A DNA stretch of 51,763 nt from Acidimicrobiales bacterium (GTDB taxonomy: Bacteria; Actinomycetota; Acidimicrobiia; Acidimicrobiales; SZUA-35), in NCBI GenBank assembly GCA_024638815.1, contig JAHEJM010000018.1, positions 1-51,763 of the forward strand, given 5' to 3'. Each line of letters starts with the position of its first letter. Position 1 is the stretch's first letter. The position numbers and the translations under genes are program-made. The notes beneath the pieces are model-generated. The model was not told the origin of the DNA and searched no databases. It saw nothing but the letters and a program-made list of their open reading frames with translations. Shown piece by piece: positions 1 through 51,763 of the stretch.

Positions 1-401
1 TGGTCGAGGTCGGCCGGGTGGCCCACCCCTACCTCCAGGAATGTGAGGGATTGGACGGACCGATTCGCCGCTACGTGGAACTGGACGATCAGGGCAACAT
101 CGTCGAGGGGTCCGATCGGACACCGAACTCGAGCGCCGAGCCCACCGACAACACCACGGCTACGACCGCACGCCCGGATGATGCCGAGGCCGGGTTCGTC
201 GATCGTGAAGAGCCGGACGACGAGCCGGCCGTCGAAGCTCCGATTCGACCGACGGAGGATTACTGCTGGATCCACTCCCCCGAGATCATGCGGACGGTGG
301 TGGTCGGCGACACCCTCTACACCGTCTCCTACAACGGTGTCGGAGTACACAATTTCGAGAGTGGTTCGACAATCAGCTGGATACCGTTTGACAGGTTGTG
401 A
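1..401 (+). CDS. C-terminal end of a secreted beta-propeller protein (5' partial)
   Basis: The reading frame is open from the first base of the window, so the gene begins outside it; the first internal GTG at 18 is not taken as the start. The visible ~130 residues contain an acidic, low-complexity Thr/Asp/Glu-rich stretch (about residues 30-80) and then a closing segment with an IMRTVVVGDTLYTVS core and a final WIPF-type strand. That ending resembles the last blade of the secreted C-terminal beta-propeller family distantly related to WD-40 repeats (family knowledge). A Cys pair (ECE and YCW) flanks the acidic insert. Function is unknown; such proteins are usually exported or lipid-anchored, but the signal sequence would lie outside the window. 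Confidence 0.6.
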   Translation, partial: VEVGRVAHPYLQECEGLDGPIRRYVELDDQGNIVEGSDRTPNSSAEPTDNTTATTARPDDAEAGFVDREEPDDEPAVEAPIRPTEDYCWIHSPEIMRTVVVGDTLYTVSYNGVGVHNFESGSTISWIPFDRL

Positions 402-417
402 GTGCCCGACGTCCGGA

Positions 418-470
418 GGCCGTCGTCGGCCACCCTCCGGGTGGCTTGGAGTTCCGCCCGGAGGCGGAAC
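418..470. terminator. Tandem hairpins between two + strand genes
   Basis: Three adjacent inverted repeats lie in the 112-bp gap: GGCC/GGCC (418-421/428-431), CCACCC/GGGTGG (430-435/439-444) and GTTCCGCC/GGCGGAAC (451-458/463-470, 4-nt loop). The first two share bases and so exclude each other. No T-tract follows, so this could be a Rho-assisted terminator or an mRNA-stabilising structure. Confidence 0.35.
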
Positions 471-513
471 CTCCCTCGCTGGGCCGGTTCGAAGGGAAAA
501 GAACAGTGCAGCA

Positions 514-1569
514 GTGAGCGCCCCAACAGAGCCTGATCACTCTCAATCGGATCCCGTCGACTGTCTGATCATCGGCGCCGGGCTGGCCGGTCTCACCGCC
601 GCCCGGAGTCTGGCCGTGGTAGGGCGATCGGTTCTGGTGGTGGACAAAGGACGAGGCGTCGGGGGTCGGCTGGCCACTCGACGAATCGGCCGAGCCGTGC
701 TGGACCACGGGGCCCAGTTCTTCACCGTGAGAACCCCGATCTTCCAATCCGAGGTCGACGGCTGGCTGGAGGCCGGCATCGTCACCCCATGGTGCTACGG
801 CTTCGATCGTGGCGACGGCCATCCCCGATACCGGGCCGTCGAAGGTATGAACGCCATCGCCAAGTACGTGGCCGAGCACGTGGACCTCGATTCGACCGAC
901 AATCCCCGACGACCCAGAATCATGACCCGGGTCAAGGCCAACGCCATCATCGGCGGACCGGATCACTGGACGGTGGCCTATGAGGCCGGAGCCCGCGAGC
1001 CCGACGAGGCGGGCGCGATCATCAGCACCGCCCCCATCCCCCAATCGCTGGCTCTGCTCCGGGCCGGAGCGACATCGTCAACCATGGCCGACACCCTGCA
1101 GTCCGTCCGATACCACCGGGTCATTGCCGTGCTGGCCACACTCGATCGATCACCCGGGCTTCCATCACCGGGGGCGATCCAGCAACCGACCGATCCGACC
1201 TTCACCTTCATCGCCGACAATGAGGCCAAGGGCATCAGCCCTGAGCCGGCCGTCACCTTCCATCTCAGCCCAAGCCTCTCCGCCCGACTGTGGGATGAGG
1301 AAGACCCGGCCGTGCTGGCCCACCTTCATGAGGAGTTACGGCGATACCTGGATGATGCCGTCGTCACCACCATCCAGGTCAAGCGCTGGCGCTATTCGGG
1401 GCCGGTGACACCGTTCCCCGAGCGTTACGCCGTGGCCTCCACCCACCCGGGAACCTTGCTCTTCGCCGGTGATGGTTTCGGTGATTCCAAGGTCGAGGGG
1501 GCGTTCCTCTCCGGGCTGGCGGCAGCCGAACGGCTGCTCAACCCCCCAGCGGCCGAAGCCGTTGCCTGA
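514..1569 (+). CDS. Renalase-like FAD-dependent amine oxidase/oxidoreductase
   Basis: 351-aa soluble flavoprotein. An N-terminal Rossmann FAD site GAGLAGL (residues ~21-27) is followed by a second dinucleotide-binding motif of the form DKGRGVGGRLATR (residues ~44-56) and by DHGAQFF, a pattern typical of renalase and related NAD(P)/FAD oxidoreductases. Near the C-terminus, LLFAGDGFGDSKVEGAFLSG is the usual FAD-ribityl closing motif with the conserved Asp. The GTG at 514 is chosen because homology-like sequence begins just after it, although the frame is open further upstream; a GAAGGG motif lies about 17 nt upstream, which is far for a ribosome binding site. The substrate cannot be read from sequence; renalases oxidise aberrant dihydronicotinamides, but bacterial members are diverse. 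Confidence 0.75.
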   Translation: MSAPTEPDHSQSDPVDCLIIGAGLAGLTAARSLAVVGRSVLVVDKGRGVGGRLATRRIGRAVLDHGAQFFTVRTPIFQSEVDGWLEAGIVTPWCYGFDRGDGHPRYRAVEGMNAIAKYVAEHVDLDSTDNPRRPRIMTRVKANAIIGGPDHWTVAYEAGAREPDEAGAIISTAPIPQSLALLRAGATSSTMADTLQSVRYHRVIAVLATLDRSPGLPSPGAIQQPTDPTFTFIADNEAKGISPEPAVTFHLSPSLSARLWDEEDPAVLAHLHEELRRYLDDAVVTTIQVKRWRYSGPVTPFPERYAVASTHPGTLLFAGDGFGDSKVEGAFLSGLAAAERLLNPPAAEAVA

Positions 1570-1600
1570 AGGCGACGGTCACCATTCCCGTCACAACAAC

Positions 1601-1630
1601 CTGCGACGCCAACTTTGCCTGTCGTCGCAG
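1601..1630 (+). terminator. Possible terminator hairpin after the flavoprotein gene
   Basis: A perfect 8-bp stem CTGCGACG/CGTCGCAG with a 14-nt loop starts 31 nt after the stop codon, and a pyrimidine-rich stretch (TCTCTTGTTCTTT) follows about 20 nt later. The distance to the T-rich tract makes an intrinsic terminator only possible. The rest of 1570-1831 is noticeably more AT-rich than the surroundings and holds no convincing gene. Confidence 0.35.
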
Positions 1631-1705
1631 CGCGCTGGTTCGCGGTCTCTCTTGTTCTTTGCATATTCACCGCGTACCTTCAAGATCTGTTTGGATCAAT
1701 TCAGG

Positions 1706-1735
1706 TTGACATTCCATCAAGTTCAATGGTGAAAT
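1706..1735 (+). promoter_or_regulatory. Candidate promoter of the ABC/pseudokinase gene
   Basis: A consensus -35 hexamer TTGACA (1706-1711) lies in the AT-richer gap about 125 bp before the start codon. The best -10 candidate, TGAAAT (1730-1735, 18-bp spacer), is weak, so the assignment rests mainly on the perfect -35 and the location. Confidence 0.25.
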
Positions 1736-1831
1736 TGCCCGCTTTACGGCCGGTTCTATTTCCGATATCTTCGCAGTAGTCAAAGGCTTGGCGCAGCCGT
1801 TCGACGCGGTATTTCGACAAACGAAGAGTAC

Positions 1832-3577
1832 ATGACCACAATTGAACAGAACCCACGGTTCGCCGGACTGCTCCGGCTCCGTGACCGCCGCACCTGTTCG
1901 CTCGAGGTCCGAACCGTCGTCGCCGCCGGCGATGACGGTTCCCCCTTGCTCGATGGTGTCTCGCTGGAACTTGAACCGCAGAACAAGATCTGCATCGTCG
2001 GGTCGGCCGATGAGGGGCAGGCCACCCTGCTGTCCCTCCTGGTCGGACAACGTCGACCGGACAGCGGATCGATCTATCTCAACGGCCTCGACATCGAGGT
2101 GATGTCCAGGGACTCGATCGCCAAGACGGTCGGATTGGTGCCCAAGGACCCATGGATCAAGCCGGGGACCATCACCGAGAACATCTCGTTTGGGATGCGG
2201 GACGTTCCCAACCACCAGATCGAGTGGGCGGCCCGAGTTGCCAACGTCACCGCCTTCGCCCGCTACCTTCCCACCGGCCTGGACACCGTCATCAGCGATG
2301 GTGGGCACGGCGGGGCCCTCGTCCTGTCCGCCGGCCAGTGCCGGCGGATCGCCCTGGCCCGGGTACTTCTCCGCAACCCGTCGATTCTCGTCCTGGAGGA
2401 GCCGACCAGCGGCATGACCACCGGTGAGGAGATCCTGTTCCTCGACTCCCTGAACCGGGCGGCCGTCGGGAGAACCCTCATCGTGGCCTCCCATCGGGTG
2501 ACGGTGGCCCGCAAGGTGGATCGGGTCCTGGTGCTCCAGGACGGAAAGCTCGTGCCCTACAACGAGTCCGGCACCAAGGGCACCATCCATGACCACGCCA
2601 AGCTGTGGGATGTTCGGGTTCCGACGGTTGAGGTCCCGGCCACCACTCGATCCCAGGTCCTCCGTCCCACATCTCGATCACCTCGCCCTGTCAGCGAACC
2701 GTGGGGTGTCGCCCCAGGCACCCTTCTGGCCCCGGGCTACGTGGCCTCCGGCCTGTTGGGGCGGTCGACCCACAACGACGTGTGGGCGGCATGGAGCAAT
2801 GACCGGGAGGCCCCGGTGAGGATGAAGATCCCGTCCCAGCGCCCGGTCACGTACCACGCCTATGAACAGCTGGCCAGGGAGACTCGCATCGTCTCCCACC
2901 TCAGCCATCCGGGATTGGCCAAGGTCTACCATTCGGATCTTGAGGCCGAGATGCCCTATGCCGTGTTCGAGTTCTTCGACAGTCCGTCCCTGGCCTCCGT
3001 CGTCGGTAGACAGCGCACGGGGTTGGACGCTCTAGACGTGCTCTACATCGGATTCGAGCTGGCCGGAACCCTCAACTACCTGCACCAGCGGGGCTACGCC
3101 CACCTCAGCCTCCGGCCGCGCCACGTCCGGACCCGGGCCGACACCGTCGTCATCTCCGACTTCGGTGACATCCGGCCGATCGGTACCGCCATTCCGACCG
3201 GTCTGGGATCGGGCAACGGGCGCCGGGGCGAACACCACATGGTGGCCCCCGAACAGCGGCCTGGCGCCACCGTCGACGCCAAAATGGACATCTACTCCCT
3301 GGGGGCGCTCATGCACGTGGCCGCCGCCGGACGCATCGTCACCAGGGCCACCCCCGATGGTCCGCGTCTGGTGCCCTTCTCCACCCTGCTGGAGACGGCT
3401 CCGGTATCGCTGACCGGCATCGTCGACCGAATGCTGGCCGATGATCCGGTGGACCGCCCTGATGCCGAGGAGATTCTGAAAAGGTTCCGCCGGGTTCTGC
3501 CCGAGTCGCTCTATCGACCCCGTATCGCCGATCTCGATGCTCCACCCCATCTACAACTGGTCGTCTCCAACAACTGA
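1832..3577 (+). CDS. ABC-ATPase-like domain fused to a pseudokinase domain
   Basis: 581 aa, soluble, two domains. Residues ~25-245 resemble an exporter-type ABC nucleotide-binding domain: signature LSAGQ (165-169), Walker B region ILVLEE (185-190), H-loop His221. The Walker A site is broken: at GSADEGQAT (57-65) the catalytic Lys is Gln63 and the Ser/Thr is Ala64, and the Walker B Asp is Glu189. Residues ~290-555 form a Ser/Thr-kinase fold: ATP Lys332, alphaC Glu350, DFG 443-445 and APE 472-474 remain, but the catalytic loop is HLSLRPRH (424-431), so the catalytic Asp is Ser426, the Lys is Arg428 and the Asn is His431. No membrane segment is evident. Catalysis by either half is therefore doubtful; a nucleotide-sensing scaffold is a possibility. 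The ATG at 1832 has AACGAAGAG just upstream. Confidence 0.8.
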   Translation: MTTIEQNPRFAGLLRLRDRRTCSLEVRTVVAAGDDGSPLLDGVSLELEPQNKICIVGSADEGQATLLSLLVGQRRPDSGSIYLNGLDIEVMSRDSIAKTVGLVPKDPWIKPGTITENISFGMRDVPNHQIEWAARVANVTAFARYLPTGLDTVISDGGHGGALVLSAGQCRRIALARVLLRNPSILVLEEPTSGMTTGEEILFLDSLNRAAVGRTLIVASHRVTVARKVDRVLVLQDGKLVPYNESGTKGTIHDHAKLWDVRVPTVEVPATTRSQVLRPTSRSPRPVSEPWGVAPGTLLAPGYVASGLLGRSTHNDVWAAWSNDREAPVRMKIPSQRPVTYHAYEQLARETRIVSHLSHPGLAKVYHSDLEAEMPYAVFEFFDSPSLASVVGRQRTGLDALDVLYIGFELAGTLNYLHQRGYAHLSLRPRHVRTRADTVVISDFGDIRPIGTAIPTGLGSGNGRRGEHHMVAPEQRPGATVDAKMDIYSLGALMHVAAAGRIVTRATPDGPRLVPFSTLLETAPVSLTGIVDRMLADDPVDRPDAEEILKRFRRVLPESLYRPRIADLDAPPHLQLVVSNN

Positions 3578-3631
3578 TTCCCGAGACACCCATGGCGGCC
3601 GAACTCCGATCGAGGATTCGGTGGCCCGGCT

Positions 3632-4522
3632 TCAGCCCTGGGCCGTGAACCACTTCAACATGTCGTCGGCCAACCGATCCGGCGCCTCCAGCGGTCCGAA
3701 ATGCGATAGTTCGTCGTAACGGATCAACTGGAGGTGCTCGCTGGCCGCGGTCACCGTCTCGACCGCGTCGGTGACGACATCGGGCCGGCCGCCGATGGCC
3801 ATGACCCAGGGAATGGTCAGCTTCAGCGCCTCGGCATCGGCACCGGTTCGGTGCTGCTCGAACACCCGGGCCTCATACTCCGGGGTGCAGGCCAGGCTGA
3901 CCCGCCCGTCGTCGTCGACGAAGCCAAAATCCACATAGGCTCGCAGGCACCGCTCATCGAGCATGTCGAGGGGTGGGCGATGGCGGTAGCGGTCAAATGC
4001 CTCCCGGCGGCTCGAGAAACCGGAACGACGGGCTCGGGCCCGCTCCGACATCTCCGATGGTGCCGGTTCCTCGCCGGGCAGCGGGGGACCGAACAGAATG
4101 GGCTCGAAGGTCCAAGCGGCCGAGATCATACCCGGTCGGGACCGTTCGGCCAGCACCAGGGATCCACCCCCCAACGAGTGGCCCACGGCCCGGATCGGGC
4201 CGCCGTCGCCATAGTGATCGACCACGGCACCGATGTCGGCCGCCATGCCGGTCCAACGCATGTGACCGTGTTCGGGAGGGGTGCTCAGACCGTGAGCTCG
4301 GAAGTCGAGGGCCACACACCGATACTCGGAGGTCAGCATGCGGGCCACCGGCTCCCACATGGCGCCGCAGAATCCGGTGGCATGGCACATCACGAGCAGG
4401 GGCCCATCACCGCCGAAGTCGTAACTCTGGAGCTCGACACCGTCGGTGGAGGCGATACGGTCGGCGATGATCGTCTGGTCCCTGGCCACCGGTCGAGCTT
4501 GCCCGATCTCGGTCCAGTTCAC
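3632..4522 (-). CDS. Alpha/beta hydrolase
   Basis: 296 aa, cytoplasmic. Nucleophile elbow GHSLGG with Ser116, oxyanion region CHATGFCG (~46-53), LDFRAHG strand-4 motif (~72-78) and a C-terminal SHFGPLE loop supplying His274. This is the standard single-domain alpha/beta-hydrolase layout, and the length fits. The GTG at 4522 is the first in-frame start; an upstream 13-bp tandem repeat may mark its control region. It runs convergently with the ABC/pseudokinase gene (54-bp gap). Substrate unknown; lipase, lactonase and C-C hydrolase activities all occur in this fold. Confidence 0.8.
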   Translation of the reverse strand: MNWTEIGQARPVARDQTIIADRIASTDGVELQSYDFGGDGPLLVMCHATGFCGAMWEPVARMLTSEYRCVALDFRAHGLSTPPEHGHMRWTGMAADIGAVVDHYGDGGPIRAVGHSLGGGSLVLAERSRPGMISAAWTFEPILFGPPLPGEEPAPSEMSERARARRSGFSSRREAFDRYRHRPPLDMLDERCLRAYVDFGFVDDDGRVSLACTPEYEARVFEQHRTGADAEALKLTIPWVMAIGGRPDVVTDAVETVTAASEHLQLIRYDELSHFGPLEAPDRLADDMLKWFTAQG

Positions 4523-4535
4523 ACAATCGTTCTGA

Positions 4536-4561
4536 CCGGCAATTCACACCGGCAATTCACA
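4536..4561 (-). repeat. 13-bp perfect tandem repeat upstream of the hydrolase
   Basis: On the - strand the unit TGTGAATTGCCGG occurs twice head to tail (4549-4561 and 4536-4548), 14 nt before the hydrolase GTG. A partial third copy, TGTGAACTGG, overlaps the start codon. Two directly repeated sites one helical turn plus apart could be an operator, or simply replication slippage. Confidence 0.5.
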
Positions 4562-4609
4562 GTCCGATCGTCGATCGTGGCCGCCGATCAATGACGACCG
4601 GCCGACGGG

Positions 4610-6697
4610 CTACGGGGACAGGCCGACGGCGCCCGTCGGGGGCTGGATTTCATCGGCCGGATCGAAGACCAACACCCGACCGTAGAACCACAGCTCAGCC
4701 TCCAAGGAGCGCACGATATTCACCGCTTGACGGAAGCCGTGCTGCTCACCTTCGAACTCGACATAGGCGTGGGGAATGTTCTTGGCCGCCAGCGCGGCCA
4801 CGATGGCCTCAGACTGGCTGGGGGGCACGATCTTGTCCTCGAGACCCTGCATGACCAGCATCGGGGCCGACAAGCCGTCCACGTTGTTGATGGGCGAGCG
4901 CTCCCGGTAGATATCGGCGGCCTCGGGATACGGCCCCACCATGTTGTCGACATAGCGCAGCTCGAACTTGTGCGTATCCCGGGCCAGCGCGGTGAGATCG
5001 GCCACGCCATAGAGGCTGGTGCCGGCGGCAAAGCGGTCCGACGTGATCAGGGCGTTCAGCACGGTCAAGCCGCCGGCCGAACCACCACGGATGACCATGC
5101 GGTCACCATCGACCTTACCCAGCCGGGCCAGATGGTCGGCGGCGGCGATGCAATCCTCGACGTCGACGACACCCCATCGACCGTTGAGTCGGCGACGGTA
5201 GGTTCGCCCGAATCCGCTGGAGCCGCCGTAGTTGACATCGGCTACTGCGAATCCTCTGCTGGTCCAGTACTGGATCTTGAGATTGAGGGCCGGGATGGCG
5301 TGCGACGTCGGGCCGCCATGGCCCATCACCACCAGCGGTGGCGGCCCATCGGGCTCCCCCACCACCGACGTCGGACCGGAGGGCGGATAGAAGAAACAGT
5401 GGGTGTCGTGGTCGCCGGAGTCGAACCACACCGGCTCGGGCGCCGAGAACCACCCGGCGAGCCCGACGTCGTCGTCAGCCTTCGCAGGCCAGGACGCTTC
5501 GATCGGGTCGGGAGGGCGGTGAATCCGCCACTGTCCCGAGTCGACCTCGACCGAGGCCACCGCGGTCAGCGAGGTGGCCGAGGCCACCAGGGTGGTGGCC
5601 GTCCCGTCGGGACCGGGGGCGATGGCCGCGACCGAGAGAGGACCGGCGATCTGATGCGCATGCTCGGGGTCGGGAGCGTCGGTGTGGGGAACGGGGTGGA
5701 TCGTGCCATCGCGATCGACCACGGCCAGAGAATCGGTGGCGTCGCTGGTCACGATCACGCCCAGTCTGCCGTGGCTCAGCTCGGCCCAGTGTTGGGTGCC
5801 GAACAACCACGGGGGATGGCCGATTTCAGCGTACTGCAGTGACGTCAACCGGCCGGCGCCGGCGGGCGTCCACCACGCCAGGTTCCAGAATCCCGACTGG
5901 TCGGTCGAATAGACGAGCCGGCCATCGGAGGTCCAGTTGGCGCCCTGGATCGCCGCTCCCGAGGCCACGACCTGGGCGTTGCCGACCCGGAGCGACGATG
6001 GGGGACGTGACGTCCCACCGGTGCCGTTGCCGCCGAAGAGCGGGGCAGCACACAGGGTGGTTTGATCCCACGGCATGTTGGGGTGCTCCCATTGGATCCA
6101 ACTCAACCACCGACCGTCGGGCGAGATTCGAGGAGAGGACACGAAATCGGGTCCGGAGACCAAGACGGTCACGTCTCCGCCGTCCGCCGGCACCGTGACC
6201 AGTTCGTTCCGGGGCTCAACGTGACCGTCATCGTCCCCGCCTCCATGGGTATGGTCCTCGCGCACGCAGACGACGGCCGTGCCGTCGGGGTGTTCCACAC
6301 CGTCGGCATACCGCCACCCCCGCTCGGTCGGTGGCTCGGTCGTCAGTGGTTGCGGAGTCGATTCGTCCGGCCGAAGGGGGTCGAACCGGTAGAGGCGCTG
6401 ATCGGACCAGTGGGCGAAATACACGTAACGGGCGCCGAGCCAGAACGACCCACCCCCGTACTCGTGAACCTGGGTTCGCACCGACCACGGGGCATCGAGC
6501 TGATCGGCCGGCTCACGACCCGGGCGCTGGACCACCAGAACCCCGCGACCGGCCTCGCTGGGTCGGGACTCGAGCCACCAGATCTCCACGCCGTCGTCGG
6601 TGGTTCGGGTGGCGAGATCACCGAACCGGGTCCCTCCGGCGGCAACCAGTTCGGCGGTGACGGGTGACGGCCAGGTTCCGAAGGCCAGTCCCGTCAT
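4610..6697 (-). CDS. S9 family prolyl oligopeptidase-type peptidase
   Basis: 695 aa. An N-terminal seven-bladed beta-propeller-like region (~1-420, with repeated WxxDGRxxxS-type strands) precedes a C-terminal alpha/beta-hydrolase peptidase domain (~430-680). The nucleophile is Ser540 in GGSAGG, with Asp621 (LEDKIVP) and His653 (GEQHGF) completing the triad. Order and spacing match dipeptidyl-aminopeptidase/acylaminoacyl-peptidase members of S9. No signal peptide is seen, so a cytoplasmic oligopeptidase is likely. Its ATG overlaps the TGA of the upstream aminotransferase (ATGA at 6694-6697), so translation is probably coupled. Confidence 0.88.
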
Positions 6698-7896
6698 GGT
6701 GTGGCCAGGAACTCACCGAGACGGCTCAGACCCGCCCCCAGATCGTCATCGCCGAGAGCGAACGAGAACCGGACATAACCCGGGCTGCCGAAGGCCTCGC
6801 CCGGCACGAAGGCCACCTTCGCCTGCTCCAGAGCCAGATCGGCCAGTTGCAGGGTGGTCTCGATCATGGTGCCGGCAACGGTCTGACCCAGTAGGCCCTC
6901 GAACGAGGGGAAGGCATAGAAGGCTCCTTCGGGAACCAGGCACTCCACCCCTCTCATCTCCGACAACATGGCGTGCATGGTCTTGCGACGCCGGTCGAAG
7001 GCCTCCCGCATGGTGTGTACGGCCGACAGGTCGCCGGACACCGCAGCCAGCGCTGCCATCTGGGCCACATTGCAGACGTTGGAGGTCTGATGCGACTGCA
7101 GGCTGGTCAGGGCCTTGGCCACATCGGGCGGGGCGATGACCCATCCCACCCGCCAGCCGGTCATGGCATAGGTCTTGGCCACCCCGTTCAGCACCAGGCA
7201 TCGATCGGCGATCTCGGGCACAACAGCGGGGATGGAGTGGAACTCGTTGTCGTCGTAGACAAGGTGCTCGTAGATCTCGTCGGTGAGAATCCAAACGTCG
7301 TTGTCGGCCGCCCACCGGCCGATGGCCTCGATCTGGCCCCGGCTGTACACGGCGCCTGACGGGTTGGATGGACTGACGAAGATCAAGGCCTTGGTCTTGT
7401 CGGTCCGGGCCGCCTCCAGCTGGTCGACCGAGGCCTTGAAGCCGGCACCGATGTCGGTGGTGACCTCGACCGGCACGCCACCGGCCAGGTGAACCGGCTC
7501 GGGATAGGTGGTCCAGTACGGGGTGGGAATCAGCACCTCGTCCCCCTCGTCGACCACGGCGGCTATGGCGTTGAACACCGCATGCTTGCCCCCGTTGGTG
7601 ACCACGACCTGACCGGGGTCGACCTCGTAGCCCGAGTCCCGTATGGTCTTGGCGACGATGGCCTCCTTGAATTCGGGTAGCCCACCGGCCGGGCTGTACC
7701 GATGGTTCCTGGTGTCCTGGCATGCGGCCACTGCGGCCTCGACGATGTACTCAGGGGTGGGAAAGTCGGGCTCACCCGCTCCGAAGCCGACGACGGGCTC
7801 GCCGGCAGCCTTGAGCGCCTTGGCCTTGTTGGTCACCGCCAGGGTGGCCGACGGTGCGATTGCTCCGACGCGCTGGGAAATGCGGTTGGCGGCCAT
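6694..7896 (-). CDS. Pyridoxal-phosphate aminotransferase, aspartate aminotransferase type
   Basis: 400 aa, class I/II fold-type I aminotransferase. Visible motifs: [10 protein letters not shown] near the N-terminus (substrate carboxylate side), YSPAGG, the PYW segment, NPSNPSG (Asn stacking on PLP), [11 protein letters not shown] (Asp binding the pyridine N) and the Schiff-base Lys in [13 protein letters not shown]. This set is characteristic of the thermostable AspC/AAT subgroup that also accepts prephenate in some species. Two in-frame ATGs exist; the second (7896) is preferred because GGAG sits about 6 nt before it. The downstream S9 peptidase is translationally coupled, suggesting a shared amino-acid or peptide turnover role. 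Confidence 0.88.
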
Positions 7897-8062
7897 GGGA
7901 TACTCCATTCCTCGAGGTGGACATGGCCCGGCCGATGGCGCCGAACCGTTGCTGCCGACCGTCGTCCAGGAGACGGTCGGTTACGACGGTCAACGGGGAG
8001 GTGGCCGGGTTGACGGTCACAGGGTATTCGGTTCTCCCCGCACGTGGGCGGGAAAGATCAGA

Positions 8063-8467
8063 TCAGTCGTCGCCGTCGGCCGGCTTGAGATTGAGCGATG
8101 CCGAGTTCATGCAAAACCGGTCGCCGGTGGGCTGGGGACCGTCCGGGAACACATGACCGAGATGGGCCCCGCAGGTGGCACACAGCGCTTCGGTACGGAC
8201 CATGCCGTAGCTCCGGTCCACCTTGGTTTCCACCTTGTCGTCGCTGATCGGCTTCCAGAAGCTGGGCCAGCCACTGCCGGAGTCGTACTTGGCGTCGGAG
8301 GTGAAAAGCGGCTCGTCGCAGACGATGCAGGAGTAGGTACCGGGCTGCTTGCTGTCGTGATAGACACCGGTGAAAGCACGCTCGGTACCGGCGTTCTGGG
8401 TGACCTCGAACTGTTCGGGGGTCAGGCGGGCTCGTAGTTCGTCTTCACTGAAGGTCTTCTTGGCCAT
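8063..8467 (-). CDS. msrB: Peptide-methionine (R)-S-oxide reductase
   Basis: 134 aa, the usual length. Reduces methionine-R-sulfoxide in oxidised proteins with thioredoxin. Two CxxC pairs (Cys47/50 and Cys96/99) form the zinc site, and the catalytic Cys119 lies in RFCMNSASL, with the expected GSGWPSF loop (~64-70). On the - strand TACAGT (8484-8479) lies 11 nt before the ATG and could be a -10 element for a very short leader. The 166 bp to the downstream aminotransferase contain a 7-bp inverted repeat GACCGTC/GACGGTC but no gene. Confidence 0.95.
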   Translation of the reverse strand: MAKKTFSEDELRARLTPEQFEVTQNAGTERAFTGVYHDSKQPGTYSCIVCDEPLFTSDAKYDSGSGWPSFWKPISDDKVETKVDRSYGMVRTEALCATCGAHLGHVFPDGPQPTGDRFCMNSASLNLKPADGDD

Positions 8468-8519
8468 AATTGGTTTCTACTGTAGACCCGCCCGATGGAG
8501 AGGGCACTTCGGCCCGTGC

Positions 8520-9107
8520 CGGCACCCGCCACCACATCGGAACCACCGGTACCTTCTCGGTCGGGTGGAGGATATTCGGGCTCCAGCACCTGCCATCCCA
8601 GCCTGGTCAGAAACGGGACCAGACCGGGGTCGCCGCACAGCATCGATCCCAGCGCGGTGGTGGGTGCATGATGGCCCACCAACGGGTGGTCGGTAGAGCT
8701 GCAGCAACTCACCATCGGTCTCGGCCCAGCGGACCGTGATCGCCGAGTCCCGTCGTGCCCGCTCATCGCCCGCTCCGACCATCCAGGATCCGCGGTCGAA
8801 GGAGCCGCCGAATCCGACCGAGCAGTGCAGTTCCCGGCGTGATCGAGAGCATTTCGATCTCGTACTCGATGGCGGTCCGGGCGGACGGGCTGCCACCGGC
8901 GATGACGGACTCGTGCAGTTCGACATAGGCCCGAATGCCCTCGATCGGCGGAACGGCCGGCAAGGAGTCCACCTCGGCCACCGACTTGTCATGATCAAAG
9001 ACGGCACCGAGGCCGATTCGGATACGGCGACCGCTCGAGAATCGTGTGCGATGTCGATCGATCGAGGGTGACGAAACTCCACCTGGTTTGGCCCCCGTCG
9101 CCCGGTC
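8520..9107 (-). pseudogene. Frame-shifted coding remnant of unknown family
   Basis: Protein-like sequence on the - strand moves through three frames. From the stop codon of the upstream oxygenase gene the same frame continues open down to about 8764 and holds FDHDKSVAEVDSLPAV and AYVELHESVIAGG; near 8830 the plausible sequence passes to another frame (LHCSVGFGGSFDRGSWMVG, DSAITVRWAETDGELLQL), and near 8690 to a third (HAPTTALGSMLCGDPGLV, LTRLGWQVLEPEYPP). Outside these segments each frame becomes Arg/Ser/Pro-rich, as expected of noncoding frames. The pieces would join into a chain of roughly 180 residues. A short start at GTG 8981 would give only 72 aa. I cannot name the family; sequencing error is the alternative to true decay. 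Confidence 0.45.
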
Positions 9108-10091
9108 TCAGTCGGCGTCGCCGCCCTCGACCCGGCGGGCGTCCTCCACCAGATTGATGTCGTACAGCACCTGATCCAGCAGGTCCCCGGCCTCGATGGG
9201 CGCGAAGCGTTGAGGGTTGTCGGGGGTGATACAGGTGGGCACCGGGGCCAGGATGGTCCACGGCGTGGGGTGGCAGAACTGGACAACGGAGTAGCGATCG
9301 CCGGGGTGCCCGGGGTCGGCCACCACCCGGTGGATTCCCTGGCCTATGACCCCGTTGGTGACGTGCTCCAACATGATCCCGGTGTTGATGATCACCCCGT
9401 CGTCGGGGGGAACGGCATCGATCCAACCGTCGTCGGTCTTCACTTGAAGCCCACGGCTGGTGGCTCGGGGCAGAGCGGTGACGAGATTGATGTCGCCGTG
9501 TTCGGCGGCCCAGACATGGGACTGATCGGGCGCCAGGCTCATGGCCGGGTAGTGGATGGCCCGGGTCAGGGTGGTCCCGTTGGTGATCATCTGATCGAAG
9601 AAGGTCTCATGGCATCCGATGCCGAGAGCGATGATGCGAAGGAACCGTCGCTGCAGCTCCAACACCCGATCGTAGAACTCGAGCAGGACCTTGGTGATAC
9701 CGGGAACCTGCTCCTCGGGGAGATGGGGACCCAGATAGCGATGGGGAAATCGCGTCCGTAGTGGGTGACCGGACGGGACCCGGGCCCCCCAGTTCAGCAT
9801 CTCCTTCCAATCCGGCGTGTCGCTGATGGCCGCCGTCTCCACCAACAACCCGGTATAGCCGGCCTGGCCGTGGGAACCGGGCACGGTGGCCTTCACCTTC
9901 TGCTCGACCGGCAGGGAGAAGAACCGTTCCAGCATGCCGTAGGCGTCGTCGAGCAGGGTCTCGCTCAGGTCATGGCTGGTATAGACGAACCCGGTGGTCA
10001 GGCTCCGCCGAACGGCATCGACCACGGCCCGGCGTTGCCCCTCGGTGCCGGATTCGAACGCCAGCAGGTCGACGTCGAGAATCTCACTCAT
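9108..10091 (-). CDS. Isopenicillin-N-synthase-like 2-oxoglutarate/Fe(II) dioxygenase
   Basis: 327 aa with the N-terminal DIOX_N-like region (~5-115) and a C-terminal double-stranded beta-helix (~175-285). The iron triad is His198-x-Asp200 (AAEHGDIN) and His254 (GIHRVV); the RYSVVQF motif (Arg266, Ser268) is the co-substrate carboxylate anchor seen in this family. The chemistry is hydroxylation or oxidative cyclisation of a small molecule; the substrate is not evident and no biosynthetic neighbours are present. The coding remnant follows immediately downstream in the same frame. Confidence 0.88.
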   Translation of the reverse strand: MSEILDVDLLAFESGTEGQRRAVVDAVRRSLTTGFVYTSHDLSETLLDDAYGMLERFFSLPVEQKVKATVPGSHGQAGYTGLLVETAAISDTPDWKEMLNWGARVPSGHPLRTRFPHRYLGPHLPEEQVPGITKVLLEFYDRVLELQRRFLRIIALGIGCHETFFDQMITNGTTLTRAIHYPAMSLAPDQSHVWAAEHGDINLVTALPRATSRGLQVKTDDGWIDAVPPDDGVIINTGIMLEHVTNGVIGQGIHRVVADPGHPGDRYSVVQFCHPTPWTILAPVPTCITPDNPQRFAPIEAGDLLDQVLYDINLVEDARRVEGGDAD

Positions 10092-10115
10092 GACGCCATG
10101 GTAGTCGCCGCGCCA

Positions 10116-10430
10116 CTAGCCGATCCCGCCCTGGATCATGGGCACGAGGACGATGAAGACCACAGCCAAGGTCAGGACCAGACCGGCTCCGGTCAGGGCC
10201 AGCCGGCGCCGCCGATTTCGACGCCGCATCGTCAGATTCCGGCTACTGCGAGGGCCGGCGGCGATGGTGGCGGACGGGACACTGTACCGGACTGCGGGTT
10301 CCAGCACCCGACCCGATCCATAGGCAGCCCGGGACTCACCATCGAGTCGACGCGGCGGTCCCGGCCGTCGCGGCCGGTGCCCGGCCGGCCGGGTCCGATG
10401 TGACGGAGGTGGATAGTCGTTGATCGCCAT
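10116..10430 (-). CDS. Small tail-anchored membrane protein
   Basis: 104 aa from ATG 10430 (the longer frame upstream is Arg-rich and looks noncoding). The N-terminal two thirds are Pro/Arg-rich and probably disordered; a basic RRRNRRRRLAL stretch is followed by a single hydrophobic segment (~83-100) and a very short GGIG tail. This is a tail-anchored, N-in layout. No family recognised. It diverges from the AlkZ-like gene. Confidence 0.5.
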   Translation of the reverse strand: MAINDYPPPSHRTRPAGHRPRRPGPPRRLDGESRAAYGSGRVLEPAVRYSVPSATIAAGPRSSRNLTMRRRNRRRRLALTGAGLVLTLAVVFIVLVPMIQGGIG

Positions 10431-10585
10431 GTCGGTCCCGCCCGGATCGCCTACCTGCCTCTGCCATCGTGGACGATGGGGCAAGCGGCGGCGATGGGCG
10501 AATTCGGCGCGGCATGGGCCGAACGGACCACCGGAGGTCCGATCCCGGTCGACGGTGCGGGCATGGCCGACGCAACGGTCTGCAG

Positions 10586-10614
10586 TGGTCATCGTCCCAC
10601 ATCAAAGGTATAAC
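10586..10614 (+). promoter_or_regulatory. Candidate promoter giving a leaderless mRNA
   Basis: TGGTCA (10586-10591), a 17-bp spacer and TATAAC (10609-10614) lie so that transcription would begin at or within a base or two of the ATG at 10621. Leaderless transcripts of this kind are common in actinobacteria. No ribosome binding site is seen before that ATG, which fits. Confidence 0.5.
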
Positions 10615-10620
10615 CGGTTG

Positions 10621-11892
10621 ATGGTCATCGATGGTTCGCCGCCCCGGCCGCAGCCCGCTTCGGCCCAGTGGAGCGATGAGCACCGTCGAACTCGGCTGAC
10701 CCAACGGTTGCTGCCCGCCCCCGACGACCGGCCCGACGATCAACCGGCCATGGTGGCCGACATTGCCCGCCGTCTCATCGGTTTGCACGCCAGCGACCCG
10801 GTCACCGTCTACCTGACACTGGCCGCCCGCCTTCCCCACCTGTCGGTCGACGAGATCTTCCACCAGTTGCACGACGGGTCGACCATCCGCCACCACGCCA
10901 TGCGTCGAACCCTGTGGGTGTTCGATGCCGAAACCGCAGCCCTGGCTCACGCCTCGTCGACCAGGAAGTTCGGGGCGGCCGAACATCGCCGCTTCATCAC
11001 GTTTCTCGATCGTTTGAACGATGAGCCCGATCTGGAACGACCGGAGGGCGTCGACTGGCCCGACAAGCCCGAGGAGTGGATTGAGCGGGCAAAGTCGGCC
11101 GTGCTCGAAGAGCTGGCCGACGGCCCGCTGCCGACGCGGGAACTGGGACAGCGACTCCCCCGATTCCGGGTGCTGCTCGACTTGGCCCCGGGCAAGAACT
11201 ACAGCGCCACCGTGTCGGCCCTCAACCGGGTCTTGATGCTGATGGGGTTCGACGCCACCATCACCCGGATGGAGCCGGCCGGAGGGAGCTGGATCAACTC
11301 CCACTACGCCTGGATGCGAACCGACCAGATGTCGGACACGGTTATCGACCGGCCCGACCTCGATGCCCGAACCGCTCAGCGCCATATGGTCCTGCGATAC
11401 CTGGAAGGCTACGGGCCGGCCACCGAGGAGGACGCCCGGTGGTGGACGGGGTGGACGGCAACCGCCACCCGCCGTGCCCTTGAGGCGGCGACCGAGGTCT
11501 CGCTCCACGGTGGGGCGGGATACGTCCACCCCGACCATGTCGATCTTCCCGTGAACCGACCAGGGGCGTCCGTCGCCCTGCTGCCCGCTCTCGATCCGGC
11601 CACCATGGGTTGGAAGGAACGGGATTGGTACCTGGACCCCGCCCTGGCCTCCAAGCTGTTCGACACCAACGGCAACGGCGGACCGACGATATGGATCGAC
11701 GGTCGGATTGTCGGCGGTTGGGTGCAGTGCCCCGACGGTGAGATCGCCTGGCGTCTCCTTGACAACGACGGCACTCTGCGCCACCGGGTACCGGCCATCG
11801 ACCAGGAGGTTGCTCGACTACAGGAGTTCCTCGGCGACAGCCGGTTCAAGGTGCGCTTCCCAACCCCGCTGGTCAAGGAGTTGCTGAGTTGA
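10621..11892 (+). CDS. Winged-helix DNA-binding protein, AlkZ/YcaQ-like (HTH_42)
   Basis: 423 aa. The N-terminal RRLIGLHASDPVTVYLTLAA, the RRTLWVF segment and the central LPTRELGQRLP winged-helix region match the HTH_42 family, which includes AlkZ glycosylases that unhook interstrand DNA crosslinks, often of antibiotic origin. The second half has the family's GSWxxSxYAW, RYLEGYGPATEEDARWWTG and LLPALDP motifs. Whether this member is a glycosylase is unproven; many homologues are uncharacterised. The start is placed at ATG 10621, directly after a good promoter-like sequence; the frame continues upstream but with noncoding-like sequence. Confidence 0.8.
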   Translation: MVIDGSPPRPQPASAQWSDEHRRTRLTQRLLPAPDDRPDDQPAMVADIARRLIGLHASDPVTVYLTLAARLPHLSVDEIFHQLHDGSTIRHHAMRRTLWVFDAETAALAHASSTRKFGAAEHRRFITFLDRLNDEPDLERPEGVDWPDKPEEWIERAKSAVLEELADGPLPTRELGQRLPRFRVLLDLAPGKNYSATVSALNRVLMLMGFDATITRMEPAGGSWINSHYAWMRTDQMSDTVIDRPDLDARTAQRHMVLRYLEGYGPATEEDARWWTGWTATATRRALEAATEVSLHGGAGYVHPDHVDLPVNRPGASVALLPALDPATMGWKERDWYLDPALASKLFDTNGNGGPTIWIDGRIVGGWVQCPDGEIAWRLLDNDGTLRHRVPAIDQEVARLQEFLGDSRFKVRFPTPLVKELLS

Positions 11893-11927
11893 GGCTTCGC
11901 CGGAGACCGGACCGACCCGGGGCCGCC

Positions 11928-12482
11928 TCATTCCGATTCGTTGATGGTCACCGACTCGATGACGACGTCGGTGTTGGGCCGGTCACCGGGACCGGTCGGC
12001 ACCTTCTCCATGGCGTCGACCACATCAAGACCGGCCACGACCTTGCCGAACAGCGAATACTGGGGCGGAAGTCCGGCACCACTGGGACCGCTGATGACAA
12101 AGAACTGACTGCCGTTGGTGTTGGGCCCGGCGTTGGCCATGGCCAACGAACCGATCTCATAGCGACCGGGCTTGGGCAGCTCGTCGGCGAACCGGTAGCC
12201 GGGGCCGCCACGGCCCGAACCCTCGGGGCAACCACCCTGGCACACGAAGCCCTGGATGATGCGGTGGAAGATGAGGCCGTCGTAGTAGTGGTAGCGGGCC
12301 AGGCTGACAAAGTTGTTCACCGTCTTGGGAGCAGCGAACGGATCGAGGGCGATCGTGAGGGTGCCCATGCTGGTCACCATCTCCGCCGTGTAGGTCTTCG
12401 ACGGATCGATGCACATGGGGAACTCGCCGTCGAAGCTGGTCTGGCGGGGGCTGGAACCGTCGGGGGCTGGGCAGTCGGGCAC
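11928..12482 (-). CDS. Cyclophilin-type peptidyl-prolyl cis-trans isomerase
   Basis: 184 aa. Catalyses Xaa-Pro isomerisation in protein folding. The cyclophilin core begins around residue 30: NNFVSLARYHYYDGLIFHRII includes catalytic Arg74 within FHR, and NGSQFFV (Gln126, Phe127) and LFGKV follow. About 25 residues precede the core, including two Cys, without a signal peptide or lipobox, so a cytosolic location is likely. It converges with the AlkZ-like gene (35-bp gap). Confidence 0.92.
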   Translation of the reverse strand: MPDCPAPDGSSPRQTSFDGEFPMCIDPSKTYTAEMVTSMGTLTIALDPFAAPKTVNNFVSLARYHYYDGLIFHRIIQGFVCQGGCPEGSGRGGPGYRFADELPKPGRYEIGSLAMANAGPNTNGSQFFVISGPSGAGLPPQYSLFGKVVAGLDVVDAMEKVPTGPGDRPNTDVVIESVTINESE

Positions 12483-12652
12483 GGGAGACTCCTCGGTGGG
12501 GGAATGGTGATGGCTGGACCGGGGTCAACGGGGTTGGACCGGTTCAACCGGGCCAACCTAGCGAATCGACAACGGCCTCACTACAAGGGGCAGGCGCCAC
12601 CCGGGCGTCGGGAAGGGCCGACGAGCAGCATCTGATTCATGGCCAAGACCGG

Positions 12653-13210
12653 TCAGGAACCGGTGTATTCGGCGATGTAGCCCAGGTTCCGGTAGTTCTG
12701 GGCTGCGTCCAGGCCGTAGCCGACCACGAAGGCCGGGGGGATGTCGAAGCCGACATAATCGATGTCGAGATCATCGGTGTGATCACCCTCGCGGAGCAGC
12801 AGCGTGCAGGTTCGAACGCTGGCCGGACGGCGGGCGTTCATGTACTCGATCAAGTACCGCAGCGTCAGACCGGAATCGACGATGTCCTCGACAATGATGA
12901 CGTGACGATCGGTGACCTCGTGGTCCAGATCCTTGATGATGCGGACCACGCCGGTGCTCTTGGTCTGATCGCCGTAGGACGATACGGCCAGGAAGTCGAG
13001 CTGGACGGGTCCGTCGATGGCCCGGATCAGATCGGCCACGAAGATCACGCTGCCCTTGAGCACTCCGACCACCATGGGCACCTCGCCCCGGAAATCGTGG
13101 GCGATCTGTCGTCCTATGGCGGCCACCCGGTCCACGATCTGCTCCCCGGTGATCAGGATCTCACCGATGTCGCCGGGAACCGGGAACGGGGATGGCGTCC
13201 ACTGGCTCAT
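12653..13210 (-). CDS. hpt: Hypoxanthine phosphoribosyltransferase
   Basis: 185 aa. Purine salvage: converts hypoxanthine/guanine plus PRPP to IMP/GMP. The PRPP motif VIIVEDIVDSGLT (~104-116) is complete, with the LKGSVIF loop (~51-57), the SSYGDQTKS flexible loop (~77-85) and the YVGFDIPPAFVVGYGLDAAQNYRNL C-terminal signature. The ATG overlaps the stop of the enoyl-CoA hydratase gene by ATGA (13207-13210), so the two are probably co-translated. In many actinobacteria hpt sits with tilS and ftsH; neither is here. Confidence 0.95.
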   Translation of the reverse strand: MSQWTPSPFPVPGDIGEILITGEQIVDRVAAIGRQIAHDFRGEVPMVVGVLKGSVIFVADLIRAIDGPVQLDFLAVSSYGDQTKSTGVVRIIKDLDHEVTDRHVIIVEDIVDSGLTLRYLIEYMNARRPASVRTCTLLLREGDHTDDLDIDYVGFDIPPAFVVGYGLDAAQNYRNLGYIAEYTGS

Positions 13211-13992
13211 CGGCCGGAGAAGCCGGCCTTGCCCGGGCCGTTCTCCAGGAAGCTGGTTATACCGGTCACCGCATCGTCGGTCTGGAACGAACCCACGAAC
13301 TCCCGCTTCTCCACCGCCATGGCGTCGGGCATGTCCATGTTGTAGCCGTCCTGTATGGCCCGCTTGATGTTGGTCAGTGCGGCCGGACCGGAGGCAAATC
13401 GAGCGGCCATGGCCACGGCCTGGTCCAGCACCTCGTCGTCGGGGTGGATGGCCGAGACCAGGCCGATCTGCAGCGCCTCGTCGGCGGCCACGTTGCGGCC
13501 GGAGTAGCAGATCTCCTTGGCCCTGGTCAGGCCGATCAGCCGGGGCATGCGCTGGGTGCCCCCACCGCCGGGGATAATGCCCAGCAGGATCTCGGGTTGT
13601 CCAAACAACGACGACTGACCGCAGATCCGGAAATCGGTCGTCATCGACAGCTCACAGCCGCCTCCCAGGGCCACACCATTGACGGCCGAGACCGTGATGT
13701 ACGGAAGGCTTTCGATCCGGTTCAAGCCCTCGTTCAGTACGTCGACCATGTCCGAGGGATCCCGATGACCCTCCCCGGTGGGGAACGCAGCGATGTCGGC
13801 CCCGGCGGCGAAGATCCTGGGCCCACCCCACAGCACGACGGCCCGAACGTCGTCCCTCGCTTCCAACTCGTCGGCGGCGTCGATGATCTCCTGGCAGAGC
13901 TGCTTGTTGAGAGCGTTGACCTTGGGCCGATCCAGCCGCAGGATCGCCACCGCCTCGACCGACGACTCCTCGATCCGTATGAACTCACCCAT
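13207..13992 (-). CDS. Enoyl-CoA hydratase/isomerase family protein
   Basis: 261 aa, crotonase fold. The oxyanion hole is formed by AAGAD (62-66) and GVALGGGCE (107-114); both catalytic glutamates are present (Glu114 and Glu134 in GQPEILLGIIPGGGGTQ), consistent with hydration of trans-2-enoyl-CoA in fatty-acid or amino-acid breakdown. Precise substrate unknown. First gene of a probable two-gene unit with hpt, an odd functional pair. Confidence 0.88.
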   Translation of the reverse strand: MGEFIRIEESSVEAVAILRLDRPKVNALNKQLCQEIIDAADELEARDDVRAVVLWGGPRIFAAGADIAAFPTGEGHRDPSDMVDVLNEGLNRIESLPYITVSAVNGVALGGGCELSMTTDFRICGQSSLFGQPEILLGIIPGGGGTQRMPRLIGLTRAKEICYSGRNVAADEALQIGLVSAIHPDDEVLDQAVAMAARFASGPAALTNIKRAIQDGYNMDMPDAMAVEKREFVGSFQTDDAVTGITSFLENGPGKAGFSGR

Positions 13993-14114
13993 GTCGGACT
14001 CCCTTCAGCAATGCCGGCAAGGACCGGAACCGTTGCGGCCCCGCGGTTCGACATCCTAGTTTCAAGCGGGGTCGAAGGTGCAGTTGGCTGTCTGCTCCAT
14101 GACCACCCGGTGCC

Positions 14115-14543
14115 TCAGCTGAAGAACCGGATTGTCAGCGGGTACCGGTAGTCCTCGCCGTTGTTGGCCTTGGCGGTGGCCTGAATCACCACCACAAGTA
14201 CCGCCAGGAGAACAAACAACATCACCGGCAGCACGACCAGCACCGCGAGGCCGAGGGTCAGGACGATCACGACCGCGGCGACGATACCGCCCACGACGCT
14301 GTAGATCAGCATGGAGAGTTGGAAATTCAGCGATTCGGCGGCGTGCCGCCGGACGAACGGCGAGTCGCTCTTGACGATCATCACCACCAGTGGGGCGATG
14401 AAGCCGAAGGCGAACCAGGCCGTGACCAGGCTTCCGAGGTGGGAAGCCATGGCCCAGGTGCGGTCATCCTGCGGCACCACGCCGCCTGGCTGCAGGGCGC
14501 CGGGCCCGTACGGTTGGGGCGGTAACCAGTCGGGTTCGCTCAT
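14115..14543 (-). CDS. DUF4870-type small membrane protein
   Basis: 142 aa from ATG 14543; upstream codons in the frame look noncoding. A Pro-rich N-terminus (~1-25), then DDRTWAMASHLGSLV, RRHAAESLNFQLS and a C-terminal YRYPLTIRFF: the pattern of DUF4870. Three hydrophobic segments (~36-56, ~75-95, ~97-120). Function unknown; the family is common in actinobacteria and Firmicutes. Confidence 0.75.
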   Translation of the reverse strand: MSEPDWLPPQPYGPGALQPGGVVPQDDRTWAMASHLGSLVTAWFAFGFIAPLVVMIVKSDSPFVRRHAAESLNFQLSMLIYSVVGGIVAAVVIVLTLGLAVLVVLPVMLFVLLAVLVVVIQATAKANNGEDYRYPLTIRFFS

Positions 14544-14556
14544 GGCTTCAAATCTA

Positions 14557-14597
14557 GTGCTCGGCGCGGAGCACCTCACGGCAACTCTCCGAGTTGC
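14557..14597. repeat. Two small hairpins in the upstream region of the DUF4870 gene
   Basis: GTGCTC/GAGCAC (14557-14562/14569-14574) and GCAACTC/GAGTTGC (14581-14587/14591-14597). They sit 14-54 bp before the DUF4870 start, in the 226-bp gap after the Eis-like gene on the same strand. Could end the upstream transcript or structure the 5' leader; nothing else is seen in this gap. Confidence 0.35.
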
Positions 14598-14769
14598 TTC
14601 GAGTTTGGTCTCCGGCCAAACGTCGCTGAAACCGACTTGATCGTGAACATCCAGTCCACCAAGCGAAACTAGTGACACCGGTTGGATGAAGTGAAGCCCG
14701 AACTTGGGGCCGAAGACCTCGGGGCCGAATACGACGCGTCACAGGGGGAACCGGGTCGGAGGAAGCCAC

Positions 14770-16047
14770 TCAGAAGAAGCTGCCGCAGAAGGGCAGCGGG
14801 CGGGAGGCGAACAAACGGTCGGCGATGACCACCGCCTCGGCCCGGTCGGTGCCATCGACCCAGTCGATTCGACCCGAACCGTCGAGGGCCCACCACGAGG
14901 TGCCGCCGAGGTAGGCGGCCGAAATGGTGGCGATGTCGACCGTGAACTGGGGCGGTTCGGTCGTCGCCACCGCGCCGGTGGCGTCGATGGCCCAAGACCC
15001 ATTGTTGGCATCGATCAGTGGATCGGTGACGGCCAGGACCACACCACCCTCCACAGCGTTGAACGTGCGGGCGGTCAGGCAACGATTGACATCGACCAGG
15101 CGAAGCCACTGCTCGTCGGTGACCGATTCGATGTTGTAGGCCCGCCGGTCGGCGATGGCACAGCGGATCAGGTCGTCGACCGGTCGCTCCCACGACGTCC
15201 AGGTCCGGACCAGATCGATGCTGAACAGGTAATCCCACAGCGCCAGCTCGACCGCCGGGCTGAGGCCGAAAATCTCGTGAATCTTGCCCCGCCCACCATC
15301 CAACGGATCGTCAGCCCAGGCCACGTCGTAGTGCACATAGCCGTCGGGGTCGTCGGAGTCAGGGGAATGGTGTACGGCCACGAACGAACCGTCGGTCCGC
15401 TCCACCGCCGGTCGGAAGTAGCGCTGCCAGAACGACTGGGCTCTGACCAGCATGCCCGGTCGCGCCACCGAGGTCTGCTGCCGACAACGTTGGTACACCG
15501 GAATGACGGTGTCCAGGATCTCCTCGGGGGCAAGAAGGGTGATCATGCCGGGAGCGGTGTTGGCCACGGGTCGGGCCCTGCCGGCGTCCACGGCTATGGC
15601 GGCGTACTCACCGGCGACGCCGAAACCGTAGCGCTCGTAGATGACGGCCTCACTGGCCCGTAGGCTCATCAGCGGCAGGGAGCGCTCGACGGAATCAGCC
15701 ACCAGAGCCTCCATCAGACGGGTGGCCACCCCCCGACGGCGGTAGGTGGGCAGAATACCAACCCGGGACACCGCCCCGGTCCCCAACGCGGCCCCACCGG
15801 GAACCACCGTCTCCACCAGGAACTGACCGACGTGGCCGACCGGACGACCCCTGCCGGGGGCTCCCGTGTCATCACCGTCGTCGTCCACGTCGACGTCGAA
15901 CGCAACCAACGACGACATCGACTCCCAGCTCGGCCGGGCTTTGGCCCACGACTCGTCGTCGCCCGGCGATTGAAGCAGGGCGATGGCCACCGTGTCGGCC
16001 ACGGATTGAAGCTCGTCGGTGTCGGGCACTCGGACAGTGATCGGCAC
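14770..16047 (-). CDS. Eis-like GNAT N-acetyltransferase
   Basis: 425 aa, close to the length of mycobacterial Eis (about 400). N-terminal GNAT domain with the acetyl-CoA loop VGILPTYRRRGVATRLM (~92-108) and SEAVIYERYGFG (~132-143), whose Tyr corresponds to the general acid of Eis; a second GNAT-like domain follows (~180-300), then an SCP2-like C-terminal domain. The chain ends in Phe, as Eis does, where the terminal carboxylate acts as a base. Members acetylate aminoglycosides, lysines or other amines; substrate here unknown. An acidic insert (DVDVDDDGDD, ~50-59) is unusual. Confidence 0.8.
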   Translation of the reverse strand: MPITVRVPDTDELQSVADTVAIALLQSPGDDESWAKARPSWESMSSLVAFDVDVDDDGDDTGAPGRGRPVGHVGQFLVETVVPGGAALGTGAVSRVGILPTYRRRGVATRLMEALVADSVERSLPLMSLRASEAVIYERYGFGVAGEYAAIAVDAGRARPVANTAPGMITLLAPEEILDTVIPVYQRCRQQTSVARPGMLVRAQSFWQRYFRPAVERTDGSFVAVHHSPDSDDPDGYVHYDVAWADDPLDGGRGKIHEIFGLSPAVELALWDYLFSIDLVRTWTSWERPVDDLIRCAIADRRAYNIESVTDEQWLRLVDVNRCLTARTFNAVEGGVVLAVTDPLIDANNGSWAIDATGAVATTEPPQFTVDIATISAAYLGGTSWWALDGSGRIDWVDGTDRAEAVVIADRLFASRPLPFCGSFF

Positions 16048-16125
16048 CCGGCCAGGGTACTGGACCGGGTGCCGATGGTTGGCGAAAACCCGAGCGTGGT
16101 GGGACCGGGTGTCAGCGACCGGGCC

Positions 16126-17160
<1,035 letters not shown>

Positions 17161-17185
17161 CTAAGACCTTCCTTGTGTGTAAGGG

Positions 17186-17235
17186 GAGTTCGGCCGTTCG
17201 GCCGAACTCGGGTTGACAGGGCGAAGCCCTGTCAA
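17186..17235 (-). promoter_or_regulatory. Two 10-bp hairpins between ilvN and ilvC
   Basis: TTGACAGGGC/GCCCTGTCAA (17213-17222/17226-17235, 3-nt loop) overlaps the ilvN stop codon, and GAGTTCGGCC/GGCCGAACTC (17186-17195/17200-17209, 4-nt loop) follows on the mRNA. Both stems are perfect; no T-tract follows. Likely an RNA-processing, stability or partial-termination element that sets ilvC level relative to ilvBN. Confidence 0.6.
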
Positions 17236-17753
17236 ACGATTGCCCGCAGTCGGGGCACGTCCCTGCCGATCTTCGGAAGGGCGATACGTCCCGAGCGCTG
17301 CAGCTCGACGATGGAATAGGCGTCGATCAACGATTCGAAGTCGTCCAGCTTCGACGGCCTGCCGTCGAGGCTAACCGTGAGGTGATCGGGTGACACGGCC
17401 AGGATCTTGCCCTCGAAGATGTCGACGATCTCGATGATCTGGCCCCGGGTTTCCTGGGGAGCCTTGATGGTGGCCATCATCAACTCCCGCTCCACCGACT
17501 CGCTCGGCGACAACTCGGCGATCTCGACCACATTGACCAGCTTGAACAGCTGCTTGACGATCTGATCGAGGGGCACCGATTCGACGTCGACCACGATGGT
17601 CAGACGGCTGAACCGGTCGTCGTGGGTGGGGGCCACGGCCAGTGAGATGATGTTGTAGCCCCGGCGGGCGAACAGGTCGGCCACCCGGGCCAGCACACCG
17701 GCCTTGTTCTCGACCAGCACGACGATGGTGCGGTGCGGGGTGTTGTCGGTCAT
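17232..17753 (-). CDS. ilvN: Acetolactate synthase small (regulatory) subunit
   Basis: 173 aa. N-terminal ACT domain (~8-85) starting with RTIVVLVENKAGVLARVADLFARRGYNI and a C-terminal domain (~90-165) containing VDIFEGKI and the closing SGRIAL-P-K segment; this is the standard two-domain IlvN/IlvH. It binds valine and activates and feedback-inhibits the catalytic subunit encoded 79 bp upstream. Confidence 0.96.
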   Translation of the reverse strand: MTDNTPHRTIVVLVENKAGVLARVADLFARRGYNIISLAVAPTHDDRFSRLTIVVDVESVPLDQIVKQLFKLVNVVEIAELSPSESVERELMMATIKAPQETRGQIIEIVDIFEGKILAVSPDHLTVSLDGRPSKLDDFESLIDAYSIVELQRSGRIALPKIGRDVPRLRAIV

Positions 17754-17832
17754 CGGTCGTCTCCTGAGCTCGGTTGGGTTGGGGGCCGTCGGCTTCTCAT
17801 ACGTCGCCCCGGCGCGAGGGATCGGCTGCTTC

Positions 17833-19599
17833 TCATTCGGCGTCTCCCCGCTGCGACGGGTCGACGAGGATGTCGTCGTTGGAGCCCCCGGCCGGAACCA
17901 TGGGGTACACCTTCTCGTCGCTGTGGCAACGGAACTCCACCACCACCGGACGGTCGTCTATCTCGTTGGCCTTGGCGATGGTGACGTCGACCTCGCTGGG
18001 ATCCTCCACCCGGAAGGCGACACAGCCCATCGATTCGGCCCACTTCACATAATCGGGCATCTCGTGGCTGAGATAGACCTCGGAGTAGCGCTCCTCATAG
18101 AACAGCTCCTGCCACTGGCGCACCATGCCCAGGTAGGCGTTGTTCAGCAGGGCGACCTTGATGGGGATGCGTTCCACCGAGGCGGTGATCAGTTCCTGGC
18201 CCGTCATCTGGAAACAGCCGTCGCCGTCGACCGCCCACACCATGCGGTCGGGGAAGGCGGTCTTGGCTCCGATGGCGGCCGGGATGGAGAAGCCCATGGT
18301 GCCCAACCCCCCGGAGTTGACCCAGGTGTAGGGATGATCGAACCGCCAGTACTGGCTGGTCCACATCTGGTGCTGGCCCACCCCGGAGCTGACGATGGTG
18401 TCGGCCGGGCAGGCGTCGCGCAGCGACTCTACCACCTGCTGGGGTTTGAGCAGTTCATCCGGTGCCGATGGCTGGTAGGTGAGCGGGTACTTCTCCTGCC
18501 ATCCCGACAACTGCCGGCGCCACGGGGTGTGGTCGGCGAAGGCCTTCGAACCACCCTTGGCCTCCAACTTGGCCACCATGGCCTCCATGGCCACCCGGCA
18601 GTCCCCGACCACCGACACGTCGGGCCGGCGAACCTTGCCGTGTTCGGCCGGGTCGATGTCGACGTGGATGATCTTGGCCTCGGGGGCGAAGGCACCGACC
18701 TTGCCCGTGACCCGGTCGTCGAACCGGCTGCCCATGGCGACGAGCAGATCGGAGCGCTGCATGGCGGTGACCGCGGTGTAGTTGCCGTGCATGCCGGGCA
18801 TTCCCAGACACAACTCATGGCTGTCGGGGAAGGCACCTCGGGCCATGAGGGTGGTGACCACCGGGATGTTTCCCATCTCGGCCAGGCGGCGCAACACCTC
18901 GGCCCCTCGGGACTTCAGCACGCCCCCGCCGACATAGAGCACGGGCCGCTCGGCCTTCATCATCTCTTCGACGGCGGCGTCGACCGAGGTTGGGCTGGGG
19001 GCGGCGGCGGGCGCATAGCCGGGCAGGTCGATGTCGGGGGGATAGGTGAAATCGAAGTAGGCGTTGGGGTTGTTGGCATCGACGATGTCCTTCGGCACAT
19101 CGATCAGCACCGGACCGGGACGGCCGGTGGTGGCGATGTGAAACGCCTCGTGGACGGCTCGGGGAATGTCCTCGGCCCGAGTCACCAGCATGTTGTGTTT
19201 GGTGATGGAGCGGGTGATACCGGTGGTGTCACACTCCTGGAAGGCGTCGGTGCCGATGGCGGGCAGGGCGACCTGACCGGTGATGCAGACCATGGGCACC
19301 GAATCCAGGTAGGCGTCGGCCAGGGGGGTCACGATATTGGTGGCGGCCGGACCGCTGGTGACCATGCACACGCCGGGTTTGCCGGTGACATGGGCGTAGC
19401 CCTCGGCGGCGTGACCGGCACCCTGCTCGTGGCGGACCAACACATGACGGATCTTGGAGTCGATGATGGGGTCGTAGACGGGCAGGATGGCGCCGCCGGG
19501 GTAGCCGAACACCACCTCGACCCCCTCCATCTCCAGGCTCAGGATGAGGGCCTGGCCACCATTCAGTCGTGTCGGTTGACTCGTCGATTGCTCGGACAT
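17833..19599 (-). CDS. ilvB: Acetolactate synthase large (catalytic) subunit
   Basis: 588 aa, ThDP/FAD enzyme. Condenses two pyruvates, or pyruvate plus 2-oxobutyrate. The catalytic Glu58 lies in VRHEQGAGHAAEGYA; the central FAD-binding domain contains GSRFDDRVTG; the ThDP/Mg site runs GDGCFQMT to LNN about 30 residues later. Length and domain order are canonical. A GGAAAG motif lies about 9 nt before the ATG. Expression is probably controlled by the leader peptide and terminator located 63-168 nt upstream. Confidence 0.97.
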   Translation of the reverse strand: MSEQSTSQPTRLNGGQALILSLEMEGVEVVFGYPGGAILPVYDPIIDSKIRHVLVRHEQGAGHAAEGYAHVTGKPGVCMVTSGPAATNIVTPLADAYLDSVPMVCITGQVALPAIGTDAFQECDTTGITRSITKHNMLVTRAEDIPRAVHEAFHIATTGRPGPVLIDVPKDIVDANNPNAYFDFTYPPDIDLPGYAPAAAPSPTSVDAAVEEMMKAERPVLYVGGGVLKSRGAEVLRRLAEMGNIPVVTTLMARGAFPDSHELCLGMPGMHGNYTAVTAMQRSDLLVAMGSRFDDRVTGKVGAFAPEAKIIHVDIDPAEHGKVRRPDVSVVGDCRVAMEAMVAKLEAKGGSKAFADHTPWRRQLSGWQEKYPLTYQPSAPDELLKPQQVVESLRDACPADTIVSSGVGQHQMWTSQYWRFDHPYTWVNSGGLGTMGFSIPAAIGAKTAFPDRMVWAVDGDGCFQMTGQELITASVERIPIKVALLNNAYLGMVRQWQELFYEERYSEVYLSHEMPDYVKWAESMGCVAFRVEDPSEVDVTIAKANEIDDRPVVVEFRCHSDEKVYPMVPAGGSNDDILVDPSQRGDAE

Positions 19600-19661
19600 G
19601 GTTTCGGTGCTTTCCGGGAGTTGCCGTAGGATGGATCAAAGGGGACGGGTGAAAAACCAAA

Positions 19662-19682
19662 GAGCCTCCCGGTGGGAGGCTC
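19662..19682 (-). terminator. Attenuator terminator of the ilvBNC operon
   Basis: On the - strand a 9-bp perfect stem GAGCCTCCC/GGGAGGCTC with a 3-nt loop is followed at once by TTTGGTTTTTC, an intrinsic terminator with a T-tract, the only clear one in the window. It lies between a short Ile/Val/Leu-containing reading frame and ilvB, 62 nt before the ilvB ATG, which is the expected position for transcription attenuation. Confidence 0.85.
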
Positions 19683-19715
19683 AGCGCACGCAACAGTCTC
19701 GCAGCCGCGTGCGCT
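19683..19715 (-). promoter_or_regulatory. Leader stem that abuts the ilv attenuator
   Basis: AGCGCACGC/GCGTGCGCT is a perfect 9-bp stem with a 15-nt loop. Its 5' arm overlaps the leader peptide stop codon, and its 3' arm touches the terminator stem. In a classical attenuator this would be the pause or protector (1:2-type) stem, so ribosome position on the leader decides its formation. A GGCT in its loop could pair with AGCC of the terminator arm as a weak antiterminator core. Confidence 0.6.
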
Positions 19716-19767
19716 ACGTAAGTACTACGATCGGGCCGGCGAACGTGGTGCTGGACATCGCTTTCAT
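19714..19767 (-). CDS. ilvB leader peptide (Ile-Val-Val-Leu control codons)
   Basis: A 17-aa frame, MKAMSSTTFAGPIVVLT then TAG, whose codons 13-16 are Ile-Val-Val-Leu, the three branched-chain end products of the pathway. The stop codon overlaps the first leader stem, and a T-tract terminator follows about 30 nt later. This is the layout of translational sensing of charged branched-chain tRNAs. No strong Shine-Dalgarno precedes ATG 19767; a second in-frame ATG (codon 4) or a leaderless start is possible. Regulation is inferred from layout. Confidence 0.8.
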   Translation of the reverse strand: MKAMSSTTFAGPIVVLT

Positions 19768-19848
19768 TCAATCAGGGTGAACTCTGACACACAACCACCC
19801 CCCGGCTTGAGGATTGACGATTGTCGGGGCACACCCCGCCACCCTCGG

Positions 19849-20355
19849 TCACCAGCCGAACAGGCCTCTCAGGTAGTTGGCCTGGCCGACGTGCTGGAGG
19901 CAGTCATCGGCGATGCTGACAAGGCGCACTCCCAATGTCACCGGTGGATCCCAACCTCGGTCGACGATGCGGTCCAGATTCTCGGCCGACAAGTCCTGCA
20001 GCAACGGTCTCGTGCGGGCCTCCACCGCGCTCAGGTAGTCGAGCAGCACGTCGGGACCCTCGGGTCGCACCGCAGCGACATGCTCCGGTCTGTGGCCGTA
20101 GCCGATGTTGGTCGGATCGGGCCCGAGCCCGAAACGCCGAGCCCGGTCGCCGTCCACCCAGACCTGACCGGTGTCGAGAACCTCGGCGATGTGATGATCC
20201 TGAACCCGGGCCAAATGCCAGATCAGCCACCCGATGGAGTTGGCCCCCGGTTCCGGAGCGTGACCGAGTTGATCGGGTGTCAGACCCTGCACCGCCCGTT
20301 CGGCCTGAGGAGCGATACGACCGTACAGCTCGAGATACACCGCGGAGACATCCAT
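19849..20355 (-). CDS. DinB-like (DUF664-type) four-helix protein
   Basis: 168 aa from ATG 20355; codons before it look noncoding. Helical, with IGWLIWHLARVQDHHIAEVL (His at ~49 and ~55-56) and a C-terminal DDCLQHVGQANYLRG His, matching the three-His metal-site layout of the DinB/mycothiol-maleylpyruvate isomerase superfamily. Enzymes of this fold in actinobacteria often use mycothiol as a thiol cofactor, so a mycothiol-S-transferase role is possible but unproven. Confidence 0.72.
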   Translation of the reverse strand: MDVSAVYLELYGRIAPQAERAVQGLTPDQLGHAPEPGANSIGWLIWHLARVQDHHIAEVLDTGQVWVDGDRARRFGLGPDPTNIGYGHRPEHVAAVRPEGPDVLLDYLSAVEARTRPLLQDLSAENLDRIVDRGWDPPVTLGVRLVSIADDCLQHVGQANYLRGLFGW

Positions 20356-20414
20356 GACCACAGTCCAGCACAGAATCCGTGTCCCTTGGTGAGCCGGGGA
20401 CCGGACCGGGAGAG

Positions 20415-21053
20415 TCAGAGGTTCTCGGGGTCCACTCGACCGCCGCCGAAGGGGTGGGCTTCGATGGCGCCCCAAGGGTCACCGGGCTCGACCACCCAGT
20501 AGTCGACGCCGGCCTGCCGCCACAGGTCGACCTTGGCCCCCCGGTCGATGTCGACCGTGGACTGGGAGAGGACCTCAACCGCCAGGATCACGTCGGCGGC
20601 TGCAAGGGGCCGCGTGTCGTCGACTCGACCGGGGGCCATCATCGCAGCCTTCTCCACCACCACGATGTCGGGCACGATCCAGGAGCCGGCGGTGCCGGCC
20701 CGGAGGCCACTCAACGGCAGGGCGTCGGGCGCAGTAGGCGAAGCGGCAACGCCGCCCCGGAAGCCACTCAACGGCAGGGCGTCGGGCGCGGTAGGCGAAG
20801 CGGCAACGCCGATCCAGAGGTCGCACAACGGCACATAGCCGTCGGGCACGATCCGGACGAGGGCCTGAGTGAGATGAAAGATGGTGACGGAGTGGATGGG
20901 AACCGGACGATTCATGACGATGGCGCCCCTGATGTATTCAGCGCGGAATCCAGGGGGGGCGGCCGCCTCCAAGGCGTCGAGCCGGGCCGTCACCGCATCG
21001 ACATCGATCTCGGCGTCGTCGCCGGGAGCAAGGAACGGATCAACCAGAGCCAT
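20415..21053 (-). CDS. Uma2-type (DUF820) PD-(D/E)xK nuclease-fold protein
   Basis: 212 aa. C-terminal half shows the family's nuclease-like core: VPDIVVVEK (Asp), LAVEVLSQST (Glu) and DRGAKVDLWRQAGVDYWVV (Lys). The N-terminal half has the usual AEYIRGAIVMNRPVPIHS region. Between them (~residues 80-118) is an in-frame duplication, GVAASPTAPDALPLSGFRG then almost the same 19 residues again, which is not expected in the family. True biological role of Uma2 proteins is unsettled; they are abundant in cyanobacteria and actinobacteria. Confidence 0.85.
   Translation of the reverse strand: MALVDPFLAPGDDAEIDVDAVTARLDALEAAAPPGFRAEYIRGAIVMNRPVPIHSVTIFHLTQALVRIVPDGYVPLCDLWIGVAASPTAPDALPLSGFRGGVAASPTAPDALPLSGLRAGTAGSWIVPDIVVVEKAAMMAPGRVDDTRPLAAADVILAVEVLSQSTVDIDRGAKVDLWRQAGVDYWVVEPGDPWGAIEAHPFGGGRVDPENL
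20706..20811 (-). repeat. 57-bp-period in-frame direct repeat inside the Uma2-type gene
   Basis: Two 49-bp copies (20706-20754 and 20763-20811), differing at one base (20733 versus 20790), begin 57 bp apart, exactly 19 codons. Flanking sequence encodes a weaker third match (PLCDLWIG versus PLSGFRGG). The near identity, including third codon positions, points to a recent duplication. Confidence 0.9.
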
Positions 21054-21187
21054 GGTTCAACTGTAGTGGCCGGCGGTGACACGAAGCGATGACGAGCGAG
21101 GGGGCGCCTGGGCGGGCGGTGACATGGGTTGTGACGAGCGACCCGGCGCCTGGGCCCCGGTCAACGGCGGCGACTACGCTCGGGGCG

Positions 21188-22528
21188 GTGAGCCACATCT
21201 TCGCCCGCTACGCCAGCGATGTCCCGCCGGTGGCCGTCGGGGGCGAGGGCTGCTACATGGTCGACGCCGAGGGCAAGCGCTACCTGGATGCCTCGGCCGG
21301 ACCGGCGGTGTCGTGTCTGGGCCACGGCGATCCCGAGGTCCTGGCCGCCCTCCACCGCCAGCTCGACCGGCTGGCCTTCGCCTACTCCGGGTTCTTCACC
21401 ACCGAACCGGCCGAGCGGTTGGCAGAGCTGATCACGACCCACGCCCCGGGCGACCTCGACCGCATGTTCTACGTGTCCAGCGGTTCGGAGGCCATCGAGG
21501 CGGCCATCAAACTGGCCCGCCAGTACTTCATCGAACGGGGCCGGCCGGAGCGCAACCGCATCATCGCCCGCCGTCAGAGCTATCACGGCAACACGCTGGG
21601 GGCCCTGGCCGCCGGCGGCAACGTGCTGCGGCGGCAACCCTACGGGCCCCTGCTGGTCGAGGGTTCCCACATCTCACCGTGTTACGAGTACCGGCATCGG
21701 GACATCGGCGAATCCAGCCACGACTTCGGCCGGCGGGTGGCCCAGGAGCTCGAGGACGAGATCCTTCGCCTGGGGCCGGAAACGGTGATGGCGTTCCTGG
21801 CCGAGCCGGTGGTGGGCGCCACCCTGGGAGCGGTTCCCGCCGTCGACGGCTACTTCATCCGCATTCGTGAGATCTGCGACCGCTACGGGGTGCTCCTGAT
21901 CCTCGACGAGGTCATGTGCGGCATGGGCCGAACCGGGTATCTGTTCGCCTGTGAGCACGACCGCATCGCCCCCGACATCATGTGCCTGGCCAAAGGACTG
22001 GGCGGCGGCTACCAGCCGCTGGGGGCCATGCTGTGCACCGACCACCTCTACCGCACCATCACCGACGGCTCGGGGGTGTTCGTGCACGGCCACACCTACC
22101 AGGCCCATCCCATGGGGGCGGCCGCCGGCCTGGCCGTGGTCACCGCCCTTCTCGAACGGGGACTGGTGGATCGGGTGGCGGCCATGGCCGACGGCCTCGA
22201 GACCAGGCTCCGGGACCGACTGGGCGATCACCCTCATGTGGGTGACATCCGGGGTCGGGGCTTCTTCTGGGGAGTGGAGTTCGTGGCCGAGCGGGCCACC
22301 AAGGAGCCGTTCGACCCGGTCTTGACGGTCAGCGACCGGTTGCGGGCGACGGCCCTCGACAACGGGCTGATGTGCTACCCGACCCGGGGGGCGGCCGACG
22401 GGGTACGGGGCGACCACGTCATCCTGGCCCCGCCCTTCATCATCACCGACTCGGAGTTGGACGAGGCTGTGGATCTGCTGGCCCGATCGATCGACCAGGT
22501 ATTGAACACCGCCACGGTCCGGCAATGA
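21188..22528 (+). CDS. Class III (omega-type) aminotransferase
   Basis: 446 aa, PLP-dependent. SSGSEAIEAAIKLARQY (~97-113), YHGNT (~132-136), AEPVVGATLGAVPAV (~205-219), LILDEVMCGMGRTG with Asp240 and the Schiff-base Lys269 in CLAKGLGGGYQPLGA. Transfers an amino group between an omega-amino compound and a keto acid; substrate unknown. The GTG at 21188 is chosen because the homologous fold starts there. Its stop overlaps the start of the MFS gene (ATGA 22525-22528), so transport and transamination may share a substrate. Confidence 0.88.
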   Translation: MSHIFARYASDVPPVAVGGEGCYMVDAEGKRYLDASAGPAVSCLGHGDPEVLAALHRQLDRLAFAYSGFFTTEPAERLAELITTHAPGDLDRMFYVSSGSEAIEAAIKLARQYFIERGRPERNRIIARRQSYHGNTLGALAAGGNVLRRQPYGPLLVEGSHISPCYEYRHRDIGESSHDFGRRVAQELEDEILRLGPETVMAFLAEPVVGATLGAVPAVDGYFIRIREICDRYGVLLILDEVMCGMGRTGYLFACEHDRIAPDIMCLAKGLGGGYQPLGAMLCTDHLYRTITDGSGVFVHGHTYQAHPMGAAAGLAVVTALLERGLVDRVAAMADGLETRLRDRLGDHPHVGDIRGRGFFWGVEFVAERATKEPFDPVLTVSDRLRATALDNGLMCYPTRGAADGVRGDHVILAPPFIITDSELDEAVDLLARSIDQVLNTATVRQ

Positions 22529-24060
22529 GCGCCACCCCGCCCCGGTCGGCGGCCGAACGACCATCGGCCCGACGGCTGCTGTCGCCGCCGTTCCTGGCCG
22601 CCTCGGTCGCCATCTACACCACGGTGGCGCTGGTCGCGTTCGAAGGCACGGCGGTGGCCGCCGCCCTGCCCCAGCTGGCCGGCGATCTCGGCCGGGTCGA
22701 CCTGCTGCCCTGGACCATCACCGCCTTCCTCTTCGCATCGGGACTGGCCACCGTGCTGGCCGGACCCCTGGTCGACGCACTGGGGACCCGGGTCATCTTC
22801 CGGTGGTCGGCCGCGGTGTTCGCCGGGGCCGGGTTCACCGCCGGGCTGGCCCAGACCATGACGGTGCTGATCGCCATCCGCATGATCCAGGGCGCCGGCT
22901 CGGGCATGTTGATCGCGGCCACGCTGGCCGCGGTCAACCTGGTCTACCCCGATGCCCTGGTCGGTCGGGCCTTCGCCGCCAACTCCACCATCTGGGGGGT
23001 GATGGGGACAGCGGCGCCGGCCATCGCCGCCTTCATGCTGACCGCGCTGTCGTGGCGGTGGATCTTCTTCCTCAACCTGCCCCTCGGCCTGATCTCGCTG
23101 GTGGCCGGTTGGCGGGCCATGCCGGCACGGCAGGAGGGGGCGGAGTCGACATCGATCGACTGGCTCGGGGCCGGGCTCATTGCCGCCTTCACCCTGACCT
23201 CACTGCTGGCGGTGGATGAGATAGGGATCCGTTCGTTGCTGTGGGCCGGGGTGGCCGTCGTGGCCGTGGTCGTGTACCGGTTCCACGCCCGTCGGCGGGA
23301 CAAACCGGTGGTGCGGCTGGAACACGTCATCGGTCGCCCCTACCTGGGTTTGGCTTCGGTCATCGGTCTGCTGCTGGTCGGGGCCTTCGCCACCAACATC
23401 TACATCACCCTGTACGTGTCGGCCGGGCGGGGTGCCGGCCCCGGGTTGACGGCCTGGTCGGTGTTGTTCTTCACCCTGGGCTGGTCGACGGGCGCCAACG
23501 TGGCCAGCCGGCTGATGGACCGTCTGTCGGAGACGACGGTGATGCTGCTGGGTGTGACCTCGACCGTGACCGGGCTGGCCCTCTCGGCGGTCGCCGTCGG
23601 CCTGAACTGGCCCTTGCCCGGGCTCTTCGCCGGGCTCAGCCTGGCCGGGCTCGGTATCGGCTTGTCGACCAACGCCGCGCTGTCGTTGCTGAGGGTGGCC
23701 ACACCCAGTAGCCAGATCGGTCGGGCCACCGCCGCCCACCAGTTCATGCGCAACCAGGGATTCACCCTGGGTTCGGCCCTGGGTGGCGCTGTGCTGCTGC
23801 TCGTGGTGTCCAACTCGTTGGGATCGGTCGAACCGGTACAGGAACTCCTGGCCGGTGGCGGCGAGGGGGCCGGCGGGGCTGGGAGTGGTAGCGGCGCCGA
23901 CGTCAGCGCCTCGGTGGCCGACGCGGTGCAGTCGGGATACGGCACCACGGTGATCGTGTCGCTGGTCATCGCCTCCCTGGCCTTCGTGCCCATGGGTCAT
24001 CTCCGCCGTATCTACGCCGATGCCCGCCGGGCCCGCTGGGCCGTGACCGACACCGGTTGA
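22525..24060 (+). CDS. MFS transporter, DHA2 drug-exporter type
   Basis: 511 aa, about 14 hydrophobic segments. Motif-A-like LVDALGTRVIFRW after TM2, RMIQGAGSG (motif C side) and AALPQLAGDL near TM1 are typical of 14-TM drug:H+ antiporters. A Gly/Ser-rich linker (GGGEGAGGAGSGSGAD, ~450) sits before the last TM segment. Translationally coupled to the preceding aminotransferase. Confidence 0.85.
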   Translation: MSATPPRSAAERPSARRLLSPPFLAASVAIYTTVALVAFEGTAVAAALPQLAGDLGRVDLLPWTITAFLFASGLATVLAGPLVDALGTRVIFRWSAAVFAGAGFTAGLAQTMTVLIAIRMIQGAGSGMLIAATLAAVNLVYPDALVGRAFAANSTIWGVMGTAAPAIAAFMLTALSWRWIFFLNLPLGLISLVAGWRAMPARQEGAESTSIDWLGAGLIAAFTLTSLLAVDEIGIRSLLWAGVAVVAVVVYRFHARRRDKPVVRLEHVIGRPYLGLASVIGLLLVGAFATNIYITLYVSAGRGAGPGLTAWSVLFFTLGWSTGANVASRLMDRLSETTVMLLGVTSTVTGLALSAVAVGLNWPLPGLFAGLSLAGLGIGLSTNAALSLLRVATPSSQIGRATAAHQFMRNQGFTLGSALGGAVLLLVVSNSLGSVEPVQELLAGGGEGAGGAGSGSGADVSASVADAVQSGYGTTVIVSLVIASLAFVPMGHLRRIYADARRARWAVTDTG

Positions 24061-24196
24061 TCCAACCCCCTCCAGGCTCTCCCCTCCCCCGGCACTTTGG
24101 CGGGTTCACGACCCCCCAAGAGGTCGCACACCCACCAAATCTCGGGTTCAGGGGGTCGCCTGCCCGCCAAAGTGCGGATGGGTCGGAGGGGTTGGA
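24061..24196. repeat. Long nested inverted repeat in the 235-bp gap before the mycothiol dehydrogenase gene
   Basis: Inner arms GCACTTTGGCGGG (24092-24104) and CCCGCCAAAGTGC (24163-24175) are exact 13-bp complements; CGACCCCC/GGGGGTCG (about 24109/24151) extends the stem inward, and TCCAACCCCCTCC/GGAGGGGTTGGA (24061-24073/24185-24196) pairs outside with one bulge. It begins directly at the MFS stop codon. Could act as a bidirectional terminator or be an extragenic palindromic element. No T-tract and no gene. Confidence 0.75.
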
Positions 24197-24295
24197 GGGC
24201 GGCGGGCTTGGCCCTCCGTCCAGGGCTGGCTATTGTCGCCGGTGGGGTGAACCAGTCACCACCGCTCGATAAGCCCGGAAAAGGGGACAGAAACC

Positions 24296-25381
24296 ATGCC
24301 ACAGGAAGTGCGCGGCGTCATTGCCAAGGCCAAGGGAGAACCGGTCTCGGTCGAAACCATCGTCATCCCAGACCCCGGCCCGGGCGAGGCGGTCGTCGCC
24401 ATCCAGGCCTGCGGCGTCTGCCATACCGACCTTCACTACCGGGAGGGCGGCATCAACGACGAGTTCCCCTTCCTGTTGGGTCACGAAGCAGCCGGGTTGG
24501 TTGAATCGGTCGGTGACGGAGTCATCGATGTCGCCCCCGGCGATTACGTGATCCTGAACTGGCGGGCCGTGTGTGGTCAGTGCCGGGCCTGCCTCAAAGG
24601 AAAGCCCCAGTACTGCTTCGCCACCCACAACGCCCAACAGAAGATGACGCTGACCGACGGCACCGAGCTGTCGCCGGCCCTGGGTATCGGGGCGTTCTGC
24701 GAGAAGACGCTGGTGGCCGCCGGCCAGTGCACCAAGGTCAACCCCGAGGCCAAGCCCGAAGTGGCCGGTCTGCTGGGCTGCGGGGTCATGGCCGGTATCG
24801 GCGCCGCCATCAACACCGGCGGTGTGGGCCGGGGTGACTCGGTGGCCGTGTTCGGTTGCGGCGGCGTGGGCGACGGCGCTGTTGAAGGCGCTCGACTGGC
24901 CGGAGCCAGCACCATCATCGCCGTCGACATCGATGACACCAAGCTGGAGTGGGCCAGGCAGTTCGGGGCCACCCACACCATCAACTCCAGTAACGAGGAC
25001 CCGGTCGAGAAGATCCGGGAGCTGACCGGTGGCAACGGGGTCGACGTGGCCATCGAGGCCATCGGGCTGCCCAAGACCTACGAGCAGGCCTTCTACGCCC
25101 GAGATCTGGCCGGCACCGTGGTGCTGGTCGGCGTGCCCAATCCGGACATGAAGGTGGAGTTGCCCTACCTCGACATCTTCGGTCGGGGCGGGGCGCTCAA
25201 GTCGAGCTGGTACGGCGACTGCCTGCCCAGCCGGGACTTCCCGATGTTGATCGACCTCTACCTGCAGGGCCGCCTCAACCTCGACGGGTTCGTGTCGGAG
25301 ACCATCTCCATCGACGAGGTGGAGGAGGCGTTCCACAAGATGGAGCGAGGCGAGGTGTTGCGATCGGTGGTGGTTCTCTAG
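24296..25381 (+). CDS. mscR: S-(hydroxymethyl)mycothiol dehydrogenase
   Basis: 361 aa, zinc-dependent medium-chain dehydrogenase. Oxidises the mycothiol adduct of formaldehyde (and in mycobacteria reduces S-nitrosomycothiol) with NAD. Catalytic zinc ligands Cys42 and His63-Glu64; structural zinc Cys93, Cys96, Cys99 and Cys107; Rossmann loop [13 protein letters not shown] (~189-201). The stretches [17 protein letters not shown] and [13 protein letters not shown] match the mycothiol-specific branch as I remember it. The following MBL-fold gene shares one base with the stop codon, as in the actinobacterial detoxification pair. Confidence 0.88.
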
Positions 25382-26007
25382 TGGCCCGCATCGACCACAT
25401 CACCACCAGCGGCGTCTTCAGCCTCGACGGTGAGGACTTCGACGTCGAGAACAACGTGTGGATCGTGGGCGACGACCGGGAGGTGGTGGTGCTCGACGCC
25501 GCCCACGACCACCGACCGATCCTGGAGGCCCTCGGTGGGCGCAGGCTCAAGGCCATCGTCTCCACCCACGGTCACAACGACCACATCAACGCCGCCGCCG
25601 AACTGGCCGACGAGACCGGGGCTCCGATCTACCTTCATCCCGACGACACCATGTTATGGGAGGTCGTCTACCCCGACCGGCGAGTCGACAATTCACTGGC
25701 CGACGGACAGACGATCGAGGTCGGCGGCTCCGAGCTGACCGTGATCCACACCCCCGGTCACTCCCCCGGCGGGTGTTGTCTCTATCTGCCGGAGAACCGG
25801 GTGGTCTTCTCCGGCGACACCCTGTTCCATGGCGGACCCGGGGCCACCGGACGTTCGTTCTCCAGCTACGACCAGATCCTGGACTCCATCGAGCACAGGC
25901 TGTTCACCCTGCCCGCCGAGACCGTCGTCCACACCGGCCACGGCGAGTCGACCTCGATCGGCGACGAGGCCAAGAGCCTGCCCGACTGGCGTTCAAAGCA
26001 GGACTGA
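25381..26007 (+). CDS. MBL-fold metallo-hydrolase paired with mycothiol dehydrogenase
   Basis: 208 aa. Metal-binding motif STHGHNDH (His63, His65, Asp67, His68), later HTPGHSPGG, FSGDTLFHGG and HTGHGE, i.e. a complete two-metal glyoxalase-II-like site. By position it probably hydrolyses the thioester (such as S-formylmycothiol) produced by the dehydrogenase, though this is inference from conserved adjacency. Starts at GTG, overlapping the previous TAG by one base. Confidence 0.85.
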   Translation: MARIDHITTSGVFSLDGEDFDVENNVWIVGDDREVVVLDAAHDHRPILEALGGRRLKAIVSTHGHNDHINAAAELADETGAPIYLHPDDTMLWEVVYPDRRVDNSLADGQTIEVGGSELTVIHTPGHSPGGCCLYLPENRVVFSGDTLFHGGPGATGRSFSSYDQILDSIEHRLFTLPAETVVHTGHGESTSIGDEAKSLPDWRSKQD

Positions 26008-26130
26008 GCAGGATCGAGACCCCCAAGTCGAGCTTTGGCGGCTCCTGGTCCTCCAACGGGACGGGAACCGGCCAAAGGTCGGCCGGAGGGGGACGCCAAC
26101 CGGCAAAGTTACGAAGGGGGCGACCGATGG
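26008..26130. other. Structured intergenic segment
   Basis: The 166 bp after the MBL gene contain CCGGCC/GGCCGG (26068-26073/26081-26086) enclosed by imperfect arms TTTGGCGGCTCC and GGGGGACGCCAA. The motifs ACCCCCAAG and CTTTGGCGG also occur in the inverted repeat at 24061-24196. No gene seen. May be a divergent copy of the same extragenic element. Confidence 0.35.
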
Positions 26131-26173
26131 CCGTCTGCATCCGGGGCCGAACGCAATGCCGTACTCTCCGGTG

Positions 26174-26620
26174 ATGCCCGCCGGTACCGCCCTTTTGCTC
26201 ACGATCCACCTGGCCGCCACTGCGGCGATGGCCGGGCTGATCTGGTTCGTGCAAGTCAACCACTATCCCCTGTTCGACCGGATCGGCCCCGACAGTTTCG
26301 TGGTGTACGAACGGGAACACCAACGACTGACCTCATGGGTGGTCGGCCCATTCATGGCCGTCGAGGGTGTGACCGCCCTGCTCATCGCCGGCACCGAACT
26401 CGACACCGTGGGCGCCACATTGGCCATCGAGGGTCTGGTGCTGCTGGCCGTCATCCACGCCAGCACCGTGTTCCTCCAGGTGCCGGCCCACACCAGGCTC
26501 AGCGACGGCCACGATCCTGCCGTCGTCCGCCGGCTTGTTTCAACCAACTGGATCCGCACCATCGGCTGGTCGGCCCGTACCGTGGTGGCGGGGGCCATGA
26601 TCGTGGCGGCATCGACATGA
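26174..26620 (+). CDS. Small four-segment membrane protein
   Basis: 148 aa with four hydrophobic segments (~5-25, ~50-70, ~75-95, ~125-145). The first carries AATAAMAGLIWFVQVNHYPLF and the loop after it SFVVYEREHQRLTSWVV, reminiscent of DUF1772-like integral membrane proteins. An alternative in-frame ATG is at 26156; 26174 gives the more natural N-terminus. Function unknown. The stop lies inside a 22-bp tandem duplication. Confidence 0.6.
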   Translation: MPAGTALLLTIHLAATAAMAGLIWFVQVNHYPLFDRIGPDSFVVYEREHQRLTSWVVGPFMAVEGVTALLIAGTELDTVGATLAIEGLVLLAVIHASTVFLQVPAHTRLSDGHDPAVVRRLVSTNWIRTIGWSARTVVAGAMIVAAST

Positions 26621-26642
26621 GATCGTGGCGGCATCGAAATGA
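26599..26642 (+). repeat. 22-bp tandem duplication at a gene end
   Basis: Two head-to-tail copies of a 22-bp unit (26599-26620 and 26621-26642) beginning GATCGTGGCGGCATCGA differ by one base. The first copy contains the stop codon of the membrane protein; the second contains a duplicate, unused stop and adjoins the strong GAGGAGG ribosome binding site of the next gene. Confidence 0.85.
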
Positions 26643-26652
26643 GGAGGACCAC

Positions 26653-27423
26653 ATGACCAGGGCTGCGTCGACTCCACGGTTGCGAGATGATGGGGCGGAA
26701 GCCATCGCACGGCCGGTCATGGTGCAGCGCTGGGCCGACGTCACCTTCCTTCACTGGCGTTATGAACCCGAGGTCGTGCAAGCGCTGCTGCCCGACGACA
26801 TCACGGTCGAGACCTTCGACGGATCGGCCTGGGTGGCACTTGTGCCGTTCCGCATGGAGGACCTCGGCCTCCCCGGTCTGCCCCCGGTGCCGGGCTGGGG
26901 TACCTTCCCCGAGATCAACGTACGGACCTATGTCCGCCACGGCCCCCATCGGGGAGTCTGGTTCTTCTCCCTCGATATCGATTTGCTGGCTCCCACCGTG
27001 GTGGCTCGAACCGTCTACGGGCTCCCCTACTGCTACGGGCGGGCCGAACACGTTCGGGTCGGCGATGTGATCGTGAGCACCGGGCGCCGCCGCTGGCCCC
27101 GGCCGGCCGCCCACGAGCCCCAGCGGCAAGCCGGTCTCGAGCTGGCGGTGGAGATCATCGACCGAGACGACGGCCCCGTCGATCCCGAGCCCTTGGATCG
27201 GTTCCTCACCGACCGATGGAAGCTGCTCACGGCGAGCAGGCGGGGTACTGTGCGCTACGGCCGGGTCGACCACGATCCCTGGCCCCTGTACCGGGGTCGG
27301 CTCCGCCACCTGGACGAGTCACTGGTGGCGGCGGCCGGGCTTCCCGCTCCGAGCGGAGATCCCAACGTGATGTGGGCACCCTCGGTTGACGTCCGGGTTG
27401 ATCGACCCCGCCGGGCGTCGTAA
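26653..27423 (+). CDS. DUF2071 (YqjF-like) protein
   Basis: 256 aa. VQRWADVTFLHWRYEPEVV, LLPDDITVETFDGSAWVALVPF and FPEINVRTYV are the family signature, followed by GVWFFSLD, TVYGLPYCYG and a C-terminal half with WPLYRGRL. Start fixed by GAGGAGG six nt upstream of ATG 26653. Biochemical role unknown; the fold is related to acetoacetate decarboxylase-like proteins by family knowledge. Confidence 0.82.
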   Translation: MTRAASTPRLRDDGAEAIARPVMVQRWADVTFLHWRYEPEVVQALLPDDITVETFDGSAWVALVPFRMEDLGLPGLPPVPGWGTFPEINVRTYVRHGPHRGVWFFSLDIDLLAPTVVARTVYGLPYCYGRAEHVRVGDVIVSTGRRRWPRPAAHEPQRQAGLELAVEIIDRDDGPVDPEPLDRFLTDRWKLLTASRRGTVRYGRVDHDPWPLYRGRLRHLDESLVAAAGLPAPSGDPNVMWAPSVDVRVDRPRRAS

Positions 27424-27525
27424 CACTCGCCGGGATCGGTCCCGGCCGAACGATCAGGCTAAAGAACCTCTCGCTGCAACCGATCATCACCCCAGGTGGG
27501 TTCAGGCCGGTCCGAGAGGAACGTT

Positions 27526-28728
27526 GTGCACGACGATGATGGCAGTGAGGGGCTCAGAATCGGCTTCGTCACGGCCTTCCCGCCCGGCAGGAACAGCCTG
27601 AACGAGTTCGGGTGGCACTGCGTGACCAACCTTGCCGCCAAACCCGAGGTGGCGGAGATCGTACTTTTCGCCGACCAAACCGACGAGGGCCCGCCGAGTC
27701 CCGTGTCGGGAGTCGAGGCCAGGACCGCCTGGCGTTTCAACAGTGCTCTGAACCCTCTCAGAATCGCGTGGCACGTGGGTCGATCCCGGCCCGACGTTGT
27801 CATGTTCAACCTTCAGTTCGCCACCTTCGGAGACACCAAGATCGCCGGCGGGTTGGGTCTTCTGACCCCCCTGGTGCTGCGGCTCATGAAGGTGCCGACG
27901 GTCGTGATACTCCATAATCTCGTCGAGAACGTCGACATGCAGGATGCGGGGTTTGCCCGGTCATCGGTGATGGCTCGACTGCTCAAGGGGGCCGGCACCG
28001 CCCTGACCAAGGCCATACTCCGAGCCGACTATGTGGCGCTGACCATTCCCCGCTATGTCGAGTTGCTTCGCTCCAAATACGGCAGCGACAACGTGCTGCT
28101 CGCTCCTCACGGTGCCTTCGACGAGATCGACGAACCGACCTACGAACCGCCCCCCGGCACCAGGAAGGTACTCGCCTTCGGTAAGTGGGGAACCTACAAG
28201 ACGGTCGAGATCCTCATCGAGGCGTACCGCGAACTGCTGGAGCGGGGCTATGACGACGTGGGGATCGTCATCGCCGGAACCGACAGCCCGAACTCGCCCG
28301 GCTATCTGGCCGGGGTTCAGGCCGATTGTGCCGATCTGGCCGACGTGACGTTCCCCGGCTACGTCGCCGAGAACGATGTGCCTCGACTCTTCACCGAATC
28401 CGCCGTCACGGTCTTCCCCTACACATCGACAACCGGTAGCTCCGGTGTCCTCCACCAGGCCGGAAGCTTTGGTCGATGTGCCGTGCTTCCCTCCATCGGC
28501 GACTTCATCGAAGTCATCGAGGAGGAAGGATTCGTGGGTGAGTACTTCGAGCCCGGCGATGCCGGCAGCCTGGCCGATGCCCTGGCCAAACTGCTCGACG
28601 ACGACCGGCTCCGCCTGGAACAGGGCCGTCGCAACTTCGCCGCCGCCTCCGGGATCCCCATGGCCGAGGTCATGGATTGGCATCTGTTCCACATGCAGCG
28701 GATTCTCGACCAGCGGGCTCGGAAGTGA
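27526..28728 (+). CDS. Family-4-like glycosyltransferase
   Basis: 400 aa, GT-B fold. N-terminal Rossmann half starts RIGFVTAFPPGRNSLNEFGW; the C-terminal half has FGKWGTYKTVEILIEAY, VTFPGYVAENDVPRLFTES, FPYTSTTGSSGVLHQAGSFG and FEPGDAGSLADALAKLL, the donor-binding layout of GT4 retaining enzymes. Likely transfers a sugar in polysaccharide assembly. Start chosen at GTG 27526 with GAGAGGA five nt before it. First of ten nearly gapless + strand genes; its stop overlaps the next start (GTGA 28725-28728). Confidence 0.85.
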   Translation: MHDDDGSEGLRIGFVTAFPPGRNSLNEFGWHCVTNLAAKPEVAEIVLFADQTDEGPPSPVSGVEARTAWRFNSALNPLRIAWHVGRSRPDVVMFNLQFATFGDTKIAGGLGLLTPLVLRLMKVPTVVILHNLVENVDMQDAGFARSSVMARLLKGAGTALTKAILRADYVALTIPRYVELLRSKYGSDNVLLAPHGAFDEIDEPTYEPPPGTRKVLAFGKWGTYKTVEILIEAYRELLERGYDDVGIVIAGTDSPNSPGYLAGVQADCADLADVTFPGYVAENDVPRLFTESAVTVFPYTSTTGSSGVLHQAGSFGRCAVLPSIGDFIEVIEEEGFVGEYFEPGDAGSLADALAKLLDDDRLRLEQGRRNFAAASGIPMAEVMDWHLFHMQRILDQRARK

Positions 28729-29597
28729 ACAAGATCGACACCGCCCACGCTCCGGCGCCGACGGCCGAAGCACTTGGCTTGACCTCGGGCTCCGAGGAAC
28801 TGGAGCGCTACCGAACGTGGGCCACGACATCGCTCGGTGTCGATCCGGTGATCTCGGTCGTGATCCCGGCCTTCAACGAGGAGGAACGTATCCTCCCGAC
28901 CATTGGTGCCATCGCCTCACATCTGTGCAGTAGGGGGGAACCGTGGGAACTGATCATCAGCGACGATGGAAGCACGGATCGTACCCGTGAGATCGTCGGT
29001 GAGCTCGGTCTCGCCAACACCACAGTGATCGAGACTGCCGTGAACACCGGAAAAGGCGGTGCCGTCCGCCGCGGCGTGCAGGCGGCACGCGGCCACTACA
29101 TTCTCTTCGCCGACGCCGACCAGGCAACGCCGATCGAACAGTTCGGCCTTCTTCTCGATCCCGTCCGCTCCGGCGAGGCCGACATCGCCGTCGGCTCACG
29201 GGCCGCCACCGGTGCCGACGTAATCGGCAAATCGCGTGGTCGGCGACTTCTGTCGGAAGGCCTCCGACACATCGTACGCATCGGCTTCGGCCTATCCCAT
29301 CACGACACGCAATGCGGTTTCAAACTGTTCAGCCGGGATGCCGCCGACCGCCTCTTCCCGGTTCAGCGGATCAACGGTTTCTCGTTCGATCTCGAGCTGC
29401 TTTTCATTGCCAGCCGCTCCGGGCTTCGGGTCACCGAGGTTGCAGTCAGATGGTTCGACTCGCCCGGGTCAACGGTCCAGGGTGGGCGCGACACTGTGCG
29501 ATTCCTGCGAGATCTGGGCCGAATCCGTCTGAATGACGCACTCGGCCGCTACGGCGGAGCATGCCGGCCGACGGCGGGGCAGACAGAAGGAGACTGA
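28725..29597 (+). CDS. Family-2 glycosyltransferase (polyprenyl-phosphate sugar synthase type)
   Basis: 290 aa, GT-A fold. VVIPAFNEEERI (~45-56), DDGSTDRT (~80-87) and the metal-binding DAD (130-132), then GSRAATGA, DTQCGFKLF and VAVRWFDSPGS, the pattern of DPM1/ALG5-like enzymes that load a sugar on a polyprenyl phosphate. No membrane segment visible, so probably membrane-associated from the cytosol. Co-translated with the upstream glycosyltransferase and only 2 nt from the STAS gene, tying sugar transfer to the signalling genes. Confidence 0.85.
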   Translation: MNKIDTAHAPAPTAEALGLTSGSEELERYRTWATTSLGVDPVISVVIPAFNEEERILPTIGAIASHLCSRGEPWELIISDDGSTDRTREIVGELGLANTTVIETAVNTGKGGAVRRGVQAARGHYILFADADQATPIEQFGLLLDPVRSGEADIAVGSRAATGADVIGKSRGRRLLSEGLRHIVRIGFGLSHHDTQCGFKLFSRDAADRLFPVQRINGFSFDLELLFIASRSGLRVTEVAVRWFDSPGSTVQGGRDTVRFLRDLGRIRLNDALGRYGGACRPTAGQTEGD

Positions 29598-29599
29598 CC

Positions 29600-29938
29600 G
29601 TGCATCTCGACATCGAGACCGTGGGAACCGGCAATCAGGTGTCAATGGTTCTCGCCGGACGATTCGACGCTCACGAGGCCGACCCGGTTCTGACCGGGCT
29701 CAATCGGCTGCTCGACAACGGTGCCAGGATCATCGGGCTCGACCTGCAAAAGGTCGAGTTCATCGACTCCACCGGCCTCGCCGTGTTGACCAGAGTCATG
29801 AAGCGGGCCCGGGAACTGGGGGGTGACCTGGTTCTGGTCGCCCCGTCCACGCCGGTCCGCGTCATCCTGGAACTCACCGCGCTCGACCGAGCATTCGTCA
29901 TTCGAGATTCCGGTCCCGGTGTTCCCCTCGACCGCTGA
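29600..29938 (+). CDS. STAS-domain anti-anti-sigma-type protein 1
   Basis: 112 aa, single STAS domain. The phospho-site motif is EFIDSTGLAVL, with the Ser that anti-sigma-type kinases phosphorylate. Start at GTG 29600 with GAAGGAGA upstream. It lies immediately before a SpoIIE phosphatase, its expected activator. Part of a partner-switch set with the ATPase and the second STAS protein. Confidence 0.88.
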   Translation: MHLDIETVGTGNQVSMVLAGRFDAHEADPVLTGLNRLLDNGARIIGLDLQKVEFIDSTGLAVLTRVMKRARELGGDLVLVAPSTPVRVILELTALDRAFVIRDSGPGVPLDR

Positions 29939-29945
29939 CCAAGCA

Positions 29946-31457
29946 ATGAGTGTGGACCAATCGACCACCGTGCTCCACGTCCTTCCTGCCGTGTTCAACG
30001 ACATCCGGGAGGAGCTGGACCACATCTCCGGGGCCTGGCTGGCCGCCGGGGCCGAGTGTGTCCTCGTCGATCGTGCCGGTCTCCACTTCCTGCTCGCCGG
30101 CAACCCAACCTGGAGTTCGTCCCGTGTCGAGGCCGACCTCGAAGTCTTCGACCCGGTGGCGACATTGGTCGTCGAGGGCGTCGGGCCGGGCTGGGCCCAG
30201 ACCCGCCTGTCGGCCGACGCTCGCATGTTGGATCGACTTGCCACCACCAGATCCCAGTTGTCCCACACGACCGCGGCGTTGGTGGAAGCCAATGATCAGG
30301 CCTTGGCCTTCCACCGATTGGCCACGAGCTCGACGACATCACTTGGGCTCGTCGACATCATGCACGACCTTGCCGACGAGGCCCACCGGCTGACCGGTGC
30401 GCCGGCAATCGCCATTCTGGCTCCCGACTCCCCCATCGTGCTGGCGGGCGACCACGATCTGGGCAAGACCCTTCTCGACATGGTCCATGCCGAGGCCATG
30501 TCCGAATCCGGCGTGATCCGTCGGGTTTCGAGTGGCCTGACCCACGACGTGCTGGTCACCCCGATAGGCCATGACGAACCGGGCCTCTTGATCGTGGCCG
30601 GTCCGGCCGATGGCCGCATTCACAGCCCGACCCGCAAGCTGGCGGCGGCCATCGCCGGTCATCTCGGCGGGCTGATGAAGCGTGCCCGGTCCCACCAACA
30701 GGAACTGGCCGACGCCAGACTGCGTCATGAGGTGGAAGCGGCGTCGTTCCTTGCCGCCCAGGTTCTGCCCCGTCGCAGCCCGGCCGTTCCCGGACTCGAC
30801 CTGTACGCTCGAAACCAACCGGCTCGGTTGGCCAGCGGCGACTACTACACCTGGACCATGACCCGACACGGACTTGTGTTCGCGGTCGGTGATGTCTCGG
30901 GCAAGGGCCTCCCGGCCGCTCTGGTCATGACGATGTTGTCGACGGCCACCACCGCCGCCGCCCACCGTGACAACACCGGGAATCCGGCGGTGATCCTTGC
31001 CGAAATCAGTGCCGACGTGTACGACTATCTGTCCGATTCGGGCGTGTTCGTCACAACCGTCATCGGTGTGTGGGAGCCGGAGTCCGGCGTCGTGTCCATC
31101 GTCAACGCCGGCCATTCGCCCGTTCTGTTCAACCAGCAGGGCTGCGTCGAGCCGGTTCCACCCCACGTGCCGCCTCTCGGCGTGCTGCCCGACGTCAGCG
31201 CCAACGCCGTATCGTTCGAACTAGTACCGAATGATCTTCTGCTGATCGGATCGGATGGGTTGGTGGAACAGGCTGACGGCGACGGTCTTCAGTTCGGACA
31301 GGATCGTTTGGCCGGGGCTGTGGCCGCCAACCAAGGGCGAACGGCGGCCGAGCTGGTCGAGAAGCTGTTCGTGCTGGTGGAATCCCACTGCGGCCCACAA
31401 CCGCAGGACGATGATCGCACCCTTTTGGTGGTACGTCGGACGGGGGCGAGACGGTGA
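29946..31457 (+). CDS. GAF-PP2C (SpoIIE-type) phosphatase
   Basis: 503 aa, soluble. An N-terminal segment (~1-85) of unclear fold, a predicted coiled coil (~90-125), a GAF-like sensor region (~130-250) and a SpoIIE/RsbU-type PP2C domain (~285-500). Metal-site motifs: SGDYYTW (Asp299), GDVSGKGLPAALVM (Asp316), AGHSP and a final QDDDRTLLVV. The usual GGDfyD is SGDYYT here, so its second Asp is Thr. Predicted to dephosphorylate one or both neighbouring STAS proteins in response to a ligand at the GAF or N-terminal domain. Confidence 0.9.
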   Translation: MSVDQSTTVLHVLPAVFNDIREELDHISGAWLAAGAECVLVDRAGLHFLLAGNPTWSSSRVEADLEVFDPVATLVVEGVGPGWAQTRLSADARMLDRLATTRSQLSHTTAALVEANDQALAFHRLATSSTTSLGLVDIMHDLADEAHRLTGAPAIAILAPDSPIVLAGDHDLGKTLLDMVHAEAMSESGVIRRVSSGLTHDVLVTPIGHDEPGLLIVAGPADGRIHSPTRKLAAAIAGHLGGLMKRARSHQQELADARLRHEVEAASFLAAQVLPRRSPAVPGLDLYARNQPARLASGDYYTWTMTRHGLVFAVGDVSGKGLPAALVMTMLSTATTAAAHRDNTGNPAVILAEISADVYDYLSDSGVFVTTVIGVWEPESGVVSIVNAGHSPVLFNQQGCVEPVPPHVPPLGVLPDVSANAVSFELVPNDLLLIGSDGLVEQADGDGLQFGQDRLAGAVAANQGRTAAELVEKLFVLVESHCGPQPQDDDRTLLVVRRTGARR

Positions 31458-31918
31458 GGCTCCGTGATCCGGTGGAACTCGTCCTGCCCGCCACCACGTT
31501 GTCGACCCGGATCATCGGGCCCTGGTTGAAGGCCGTACTCGAAGTCGGCCATGGGCCGGAGCTGGCGACCGACCTGGGATCAAGAGCCGAGCTGGCCCTG
31601 GTCGAGCTGTGCAACAACGTCGTAGTGCACGGATACGGGGAGGAGGGTGGCCGTATAGGCCTGGTCGCCCGAGTCGACGACGACGGTCTCACGGTCACCG
31701 TTGTGGACTCCTGCCCTGAGTTCGATCCCGCCACGGTGGCCGAACCCGAGCAGGTCCAGGTCCACGGATACGGCCTCATGATCATACGGAAACTGACCGA
31801 TGGGTTCGATGTCGGCCGCGAAGACGGCAGGAACCGGTGGCGGTTGCGGTTTACCACCTCGCAACCGACCCAGGTCGGGCCAGGAAGCGAAAAGAGGATT
31901 GCACATGGAGATCCGTAG
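31454..31918 (+). CDS. Anti-sigma-type serine kinase (HATPase_c_2)
   Basis: 154 aa, GHKL ATPase of the RsbW/SpoIIAB type. N-box AELALVELCNNVVVHGY (Asn54/55) and G-boxes VDSCPEFDP and HGYGLMIIRKL. It would phosphorylate STAS proteins and bind a partner protein. Start GTG overlaps the phosphatase stop (GTGA 31454-31457). No sigma factor is encoded in the window, so its target lies elsewhere or is not a sigma factor. Confidence 0.88.
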   Translation: MRLRDPVELVLPATTLSTRIIGPWLKAVLEVGHGPELATDLGSRAELALVELCNNVVVHGYGEEGGRIGLVARVDDDGLTVTVVDSCPEFDPATVAEPEQVQVHGYGLMIIRKLTDGFDVGREDGRNRWRLRFTTSQPTQVGPGSEKRIAHGDP

Positions 31919-32222
31919 CACGAGTTCCACCATCACGGTTGGACGAGTTATCGTCGACGGTCGCCTCGACGCCACCAGCGCACCGGATCTGCGACGTGCC
32001 CTCACCGACCATGTGGACCGAGGCATCGTCGATCTCGTCGTCGACCTGGCCGCCGTCACCTTCATCGACTCGGCCGGTCTGGCCGCCCTGGTCAGTGGGA
32101 TGAAGCGCTTGAGGCAGGACGGCGGCGACCTCAGACTGGTTCGACCGGCGACGGCCGACGCGTTCCGGGTGTTCGAATTGACCCGATTCGATCGGGTCTT
32201 TCGTTTCACCGAAGCCAACTAG
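31905..32222 (+). CDS. STAS-domain anti-anti-sigma-type protein 2
   Basis: 105 aa. A second STAS domain with phospho-site TFIDSAGLAALVSG and the usual C-terminal helix. The ATG (31905) lies 14 bp inside the 3' end of the ATPase gene, with AAAGAGGA as ribosome binding site. Similar in layout to STAS 1 but clearly diverged, so the two may answer different inputs or act in series. Confidence 0.9.
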   Translation: MEIRSTSSTITVGRVIVDGRLDATSAPDLRRALTDHVDRGIVDLVVDLAAVTFIDSAGLAALVSGMKRLRQDGGDLRLVRPATADAFRVFELTRFDRVFRFTEAN

Positions 32223-32238
32223 ACCGGCGGCGCCGACC

Positions 32239-32631
32239 GTGTCCAGAACCACAGTTCTCGTCGTCGACGATGATGATGTCACCCGCCTCGTGCTCCGCCA
32301 TCAGCTGGGCAGACTCGGACACGACGTGATCGAGGCCGGCGGCCCGGTCGAGGCACTCGCCATCCTGTCGGGCACGCGGGTGGATCTGATCATCAGCGAT
32401 CACGACATGCCGGGGATGAGTGGACTCGAGCTCCGCGGGCGCCTCGGCCCCGACCTCGGCGTACCATTCGTCCTGTTGACGGGGTTCGCCGATGCCGACG
32501 AGCTCGGCGGCGCGACCGGCGCGTTGAGTACGACAGCGGCCTTCCTGACCAAGCCGGTGTCGAGTCCGGCTCTCGGCACCCTACTCACCCGACTACTCTC
32601 CGAGGAGGCGCCGGATGCCGAGGACTCCTGA
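32239..32631 (+). CDS. Single-domain response regulator (CheY-like)
   Basis: 130 aa receiver domain. Acidic pocket DDDD (10-13), phospho-acceptor Asp54 (IISDHDMPGMSG), Thr81 and Lys105 (FLTKPV). No output domain, so it works by protein contact or as a phosphate shuttle. GTG start. A 17-nt overlap with the next gene suggests tight coupling. Confidence 0.92.
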   Translation: MSRTTVLVVDDDDVTRLVLRHQLGRLGHDVIEAGGPVEALAILSGTRVDLIISDHDMPGMSGLELRGRLGPDLGVPFVLLTGFADADELGGATGALSTTAAFLTKPVSSPALGTLLTRLLSEEAPDAEDS

Positions 32632-33451
32632 TCCTCGGACACCGCTCGGGGTGGCGGCCCGGCAACCAGTGTCCGGTGCTGTCCTCGTTGTCGAGGACAG
32701 CACCGAATCGCAGCTTGTGGTGGCAGCCCAGTTGGAACACCTCGGCTACGAGTTCGAGATCGTGGACAATGGCGAGGCGGCGCTCGATGCCCTGGGACGA
32801 TCCCGGTTTTCGATTGCGCTGGTCGACTGGCATCTGCCCGGGATGGACGGTCTCGAGATGATTCGTCGCCTTCGGGAAAGGGAACGACGACATGACCGAC
32901 CCAGAACCTCGGTTGTGTCGCTGACCGCACGAAGCATGCCCGGTGACATCGAGGCCTGCCTGTCGGCCGGCGCCGACGAGCATCTGGCCAAACCGGCAGG
33001 CCTCGCCGAGCTCGGGAGCGTCCTGCGCCGATTCGGGAACGAGTCAACCGACCATGAGTCGGCCACCCCGGACACCACCGGGCCCGGTCCATCCACCGGC
33101 CAGGTCATCGACACAGCCACCCTCGATCGGTTGCTGGCCGACATCGGCGACGCCGACGTCTTCCGTACGGTGGTTCGCACCTACCTCGACCAAATGCCAC
33201 AGCGGCTCGCCACCTTGGCCCAGGCCCGGCGGCAAGGAGCCCAAGCCGTTCTGAGCGCGGCCCATTCACTGAGGGGAACCAGCGCCACCCTCGGCGCGTC
33301 GAGACTGACCGAGACGGCGGCGACATTCGAGGCCGATGCCAGGCTGGGTCGCTGCGGTTCGCCCGACGCGCTGCACGAGCTCGAACAGTTGGCTCGACTC
33401 ACCTCTCAGGCCATGGAGCAGTTCATCGATGCGATTGGAGCCGAACGATGA
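32615..33451 (+). CDS. Receiver-Hpt phosphorelay protein
   Basis: 278 aa. Receiver domain (~20-140) with VVEDS (25-29), phospho-acceptor Asp71 (LVDWHLPGMDGLE), Thr104 and Lys126; a linker rich in Thr/Pro/Ser; then an Hpt domain (~165-275) whose phospho-His is His217 in AAHSLRGTSATLGA. The His-x-x-Lys-Gly of many Hpt domains is His-Ser-Leu-Arg-Gly. It can receive phosphate on Asp71 from the kinase encoded downstream and pass it on from His217, perhaps to the single receiver. Confidence 0.92.
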   Translation: MPRTPDPRTPLGVAARQPVSGAVLVVEDSTESQLVVAAQLEHLGYEFEIVDNGEAALDALGRSRFSIALVDWHLPGMDGLEMIRRLRERERRHDRPRTSVVSLTARSMPGDIEACLSAGADEHLAKPAGLAELGSVLRRFGNESTDHESATPDTTGPGPSTGQVIDTATLDRLLADIGDADVFRTVVRTYLDQMPQRLATLAQARRQGAQAVLSAAHSLRGTSATLGASRLTETAATFEADARLGRCGSPDALHELEQLARLTSQAMEQFIDAIGAER

Positions 33452-33981
33452 AGGGTGTGTTGTTCAATGTCGTTCAAGAGGTGGTTGAGGAGACCTACGG
33501 CGAGGACACATGGGATGACCTGTTGGACGACGCCGGACTCGAAGGCGCCTATACCGCCCTTGGCGACTACCCCGACCACGAGTTGGTAGCACTGGTCGCC
33601 GCTGCGTCACTCAGAACCGGACTCGGCCCGGACGCCGTGCTCCGGACCGTCGGTCGTCTCGCCTTACCAAGGCTTCTGGATCGTCTGCCCCCGACGGTAC
33701 CGCTGGCCGACGAACCGATGGCGTTTGTCCGCAGTGTCAACGACATCATCCATCCCGAGGTTCTCAAGCTGTATCCGGCCTCACACCCCCCGGTCTTCGA
33801 CTGTAAGGACGACGGCGACGGTCTGATGGTCCGCTACCGATCGACCCGTAGGCTTCCGGATCTCGCTCATGGCTTGTTGGAGGCCGTGGACGACCACTTC
33901 GAGCAATCGGTTTCCGTCGAGCGCATCGCCGACGACGACGAAGCCAACGCCGTGTTCCTCGTCCGGGTCGGCGAAGCGTGA
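33448..33981 (+). CDS. H-NOX haem-based gas sensor (HNOB)
   Basis: 177 aa, the full H-NOX length. MKGVLFNVVQEVVEETYGED is the family N-terminus. The proximal haem ligand is His102 (NDIIHPEVLKLYP), the distal pocket proline region is HPPVFD (113-118), and the propionate-binding YxSxR motif is Tyr130, Ser132, Arg134. The Tyr that stabilises O2 in oxygen-binding H-NOX (near position 140) is absent, predicting a nitric-oxide-selective sensor. Overlaps the receiver-Hpt gene by ATGA and the kinase gene by GTGA, the classic H-NOX/kinase pairing. Confidence 0.95.
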   Translation: MKGVLFNVVQEVVEETYGEDTWDDLLDDAGLEGAYTALGDYPDHELVALVAAASLRTGLGPDAVLRTVGRLALPRLLDRLPPTVPLADEPMAFVRSVNDIIHPEVLKLYPASHPPVFDCKDDGDGLMVRYRSTRRLPDLAHGLLEAVDDHFEQSVSVERIADDDEANAVFLVRVGEA

Positions 33982-34895
33982 ACCGTGCCGGCGAGCCGGG
34001 CGACGAGGCCGATCGGCTACGTCGCCTGGAGCGTCGGCTCCAACGGGAGCGTACCGCCCGCCGGACGGCGGAGCAGATCGCCGAATCGCGTACCCGAGAC
34101 CTCTATGAGGCGAACCGCGATCTCGATCAACAGATCATGGAACGCACGGCCGAACTGGACCGGGCACTGGTGGCCGCGACACGAGCCAGCGAGACGAAGT
34201 CGGCATTTCTGGCCGAGATGAGCCATCAACTGAAGACGCCACTGAATGGGCTGATCGGCATGCTCGAGTTGGTCGACCTCGACACGGTGGACGACTGCAA
34301 CTCGGAGCGATTGACGGTGGCCGTGCACTCCGCGAGACGGCTCGAACGGCTCATCTCCCGCCTGATCGTGTACTCCGATCTCGATGGTGCCGACCTCACC
34401 CGCTCGCCCCGCCATCGGTCAGTCGTTGACGTGGTTTCCGATCTCCACGACCGATGGAGCGGCGACTGTCTTCAGGTCGGTCAGCTGCTCAGCGTCGAGG
34501 AGATCATGGAGGCCGATATCGTCGTGGCTCATCCCCCATTGGACCTGGCGCTGGACGAGGTCATGAGCAACGTGGTGAATCACGCCGGGCGAGGAGCCGT
34601 CCGGATTCAAACCCGGCTTGTCCAGGCTGAGCGAACAGATGAGGTCGCACCCCACGACGTCGTCCTCCGGATTCTCGATCCCGGCCCTGGACTGCCGGCT
34701 GAGTCGACCGTCGAGGTCGATTGTCTTGCTCCCGGCGATCCGACCAGGACGGCCGACCGCCCGGCCGGGCTGGGTCTGGCCCTGATCGACGCTGCGGTGC
34801 GGGCCCTGGGCGGGAATTGGGGCCCGGTCATCGAGGGGTACCAGAACGGCGTGGCCATCCGACTGAGGGCTGCCGTTCCGGCCGAGTCAGCCTGA
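33978..34895 (+). CDS. Cytosolic histidine kinase partnered with H-NOX
   Basis: 305 aa, no membrane segment and no own sensor domain. A long N-terminal coiled coil (~10-75) with DLYEANRDLDQQIMERTAEL resembles that of H-NOX-associated kinases; the H-box is SHQLKTPLN with His83; the N-box DEVMSNVVNHAG and G-boxes DPGPGLP and GLGLALID are intact. Ligand-bound H-NOX proteins typically inhibit such kinases. Presumed phosphate donor for the receiver-Hpt protein encoded just upstream. Its last 9 nt overlap the convergent membrane-protein gene. Confidence 0.9.
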   Translation: MNRAGEPGDEADRLRRLERRLQRERTARRTAEQIAESRTRDLYEANRDLDQQIMERTAELDRALVAATRASETKSAFLAEMSHQLKTPLNGLIGMLELVDLDTVDDCNSERLTVAVHSARRLERLISRLIVYSDLDGADLTRSPRHRSVVDVVSDLHDRWSGDCLQVGQLLSVEEIMEADIVVAHPPLDLALDEVMSNVVNHAGRGAVRIQTRLVQAERTDEVAPHDVVLRILDPGPGLPAESTVEVDCLAPGDPTRTADRPAGLGLALIDAAVRALGGNWGPVIEGYQNGVAIRLRAAVPAESA

Positions 34896-37800
34896 CTCGT
34901 CGCCGTCCTCCGGGAGCTCGGCAGTCGCTCGAGAACGAATCACGGCGCCGCACGCCAGCACGATCAGCACGGTGGCGAACAGGTGGGCTTCCCGTCCGCC
35001 GACCCCACTCGGATTCGGTGTGACCAGGGCATCAACCCCCATGAGTTCGAGCAGCTCGTCCTGGGTCAGGTCGGCGTGGGCGTCGTTGGCCACACTGTCG
35101 ACACCATCGGCCAGGCCACGGCGAACCGAGACGGACTCCGAACAGTCGAGGTCTCCGATGTCGTCCACGACGACGACGTCGTCGGGTATGGACAGATCCT
35201 GATACTCGTTCTCGGGAATGAGCAGGACGCCTTCAACCAGCATCGGATTCTCGTCCAGTTTGTCCAGGACCACCACGTGAGCGCCGGCAGTCACCTCGAC
35301 GACACCGAGATCGTGATAGACGAGTCGCAGGTTGACCGGCACGAGCTCGTTCGGGATCAGATCCTCCAGTTCGGCCGCCGAATACCGGGCACCATCGGTG
35401 GCCATTCGGTCCGGCTCGTAGATGATCGACGACTCGTAAAGCCGAAGGGCGTCGTCGGGTGAACGCAACTCCAGGTAACGGTCGAGCTCGATCGACTCGC
35501 TCCCCACATGAAACCGATTCGCCGTGGCGGCCCCCCGCAGGAGCAGACGGTAACGGTTCGATTCCGGGACGCTGATCGGGACTTTGAGCTCGGTTGATCT
35601 CGGCACACCGACAAATGAGCCGGTCAGTGTGCCGAACAGCCCGGGAGTGATCATCTCATTGCGGTTCCATTTGGTGTCGGAGAAGAAAAGGTAGAGCCTG
35701 AACATGGGCGACAGGTAGTAGGCGCTGGAAACGACATCGGGATTGAAGGCGAATGTCCTGGAGCTTGGAGCGAAGAAGTGATCCAAGTTGTTCCGGGCCC
35801 AGAGGCTGACGGCTGCGCTGTTCACATCGGTGGCCACCAGGTTCACCGTGGAGCCGTCGGCCACGGCGCCGTCAAAGCCGGCCAGGTAGTGGAAGTCGTA
35901 GCAGCGGCTCAGGTTCAGCCGGGCGAAGACGGCGTCCAGATAATCCTTCCAACTGGTATCGAACAGCAGGATCTCCCTTTGGGCCGCCGCAGGGTCCGAC
36001 AGCCGGTACAACACGAAGCTGTTGTTCTCGAACACGGTCTCCACATACTCGGGCTGTGACTCGATCTGTTCACGCAGATACGTCTCGAGTTCGGGTAGGT
36101 ACTCGGCCCCGACACCCCGATTGTCCTCGATCTGCTTGTTGAGCACGATGTAGTCGAGACCGATGTCCCGAGCGATGTTCAACCACCAGTCCTGCTGGTA
36201 GTACAGCGACCGGAGCAGCAAGAAGAACTGGAACTTGTTCTCCGAATCACCGGTGAGGCCGTAGTAGAAGCTGGGCTCGTCCAGATAGTAGATGTAGAAC
36301 TTGTCGATGAACTTGTGCGGTACACCGTCGGGACCGATGACCAGCTTGGCCGTTTCGGTCGGGGGCAGGACCACGGTCTTCCCTTGGGGGAGATCTTGGA
36401 GGGCGTTCTTTAGTTCCTTGAGCTCAACGACCGGATAGGCGGAGAAGAACCCGTTGAAGTCACCCGAGCCGTAGACCGAACGGTAGGGCGCATTGGACAG
36501 GAACGGGACGAAGAAGACCGAGCCGACGGCCACGGCCAGGGCGACATAACCGGGACGCACCCGCTGGTCGAGACCGGCGGTCCCGCGCCGAGCCTCGACC
36601 CGAAGGTGTAGGCGATCGGCCGCCCATGCCAGCGGCAGCGCCATCAACAGGGGTCCCAGCATGAACAGGATCAACTGAAAACGGTGGGGGAAGCGAAGAA
36701 CCTGGACGATGGTGCTGCTGGCCGTCAGCGCCAGGTCACCAATCGGTGATTCGGTGGCGTACAACGCCCTGGTGACCGCCGACAGCGATCGATGGAAGGT
36801 GGGAAGCCAGGTCGGTTCCCCGTAACCGACCGTGGCCCAGATGGCGAATGCGGTATTGGCATAGACGACACCGAGAAGTTGGCGGTGGGGTCGGCTCCGG
36901 AACAGGGATCGGCGGACACCGGGCACGGCGATCGGGATGAAGATCAGAGCCATGTACACGATATTCGAGACGCGGGGAACCTTGGCCAGATAGTCGCCGA
37001 ATAGGATCTTGTCCATTATCCCGGCCAGATCCCACGACAGCAGGTGGACCAGCGACACCGACGCATCCCGGATGAAGTAGTAGTCGCCGGGCACGGTCTC
37101 GGAGAGGTTGGGAATCCCACGGAGGGCGATGAACTTGACGAACAGCCCGTACGGGACGATGGCCACGGAGACCAGCAGCATCATGGCCACTGCACAACGG
37201 CCGGTTGTGGTGTTCAGGAATCGTCGCAGCCGGCTCGACCACCATTCACGACCATTGGCCCCGACACCGGGCAATTCCTGCGGCCGACGCACCATCCGGA
37301 CAAGTCGTCCGGGCCCGCCACGGCGAATCCACCGAGCCAGTTCACCGAGCAGGAGGGTCGTGATACCCAGTGAAAGGAACAGGGCGAAGAGAATCAGGTA
37401 GTGGACGGCCGGGTTGAGCAGTGTGACCAGACAGGACAGCACCATACGGCGGGCCCACCTGTCGTGGCGGAACAACAAGGCGTCGAGCATGACGAAGGCG
37501 CTGACCGACATCAGCATCAGGCCCAGCACCAAGGTGTAGAAATGGGTGACCTTGGCGTAGACCATGATCATGTAGATCAAGCCGGTGGGAAAGACAGTGC
37601 CGAGATAGACGGCGTGGGTCGACAGGGAACGGAACACTCGGGCCATGAACCACGAGGTGATCAGGTAGGCACTCCAGACGATGGACGGAATCACCAACAG
37701 GACGGCAAAAGGCAGAACCTGGTAGTGACGGAGCCACGTACTGAGAAACGAGTACCGCACCCGGAACTCGTAGCCGTTGGTCAGTTGGGAGTACTCGCCC

Positions 37801-38066
37801 CTGGCCTGATCCAGGAGTTGGCTGGTCGGGTTGAAGAACGGCACCAGCTCGTCCCCGACCAGAATTCGCTTGCCACCGAGGATGTCGGGGATGGCGAGAA
37901 TCACTTCTCGAAAGATCCACCAGGAACCGAGGAAATAGAAGACCCCCACCCCCAGCGCGATCCGGTGGTGGGTGGCCAGCCGGCCCTTCCACCACCGTGC
38001 CGCGGTCTCCGATTCATCCGCCGGGCGCTCGGCCGACGATCCCGCCGGTTCGGCCCGGTGGGCCAT
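34887..38066 (-). CDS. Large polytopic membrane protein, probable GT-C-type glycosyltransferase
   Basis: 1,059 aa from ATG 38066, which overlaps the upstream stop as TGATG with GAGG four nt earlier; a start 39 nt further upstream is possible. About 10-12 hydrophobic segments fill residues ~30-530, followed by a ~480-residue hydrophilic, probably extracytoplasmic part and one closing TM helix (~1030-1048). An early loop holds GDELVPFFNP (Asp72-Glu73), placed like the acidic catalytic pair of GT-C polyprenyl-phosphate-sugar transferases. No specific family recognised. Neighbours (pyruvyl transferase, flippase, GT2, GT4) support a role in surface polysaccharide assembly. Confidence 0.65.
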   Translation of the reverse strand: MAHRAEPAGSSAERPADESETAARWWKGRLATHHRIALGVGVFYFLGSWWIFREVILAIPDILGGKRILVGDELVPFFNPTSQLLDQARGEYSQLTNGYEFRVRYSFLSTWLRHYQVLPFAVLLVIPSIVWSAYLITSWFMARVFRSLSTHAVYLGTVFPTGLIYMIMVYAKVTHFYTLVLGLMLMSVSAFVMLDALLFRHDRWARRMVLSCLVTLLNPAVHYLILFALFLSLGITTLLLGELARWIRRGGPGRLVRMVRRPQELPGVGANGREWWSSRLRRFLNTTTGRCAVAMMLLVSVAIVPYGLFVKFIALRGIPNLSETVPGDYYFIRDASVSLVHLLSWDLAGIMDKILFGDYLAKVPRVSNIVYMALIFIPIAVPGVRRSLFRSRPHRQLLGVVYANTAFAIWATVGYGEPTWLPTFHRSLSAVTRALYATESPIGDLALTASSTIVQVLRFPHRFQLILFMLGPLLMALPLAWAADRLHLRVEARRGTAGLDQRVRPGYVALAVAVGSVFFVPFLSNAPYRSVYGSGDFNGFFSAYPVVELKELKNALQDLPQGKTVVLPPTETAKLVIGPDGVPHKFIDKFYIYYLDEPSFYYGLTGDSENKFQFFLLLRSLYYQQDWWLNIARDIGLDYIVLNKQIEDNRGVGAEYLPELETYLREQIESQPEYVETVFENNSFVLYRLSDPAAAQREILLFDTSWKDYLDAVFARLNLSRCYDFHYLAGFDGAVADGSTVNLVATDVNSAAVSLWARNNLDHFFAPSSRTFAFNPDVVSSAYYLSPMFRLYLFFSDTKWNRNEMITPGLFGTLTGSFVGVPRSTELKVPISVPESNRYRLLLRGAATANRFHVGSESIELDRYLELRSPDDALRLYESSIIYEPDRMATDGARYSAAELEDLIPNELVPVNLRLVYHDLGVVEVTAGAHVVVLDKLDENPMLVEGVLLIPENEYQDLSIPDDVVVVDDIGDLDCSESVSVRRGLADGVDSVANDAHADLTQDELLELMGVDALVTPNPSGVGGREAHLFATVLIVLACGAVIRSRATAELPEDGDESG

Positions 38067-39283
38067 CAGACCTCGGACAGGACTGGAGACCGTGCTGCCG
38101 GCCATCCGCTTCGATCGGGACGTCTGAGCCAGCCTCGAACATCGCCGAAGTAGTCCGAGGCCTCAGCTCGAAGGCCGGTGGCACGATGGGCCAGCCGACC
38201 ACCCTCGCCGATGGCGTTGTCCATGGTGTCCAGGATCACGTCGGCCAACGAGGTTGGATCGAACGGCCGGTTGATGTCGACGGCCCGATCGTTCAGACTC
38301 AACTGTTCCACCAGCTCTCGAACCTTGACGTCATACATCAGGGCAACACTTGCCCGTCCCAGCGTCGCGGCGATGACCAGGGCATGCAGGCGCTCGGCGA
38401 CCAGGACGTCGCAGTCGGCGATGATCCGGCCCACCTCGGCGTGATCCCTCGGATGATGGACGACCGACACGATGTCGGGAACGCGGCTCAGGAACTCCTC
38501 CAGAACCAGAAGATCGTGGTGCTCCTTGAATCTGCTCTGCATGGGCAACGCATGGAGTTCGATCGGCGTTTTGGTCGCCACCAGGCGAAGAGCCTGTTCC
38601 AGAAGATCGAGGAAGAGCTCCCAGTTCTCGCCGTTCTCGATGTCATAGTTCAGGTTCAGGGCGATCGGCACCCGTCGACCGCCATCGGTCGACTCCGACG
38701 ATTCCGCCGACCGCCGGGAGGCGAACACCTCGGGCTCGTTGACCCAGACGGCGTCGGGCACACGCCGCAACTTCTCGGGACGGCAGCCAAGCATCCGGCA
38801 GGTGTGAAATGACCGCTGGTCCCTGACCGATACCAGGCTGGCGAGAGAGAGGATCCATCCCGCCAGCCGGCGTCCCGTCTTCGTTGTGATCGGCCCGACA
38901 CCGATATTGCTCATGAGGACGGGGCGACGGGCCACCAGGCGACAGAAGCCGACGATGGCCAGAACCATGCACAAGGTGGCATAGCGCCATCGACCGGTCG
39001 ACGGGTAGAGCTCCTTCACGATCGATCCGCCGCCGAAGATGACCACATCACTCGCCCATAGGCGGCGAATCAGCGCGAGCTTGCCGTCAGCCGTGTCGAA
39101 GACGTCGACATGGAACCGATCGGCAAGGCCGGCCGCGGTTTCGTCCGGTGCGTACGAATTGACCGAGTACCGGTGTTCGGGACCGAGCTGAGAGAGGAAG
39201 GTCTCGAGCAGGAGTTCATCGCCCAGGTTGAACTGACCGTGTGTGCCCAAAAAGACGATCCGCTTTCGGGCTTCCTCATCCAT
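38066..39283 (-). CDS. Polysaccharide pyruvyl transferase family protein
   Basis: 405 aa. FLGTHGQFNLGDELLLETFL (~10-29), VVIFGGGSIVKEL, LVSVRDQRS, ADCDVLVAERLHALVIAATLG and the C-terminal YDVKVRELV match the CsaB/WcaK-type ketal-pyruvyltransferase family, which adds pyruvate from PEP to polysaccharide sugars. Some family members have lost that activity. Translationally coupled to the large membrane protein gene; divergent from the flippase gene (137-bp gap). Confidence 0.85.
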   Translation of the reverse strand: MDEEARKRIVFLGTHGQFNLGDELLLETFLSQLGPEHRYSVNSYAPDETAAGLADRFHVDVFDTADGKLALIRRLWASDVVIFGGGSIVKELYPSTGRWRYATLCMVLAIVGFCRLVARRPVLMSNIGVGPITTKTGRRLAGWILSLASLVSVRDQRSFHTCRMLGCRPEKLRRVPDAVWVNEPEVFASRRSAESSESTDGGRRVPIALNLNYDIENGENWELFLDLLEQALRLVATKTPIELHALPMQSRFKEHHDLLVLEEFLSRVPDIVSVVHHPRDHAEVGRIIADCDVLVAERLHALVIAATLGRASVALMYDVKVRELVEQLSLNDRAVDINRPFDPTSLADVILDTMDNAIGEGGRLAHRATGLRAEASDYFGDVRGWLRRPDRSGWPAARSPVLSEV

Positions 39284-39420
39284 GACGGCTCCTCGCTTCC
39301 TGACACACGGGTTCCGTTCTTCTGTCGACCCGAATCGACCGGACTTGATCTGCTGCGGTCAAGTTCGAGTCGTCATGTTCCGAGAAACCTATGAGGTCCT
39401 CGGCTCGGAGGAGGCGGCGT

Positions 39421-40713
39421 ATGGACCAGGTCGAATCCATCGATAGTGGTGCTCGTCCCGACCGGACCAGTGGTCGGGCGCTCCTGAGCGGTGGCGCGCT
39501 CCTGGCGCTGGCCATGTTGGGGGCCAACGGCGGCAACTATGTCCTGAATCTGCTTCTGGGCCGATGGCTGAGTCCGGCGGAGTTCGCCGACGCCAATCTG
39601 ATGGTGACCTTGATGCTGTTGGTCACGGCGGTGGCGGCACCACTGCAGCTGGTGGCGGCCCGCTATGTCGGCATGCACGACGCGGCCGGAACGCTCGACC
39701 AGGGGGCGGCCGTGGTCTCATGGCTCTACCGCCGGGCGGCCATGGGCGGGCTGCTCCTGGCGATTGTCATCGGCGGACCGGCACCCCTTTGGCGCACTGT
39801 CTTCAATACCGCCAGCCCCTGGCCCTTCGTGCTGCTCGCCGTCGGAATGCCGGCCTATCTGACCCAGGCCGTCCGCCGGGGCACCCTCCAAGGACATCTC
39901 CGGTTCGGGCCCCTGGCTGCGAGCTTCCTCGCCGAGATGTTCGGGCGGCTCGGGGTGGCCGCCGGTCTGGTCGCCGCCGGTTACGGGGTCTCCGGCGCCA
40001 CGGCCGGGCTCTCGGCCTCGTTCATCGTCACCTGGGTGGTGGTTCGGATCCTGCAGCCTCCGGCGCCGGGGGGATCACTGGGCAGGGAGGCCGTACGCGA
40101 TCTTCGTCGCTACATGGCTCCTACCGCGGTTTTCCTGATCGGCCAGATCCTCATCAACAACGGCGACGTGTTGGTGGTGAAGATGGCGTTTCCCGGAGAG
40201 GCCGCAGGCGTGTACAGCGCAGTGGCCCTGATGGGACGAGCCGTGTTCTTCCTGTCGTGGTCGGCGGTGGCGACGCTGTTCCCGGCGGTCGCTCACCGGG
40301 AAGCAAGCGGATCCGACACCGACACCCTCCTGGTCGGCGGCCTGGCCGTCGTCGGCACAGCCTGCGGCGGCATGGTCGCTGCCGCCGCCCTCTTCGGCGA
40401 CGTGTTGTTTCGCTCGATCCTCGGCCCGGAGTACGCGGCGGCGGAGTCGATGTTGGTCAGCTATGCGACGGCAACGTCGCTCTTCGCCGTTGCCAACCTG
40501 GTGGTCACCCACCAGCTCTCCATGGGCAGAACGGTCCAGAGCCACCTCCTGGTCATGGGCGCGGTTGGACAGACGGTGTCGGTCATCGTGGTACGAGCAT
40601 CCATGGCGGCAGTGGTCAACGCCCAGGTACTGGCAATGTCGGCCCTCGCCGCCGTGCTGCTCGGCTCCGTCCTGTTCGAGATCCGAGCCCGGCCTACGAC
40701 CCTTGGGTCGTAG
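39421..40713 (+). CDS. Oligosaccharide flippase (Wzx/MOP superfamily)
   Basis: 430 aa, about 12 hydrophobic segments. ANGGNYVLNLLLGRWLSPAEFADANLMV at the N-terminus and the central RRYMAPTAVFLIGQILINNGDVLVVK are typical of polysaccharide-exporting MOP proteins. Probably moves a lipid-linked oligosaccharide across the membrane. Start fixed by GGAGGAGG six nt before ATG 39421. The stop codon lies inside a 15-bp perfect hairpin. Confidence 0.85.
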   Translation: MDQVESIDSGARPDRTSGRALLSGGALLALAMLGANGGNYVLNLLLGRWLSPAEFADANLMVTLMLLVTAVAAPLQLVAARYVGMHDAAGTLDQGAAVVSWLYRRAAMGGLLLAIVIGGPAPLWRTVFNTASPWPFVLLAVGMPAYLTQAVRRGTLQGHLRFGPLAASFLAEMFGRLGVAAGLVAAGYGVSGATAGLSASFIVTWVVVRILQPPAPGGSLGREAVRDLRRYMAPTAVFLIGQILINNGDVLVVKMAFPGEAAGVYSAVALMGRAVFFLSWSAVATLFPAVAHREASGSDTDTLLVGGLAVVGTACGGMVAAAALFGDVLFRSILGPEYAAAESMLVSYATATSLFAVANLVVTHQLSMGRTVQSHLLVMGAVGQTVSVIVVRASMAAVVNAQVLAMSALAAVLLGSVLFEIRARPTTLGS

Positions 40714-40719
40714 GCCGGG
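40688..40719 (+). terminator. 15-bp perfect hairpin spanning the flippase stop codon
   Basis: CCCGGCCTACGACCC (40688-40702) and GGGTCGTAGGCCGGG (40705-40719) are exact complements separated by only TT. It encodes the final residues and stop of the flippase. No T-tract follows. Functionally a likely 3'-end element for this transcript, before the ABC operon starts 150 bp later. Confidence 0.7.
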
Positions 40720-40868
40720 CGTCAGTCCCCGACAGTTGCCTCGGCTCCCCGACAGAACCCACGGCCCACAGGCCGGCCCCGGCCCGGCACACCATCCCTG
40801 CGCCCACGCAGGGCCGACGTCCAACAAATACGACTGCAGGGCTCGACGGTGGGCGCGATAGTGGATCC

Positions 40869-41891
40869 ATGGACGAGCCCGCACCGGCCATCGAGACCGA
40901 CAACCTGCAGCGCACCTTCACCGTGGGCCGGCGGAGCCGACGAAGGACGATTGAGGCGGTCACCGGTATCAGCTTCGCCGTCCGGCCCGGTGAGCGATTG
41001 GCCTTCATCGGCCCGAATGGTGCCGGCAAGTCAACGTCGATCAAGATGCTGACCGGAATCCTCCACCCCACCGGGGGCGCAGCCCGGGTCCTCGGACTGG
41101 TGCCGTGGAACGACCGCCTGGCCCTGACCCGCCGTATCGGGGCCCTGTTCGGGCAGCGATCACAGCTGTGGAACGAGCTGCCGCCCCGGGACGGCTACCG
41201 CATGTTGGGCGCCATTCACGGACTGGACACAGCGACACTCGAGGCCAACGTGTCCGATCTGGGGGAACGATTCGCCGCCGCCGACCTTTTCGACCAGCCG
41301 GTGCGGACCCTGTCACTGGGCCAACGCATGCGGTGTGAACTGGTGGCCTGCCTGCTCCACCGCCCTGCCATCGTCTTCCTCGATGAGCCCACCATCGGTC
41401 TCGACCTGGTGGGCAAACAACAGTTCCGGGACATGCTGGTCGAACTCAATGAGACCCTGGGCGTCACCGTCTTCCTGACCAGCCATGATGTGGCCGACAT
41501 CGAACACGTGGCCCACCGAGCCATTGTGGTCAACCACGGCGAGATCATTCACGACGACACGGTGGCCGCCATGCGTCGCAGCCTGCTGCGGACCAAGCGC
41601 ATCGAGGTCACGTTCGACCATGCCATCGATACCACCGAACTCGGCCGCCGTCTGGCCCGCGACCTCGGCACCGGCGTGACCATGACCGGGCCCGGGATCC
41701 GGCGGGAGCCGAAGGCATCGGCCACGAGCACGGCCACGGTCGAGGTCGACACCGGACGGCACCGCATCCGAACCGTGCTCGACCACATCCTGGTCGACGG
41801 CCGGGTGGTGGATTTGACCGTCGTCGACCCACCTCTGGAGCAGGTGATCGGCGAGATCTATCGACGTCCCACCGCCGGGGATCGGTCGTGA
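40869..41891 (+). CDS. ABC-2 exporter ATP-binding protein
   Basis: 340 aa. Walker A GPNGAGKST (48-56), signature LSLGQR, Walker B AIVFLDEPT and H-loop TSHD are all intact, and a C-terminal extension (~240-335) follows as in DrrA/NatA-type ATPases. The frame is open far upstream but with noncoding-like sequence; ATG 40869 begins the conserved domain. Overlaps permease 1 by GTGA (41888-41891). Substrate unknown. Confidence 0.92.
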   Translation: MDEPAPAIETDNLQRTFTVGRRSRRRTIEAVTGISFAVRPGERLAFIGPNGAGKSTSIKMLTGILHPTGGAARVLGLVPWNDRLALTRRIGALFGQRSQLWNELPPRDGYRMLGAIHGLDTATLEANVSDLGERFAAADLFDQPVRTLSLGQRMRCELVACLLHRPAIVFLDEPTIGLDLVGKQQFRDMLVELNETLGVTVFLTSHDVADIEHVAHRAIVVNHGEIIHDDTVAAMRRSLLRTKRIEVTFDHAIDTTELGRRLARDLGTGVTMTGPGIRREPKASATSTATVEVDTGRHRIRTVLDHILVDGRVVDLTVVDPPLEQVIGEIYRRPTAGDRS

Positions 41892-42712
41892 TCACCGTGC
41901 CGCGCCCGGTGGCACCGCCGGAGGGATCGGCGGTGCGTCCGGCCGCCCTGGTCGCCGCCTTTGCCACCCAGCTCCGGGTCTACCGCCGGGCCCCGACGGC
42001 GCTGCTGGTTCACAGCGTCTTCTATCTCATGGTCACCGCGGTGCTGTCGGGACTGTGGCGGGTGGCGGTGGCGGCCACCGGCGGGACCATGGCCGGCTAC
42101 GATCCCACCGCCATCGTCTGGTACATCACCACCACCGAGGCCGCCATTCTCGGCGTCCGCCAGCGTCTCATCGAGGACGAAGGGGAGGAAATCGTGTCGG
42201 GTCGGATCGAGCTCGACCTGTTGCGCCCGGCCGCCGTGTTTCCCCTCAAGTACGCGGCCCAGCTGGGCGAGGCCGGACCCAAGCTGATCTGCAGCATCGT
42301 AGTCGGCGTGACCTGGGCCCGACTGTTCGGCGGGGCCATCGCCGATGCCGGAGCATTGGCCCTGGCCGGTCTGGCCCTGGTACTGGCCGTTCTGGTCAAT
42401 GTCGCCGCCCAATTGGCGATGGTGGCCCTCAGCTTCTGGCTCCACGACGTCAAGAGCACCTGGTTTCTGTACCAGAAGCTGGTGTTCGTGCTCGGCGGCA
42501 TGTTGTTGCCCCTGGAAGTGTTGCCGGCGACGGCTCAGACCGTGGCCAAAGCGCTGCCGTTCATGGCCATGGCCTACGTTCCCGGTCGGCTGGCCGCCGG
42601 CCACGTCGAGCTGGGGCTGCTCGGACTGCAGGCGTTGTGGCTGGTGGTCATGGTCACGGCCGCCGCCGTCGGTTACCGAGTCGGGCTGGCCCGGATGGTG
42701 AGGCACCGGTGA
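41888..42712 (+). CDS. ABC-2 exporter permease 1
   Basis: 274 aa with six hydrophobic segments. YRRAPTALLVHSVFYLMVT at TM1 and WYITTTEAAILGVRQRLIEDEGEEIVSGRIELDLLRP in the first loop match the ABC2_membrane_6 (DUF990-related) permease family. GTG start coupled to the ATPase. Probably forms a heterodimer with permease 2. Confidence 0.85.
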   Translation: MITVPRPVAPPEGSAVRPAALVAAFATQLRVYRRAPTALLVHSVFYLMVTAVLSGLWRVAVAATGGTMAGYDPTAIVWYITTTEAAILGVRQRLIEDEGEEIVSGRIELDLLRPAAVFPLKYAAQLGEAGPKLICSIVVGVTWARLFGGAIADAGALALAGLALVLAVLVNVAAQLAMVALSFWLHDVKSTWFLYQKLVFVLGGMLLPLEVLPATAQTVAKALPFMAMAYVPGRLAAGHVELGLLGLQALWLVVMVTAAAVGYRVGLARMVRHR

Positions 42713-43521
42713 CGGCGACACGTTCCATTACGACGACCGCTGCCACGACGACCATCCGGGGCCTGGCCACCACCTTCGGCTGCTCGATTCGTGAGACCAT
42801 GGCCAACCGGCGGGGTTTCGCCCTCCAGATCTCCGTGATGGTGGTCAACGATCTTGTGTGGCTGCTCTTCTGGCTGCTGTTCTTCGATCGCTTCGGCTCC
42901 ATCCGGGGCTGGACCTTGGATGACATGGTCGTGCTGCTGGCCGTCCTGACCATGTCGGTTGGCACCGTGCTCGGGCTCTTCGGCAACGCCCGCCGCATCG
43001 CCGTGCTGATCTCCGACGGCACCCTGGACGCCGCCCTGGCCCTGCCGGTGCCGGCCCTGCCCTATCTGCTGGTCCGACATGTCAATGTGTTGTTCGTGGG
43101 CGACATGGTCTACGGGATCGTCCTCTTCCTGGCCCTGGGTCGGCCCACGCCGGCCCGGCTCGCCGTCTTCGTGGCGGTCTGTGCGTTCTCGGCCCTGCTG
43201 TTCGGAGGCTTCCTGGTGTTGGTCGGTTGCTCGGCCTTCGCCGTTGGTCGAAGCGAGGTCGGCGACCTCGGGTTCAATGCCATCACCCTCTTCGCCTCCT
43301 ACCCGGTCGATGTGTTCGCCGGTCCGACCAAGTTGTTCCTCTATGCCGTGGTGCCGGCCGGTTTCGTCTCGACCGTGCCGTCCCGGCTGGTCGACGAATT
43401 CGATCCGCGGTGGGCCCTTGCCCTGGCCGGCCTCTCGATCGGGGTGGCGGCGCTGGCCCGACACGCCTTCGCCCGTGGCCTCCGTCACTACACCAGCGGG
43501 GCCGTCTGGACGGCTCGCTGA
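42709..43521 (+). CDS. ABC-2 exporter permease 2
   Basis: 270 aa, six hydrophobic segments, same family as permease 1 but of the second type (RETMANRRGFALQISVMVVND, RIAVLISDGTLDAALALPV). GTG start overlaps the permease 1 stop (42709-42712). The ATPase-permease-permease order is the norm for this exporter group. Confidence 0.85.
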   Translation: MTATRSITTTAATTTIRGLATTFGCSIRETMANRRGFALQISVMVVNDLVWLLFWLLFFDRFGSIRGWTLDDMVVLLAVLTMSVGTVLGLFGNARRIAVLISDGTLDAALALPVPALPYLLVRHVNVLFVGDMVYGIVLFLALGRPTPARLAVFVAVCAFSALLFGGFLVLVGCSAFAVGRSEVGDLGFNAITLFASYPVDVFAGPTKLFLYAVVPAGFVSTVPSRLVDEFDPRWALALAGLSIGVAALARHAFARGLRHYTSGAVWTAR

Positions 43522-43582
43522 CTCACTACCATCGTCGATGACCCCCCCTCTCATGGCCACCGGCCGGAAGGATCGTAAACCG

Positions 43583-43810
43583 ATGCAGCTGTTCGAAATG
43601 GAAACCGAAGCCACCATGAGCAGGGAGGAGGCGGCCGACCTGCTTCGTGAACTGGCCGACTCCCTGGCCCGCCACAACGAGATCTCGTTCAAGCGGGAGG
43701 GCCTGCAGTACCGTCTGAAGGTCGCCGACCAGGTCGAGGTCGAGGTGGAGATCGAGGTGGCCACCGGCGACGACGGTGAGAACAGCATCGAGATCGAGCT
43801 CAGCTGGTGA
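43583..43810 (+). CDS. Amphi-Trp domain protein
   Basis: 75 aa, acidic. MQLFEMETEATMSREEAADLL begins a helix, then NEISFKREGLQYRLKVADQVEVEVEIEV strands and a final ELSW tryptophan: the amphi-Trp domain. ATGs at 43538 and 43553 are in frame, but the domain starts at 43583. Family function unknown; domain proteins of this type are common in haloarchaea and actinobacteria. Confidence 0.8.
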   Translation: MQLFEMETEATMSREEAADLLRELADSLARHNEISFKREGLQYRLKVADQVEVEVEIEVATGDDGENSIEIELSW

Positions 43811-43865
43811 CGGCGACCGCCCGGAAACCGTCGATGAACCACGTCCTGCGCGCCCGACGCCGTCG

Positions 43866-44417
43866 ATGAGCCGATTCGTCGTACTCCTACGAGGCATCAA
43901 CGTGGGTGGACACAACAAGGTGCCCATGGCCGAGCTTCGAGACGCCCTGGGCCGGCCCGAGCACGGATTCGACGCCATTTCGACCTACATTCAGTCCGGC
44001 AACATTGTGCTCGACACCCCGGAGCACAACGAGGCGGAGGTGGTGACCACGGTGCACGATGTCGTGGCCGACCGGTTTGGCCTGGACATTGCCGTGGTGG
44101 CCCGAGCGGCGCAGACCTGGCCCGACATCCTGGGCGCCAACCCGTTTCCCGAAGCCGAGGCCGACCCCAAGCGCCTCCACGTCTTCCTGTGCGACGAGCA
44201 ACCCGACGGTGCCCGGCTGGCCGAGTTCGACCCATCGGGCTACGAACCGGACCGGTTCCGGGCCGACGGCCGTCAACTCTACGTGTGTTACGACCGGGGA
44301 GCGGGTACCTCCAAGCTGACCGGGGCGCTGCTCGAACGAAAGCTCGGGGTGAGGGCCACCGCCCGCAACTGGGCCACCATGCTCACATTGTCGGAGATGC
44401 TCAGCCGGACAGTCTGA
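43866..44417 (+). CDS. DUF1697 protein
   Basis: 183 aa. FVVLLRGINVGGHNKVPMAELRDAL at the N-terminus, TYIQSGNIVL and a closing TGALLERKLGVRATARNWATMLTL are the family signature. The fold is known but not the role. Cytoplasmic. Confidence 0.88.
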   Translation: MSRFVVLLRGINVGGHNKVPMAELRDALGRPEHGFDAISTYIQSGNIVLDTPEHNEAEVVTTVHDVVADRFGLDIAVVARAAQTWPDILGANPFPEAEADPKRLHVFLCDEQPDGARLAEFDPSGYEPDRFRADGRQLYVCYDRGAGTSKLTGALLERKLGVRATARNWATMLTLSEMLSRTV

Positions 44418-44482
44418 ACATCCAACCGGCCAATCCGACCGACCATCACAACCAAGACCCCTGGGACCGACGGAGGCGAACC

Positions 44483-46129
44483 GTGTCCGAGTTACGACTG
44501 CAGAACCTGGATCGCATCGACAACGGTCACTTCGACGTGGCCATCATCGGCGGCGGTATCAACGGAGCGGTGGCGGCCGCCGCCCTCAGCGGCCGCGGGG
44601 TCAAGGTCATGGTCATCGACCGAGGTGATTGGGCGGCCCAGACCAGCCAGGAGTCGTCGAACCTGGTGTGGGGCGGTTTCAAGTACATGGAGAGCTACGA
44701 GCTCATCCTGGTCCGAAAGCTGTGCATGAGCCGCAACCGGCTCATGAGGGCCTATCCGGCCAACATCCAGGAGATCGGCTTCCTGGCCGCCATGGGCAGC
44801 ACCGCCCCGTTCCCCCAATGGCTGGCCGGCGTTGGTTCCGTGGCCTACTGGGCGTTCGGCAACTTCAAGACCGCACCTCCCCGGCTGTTGAGCAAAGAGA
44901 AGATCGAGGAGCTGGAGCCGATCATCGATACCGGCGACGTCAGGGGAGGGCTCGAATACGCCGACGCCCACCTCAAGGACAATGACGCACGGTTTGTCTT
45001 CGGCTTCGTCCGCTCCGCCATCGACCTCGGAGCGGCCGCCGCCAACTATGTGGAGCTGGCGTCGGCCGAGCGCGTCGACGACCGCTGGTATCTCGATCTC
45101 CAGGACGTCGACGGTGGCGGGACACTGGCCTGCACCGCCAAGGTCGTGGTCAACTGTGCCGGCCCCTTCATCGACCCCCTCAACGACGAACTAAAGGTCC
45201 GCACCAACCATCGCATCGTGCATTCCAAGGGCATCCATCTCATCGTCGACCAGCTCACCCCCAACAATCGGGTGCTGGCCTTCTTCGATGACACCGAGCG
45301 GCTGTTCTACGTGATCCCCATGGGTCGCCGATCGGTCATCGGCACCACCGACACCAGGGTCGACGAGCCGACCAAGGAGGTCACCGACGAGGACCGCTCG
45401 TTCCTGTTGAGCCAGATCAACGCCCGGCTCAACCTGGACAAGCCCCTTACCGAGGCCGACATCATCGCCGAACGATGCGGCACCCGCCCACTGGTGGTCC
45501 AGGCGGGCGAAGGGGATCAGACCGAGGCCGACTGGACCTCGCTGTCCCGCAAACACGAGATCGAGCTCGACGATGACCGGGCCGTGATCTCGGTCTACGG
45601 GGGCAAGCTGACCGACTGTCTCAATGTCGGTGAGGAGATCGCCGACGCGGTCAAGGAACTGGGCGTGACCGTCGGCCCCGACAACAAGACCTGGTACGGC
45701 GAACCGCCGCCGGTCACCCGGGATGCGTTCTACCGCCAGGCCCGGGGCATGGACCTGGACAGCCTCCGGATCAAGGAGAACACCGAACCGCTGTCGGATC
45801 GCTTGTGGCGCCGCTACGGTCGCCGGGCCTTCGACATGCTGGACGAGATCCGCCAGAACCCGGCCATGGGCGAGGACATCATGACCTCGGCCGACTATCT
45901 GCGGGTCGAGCTCTATCACACGGCCCAGAATGAGATGGTGGTCCGCCTGGAGGACTTCCTGCGCCGCCGGAGCAAGATCTCCCAGGTGGTTCCCACCCAC
46001 CTGATCGACGGCACACCGGGGCTGCAGGAGGTGGCCCGGGTCCTGTTCGGCGACGATGCCGAGGACCGGCTCGACCAGTACCACTCCGGCGGCGACAGCG
46101 GCGCCGTCGGGGCGGAACACGACCGCTGA
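44483..46129 (+). CDS. glpD: Glycerol-3-phosphate dehydrogenase (FAD-dependent)
   Basis: 548 aa. Oxidises sn-glycerol 3-phosphate to dihydroxyacetone phosphate and feeds electrons to quinone at the membrane. FAD site IIGGGINGAVAAAAL (~21-35), SSNLVWGGFKYME (the flavin-proximal loop), YVIPMGRRSVIGTTDT and YGGKLTDCLN, plus the C-terminal helical domain (~440-530). GTG 44483 has GGAGG six nt upstream. Convergent with the GH13 gene (39-bp gap). Confidence 0.92.
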   Translation: MSELRLQNLDRIDNGHFDVAIIGGGINGAVAAAALSGRGVKVMVIDRGDWAAQTSQESSNLVWGGFKYMESYELILVRKLCMSRNRLMRAYPANIQEIGFLAAMGSTAPFPQWLAGVGSVAYWAFGNFKTAPPRLLSKEKIEELEPIIDTGDVRGGLEYADAHLKDNDARFVFGFVRSAIDLGAAAANYVELASAERVDDRWYLDLQDVDGGGTLACTAKVVVNCAGPFIDPLNDELKVRTNHRIVHSKGIHLIVDQLTPNNRVLAFFDDTERLFYVIPMGRRSVIGTTDTRVDEPTKEVTDEDRSFLLSQINARLNLDKPLTEADIIAERCGTRPLVVQAGEGDQTEADWTSLSRKHEIELDDDRAVISVYGGKLTDCLNVGEEIADAVKELGVTVGPDNKTWYGEPPPVTRDAFYRQARGMDLDSLRIKENTEPLSDRLWRRYGRRAFDMLDEIRQNPAMGEDIMTSADYLRVELYHTAQNEMVVRLEDFLRRRSKISQVVPTHLIDGTPGLQEVARVLFGDDAEDRLDQYHSGGDSGAVGAEHDR

Positions 46130-46168
46130 CCTCGAGGCCTGCGATCTCGGGACGCCCCGACCGAGTCC

Positions 46169-47878
46169 TCAATCAGAAGCAGAGCTGAAGACACGTGTCT
46201 CCGCACCGTCGCTCCACGACGAGATGGTGAAGCCGAGTCCGACCAGGTCGGCCTCGAGCACGGCTCGGTGACCGCCGTTCTCCCAGCCGATGGACAGTCG
46301 GCCGTCGCCGGAGTCGGTGACGTCGACGGTGGCATCCCATCCGAAGGCGGGGAAACGGTTCCTGAACCTCAACAGAGTCAGCTGATCGTGAACCACAGGG
46401 GTGTTCAGGCGATCCCCGATCTGGTCCATCGACAGGTTCGTCCTGTTGATCTCCTTGTGGCCACCGAGACGGGCCGCCTCATGATCGTTCGTTCCCCCGA
46501 ACAGGTCGAGATACCAGACCTGGGGAATACCGGGCATGAAGATCTGAATGGCCCGTGCCAGCAACAGCTTTCCGACGTCCTCGCCAAGCGCGCTGAAGAA
46601 GGTGGCGTTGACCTGGTAGTAGGAGATCCTGGTTCCATCCGGGCCGTAGAGGTTCTTCACCATGCCCCCTCGATCCAGAATCGTGCCGATCATGGTGTCG
46701 ATGGACTCGTCGTCGAGGAGCCCCTTCAAGTCAAGCACGGGTATACCGTCGTGGCAGCCCAGCATGGTGATGGTGACGTAGTCAGCGTCCAGGATCTCAC
46801 CAATCCAGCCAGCGAGGCGGCGGGCGCTCCCCGACTCGAGCGCATCGATGACCAAGCCGGGGAAGAAGAAGTCGTAGAAGGCGAAGCCGTTGTCGGCCAG
46901 CTTCCTGTGCGTTCCATCGGAGTAGGCCGAATGGATTTCGGGCAGGAGAACCAGACCGTGACGATCCGCCATGCCCCGGAGGCGCTCGATGTAGTCCCAG
47001 GTGCCGGGCTCGTTGAAGAAATTGCGCCTGCCCACCTCCTTGTGCAGATAGGCAAAGGCATCGAGCCGAACGATCCTGGCCCCGTACGACCGCAACCGGG
47101 CCAGGGTCTGATCGTAGTATTCCCACACCATCTCCGATTCTGCATTGAGGTCCATCTGGCCCAGGTAGCTCGTGCACTCACGTTCGACGTAGCTCAGGAT
47201 CGAGTCCCGCTGCAGGTCACCGACACCGAGGTCGACGTCGTCGACCGAACGGCCATCGGCCAGGGCGGTGGCCATGGCCGACGCCGCCGCTTCCGCCTCC
47301 GACCGGCCGAGGCCGACGTGATCGGCCAGGTCGGTGGCCTCGGGTGCCGTTACCGACACGGCCTGGTAGAAGGTGTTCCAGTAGTAGCGACTGCCTCCGT
47401 CCGGAAACGGAACCTTGAGAATCGGCAGCTCCGGCTTCCGCATGAAGAGCCGGGACAGGTACTGCTCGTCGGGAATCAGGTAGCCCTCGGGACTGGGCGA
47501 GCCGTAGCCGTCCCAGAAGGCATTCCAGTCGATGAAGAACTCGACATAGGGCGACTCGACACCACGCTCCAGGATGTCCCTGAACTGGGGTGACTGCACG
47601 GAGATGTGGTTCAACACGAAGTCGAGCTTCAGCTCGATCCCCAGTTCCCGAAGGGCTCGAAGATCGTCGGCACCGGCAAGGTTGGGATTGATGCCGTAGT
47701 CGATGATGGAGAAACCACGATCCAGGTCGGAGTTGAACACCGAGGGCAGGACGTAGAACAGCGAGAAGGCGTCCTTGAGGTGCTCGGATCCGAGGAGGGC
47801 AACGATCTCACTCAGCACCCCACCGCAGCTGTCGGGGTAGGCATTGAACATCACGCCGCTGGGCAGAACATCACTCAT
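46169..47878 (-). CDS. GH13 sucrose-phosphorylase-like glucosyl phosphorylase
   Basis: 569 aa, GH13 barrel without signal peptide. Nucleophile Asp in IVRLDAFAYLHKEVG, acid/base Glu in LLPEIHS and the third acid in GCHDGIPV; the INRTNLS region near the C-terminal barrel end matches subfamily 18, which contains sucrose, glucosylglycerol and glucosylglycerate phosphorylases. The chain is longer than classic sucrose phosphorylase (about 490-500 aa), favouring one of the glucosylglycerol/glucosylglycerate types. It would release glucose 1-phosphate from a compatible solute or sucrose. A P-loop kinase gene precedes it on the same strand. Confidence 0.82.
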   Translation of the reverse strand: MSDVLPSGVMFNAYPDSCGGVLSEIVALLGSEHLKDAFSLFYVLPSVFNSDLDRGFSIIDYGINPNLAGADDLRALRELGIELKLDFVLNHISVQSPQFRDILERGVESPYVEFFIDWNAFWDGYGSPSPEGYLIPDEQYLSRLFMRKPELPILKVPFPDGGSRYYWNTFYQAVSVTAPEATDLADHVGLGRSEAEAAASAMATALADGRSVDDVDLGVGDLQRDSILSYVERECTSYLGQMDLNAESEMVWEYYDQTLARLRSYGARIVRLDAFAYLHKEVGRRNFFNEPGTWDYIERLRGMADRHGLVLLPEIHSAYSDGTHRKLADNGFAFYDFFFPGLVIDALESGSARRLAGWIGEILDADYVTITMLGCHDGIPVLDLKGLLDDESIDTMIGTILDRGGMVKNLYGPDGTRISYYQVNATFFSALGEDVGKLLLARAIQIFMPGIPQVWYLDLFGGTNDHEAARLGGHKEINRTNLSMDQIGDRLNTPVVHDQLTLLRFRNRFPAFGWDATVDVTDSGDGRLSIGWENGGHRAVLEADLVGLGFTISSWSDGAETRVFSSASD

Positions 47879-47895
47879 GGTCGCTCGCTACTCAT
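47875..47895 (-). other. Six-codon upstream mini-frame overlapping the GH13 start
   Basis: A tandem duplication of about 17 bp around the start codon places a second ATG at 47895 that reads MSSERP and stops in an ATGA overlap with the real ATG (47878). It may be a leftover of the duplication or a coupling element. Expression is not shown. Confidence 0.3.
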
Positions 47896-47965
47896 GGTCA
47901 CTCGCTGTCTCGAGACTCCGTCCACTTCGATCAGGCGCTCGGTGAATCGCCCCCCCCCGCCATTC

Positions 47966-48928
47966 TCATTGCAGCCGACGTTGGAAATCGTCCTGGGATA
48001 GGACTTCGCCACCCTTCGAGATGATCAGATCGGCATGCCCGGCCCAGCTGACCAGCTTCTCGTGCTCGATCTCCAGCACCAGGCTGATCAACGGACTGTC
48101 GGTGTTGGTGTCCCGACCCCGCGACAACCGGTGGGCCAGCGTCTCCGCCGGGGTACTGAACAGGAAGATCGAGAAATCGACGCCGTTGACCAGCGGGTTT
48201 CCGCCATGGGTCCACTCGAGGAAGAGTGCTTGGATCCCCTCGAAGTCCACCGCCTCGTAGCGAGTGGTGTCGGATGTGCGTCCCATGCGTTTCAGAACCA
48301 GGACGTCACGACCCGATCTGAACGAGTCGAGAACGGTGTTGACCATCGAGAAGTCGGTTTCGTTCTCCGTACCGAGGTATGACGCCAGGGCCCTTCGTCC
48401 GGCATCGAAGTAGCCCGTGGCCCATGCCGGCTCATCGCCGCCGAGGCCGTCAAGGGTCAAGTCCGTCATCTCCGGCCGCTTCTCGAGCAGGGCATCCATC
48501 CATTGATTCGAGAAGCCCTCGGTCCGTGCCAGCTGGGTCAACGCTGCGTTCCGGAAGACCGAGAGGCGCTCGACATCGTTCAGTTCGGGGATGCGATGCG
48601 GATAGTTGTCCCCCGACATGATGTAGGAGCCATAGCCCTCGGTGTCGCAGTAGTTGGCCAGCACCGAGGCGATCTCGGATTTGCCCACGCCGGAACCGCC
48701 GAAAACCGACACCACCAGCCGTCCGCCGTCGAGGTCGGCCAGTCGCCGCAGCAGATGGGGAAAGATGGTGGTCGCCTTGTCGATATGGGTCTGCTCGATC
48801 TTGACCTTGTCGCCCGGCATGTCGCCGGTCTTGATTGCGGCGACGTCGACGGCGGGAGGGCGCCACGCCGCCTCATCCCCGGCGCCTGCCGGTTGGTGAC
48901 CGGTCCCCTCGTCTCGACTGCCGCTCAT
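47966..48928 (-). CDS. P-loop kinase next to the GH13 phosphorylase
   Basis: 320 aa. Walker A FGGSGVGKS (~76-84) with downstream YIMSGDNYPHRIPE (substrate/lid region) and RMGRTSDTTRYEA. Resembles uridine-kinase/phosphoribulokinase-like sugar or nucleoside kinases, but I cannot name the family. About 35 disordered residues precede the domain. Adjacency to a disaccharide or glycoside phosphorylase suggests it phosphorylates the sugar or polyol released by that enzyme. Confidence 0.7.
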   Translation of the reverse strand: MSGSRDEGTGHQPAGAGDEAAWRPPAVDVAAIKTGDMPGDKVKIEQTHIDKATTIFPHLLRRLADLDGGRLVVSVFGGSGVGKSEIASVLANYCDTEGYGSYIMSGDNYPHRIPELNDVERLSVFRNAALTQLARTEGFSNQWMDALLEKRPEMTDLTLDGLGGDEPAWATGYFDAGRRALASYLGTENETDFSMVNTVLDSFRSGRDVLVLKRMGRTSDTTRYEAVDFEGIQALFLEWTHGGNPLVNGVDFSIFLFSTPAETLAHRLSRGRDTNTDSPLISLVLEIEHEKLVSWAGHADLIISKGGEVLSQDDFQRRLQ

Positions 48929-49045
48929 CCTCGTCCTCCTGCCCTTCCCGGGTGTGGCATCCTCCCGGCTGTGGCCCTGACCACACCGAGCCGTTCCGGC
49001 ATGGGTCGACCCCGGTCTCCCCCCGGCCCGTCCACGATCACAACA

Positions 49046-50413
49046 CTATCTGTCAATCTCGAACAGCAGGGTGCCCGACGGGTCGAACACATAGGATCGG
49101 AGCACACCCTCACCATCTTCCACTGCGTAGTCGTGGACCACCAGCCGGTCGGGGCCGATTGCCGGCTGGCCCGTAGGCTGGCCGACCTCGATTCGGATGG
49201 TCTCCCCGGCGACGGTGGCCAGCCGGTAGCCGGTCTCGTCGTTGGACCACAGCAAGCCGACCGGCCCCACCGCCAATCGAGGCAACCACGAGAACCCAGG
49301 GCCGTCGACCTCGCTCCAGGTACCACCGTCGTCGTTGGTCAGTAGCCACCGGGCCTCCCCCCGACGGGGCAGCCGGGCGTCATCCACGACGACCACGGCC
49401 ACATGGCCGCCGAACGTGGCGTAGGCCTCCATGGCCTGGCCGTCCACCGGAGCGCCGTCGGCCTGCAACGGCAGCTCGCTCCAGGTCGATCCGTCGTCGC
49501 TGACCACCAGCCGCCCCCGGTCGGTGCTCCAGAAACGCTCGCCCGATGATGCCACCTTGGACACCGTGGCGATCAGACGGCCACCGGGTTGCCCCTCAGC
49601 CCAGAACTCGGTAACCGGTGGCGGCGCGACCTGACTGACCGAACCATCGACTTCCTCGATCCACAGCTGTTGGGGCAACTGGTCCAACCGGGCCCGATCG
49701 TCCTCGTCGAGGTAGGGAGCGAGCTGTTCGGTGAACACCACGGTCCCGTTTGCCGTGCCGGCACCGTCGCCGGTGTCGGAGGCGTTGTCGGACCGACATC
49801 GCAGAGTGACCCGCCAACCGTCGGACCGTCCCGTGATCCCCCACGATTCGAGTTCGACTCCCTGATCGGTGCCGGCCGTCTGCTCCTCCAGCAACCGGGC
49901 GAAACACGGCTCCCGCTCCGCCGCCAGGGTCAGCAGATCGGGGTGGACCGGCTGATCGCCGTCAACCGGTTGATCGCCGTCAACCTGCTGCTCCGGCAGC
50001 CAGTCCTGAAACGGCGAGTACTGGAACTGGCGGGAGAACAGGACTCGATCGGCGCCGGCCGCCACCGGGGAACCGAAGGCCCGGGCGTAATGGAACGGCA
50101 CCGGCTCGGGGCCGCTGGATTCCGCACCGGATCCCGGTTCGGTGTTGACGTCACAGTCGAACCCGTCGGGACATCGCCACTGGGTTGCGGCCACCGGCGG
50201 GGTCCCCTCGACGTGGGCCCACTCCCGCCCGTCGGCTGACGTCCAGTGCTCCCGGAACCCCAGGGCCACGAACCGTGTGCCGTCCCACACCACCTCATTA
50301 CCCTCCCACCGAGGCGGCCCGGTGAGTTCCTCGAGCGCGCCACAACCGGCGACGGCCAACACCATCACCAGTGCGGCCAGGAGAGTGGCAGCCAAGCGGG
50401 AGGCCAGTCGCAT
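49046..50413 (-). CDS. Lipoprotein with Asp-box-like beta-propeller repeats
   Basis: 455 aa from ATG 50413; earlier in-frame codons look noncoding. Signal peptide MRLASRLAATLLAALVMVLA with lipobox VAGC (Cys24), so lipid-anchored outside the cell. Repeated SxDGxxW motifs (SADGREWAHVEG, SDDGSTWSELPL, NDDGGTWSEVDG) indicate a sialidase/BNR-type propeller. An 18-bp tandem repeat (49950-49985) encodes VDGDQP twice. No catalytic residues identified; function unknown. Confidence 0.75.
   Translation of the reverse strand: MRLASRLAATLLAALVMVLAVAGCGALEELTGPPRWEGNEVVWDGTRFVALGFREHWTSADGREWAHVEGTPPVAATQWRCPDGFDCDVNTEPGSGAESSGPEPVPFHYARAFGSPVAAGADRVLFSRQFQYSPFQDWLPEQQVDGDQPVDGDQPVHPDLLTLAAEREPCFARLLEEQTAGTDQGVELESWGITGRSDGWRVTLRCRSDNASDTGDGAGTANGTVVFTEQLAPYLDEDDRARLDQLPQQLWIEEVDGSVSQVAPPPVTEFWAEGQPGGRLIATVSKVASSGERFWSTDRGRLVVSDDGSTWSELPLQADGAPVDGQAMEAYATFGGHVAVVVVDDARLPRRGEARWLLTNDDGGTWSEVDGPGFSWLPRLAVGPVGLLWSNDETGYRLATVAGETIRIEVGQPTGQPAIGPDRLVVHDYAVEDGEGVLRSYVFDPSGTLLFEIDR
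49950..49985 (-). repeat. 18-bp tandem repeat in the lipoprotein gene
   Basis: Two in-frame copies of an 18-bp unit (49950-49967, 49968-49985) with one or two base differences, adding six residues (VDGDQP) twice in a surface loop. Confidence 0.8.
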
Positions 50414-50485
50414 CACGATGTAGAGGGTAGTAAGCACGTCGGGCCGCCGGTACCGCCGCCGAGCACCCGCCGGTATCGTACCGAC

Positions 50486-51208
50486 ATGGCCTCGACGGCA
50501 ACCCTGGTCCTCGCCCATGAACCCGACGGTCCGGCCTGCCTGGTCGAGGACCGCCTTCTCGAACGGGGTTTCACGGTCCACACCCATGTGATCTGCCCTG
50601 ATGCCGACCAGCCCAACCGAGCCGAACCCTTCCCGGCACTCGATGGCTACGACCTGTTGGTGGTCATGGGATCGGTTCGATCCCTGACCAGGAAGGGCGA
50701 GATCTCGTCGTGGATCCGTGATGAACTCGACCTGCTCAAGATGGCCCACACCGACGGCACCCCCATCCTCGGCATCTGTTTCGGTGGCCAACTCCTGGCC
50801 GATGCTCTTGGAGGCGAGGTGGAGACCGCACCCAACGGCGAGTTCGGGTGGCATCGGATCGAGCTCGAGCCCGGGGTGGACATCCCGGTCAGCCCGGGTC
50901 CGTGGATGCAGTGGCATCACGACCGATTCACTCCCCCCGCCGGGGCCGAGATCCTGGCCCGATCATCGGAGGGGGTGCAACTGTTCCGACTGGGCACCAC
51001 GGTCGGCACCCAGTTCCATCCCGAGGTTGACATCGAGCACGTGGCCGAGTGGCTGGAAGGCGCCCCGGCCGACTACGTGGCCGAGGTCGGTGTCGACGGC
51101 GAAGCCCTCCTGGCCGAGACGGCGGAGCGGGAGGACGACAACCGACGTCAGTGCTACGCCCTGGTCGACTGGTACCTGGAGGACGTCGTGGCCGAGTCCG
51201 GCCACTGA
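50486..51208 (+). CDS. Class I glutamine amidotransferase-like protein
   Basis: 240 aa single GATase1 domain. Nucleophile Cys98 in GICFGGQ and His178/Glu180 in QFHPEV form the triad. Related to stand-alone GMP-synthase-like amidotransferases (PuuD/GuaA-type) that hydrolyse gamma-glutamyl or glutamine amides. ATG 50486 in a short divergent gap (72 bp) from the lipoprotein gene; followed 8 nt later by the DUF456 gene. Confidence 0.88.
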   Translation: MASTATLVLAHEPDGPACLVEDRLLERGFTVHTHVICPDADQPNRAEPFPALDGYDLLVVMGSVRSLTRKGEISSWIRDELDLLKMAHTDGTPILGICFGGQLLADALGGEVETAPNGEFGWHRIELEPGVDIPVSPGPWMQWHHDRFTPPAGAEILARSSEGVQLFRLGTTVGTQFHPEVDIEHVAEWLEGAPADYVAEVGVDGEALLAETAEREDDNRRQCYALVDWYLEDVVAESGH

Positions 51209-51216
51209 GCACGGCG

Positions 51217-51738
51217 ATGACGGAACTGGGCTTCACCGGCGAGGACTACCACCTGTTCTGGTCGTTGCTGGCCCTGGTCGTGATGGCGGTGGGGCTGGTC
51301 GGGGTGCTGGTGCCGGTACTGCCCGGGTTGATGCTGATCTGGTCGGTGGCCTTGATCTATGGATTGATCGTGGGCTTCGGCGCCGCCGGCCTGTCGGCCA
51401 TGGTGGTACTGAGCCTCATCGTGGTGGTCAGCGTGGTCAAGAGTGTGGTCCTGCCCCGGCGGGCGGCGGCCGGGGCCGGGGCCTCGGGCTGGTCTCAGTT
51501 CGGAGCCGTGGCCGGCGGGGTCGTCGGCTTCTTCCTGGTCCCCGTGATCGGCCTGATACTCGGGGCCCTGGCCGGCATGGTGGTCACGGAGTACTCACTC
51601 AAGGGAAACTGGGACGACGCCTGGACCGCCACCAAGGCCACGGCCAAGGGCTTCGGCATCAGCGCCCTCATCGATCTCGTCCTGGGCATGGTCATGATCA
51701 CCGCCTGGGCCGTCTGGGCCGCCTCGGTGATCTGGTAG
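51217..51738 (+). CDS. DUF456 membrane protein
   Basis: 173 aa with four to five hydrophobic segments. GLVGVLVPVLPGLMLIWS near the N-terminus, VVLPRRAAAGAGASGWSQFGAVAGGVVGFFLVPVIGLILG and the C-terminal WTATKATAKGFG motif are the DUF456 signature. Function unknown. Lies 8 nt after the amidotransferase gene, likely one transcript; the last 25 bases of the window are noncoding. Confidence 0.85.
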   Translation: MTELGFTGEDYHLFWSLLALVVMAVGLVGVLVPVLPGLMLIWSVALIYGLIVGFGAAGLSAMVVLSLIVVVSVVKSVVLPRRAAAGAGASGWSQFGAVAGGVVGFFLVPVIGLILGALAGMVVTEYSLKGNWDDAWTATKATAKGFGISALIDLVLGMVMITAWAVWAASVIW

Positions 51739-51763
51739 CAGAACCCGCTGCGAGCCTTTGCGG

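Follow-up and report, generated by a model that had tools for sequence, protein, structure and literature searches.

Nitric oxide (NO) influences biofilms in many bacteria. In Pseudomonas, the PP2C/STAS switch SiaABC(D) reportedly controls biofilm, and the Sia and HptB-HsbR-HsbA systems are known to act on RpoS, FlgM or c-di-GMP, not on linked sugar transferases. According to the parts of the source drawn on here, the H-NOX routes described in proteobacteria run mostly through c-di-GMP or quorum sensing (PMC8738867). In Vibrio fischeri, syp biofilm is driven by HahK through SypF and SypG, with HnoX holding HahK in check, and SypE phosphorylates or dephosphorylates the STAS protein SypA, for which the consulted sections of these papers give no known evidence of an anti-sigma-antagonist role (PMC12369376, PMC4517449).

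The Actinomycetota locus described here packs a sensor, a relay, a STAS switch and polymer enzymes together, and the linkage between sensor and enzymes recurs in Bacteroidota under other wiring. Its ten array genes lie on the + strand at 27526-34895 of the window, that is, the whole 51,763-nt stretch analysed, from contig JAHEJM010000018.1 of an Acidimicrobiales bacterium. Building on the observed genes, domains, catalytic residues, conserved linkage and fusions, we lean slightly towards interpreting it as a putative NO-responsive polysaccharide locus, in which a phosphorelay and a sigma-independent STAS switch would control a polysaccharide synthase. Gene order and coordinates were reproduced as given in the first-pass annotation, with every junction overlapping or at most 16 nt wide (Table 1). 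Counted from the preferred starts, overlaps of 4 nt join GT4/GT2, SpoIIE/RsbW, receiver-Hpt/H-NOX and H-NOX/histidine kinase, longer ones join RsbW/STAS2 (14 nt) and receiver/receiver-Hpt (17 nt), and the gaps measure 2 nt (GT2/STAS1), 7 nt (STAS1/SpoIIE) and 16 nt (STAS2/receiver); for STAS1 the preferred start is a GTG at 29600, preceded by GGAG. Pfam searches at curated cut-offs placed the named domains of all ten genes above cut-off, in agreement with the earlier domain assignments except for a GAF domain on the phosphatase, a label that was rejected for its N-terminal half since only PF07228 matched this protein even at E <= 1. The array limits proposed earlier hold for the ten genes and are too narrow for the locus, as the neighbours at 34887-40713 have relatives in like loci.

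Table 1. Features of the array and its neighbourhood (window coordinates).
Feature	Coordinates	Strand	Domain match and remarks
GT4 glycosyltransferase	27526..28728	+	PF13692 3.8e-17; conserved locus marker
GT2 glycosyltransferase	28725..29597	+	PF00535 3e-30
STAS protein 1	29600..29938	+	PF01740 7.9e-16 (scored from longer start 29561)
SpoIIE-type PP2C phosphatase	29946..31457	+	PF07228 1.4e-42; acidic motifs
RsbW-type GHKL serine kinase / anti-sigma-like protein	31454..31918	+	PF13581 (HATPase_c_2) 3.4e-18
STAS protein 2	31905..32222	+	PF01740 2.9e-17
Stand-alone receiver	32239..32631	+	PF00072 2.8e-15; Asp and Lys motifs
Receiver-Hpt	32615..33451	+	PF00072 8.1e-22, PF01627 1.4e-10
H-NOX	33448..33981	+	PF07700 (HNOB) 1.1e-33
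Histidine kinase	33978..34895	+	HisKA PF00512 1.7e-13; ATPase domain
1072-aa multi-TM protein	34887..38105	-	No Pfam/NCBIfam match; relatives near GT4 in other loci
Polysaccharide pyruvyl transferase	38066..39283	-	PF04230 6.8e-28
Wzx-like flippase	39391..40713	+	PF13440 5.1e-06, 26.4 bits vs cut-off 23; counterpart of L040 flippase

The enzymes of the array probably build a surface polysaccharide. The GT4 shares 55-67% identity with 15 relatives in the alignment, and the GT2 resembles polyprenyl-phosphate sugar transferases, its best NCBIfam models (AglJ and PpgS) scoring far under cut-off. A flippase accompanies the glycosyltransferases, as in flippase-dependent polysaccharide loci, both in the related locus L040 (PF01943/PF13440, between GT4 and GT2) and in the window (PF13440), and the large membrane proteins are candidates only for polymerase or chain-length regulator roles. 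The 1072-aa protein may be a transferase of GT-C type that carries a carbohydrate-binding-like domain: on a poor structure model (mean pLDDT 50.5), Foldseek aligned its C-terminal region with carbohydrate-binding-like jelly-roll folds and, weakly but over a long stretch, matched AftD once (6wby, E 0.02, TM 0.2), all of which is a hint only. Homology of this protein to a similarly placed 1094-aa protein of relatives was unsupported (hhalign probability 11), and a sequence search of the 1094-aa family against solved structures gave no match at E <= 0.01.

On the sensor side, the HNOB domain scores 116.9 bits against a cut-off of 25.5 and carries H102, the proximal haem His, together with P115 and the Y-x-S-x-R motif (Y130-S132-R134); across 27 aligned rows, Y130 and S132 are invariant and H102 and R134 occur in at least 90%. 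L139 occupies what we take to be the site of Tyr140 in the O2-binding Thermoanaerobacter protein, a suggestive feature only. The histidine kinase shows no recognised sensor domain in Pfam and no TM segment in a hydropathy scan, and the kinase H-box, receiver Asp and Hpt His are all present. The receiver-Hpt protein is equivalent to the last part of a hybrid kinase, PAS-HK-REC-Hpt, of the relative L053, and HK-REC(-Hpt) frames occur in many relatives; the PAS-HK half is missing from the window, and elsewhere in its genome (G000) no close copy was found, the ten matches being generic kinases with 38% identity at most across the kinase region. The same genome was searched for a copper nitrite reductase as its own NO source, with two weak matches and none over cut-off. 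In the partner switch, the PP2C acidic residues, the GHKL N- and G-boxes and the candidate phosphoserines (in IDSTG of STAS1 and IDSAG of STAS2) are present; RsbW has its E..N and GYGL boxes, with the G1 Gly replaced by Cys. Most loci preserve the catalytic motifs where the match extends over them, Ser being absent from a minority of STAS matches. The best NCBIfam model for the SpoIIE protein is SiaA (5.1e-13, under cut-off).

In the proposed mechanism, H-NOX would sense NO via haem and regulate the soluble kinase whose translation directly follows its own; this kinase would pass phosphate to the REC domain of the receiver-Hpt protein, from where it would move to the Hpt domain and finally reach the stand-alone receiver. 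That receiver may then tip the SpoIIE phosphatase against the RsbW-type kinase, or the reverse, and so change how far both STAS proteins are phosphorylated. In its unphosphorylated form STAS, perhaps with the receiver too, would act on the GT2/GT4/flippase machinery, not on a sigma factor, and surface polysaccharide synthesis would be switched on or off; by analogy with V. fischeri, NO would switch it off. The flow drawn earlier from NO through H-NOX, kinase, receiver-Hpt, receiver and switch to polysaccharide fits the catalytic residues; the individual phosphotransfers and the way each runs, the binding of NO and the polysaccharide itself are inferred.

The grouping of these genes is conserved within Acidimicrobiales. 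Among 31 stretches from 27 relatives, tblastn found H-NOX and GT4 together in 14, of which 12 share one arrangement of the same ten gene families, running from the sensor block through GT4, Wzx, GT2 and the partner switch to the receiver; the window shows this arrangement in permuted form. SpoIIE and RsbW were not seen in the other two (L044 and L054), and H-NOX occurs without GT4 in 11 of the 31 stretches, which the listed cut contigs alone do not account for. Over the order, H-NOX is uncommon, exceeding the cut-off in 23 of 248 genomes, but it is present in all 12 searched genomes of the window's genus (the window's included). H-NOX and GT4 co-occur in 18 of these 248 genomes, with GT4 alone in two and H-NOX alone in five (Fisher p 6e-21, kinship ignored), and lie within 5 kb of each other in 15 of the 18, over five families; the two genes are 2.25 Mb apart in G042 and on different contigs in G140 and G146. 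With GT4 as bait, nine of 23 Acidimicrobiales loci had no H-NOX seen, four of them with less than 3.5 kb upstream of GT4 covered and five (L062, L064, L066, L081, L087) with 10 kb. Mantel correlations of 0.78-0.93 (13-15 rows) are such as plain vertical descent would also give.

A similar association was observed in 149 genomes around a Lutibacter (Bacteroidota), where 33 have both genes, four GT4 alone and 23 H-NOX alone (Fisher p 7e-14, kinship ignored), with H-NOX within 30 kb of GT4 in 28 of the 33. The wiring there is another: the GT2 carries a fused receiver, a LytTR regulator is present and FIST is frequent. Neither SpoIIE nor RsbW of the window matched in 43 Bacteroidota stretches, and STAS was found in only four of a chosen 20, so these data do not extend the partner switch to that phylum. 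The earlier proposal that H-NOX relay, partner switch and sugar transferases belong together is thus supported by linkage conserved across the order, and its H-NOX/sugar transferase part also by Bacteroidota.

Single-frame fusions tie signalling domains to one another and to enzymes. Of 131 scanned loci, 20 have a REC-GT2 fusion, alongside SpoIIE-RsbW (five, on three distinct contigs), GT2-GT4 (six, on five), Wzx-GT2 (three, on two) and REC-SpoIIE (one), contigs of equal size being taken as one. These fusions, which join signalling domains mutually and, in Bacteroidota, the receiver to GT2, weigh against a transcriptional version that we regard as somewhat unlikely, in which the RsbW-like protein would be a genuine anti-sigma factor, so that the switch releases an alternative sigma factor, unlinked to the locus, for transcription of these and further surface genes. 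Actinobacteria commonly have BldG/SigF-type switches, the RsbW family match is consistent with such a role, and the 35 Sigma70_r2 matches elsewhere in the genome make an unlinked target possible. However, Sigma70_r2 had no match on the 51.8-kb window contig, nor among the scanned proteins of the array and of L040; a linked target of the SigB/SigF type is therefore not found on the contig, and the switch need not act on transcription.

Clusters without a nearby H-NOX bear on the role of the sensor. In the examined flanks (some short) of the GT4 cluster, H-NOX was found at none of 15 loci of named non-Acidimicrobiales actinobacteria, 14 of which have SpoIIE and RsbW, and at none of 17 Chloroflexota loci, 14 of which have the switch; the sensor of the locus thus looks exchangeable. 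Together with H-NOX/kinase sets found without the cluster, this could also indicate two adjacent separate circuits, the partner switch and receiver serving polysaccharide and H-NOX, kinase and receiver-Hpt addressing another target. We consider this improbable given the linkage over five families of the order and a second phylum; moreover, a hybrid HK-REC-REC-Hpt adjoins the H-NOX-less cluster of a Cryobacterium (L071), so such a relay seems part of the cluster. That the window copy is decaying or rewired, its PAS-kinase half lost, its Wzx and H-NOX block moved and its circuit partly broken, is very improbable: the hybrid frames of relatives, with no close copy of that half in G000, and the Gly-to-Cys change in RsbW would fit, but all ten frames are open and tightly packed, the other examined catalytic residues are kept and the H-NOX-side kinase is still there.

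The putative NO-responsive polysaccharide locus may, more tentatively, exemplify a widespread class of gas-controlled polysaccharide synthases. In such a class, receiver and STAS switch would act directly on a GT2/GT4/flippase complex, and NO would stop or start the polymer through the enzymes themselves, bypassing transcription, sigma factors and c-di-GMP; the receiver-GT2 fusion of Bacteroidota would be a hard-wired version, and H-NOX, FIST, PAS or a membrane kinase would replace one another as sensor from lineage to lineage. By title and start of abstract, no prior description of this locus or of such a class was found in the literature searched, the scope of which excluded most subscription papers. 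Cultured carriers include Lutibacter citreus for the H-NOX form in Bacteroidota and Cryobacterium and Microbacterium for the form without nearby H-NOX, making the locus testable. Upstream of a Microbacterium cluster, a called frame (L093:7756-9804) has no Pfam family, yet shows kinase similarity by tblastn.

Among known systems, the classic H-NOX two-component systems (Shewanella, Vibrio, Legionella) share the regulation of a partner kinase by H-NOX and, V. fischeri apart, differ in outputs that are mostly c-di-GMP enzymes or quorum sensing, as far as the parts of the source used here go (PMC8738867). HmpU-W of Nostoc punctiforme, implicated in hormogonium development, is alike in that its Rsb-like switch has a STAS protein, HmpV, and no known sigma factor as its output, whereas an H-NOX relay is unmentioned in the sections consulted (PMC6495340). 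Pseudomonas HptB-HsbR-HsbA (PMC6482189, PMC5085249, in part) and SiaABC(D) share with the window an Hpt input or a PP2C/STAS switch that controls biofilm. The first-pass annotation knew of no H-NOX wired into a SpoIIE/STAS partner switch and transcribed with sugar transferases; V. fischeri, however, is a precedent for H-NOX steering a polysaccharide by way of a kinase, an Hpt and a STAS switch (PMC12369376, PMC4517449). By analogy, its HnoX-HahK-SypF-SypE-SypA chain is a functional precedent for the window locus, the likeness lying in the logic of the circuit, not in sequence: H-NOX stands beside its kinase, the SypF relay has an Hpt, a Ser kinase/phosphatase acts on a lone STAS protein and the output is polysaccharide, with no evidence of a sigma target in the parts of these papers considered. 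According to the same parts, hnoX-hahK forms its own operon, SypG activates transcription, and kinase and phosphatase are one response regulator; the window, in contrast, has one array in which SpoIIE and RsbW are distinct proteins, STAS occurs twice and no DNA-binding regulator is recognised. As a compact system, the locus could help to find what SypA and other STAS proteins that work independently of sigma factors act on.

All ten genes of the array lie on the plus strand, and the domain search recovered the domains named in the first-pass annotation, apart from the GAF label on the SpoIIE protein, which was not borne out. The near-gapless packing described there also held: with the starts adopted here, neighboring genes overlap slightly or lie no more than 16 nt apart. 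The last gene converges on that of a 1072-aa membrane protein, their 3' ends overlapping by 9 nt; this protein gave no Pfam or NCBIfam match and is approximately 53-54% identical to proteins adjoining the same cluster (GT4 with its linked genes) in Microbacterium and Rhodococcus. Elsewhere, in Actinomycetota, Chloroflexota, and Bacteroidota loci, a 426-aa Ig-like and a 204-aa protein accompany a 1094-aa membrane protein; the 1072-aa protein is not alignable with it, and homology of the two was not supported. The window is contig 219 of 227 in a 4.7-Mb genome.

Features of the window and of loci in other genomes (L handles)
Feature	Position	Strand	Remark
Ten-gene array (GT4 to HK)	window 27526-34895	+	
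1072-aa membrane protein	window 34887-38105		
Polysaccharide pyruvyl transferase	window, past the 1072-aa protein		PF04230, 6.8e-28
Wzx-like flippase	window, past the 1072-aa protein		PF13440, 5.1e-06
REC-GT2 fusion frames	L124:17246-18442; L116:10681-11805		plus 18 further loci
Second H-NOX paralogue	L054:12611-13147		divergent
426-aa Ig-like protein	L040:5934-7211		Big_1/Invasin_D3
204-aa protein	L040:7211-7822		
FIST proteins	L112:2972-4099; L116:17806-18939		

The H-NOX domain HNOB (PF07700) was sought in the window's genome and 60 relatives; 28 of these 61 genomes gave a match at E <= 0.001 and 27 exceeded the cut-off, with matches in all 12 of the genomes searched from the window's genus. 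When 31 stretches from 27 relatives were searched with the ten array proteins and some neighbors, H-NOX and GT4 occurred together in 14 (L033, L035-L044, L046, L047, and L054), 12 of which share the order REC-Hpt, H-NOX, HK, GT4, Wzx, GT2, STAS, SpoIIE, RsbW, STAS, REC, where REC-Hpt is the end of a hybrid kinase wherever the contig is uncut. Because these 12 share one other order, the window is a permuted version of it, with a Wzx-like gene downstream. L053 and L055, both cut by contig ends, are arranged as in the window, with the sensor block behind the receiver, and the contig of L057 is cut within REC-Hpt. In L044 and L054, STAS is present and SpoIIE and RsbW were not found. L060 carries GT4 and a partial H-NOX match detected by profile (72.8 bits) and missed by tblastn. 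Eleven stretches (L031, L032, L034, L045, L048-L052, L056, and L059) have H-NOX without GT4. For L058 and L061, the sole H-NOX match is weak or divergent, and the cluster is missing. Genomes of the genus also carry second, divergent H-NOX paralogues at a distance from the GT4 cluster (L034, L059, and L054).

Across the order, 248 evenly drawn genomes were scored for H-NOX (over the cut-off) and GT4 (E <= 1e-90 with profile A2, an alignment of the window GT4 with 15 relatives). H-NOX was present in 23 and GT4 in 20, with both in 18, GT4 only in two, and H-NOX only in five (Fisher p 6e-21, ignoring kinship). The two lie at most 5 kb apart in 15 of the 18 genomes, spanning five families; the exceptions are G042 (2.25 Mb apart) and G140 and G146 (separate contigs).

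When the GT4 alignment was used to scan named genomes, at least 562 relatives were confirmed, and the following counts refer to the best 80 loci among them. H-NOX lies in the examined flanks of 17, namely 13 adjoining the cluster in Acidimicrobiales, three in Bacteroidota (L103, L112, and L116), and L092, where a weaker match lies about 4 kb off on the opposite strand. Nine of the 23 Acidimicrobiales loci show no H-NOX, four being cut short and five not. SpoIIE and RsbW accompany GT4 in 47 of the 80. H-NOX is absent from the examined flanks of all 15 named actinobacterial loci outside Acidimicrobiales (Cryobacterium, Microbacterium, Actinoplanes, Nakamurella, Rhodococcus, Actinokineospora, and others) and of all 17 Chloroflexota loci, and SpoIIE and RsbW occur in 14 of each set; this pattern suggests that the sensor is exchangeable. 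A Cryobacterium genome (G279) and a Chloroploca genome (G281) yielded no H-NOX when searched in full. The kinase that adjoins the cluster in L071 is 1048 aa long and has the architecture HK-REC-REC-Hpt.

In Bacteroidota, a family-level sample of 149 genomes centered on a Lutibacter genome included 56 with H-NOX, 37 with GT4, and 33 with both (p 7e-14), within 30 kb of each other in 28 of the 33. Twenty of these 28 loci (L142-L161), selected for H-NOX-GT4 closeness, all contain REC, H-NOX, HK, Hpt, a TPR protein, Wzx, and GT4, accompanied by LytTR (19 loci), FIST and a second kinase (13), STAS (four), and, within the stretches examined, REC-GT2 (seven). The window's SpoIIE and RsbW had no match in this set, nor in the other 23 Bacteroidota loci searched. 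FIST proteins, the family to which NosP belongs, share arrays with H-NOX in those 13 loci and in L112 and L116. NosP is another bacterial NO sensor (PMC8738867).

Single frames with two domains were sought in 131 loci from overlapping sets (e.g., the contigs of L046 and L065 are equally long). Fusions of REC-GT2 were found in 20 loci, GT2-GT4 in six, SpoIIE-RsbW in five, Wzx-GT2 in three, and REC-SpoIIE, RsbW-STAS, and RsbW-REC in one locus each. REC-GT2 occurs in 15 of the best 80 named loci (of at least 562), all titled as Bacteroidota, and both domains were verified by Pfam in L124 and L116. These fusions suggest that the enzymes of the locus work together and that a receiver is able to control GT2 directly; the Bacteroidota REC-GT2 is possibly a directly phospho-controlled glycosyltransferase.

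The window H-NOX retains H102, P115, and Y130-S132-R134 (closest solved structure 6ocv, E 1e-19), and catalytic motifs are retained in SpoIIE, RsbW, STAS, REC, Hpt, and HK, the sole change being Gly to Cys in the RsbW G1 motif. Only the REC-Hpt part of the L053 hybrid kinase (PAS-HK-REC-Hpt, 650 aa) has a window counterpart; the PAS-kinase half has no close copy elsewhere in the window's genome, and assembly loss may be the cause. The remaining HK has no recognized sensor domain or TM segment, in keeping with a kinase that relies on a separate H-NOX.

On the output side, GT2 resembles polyprenyl-phosphate transferases (AglJ and PpgS; matches below the cut-off). The Pfam matches of the array include no DNA-binding domain, and Sigma70_r2 had no match on the window contig versus 35 elsewhere in the genome. 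The arrangement is real, conserved, and built of known parts, and no description of it was found in the literature searched. The coupling of sensor, switch, and sugar enzymes is well supported by linkage; mechanistically, NO bound by H-NOX would act through the kinase relay and the STAS switch on presumed surface polysaccharide enzymes. Nostoc HmpU-W is another STAS output for which no sigma factor is shown (PMC6495340), and Vibrio fischeri offers a functional precedent (PMC12369376, PMC4517449, PMC8738867).
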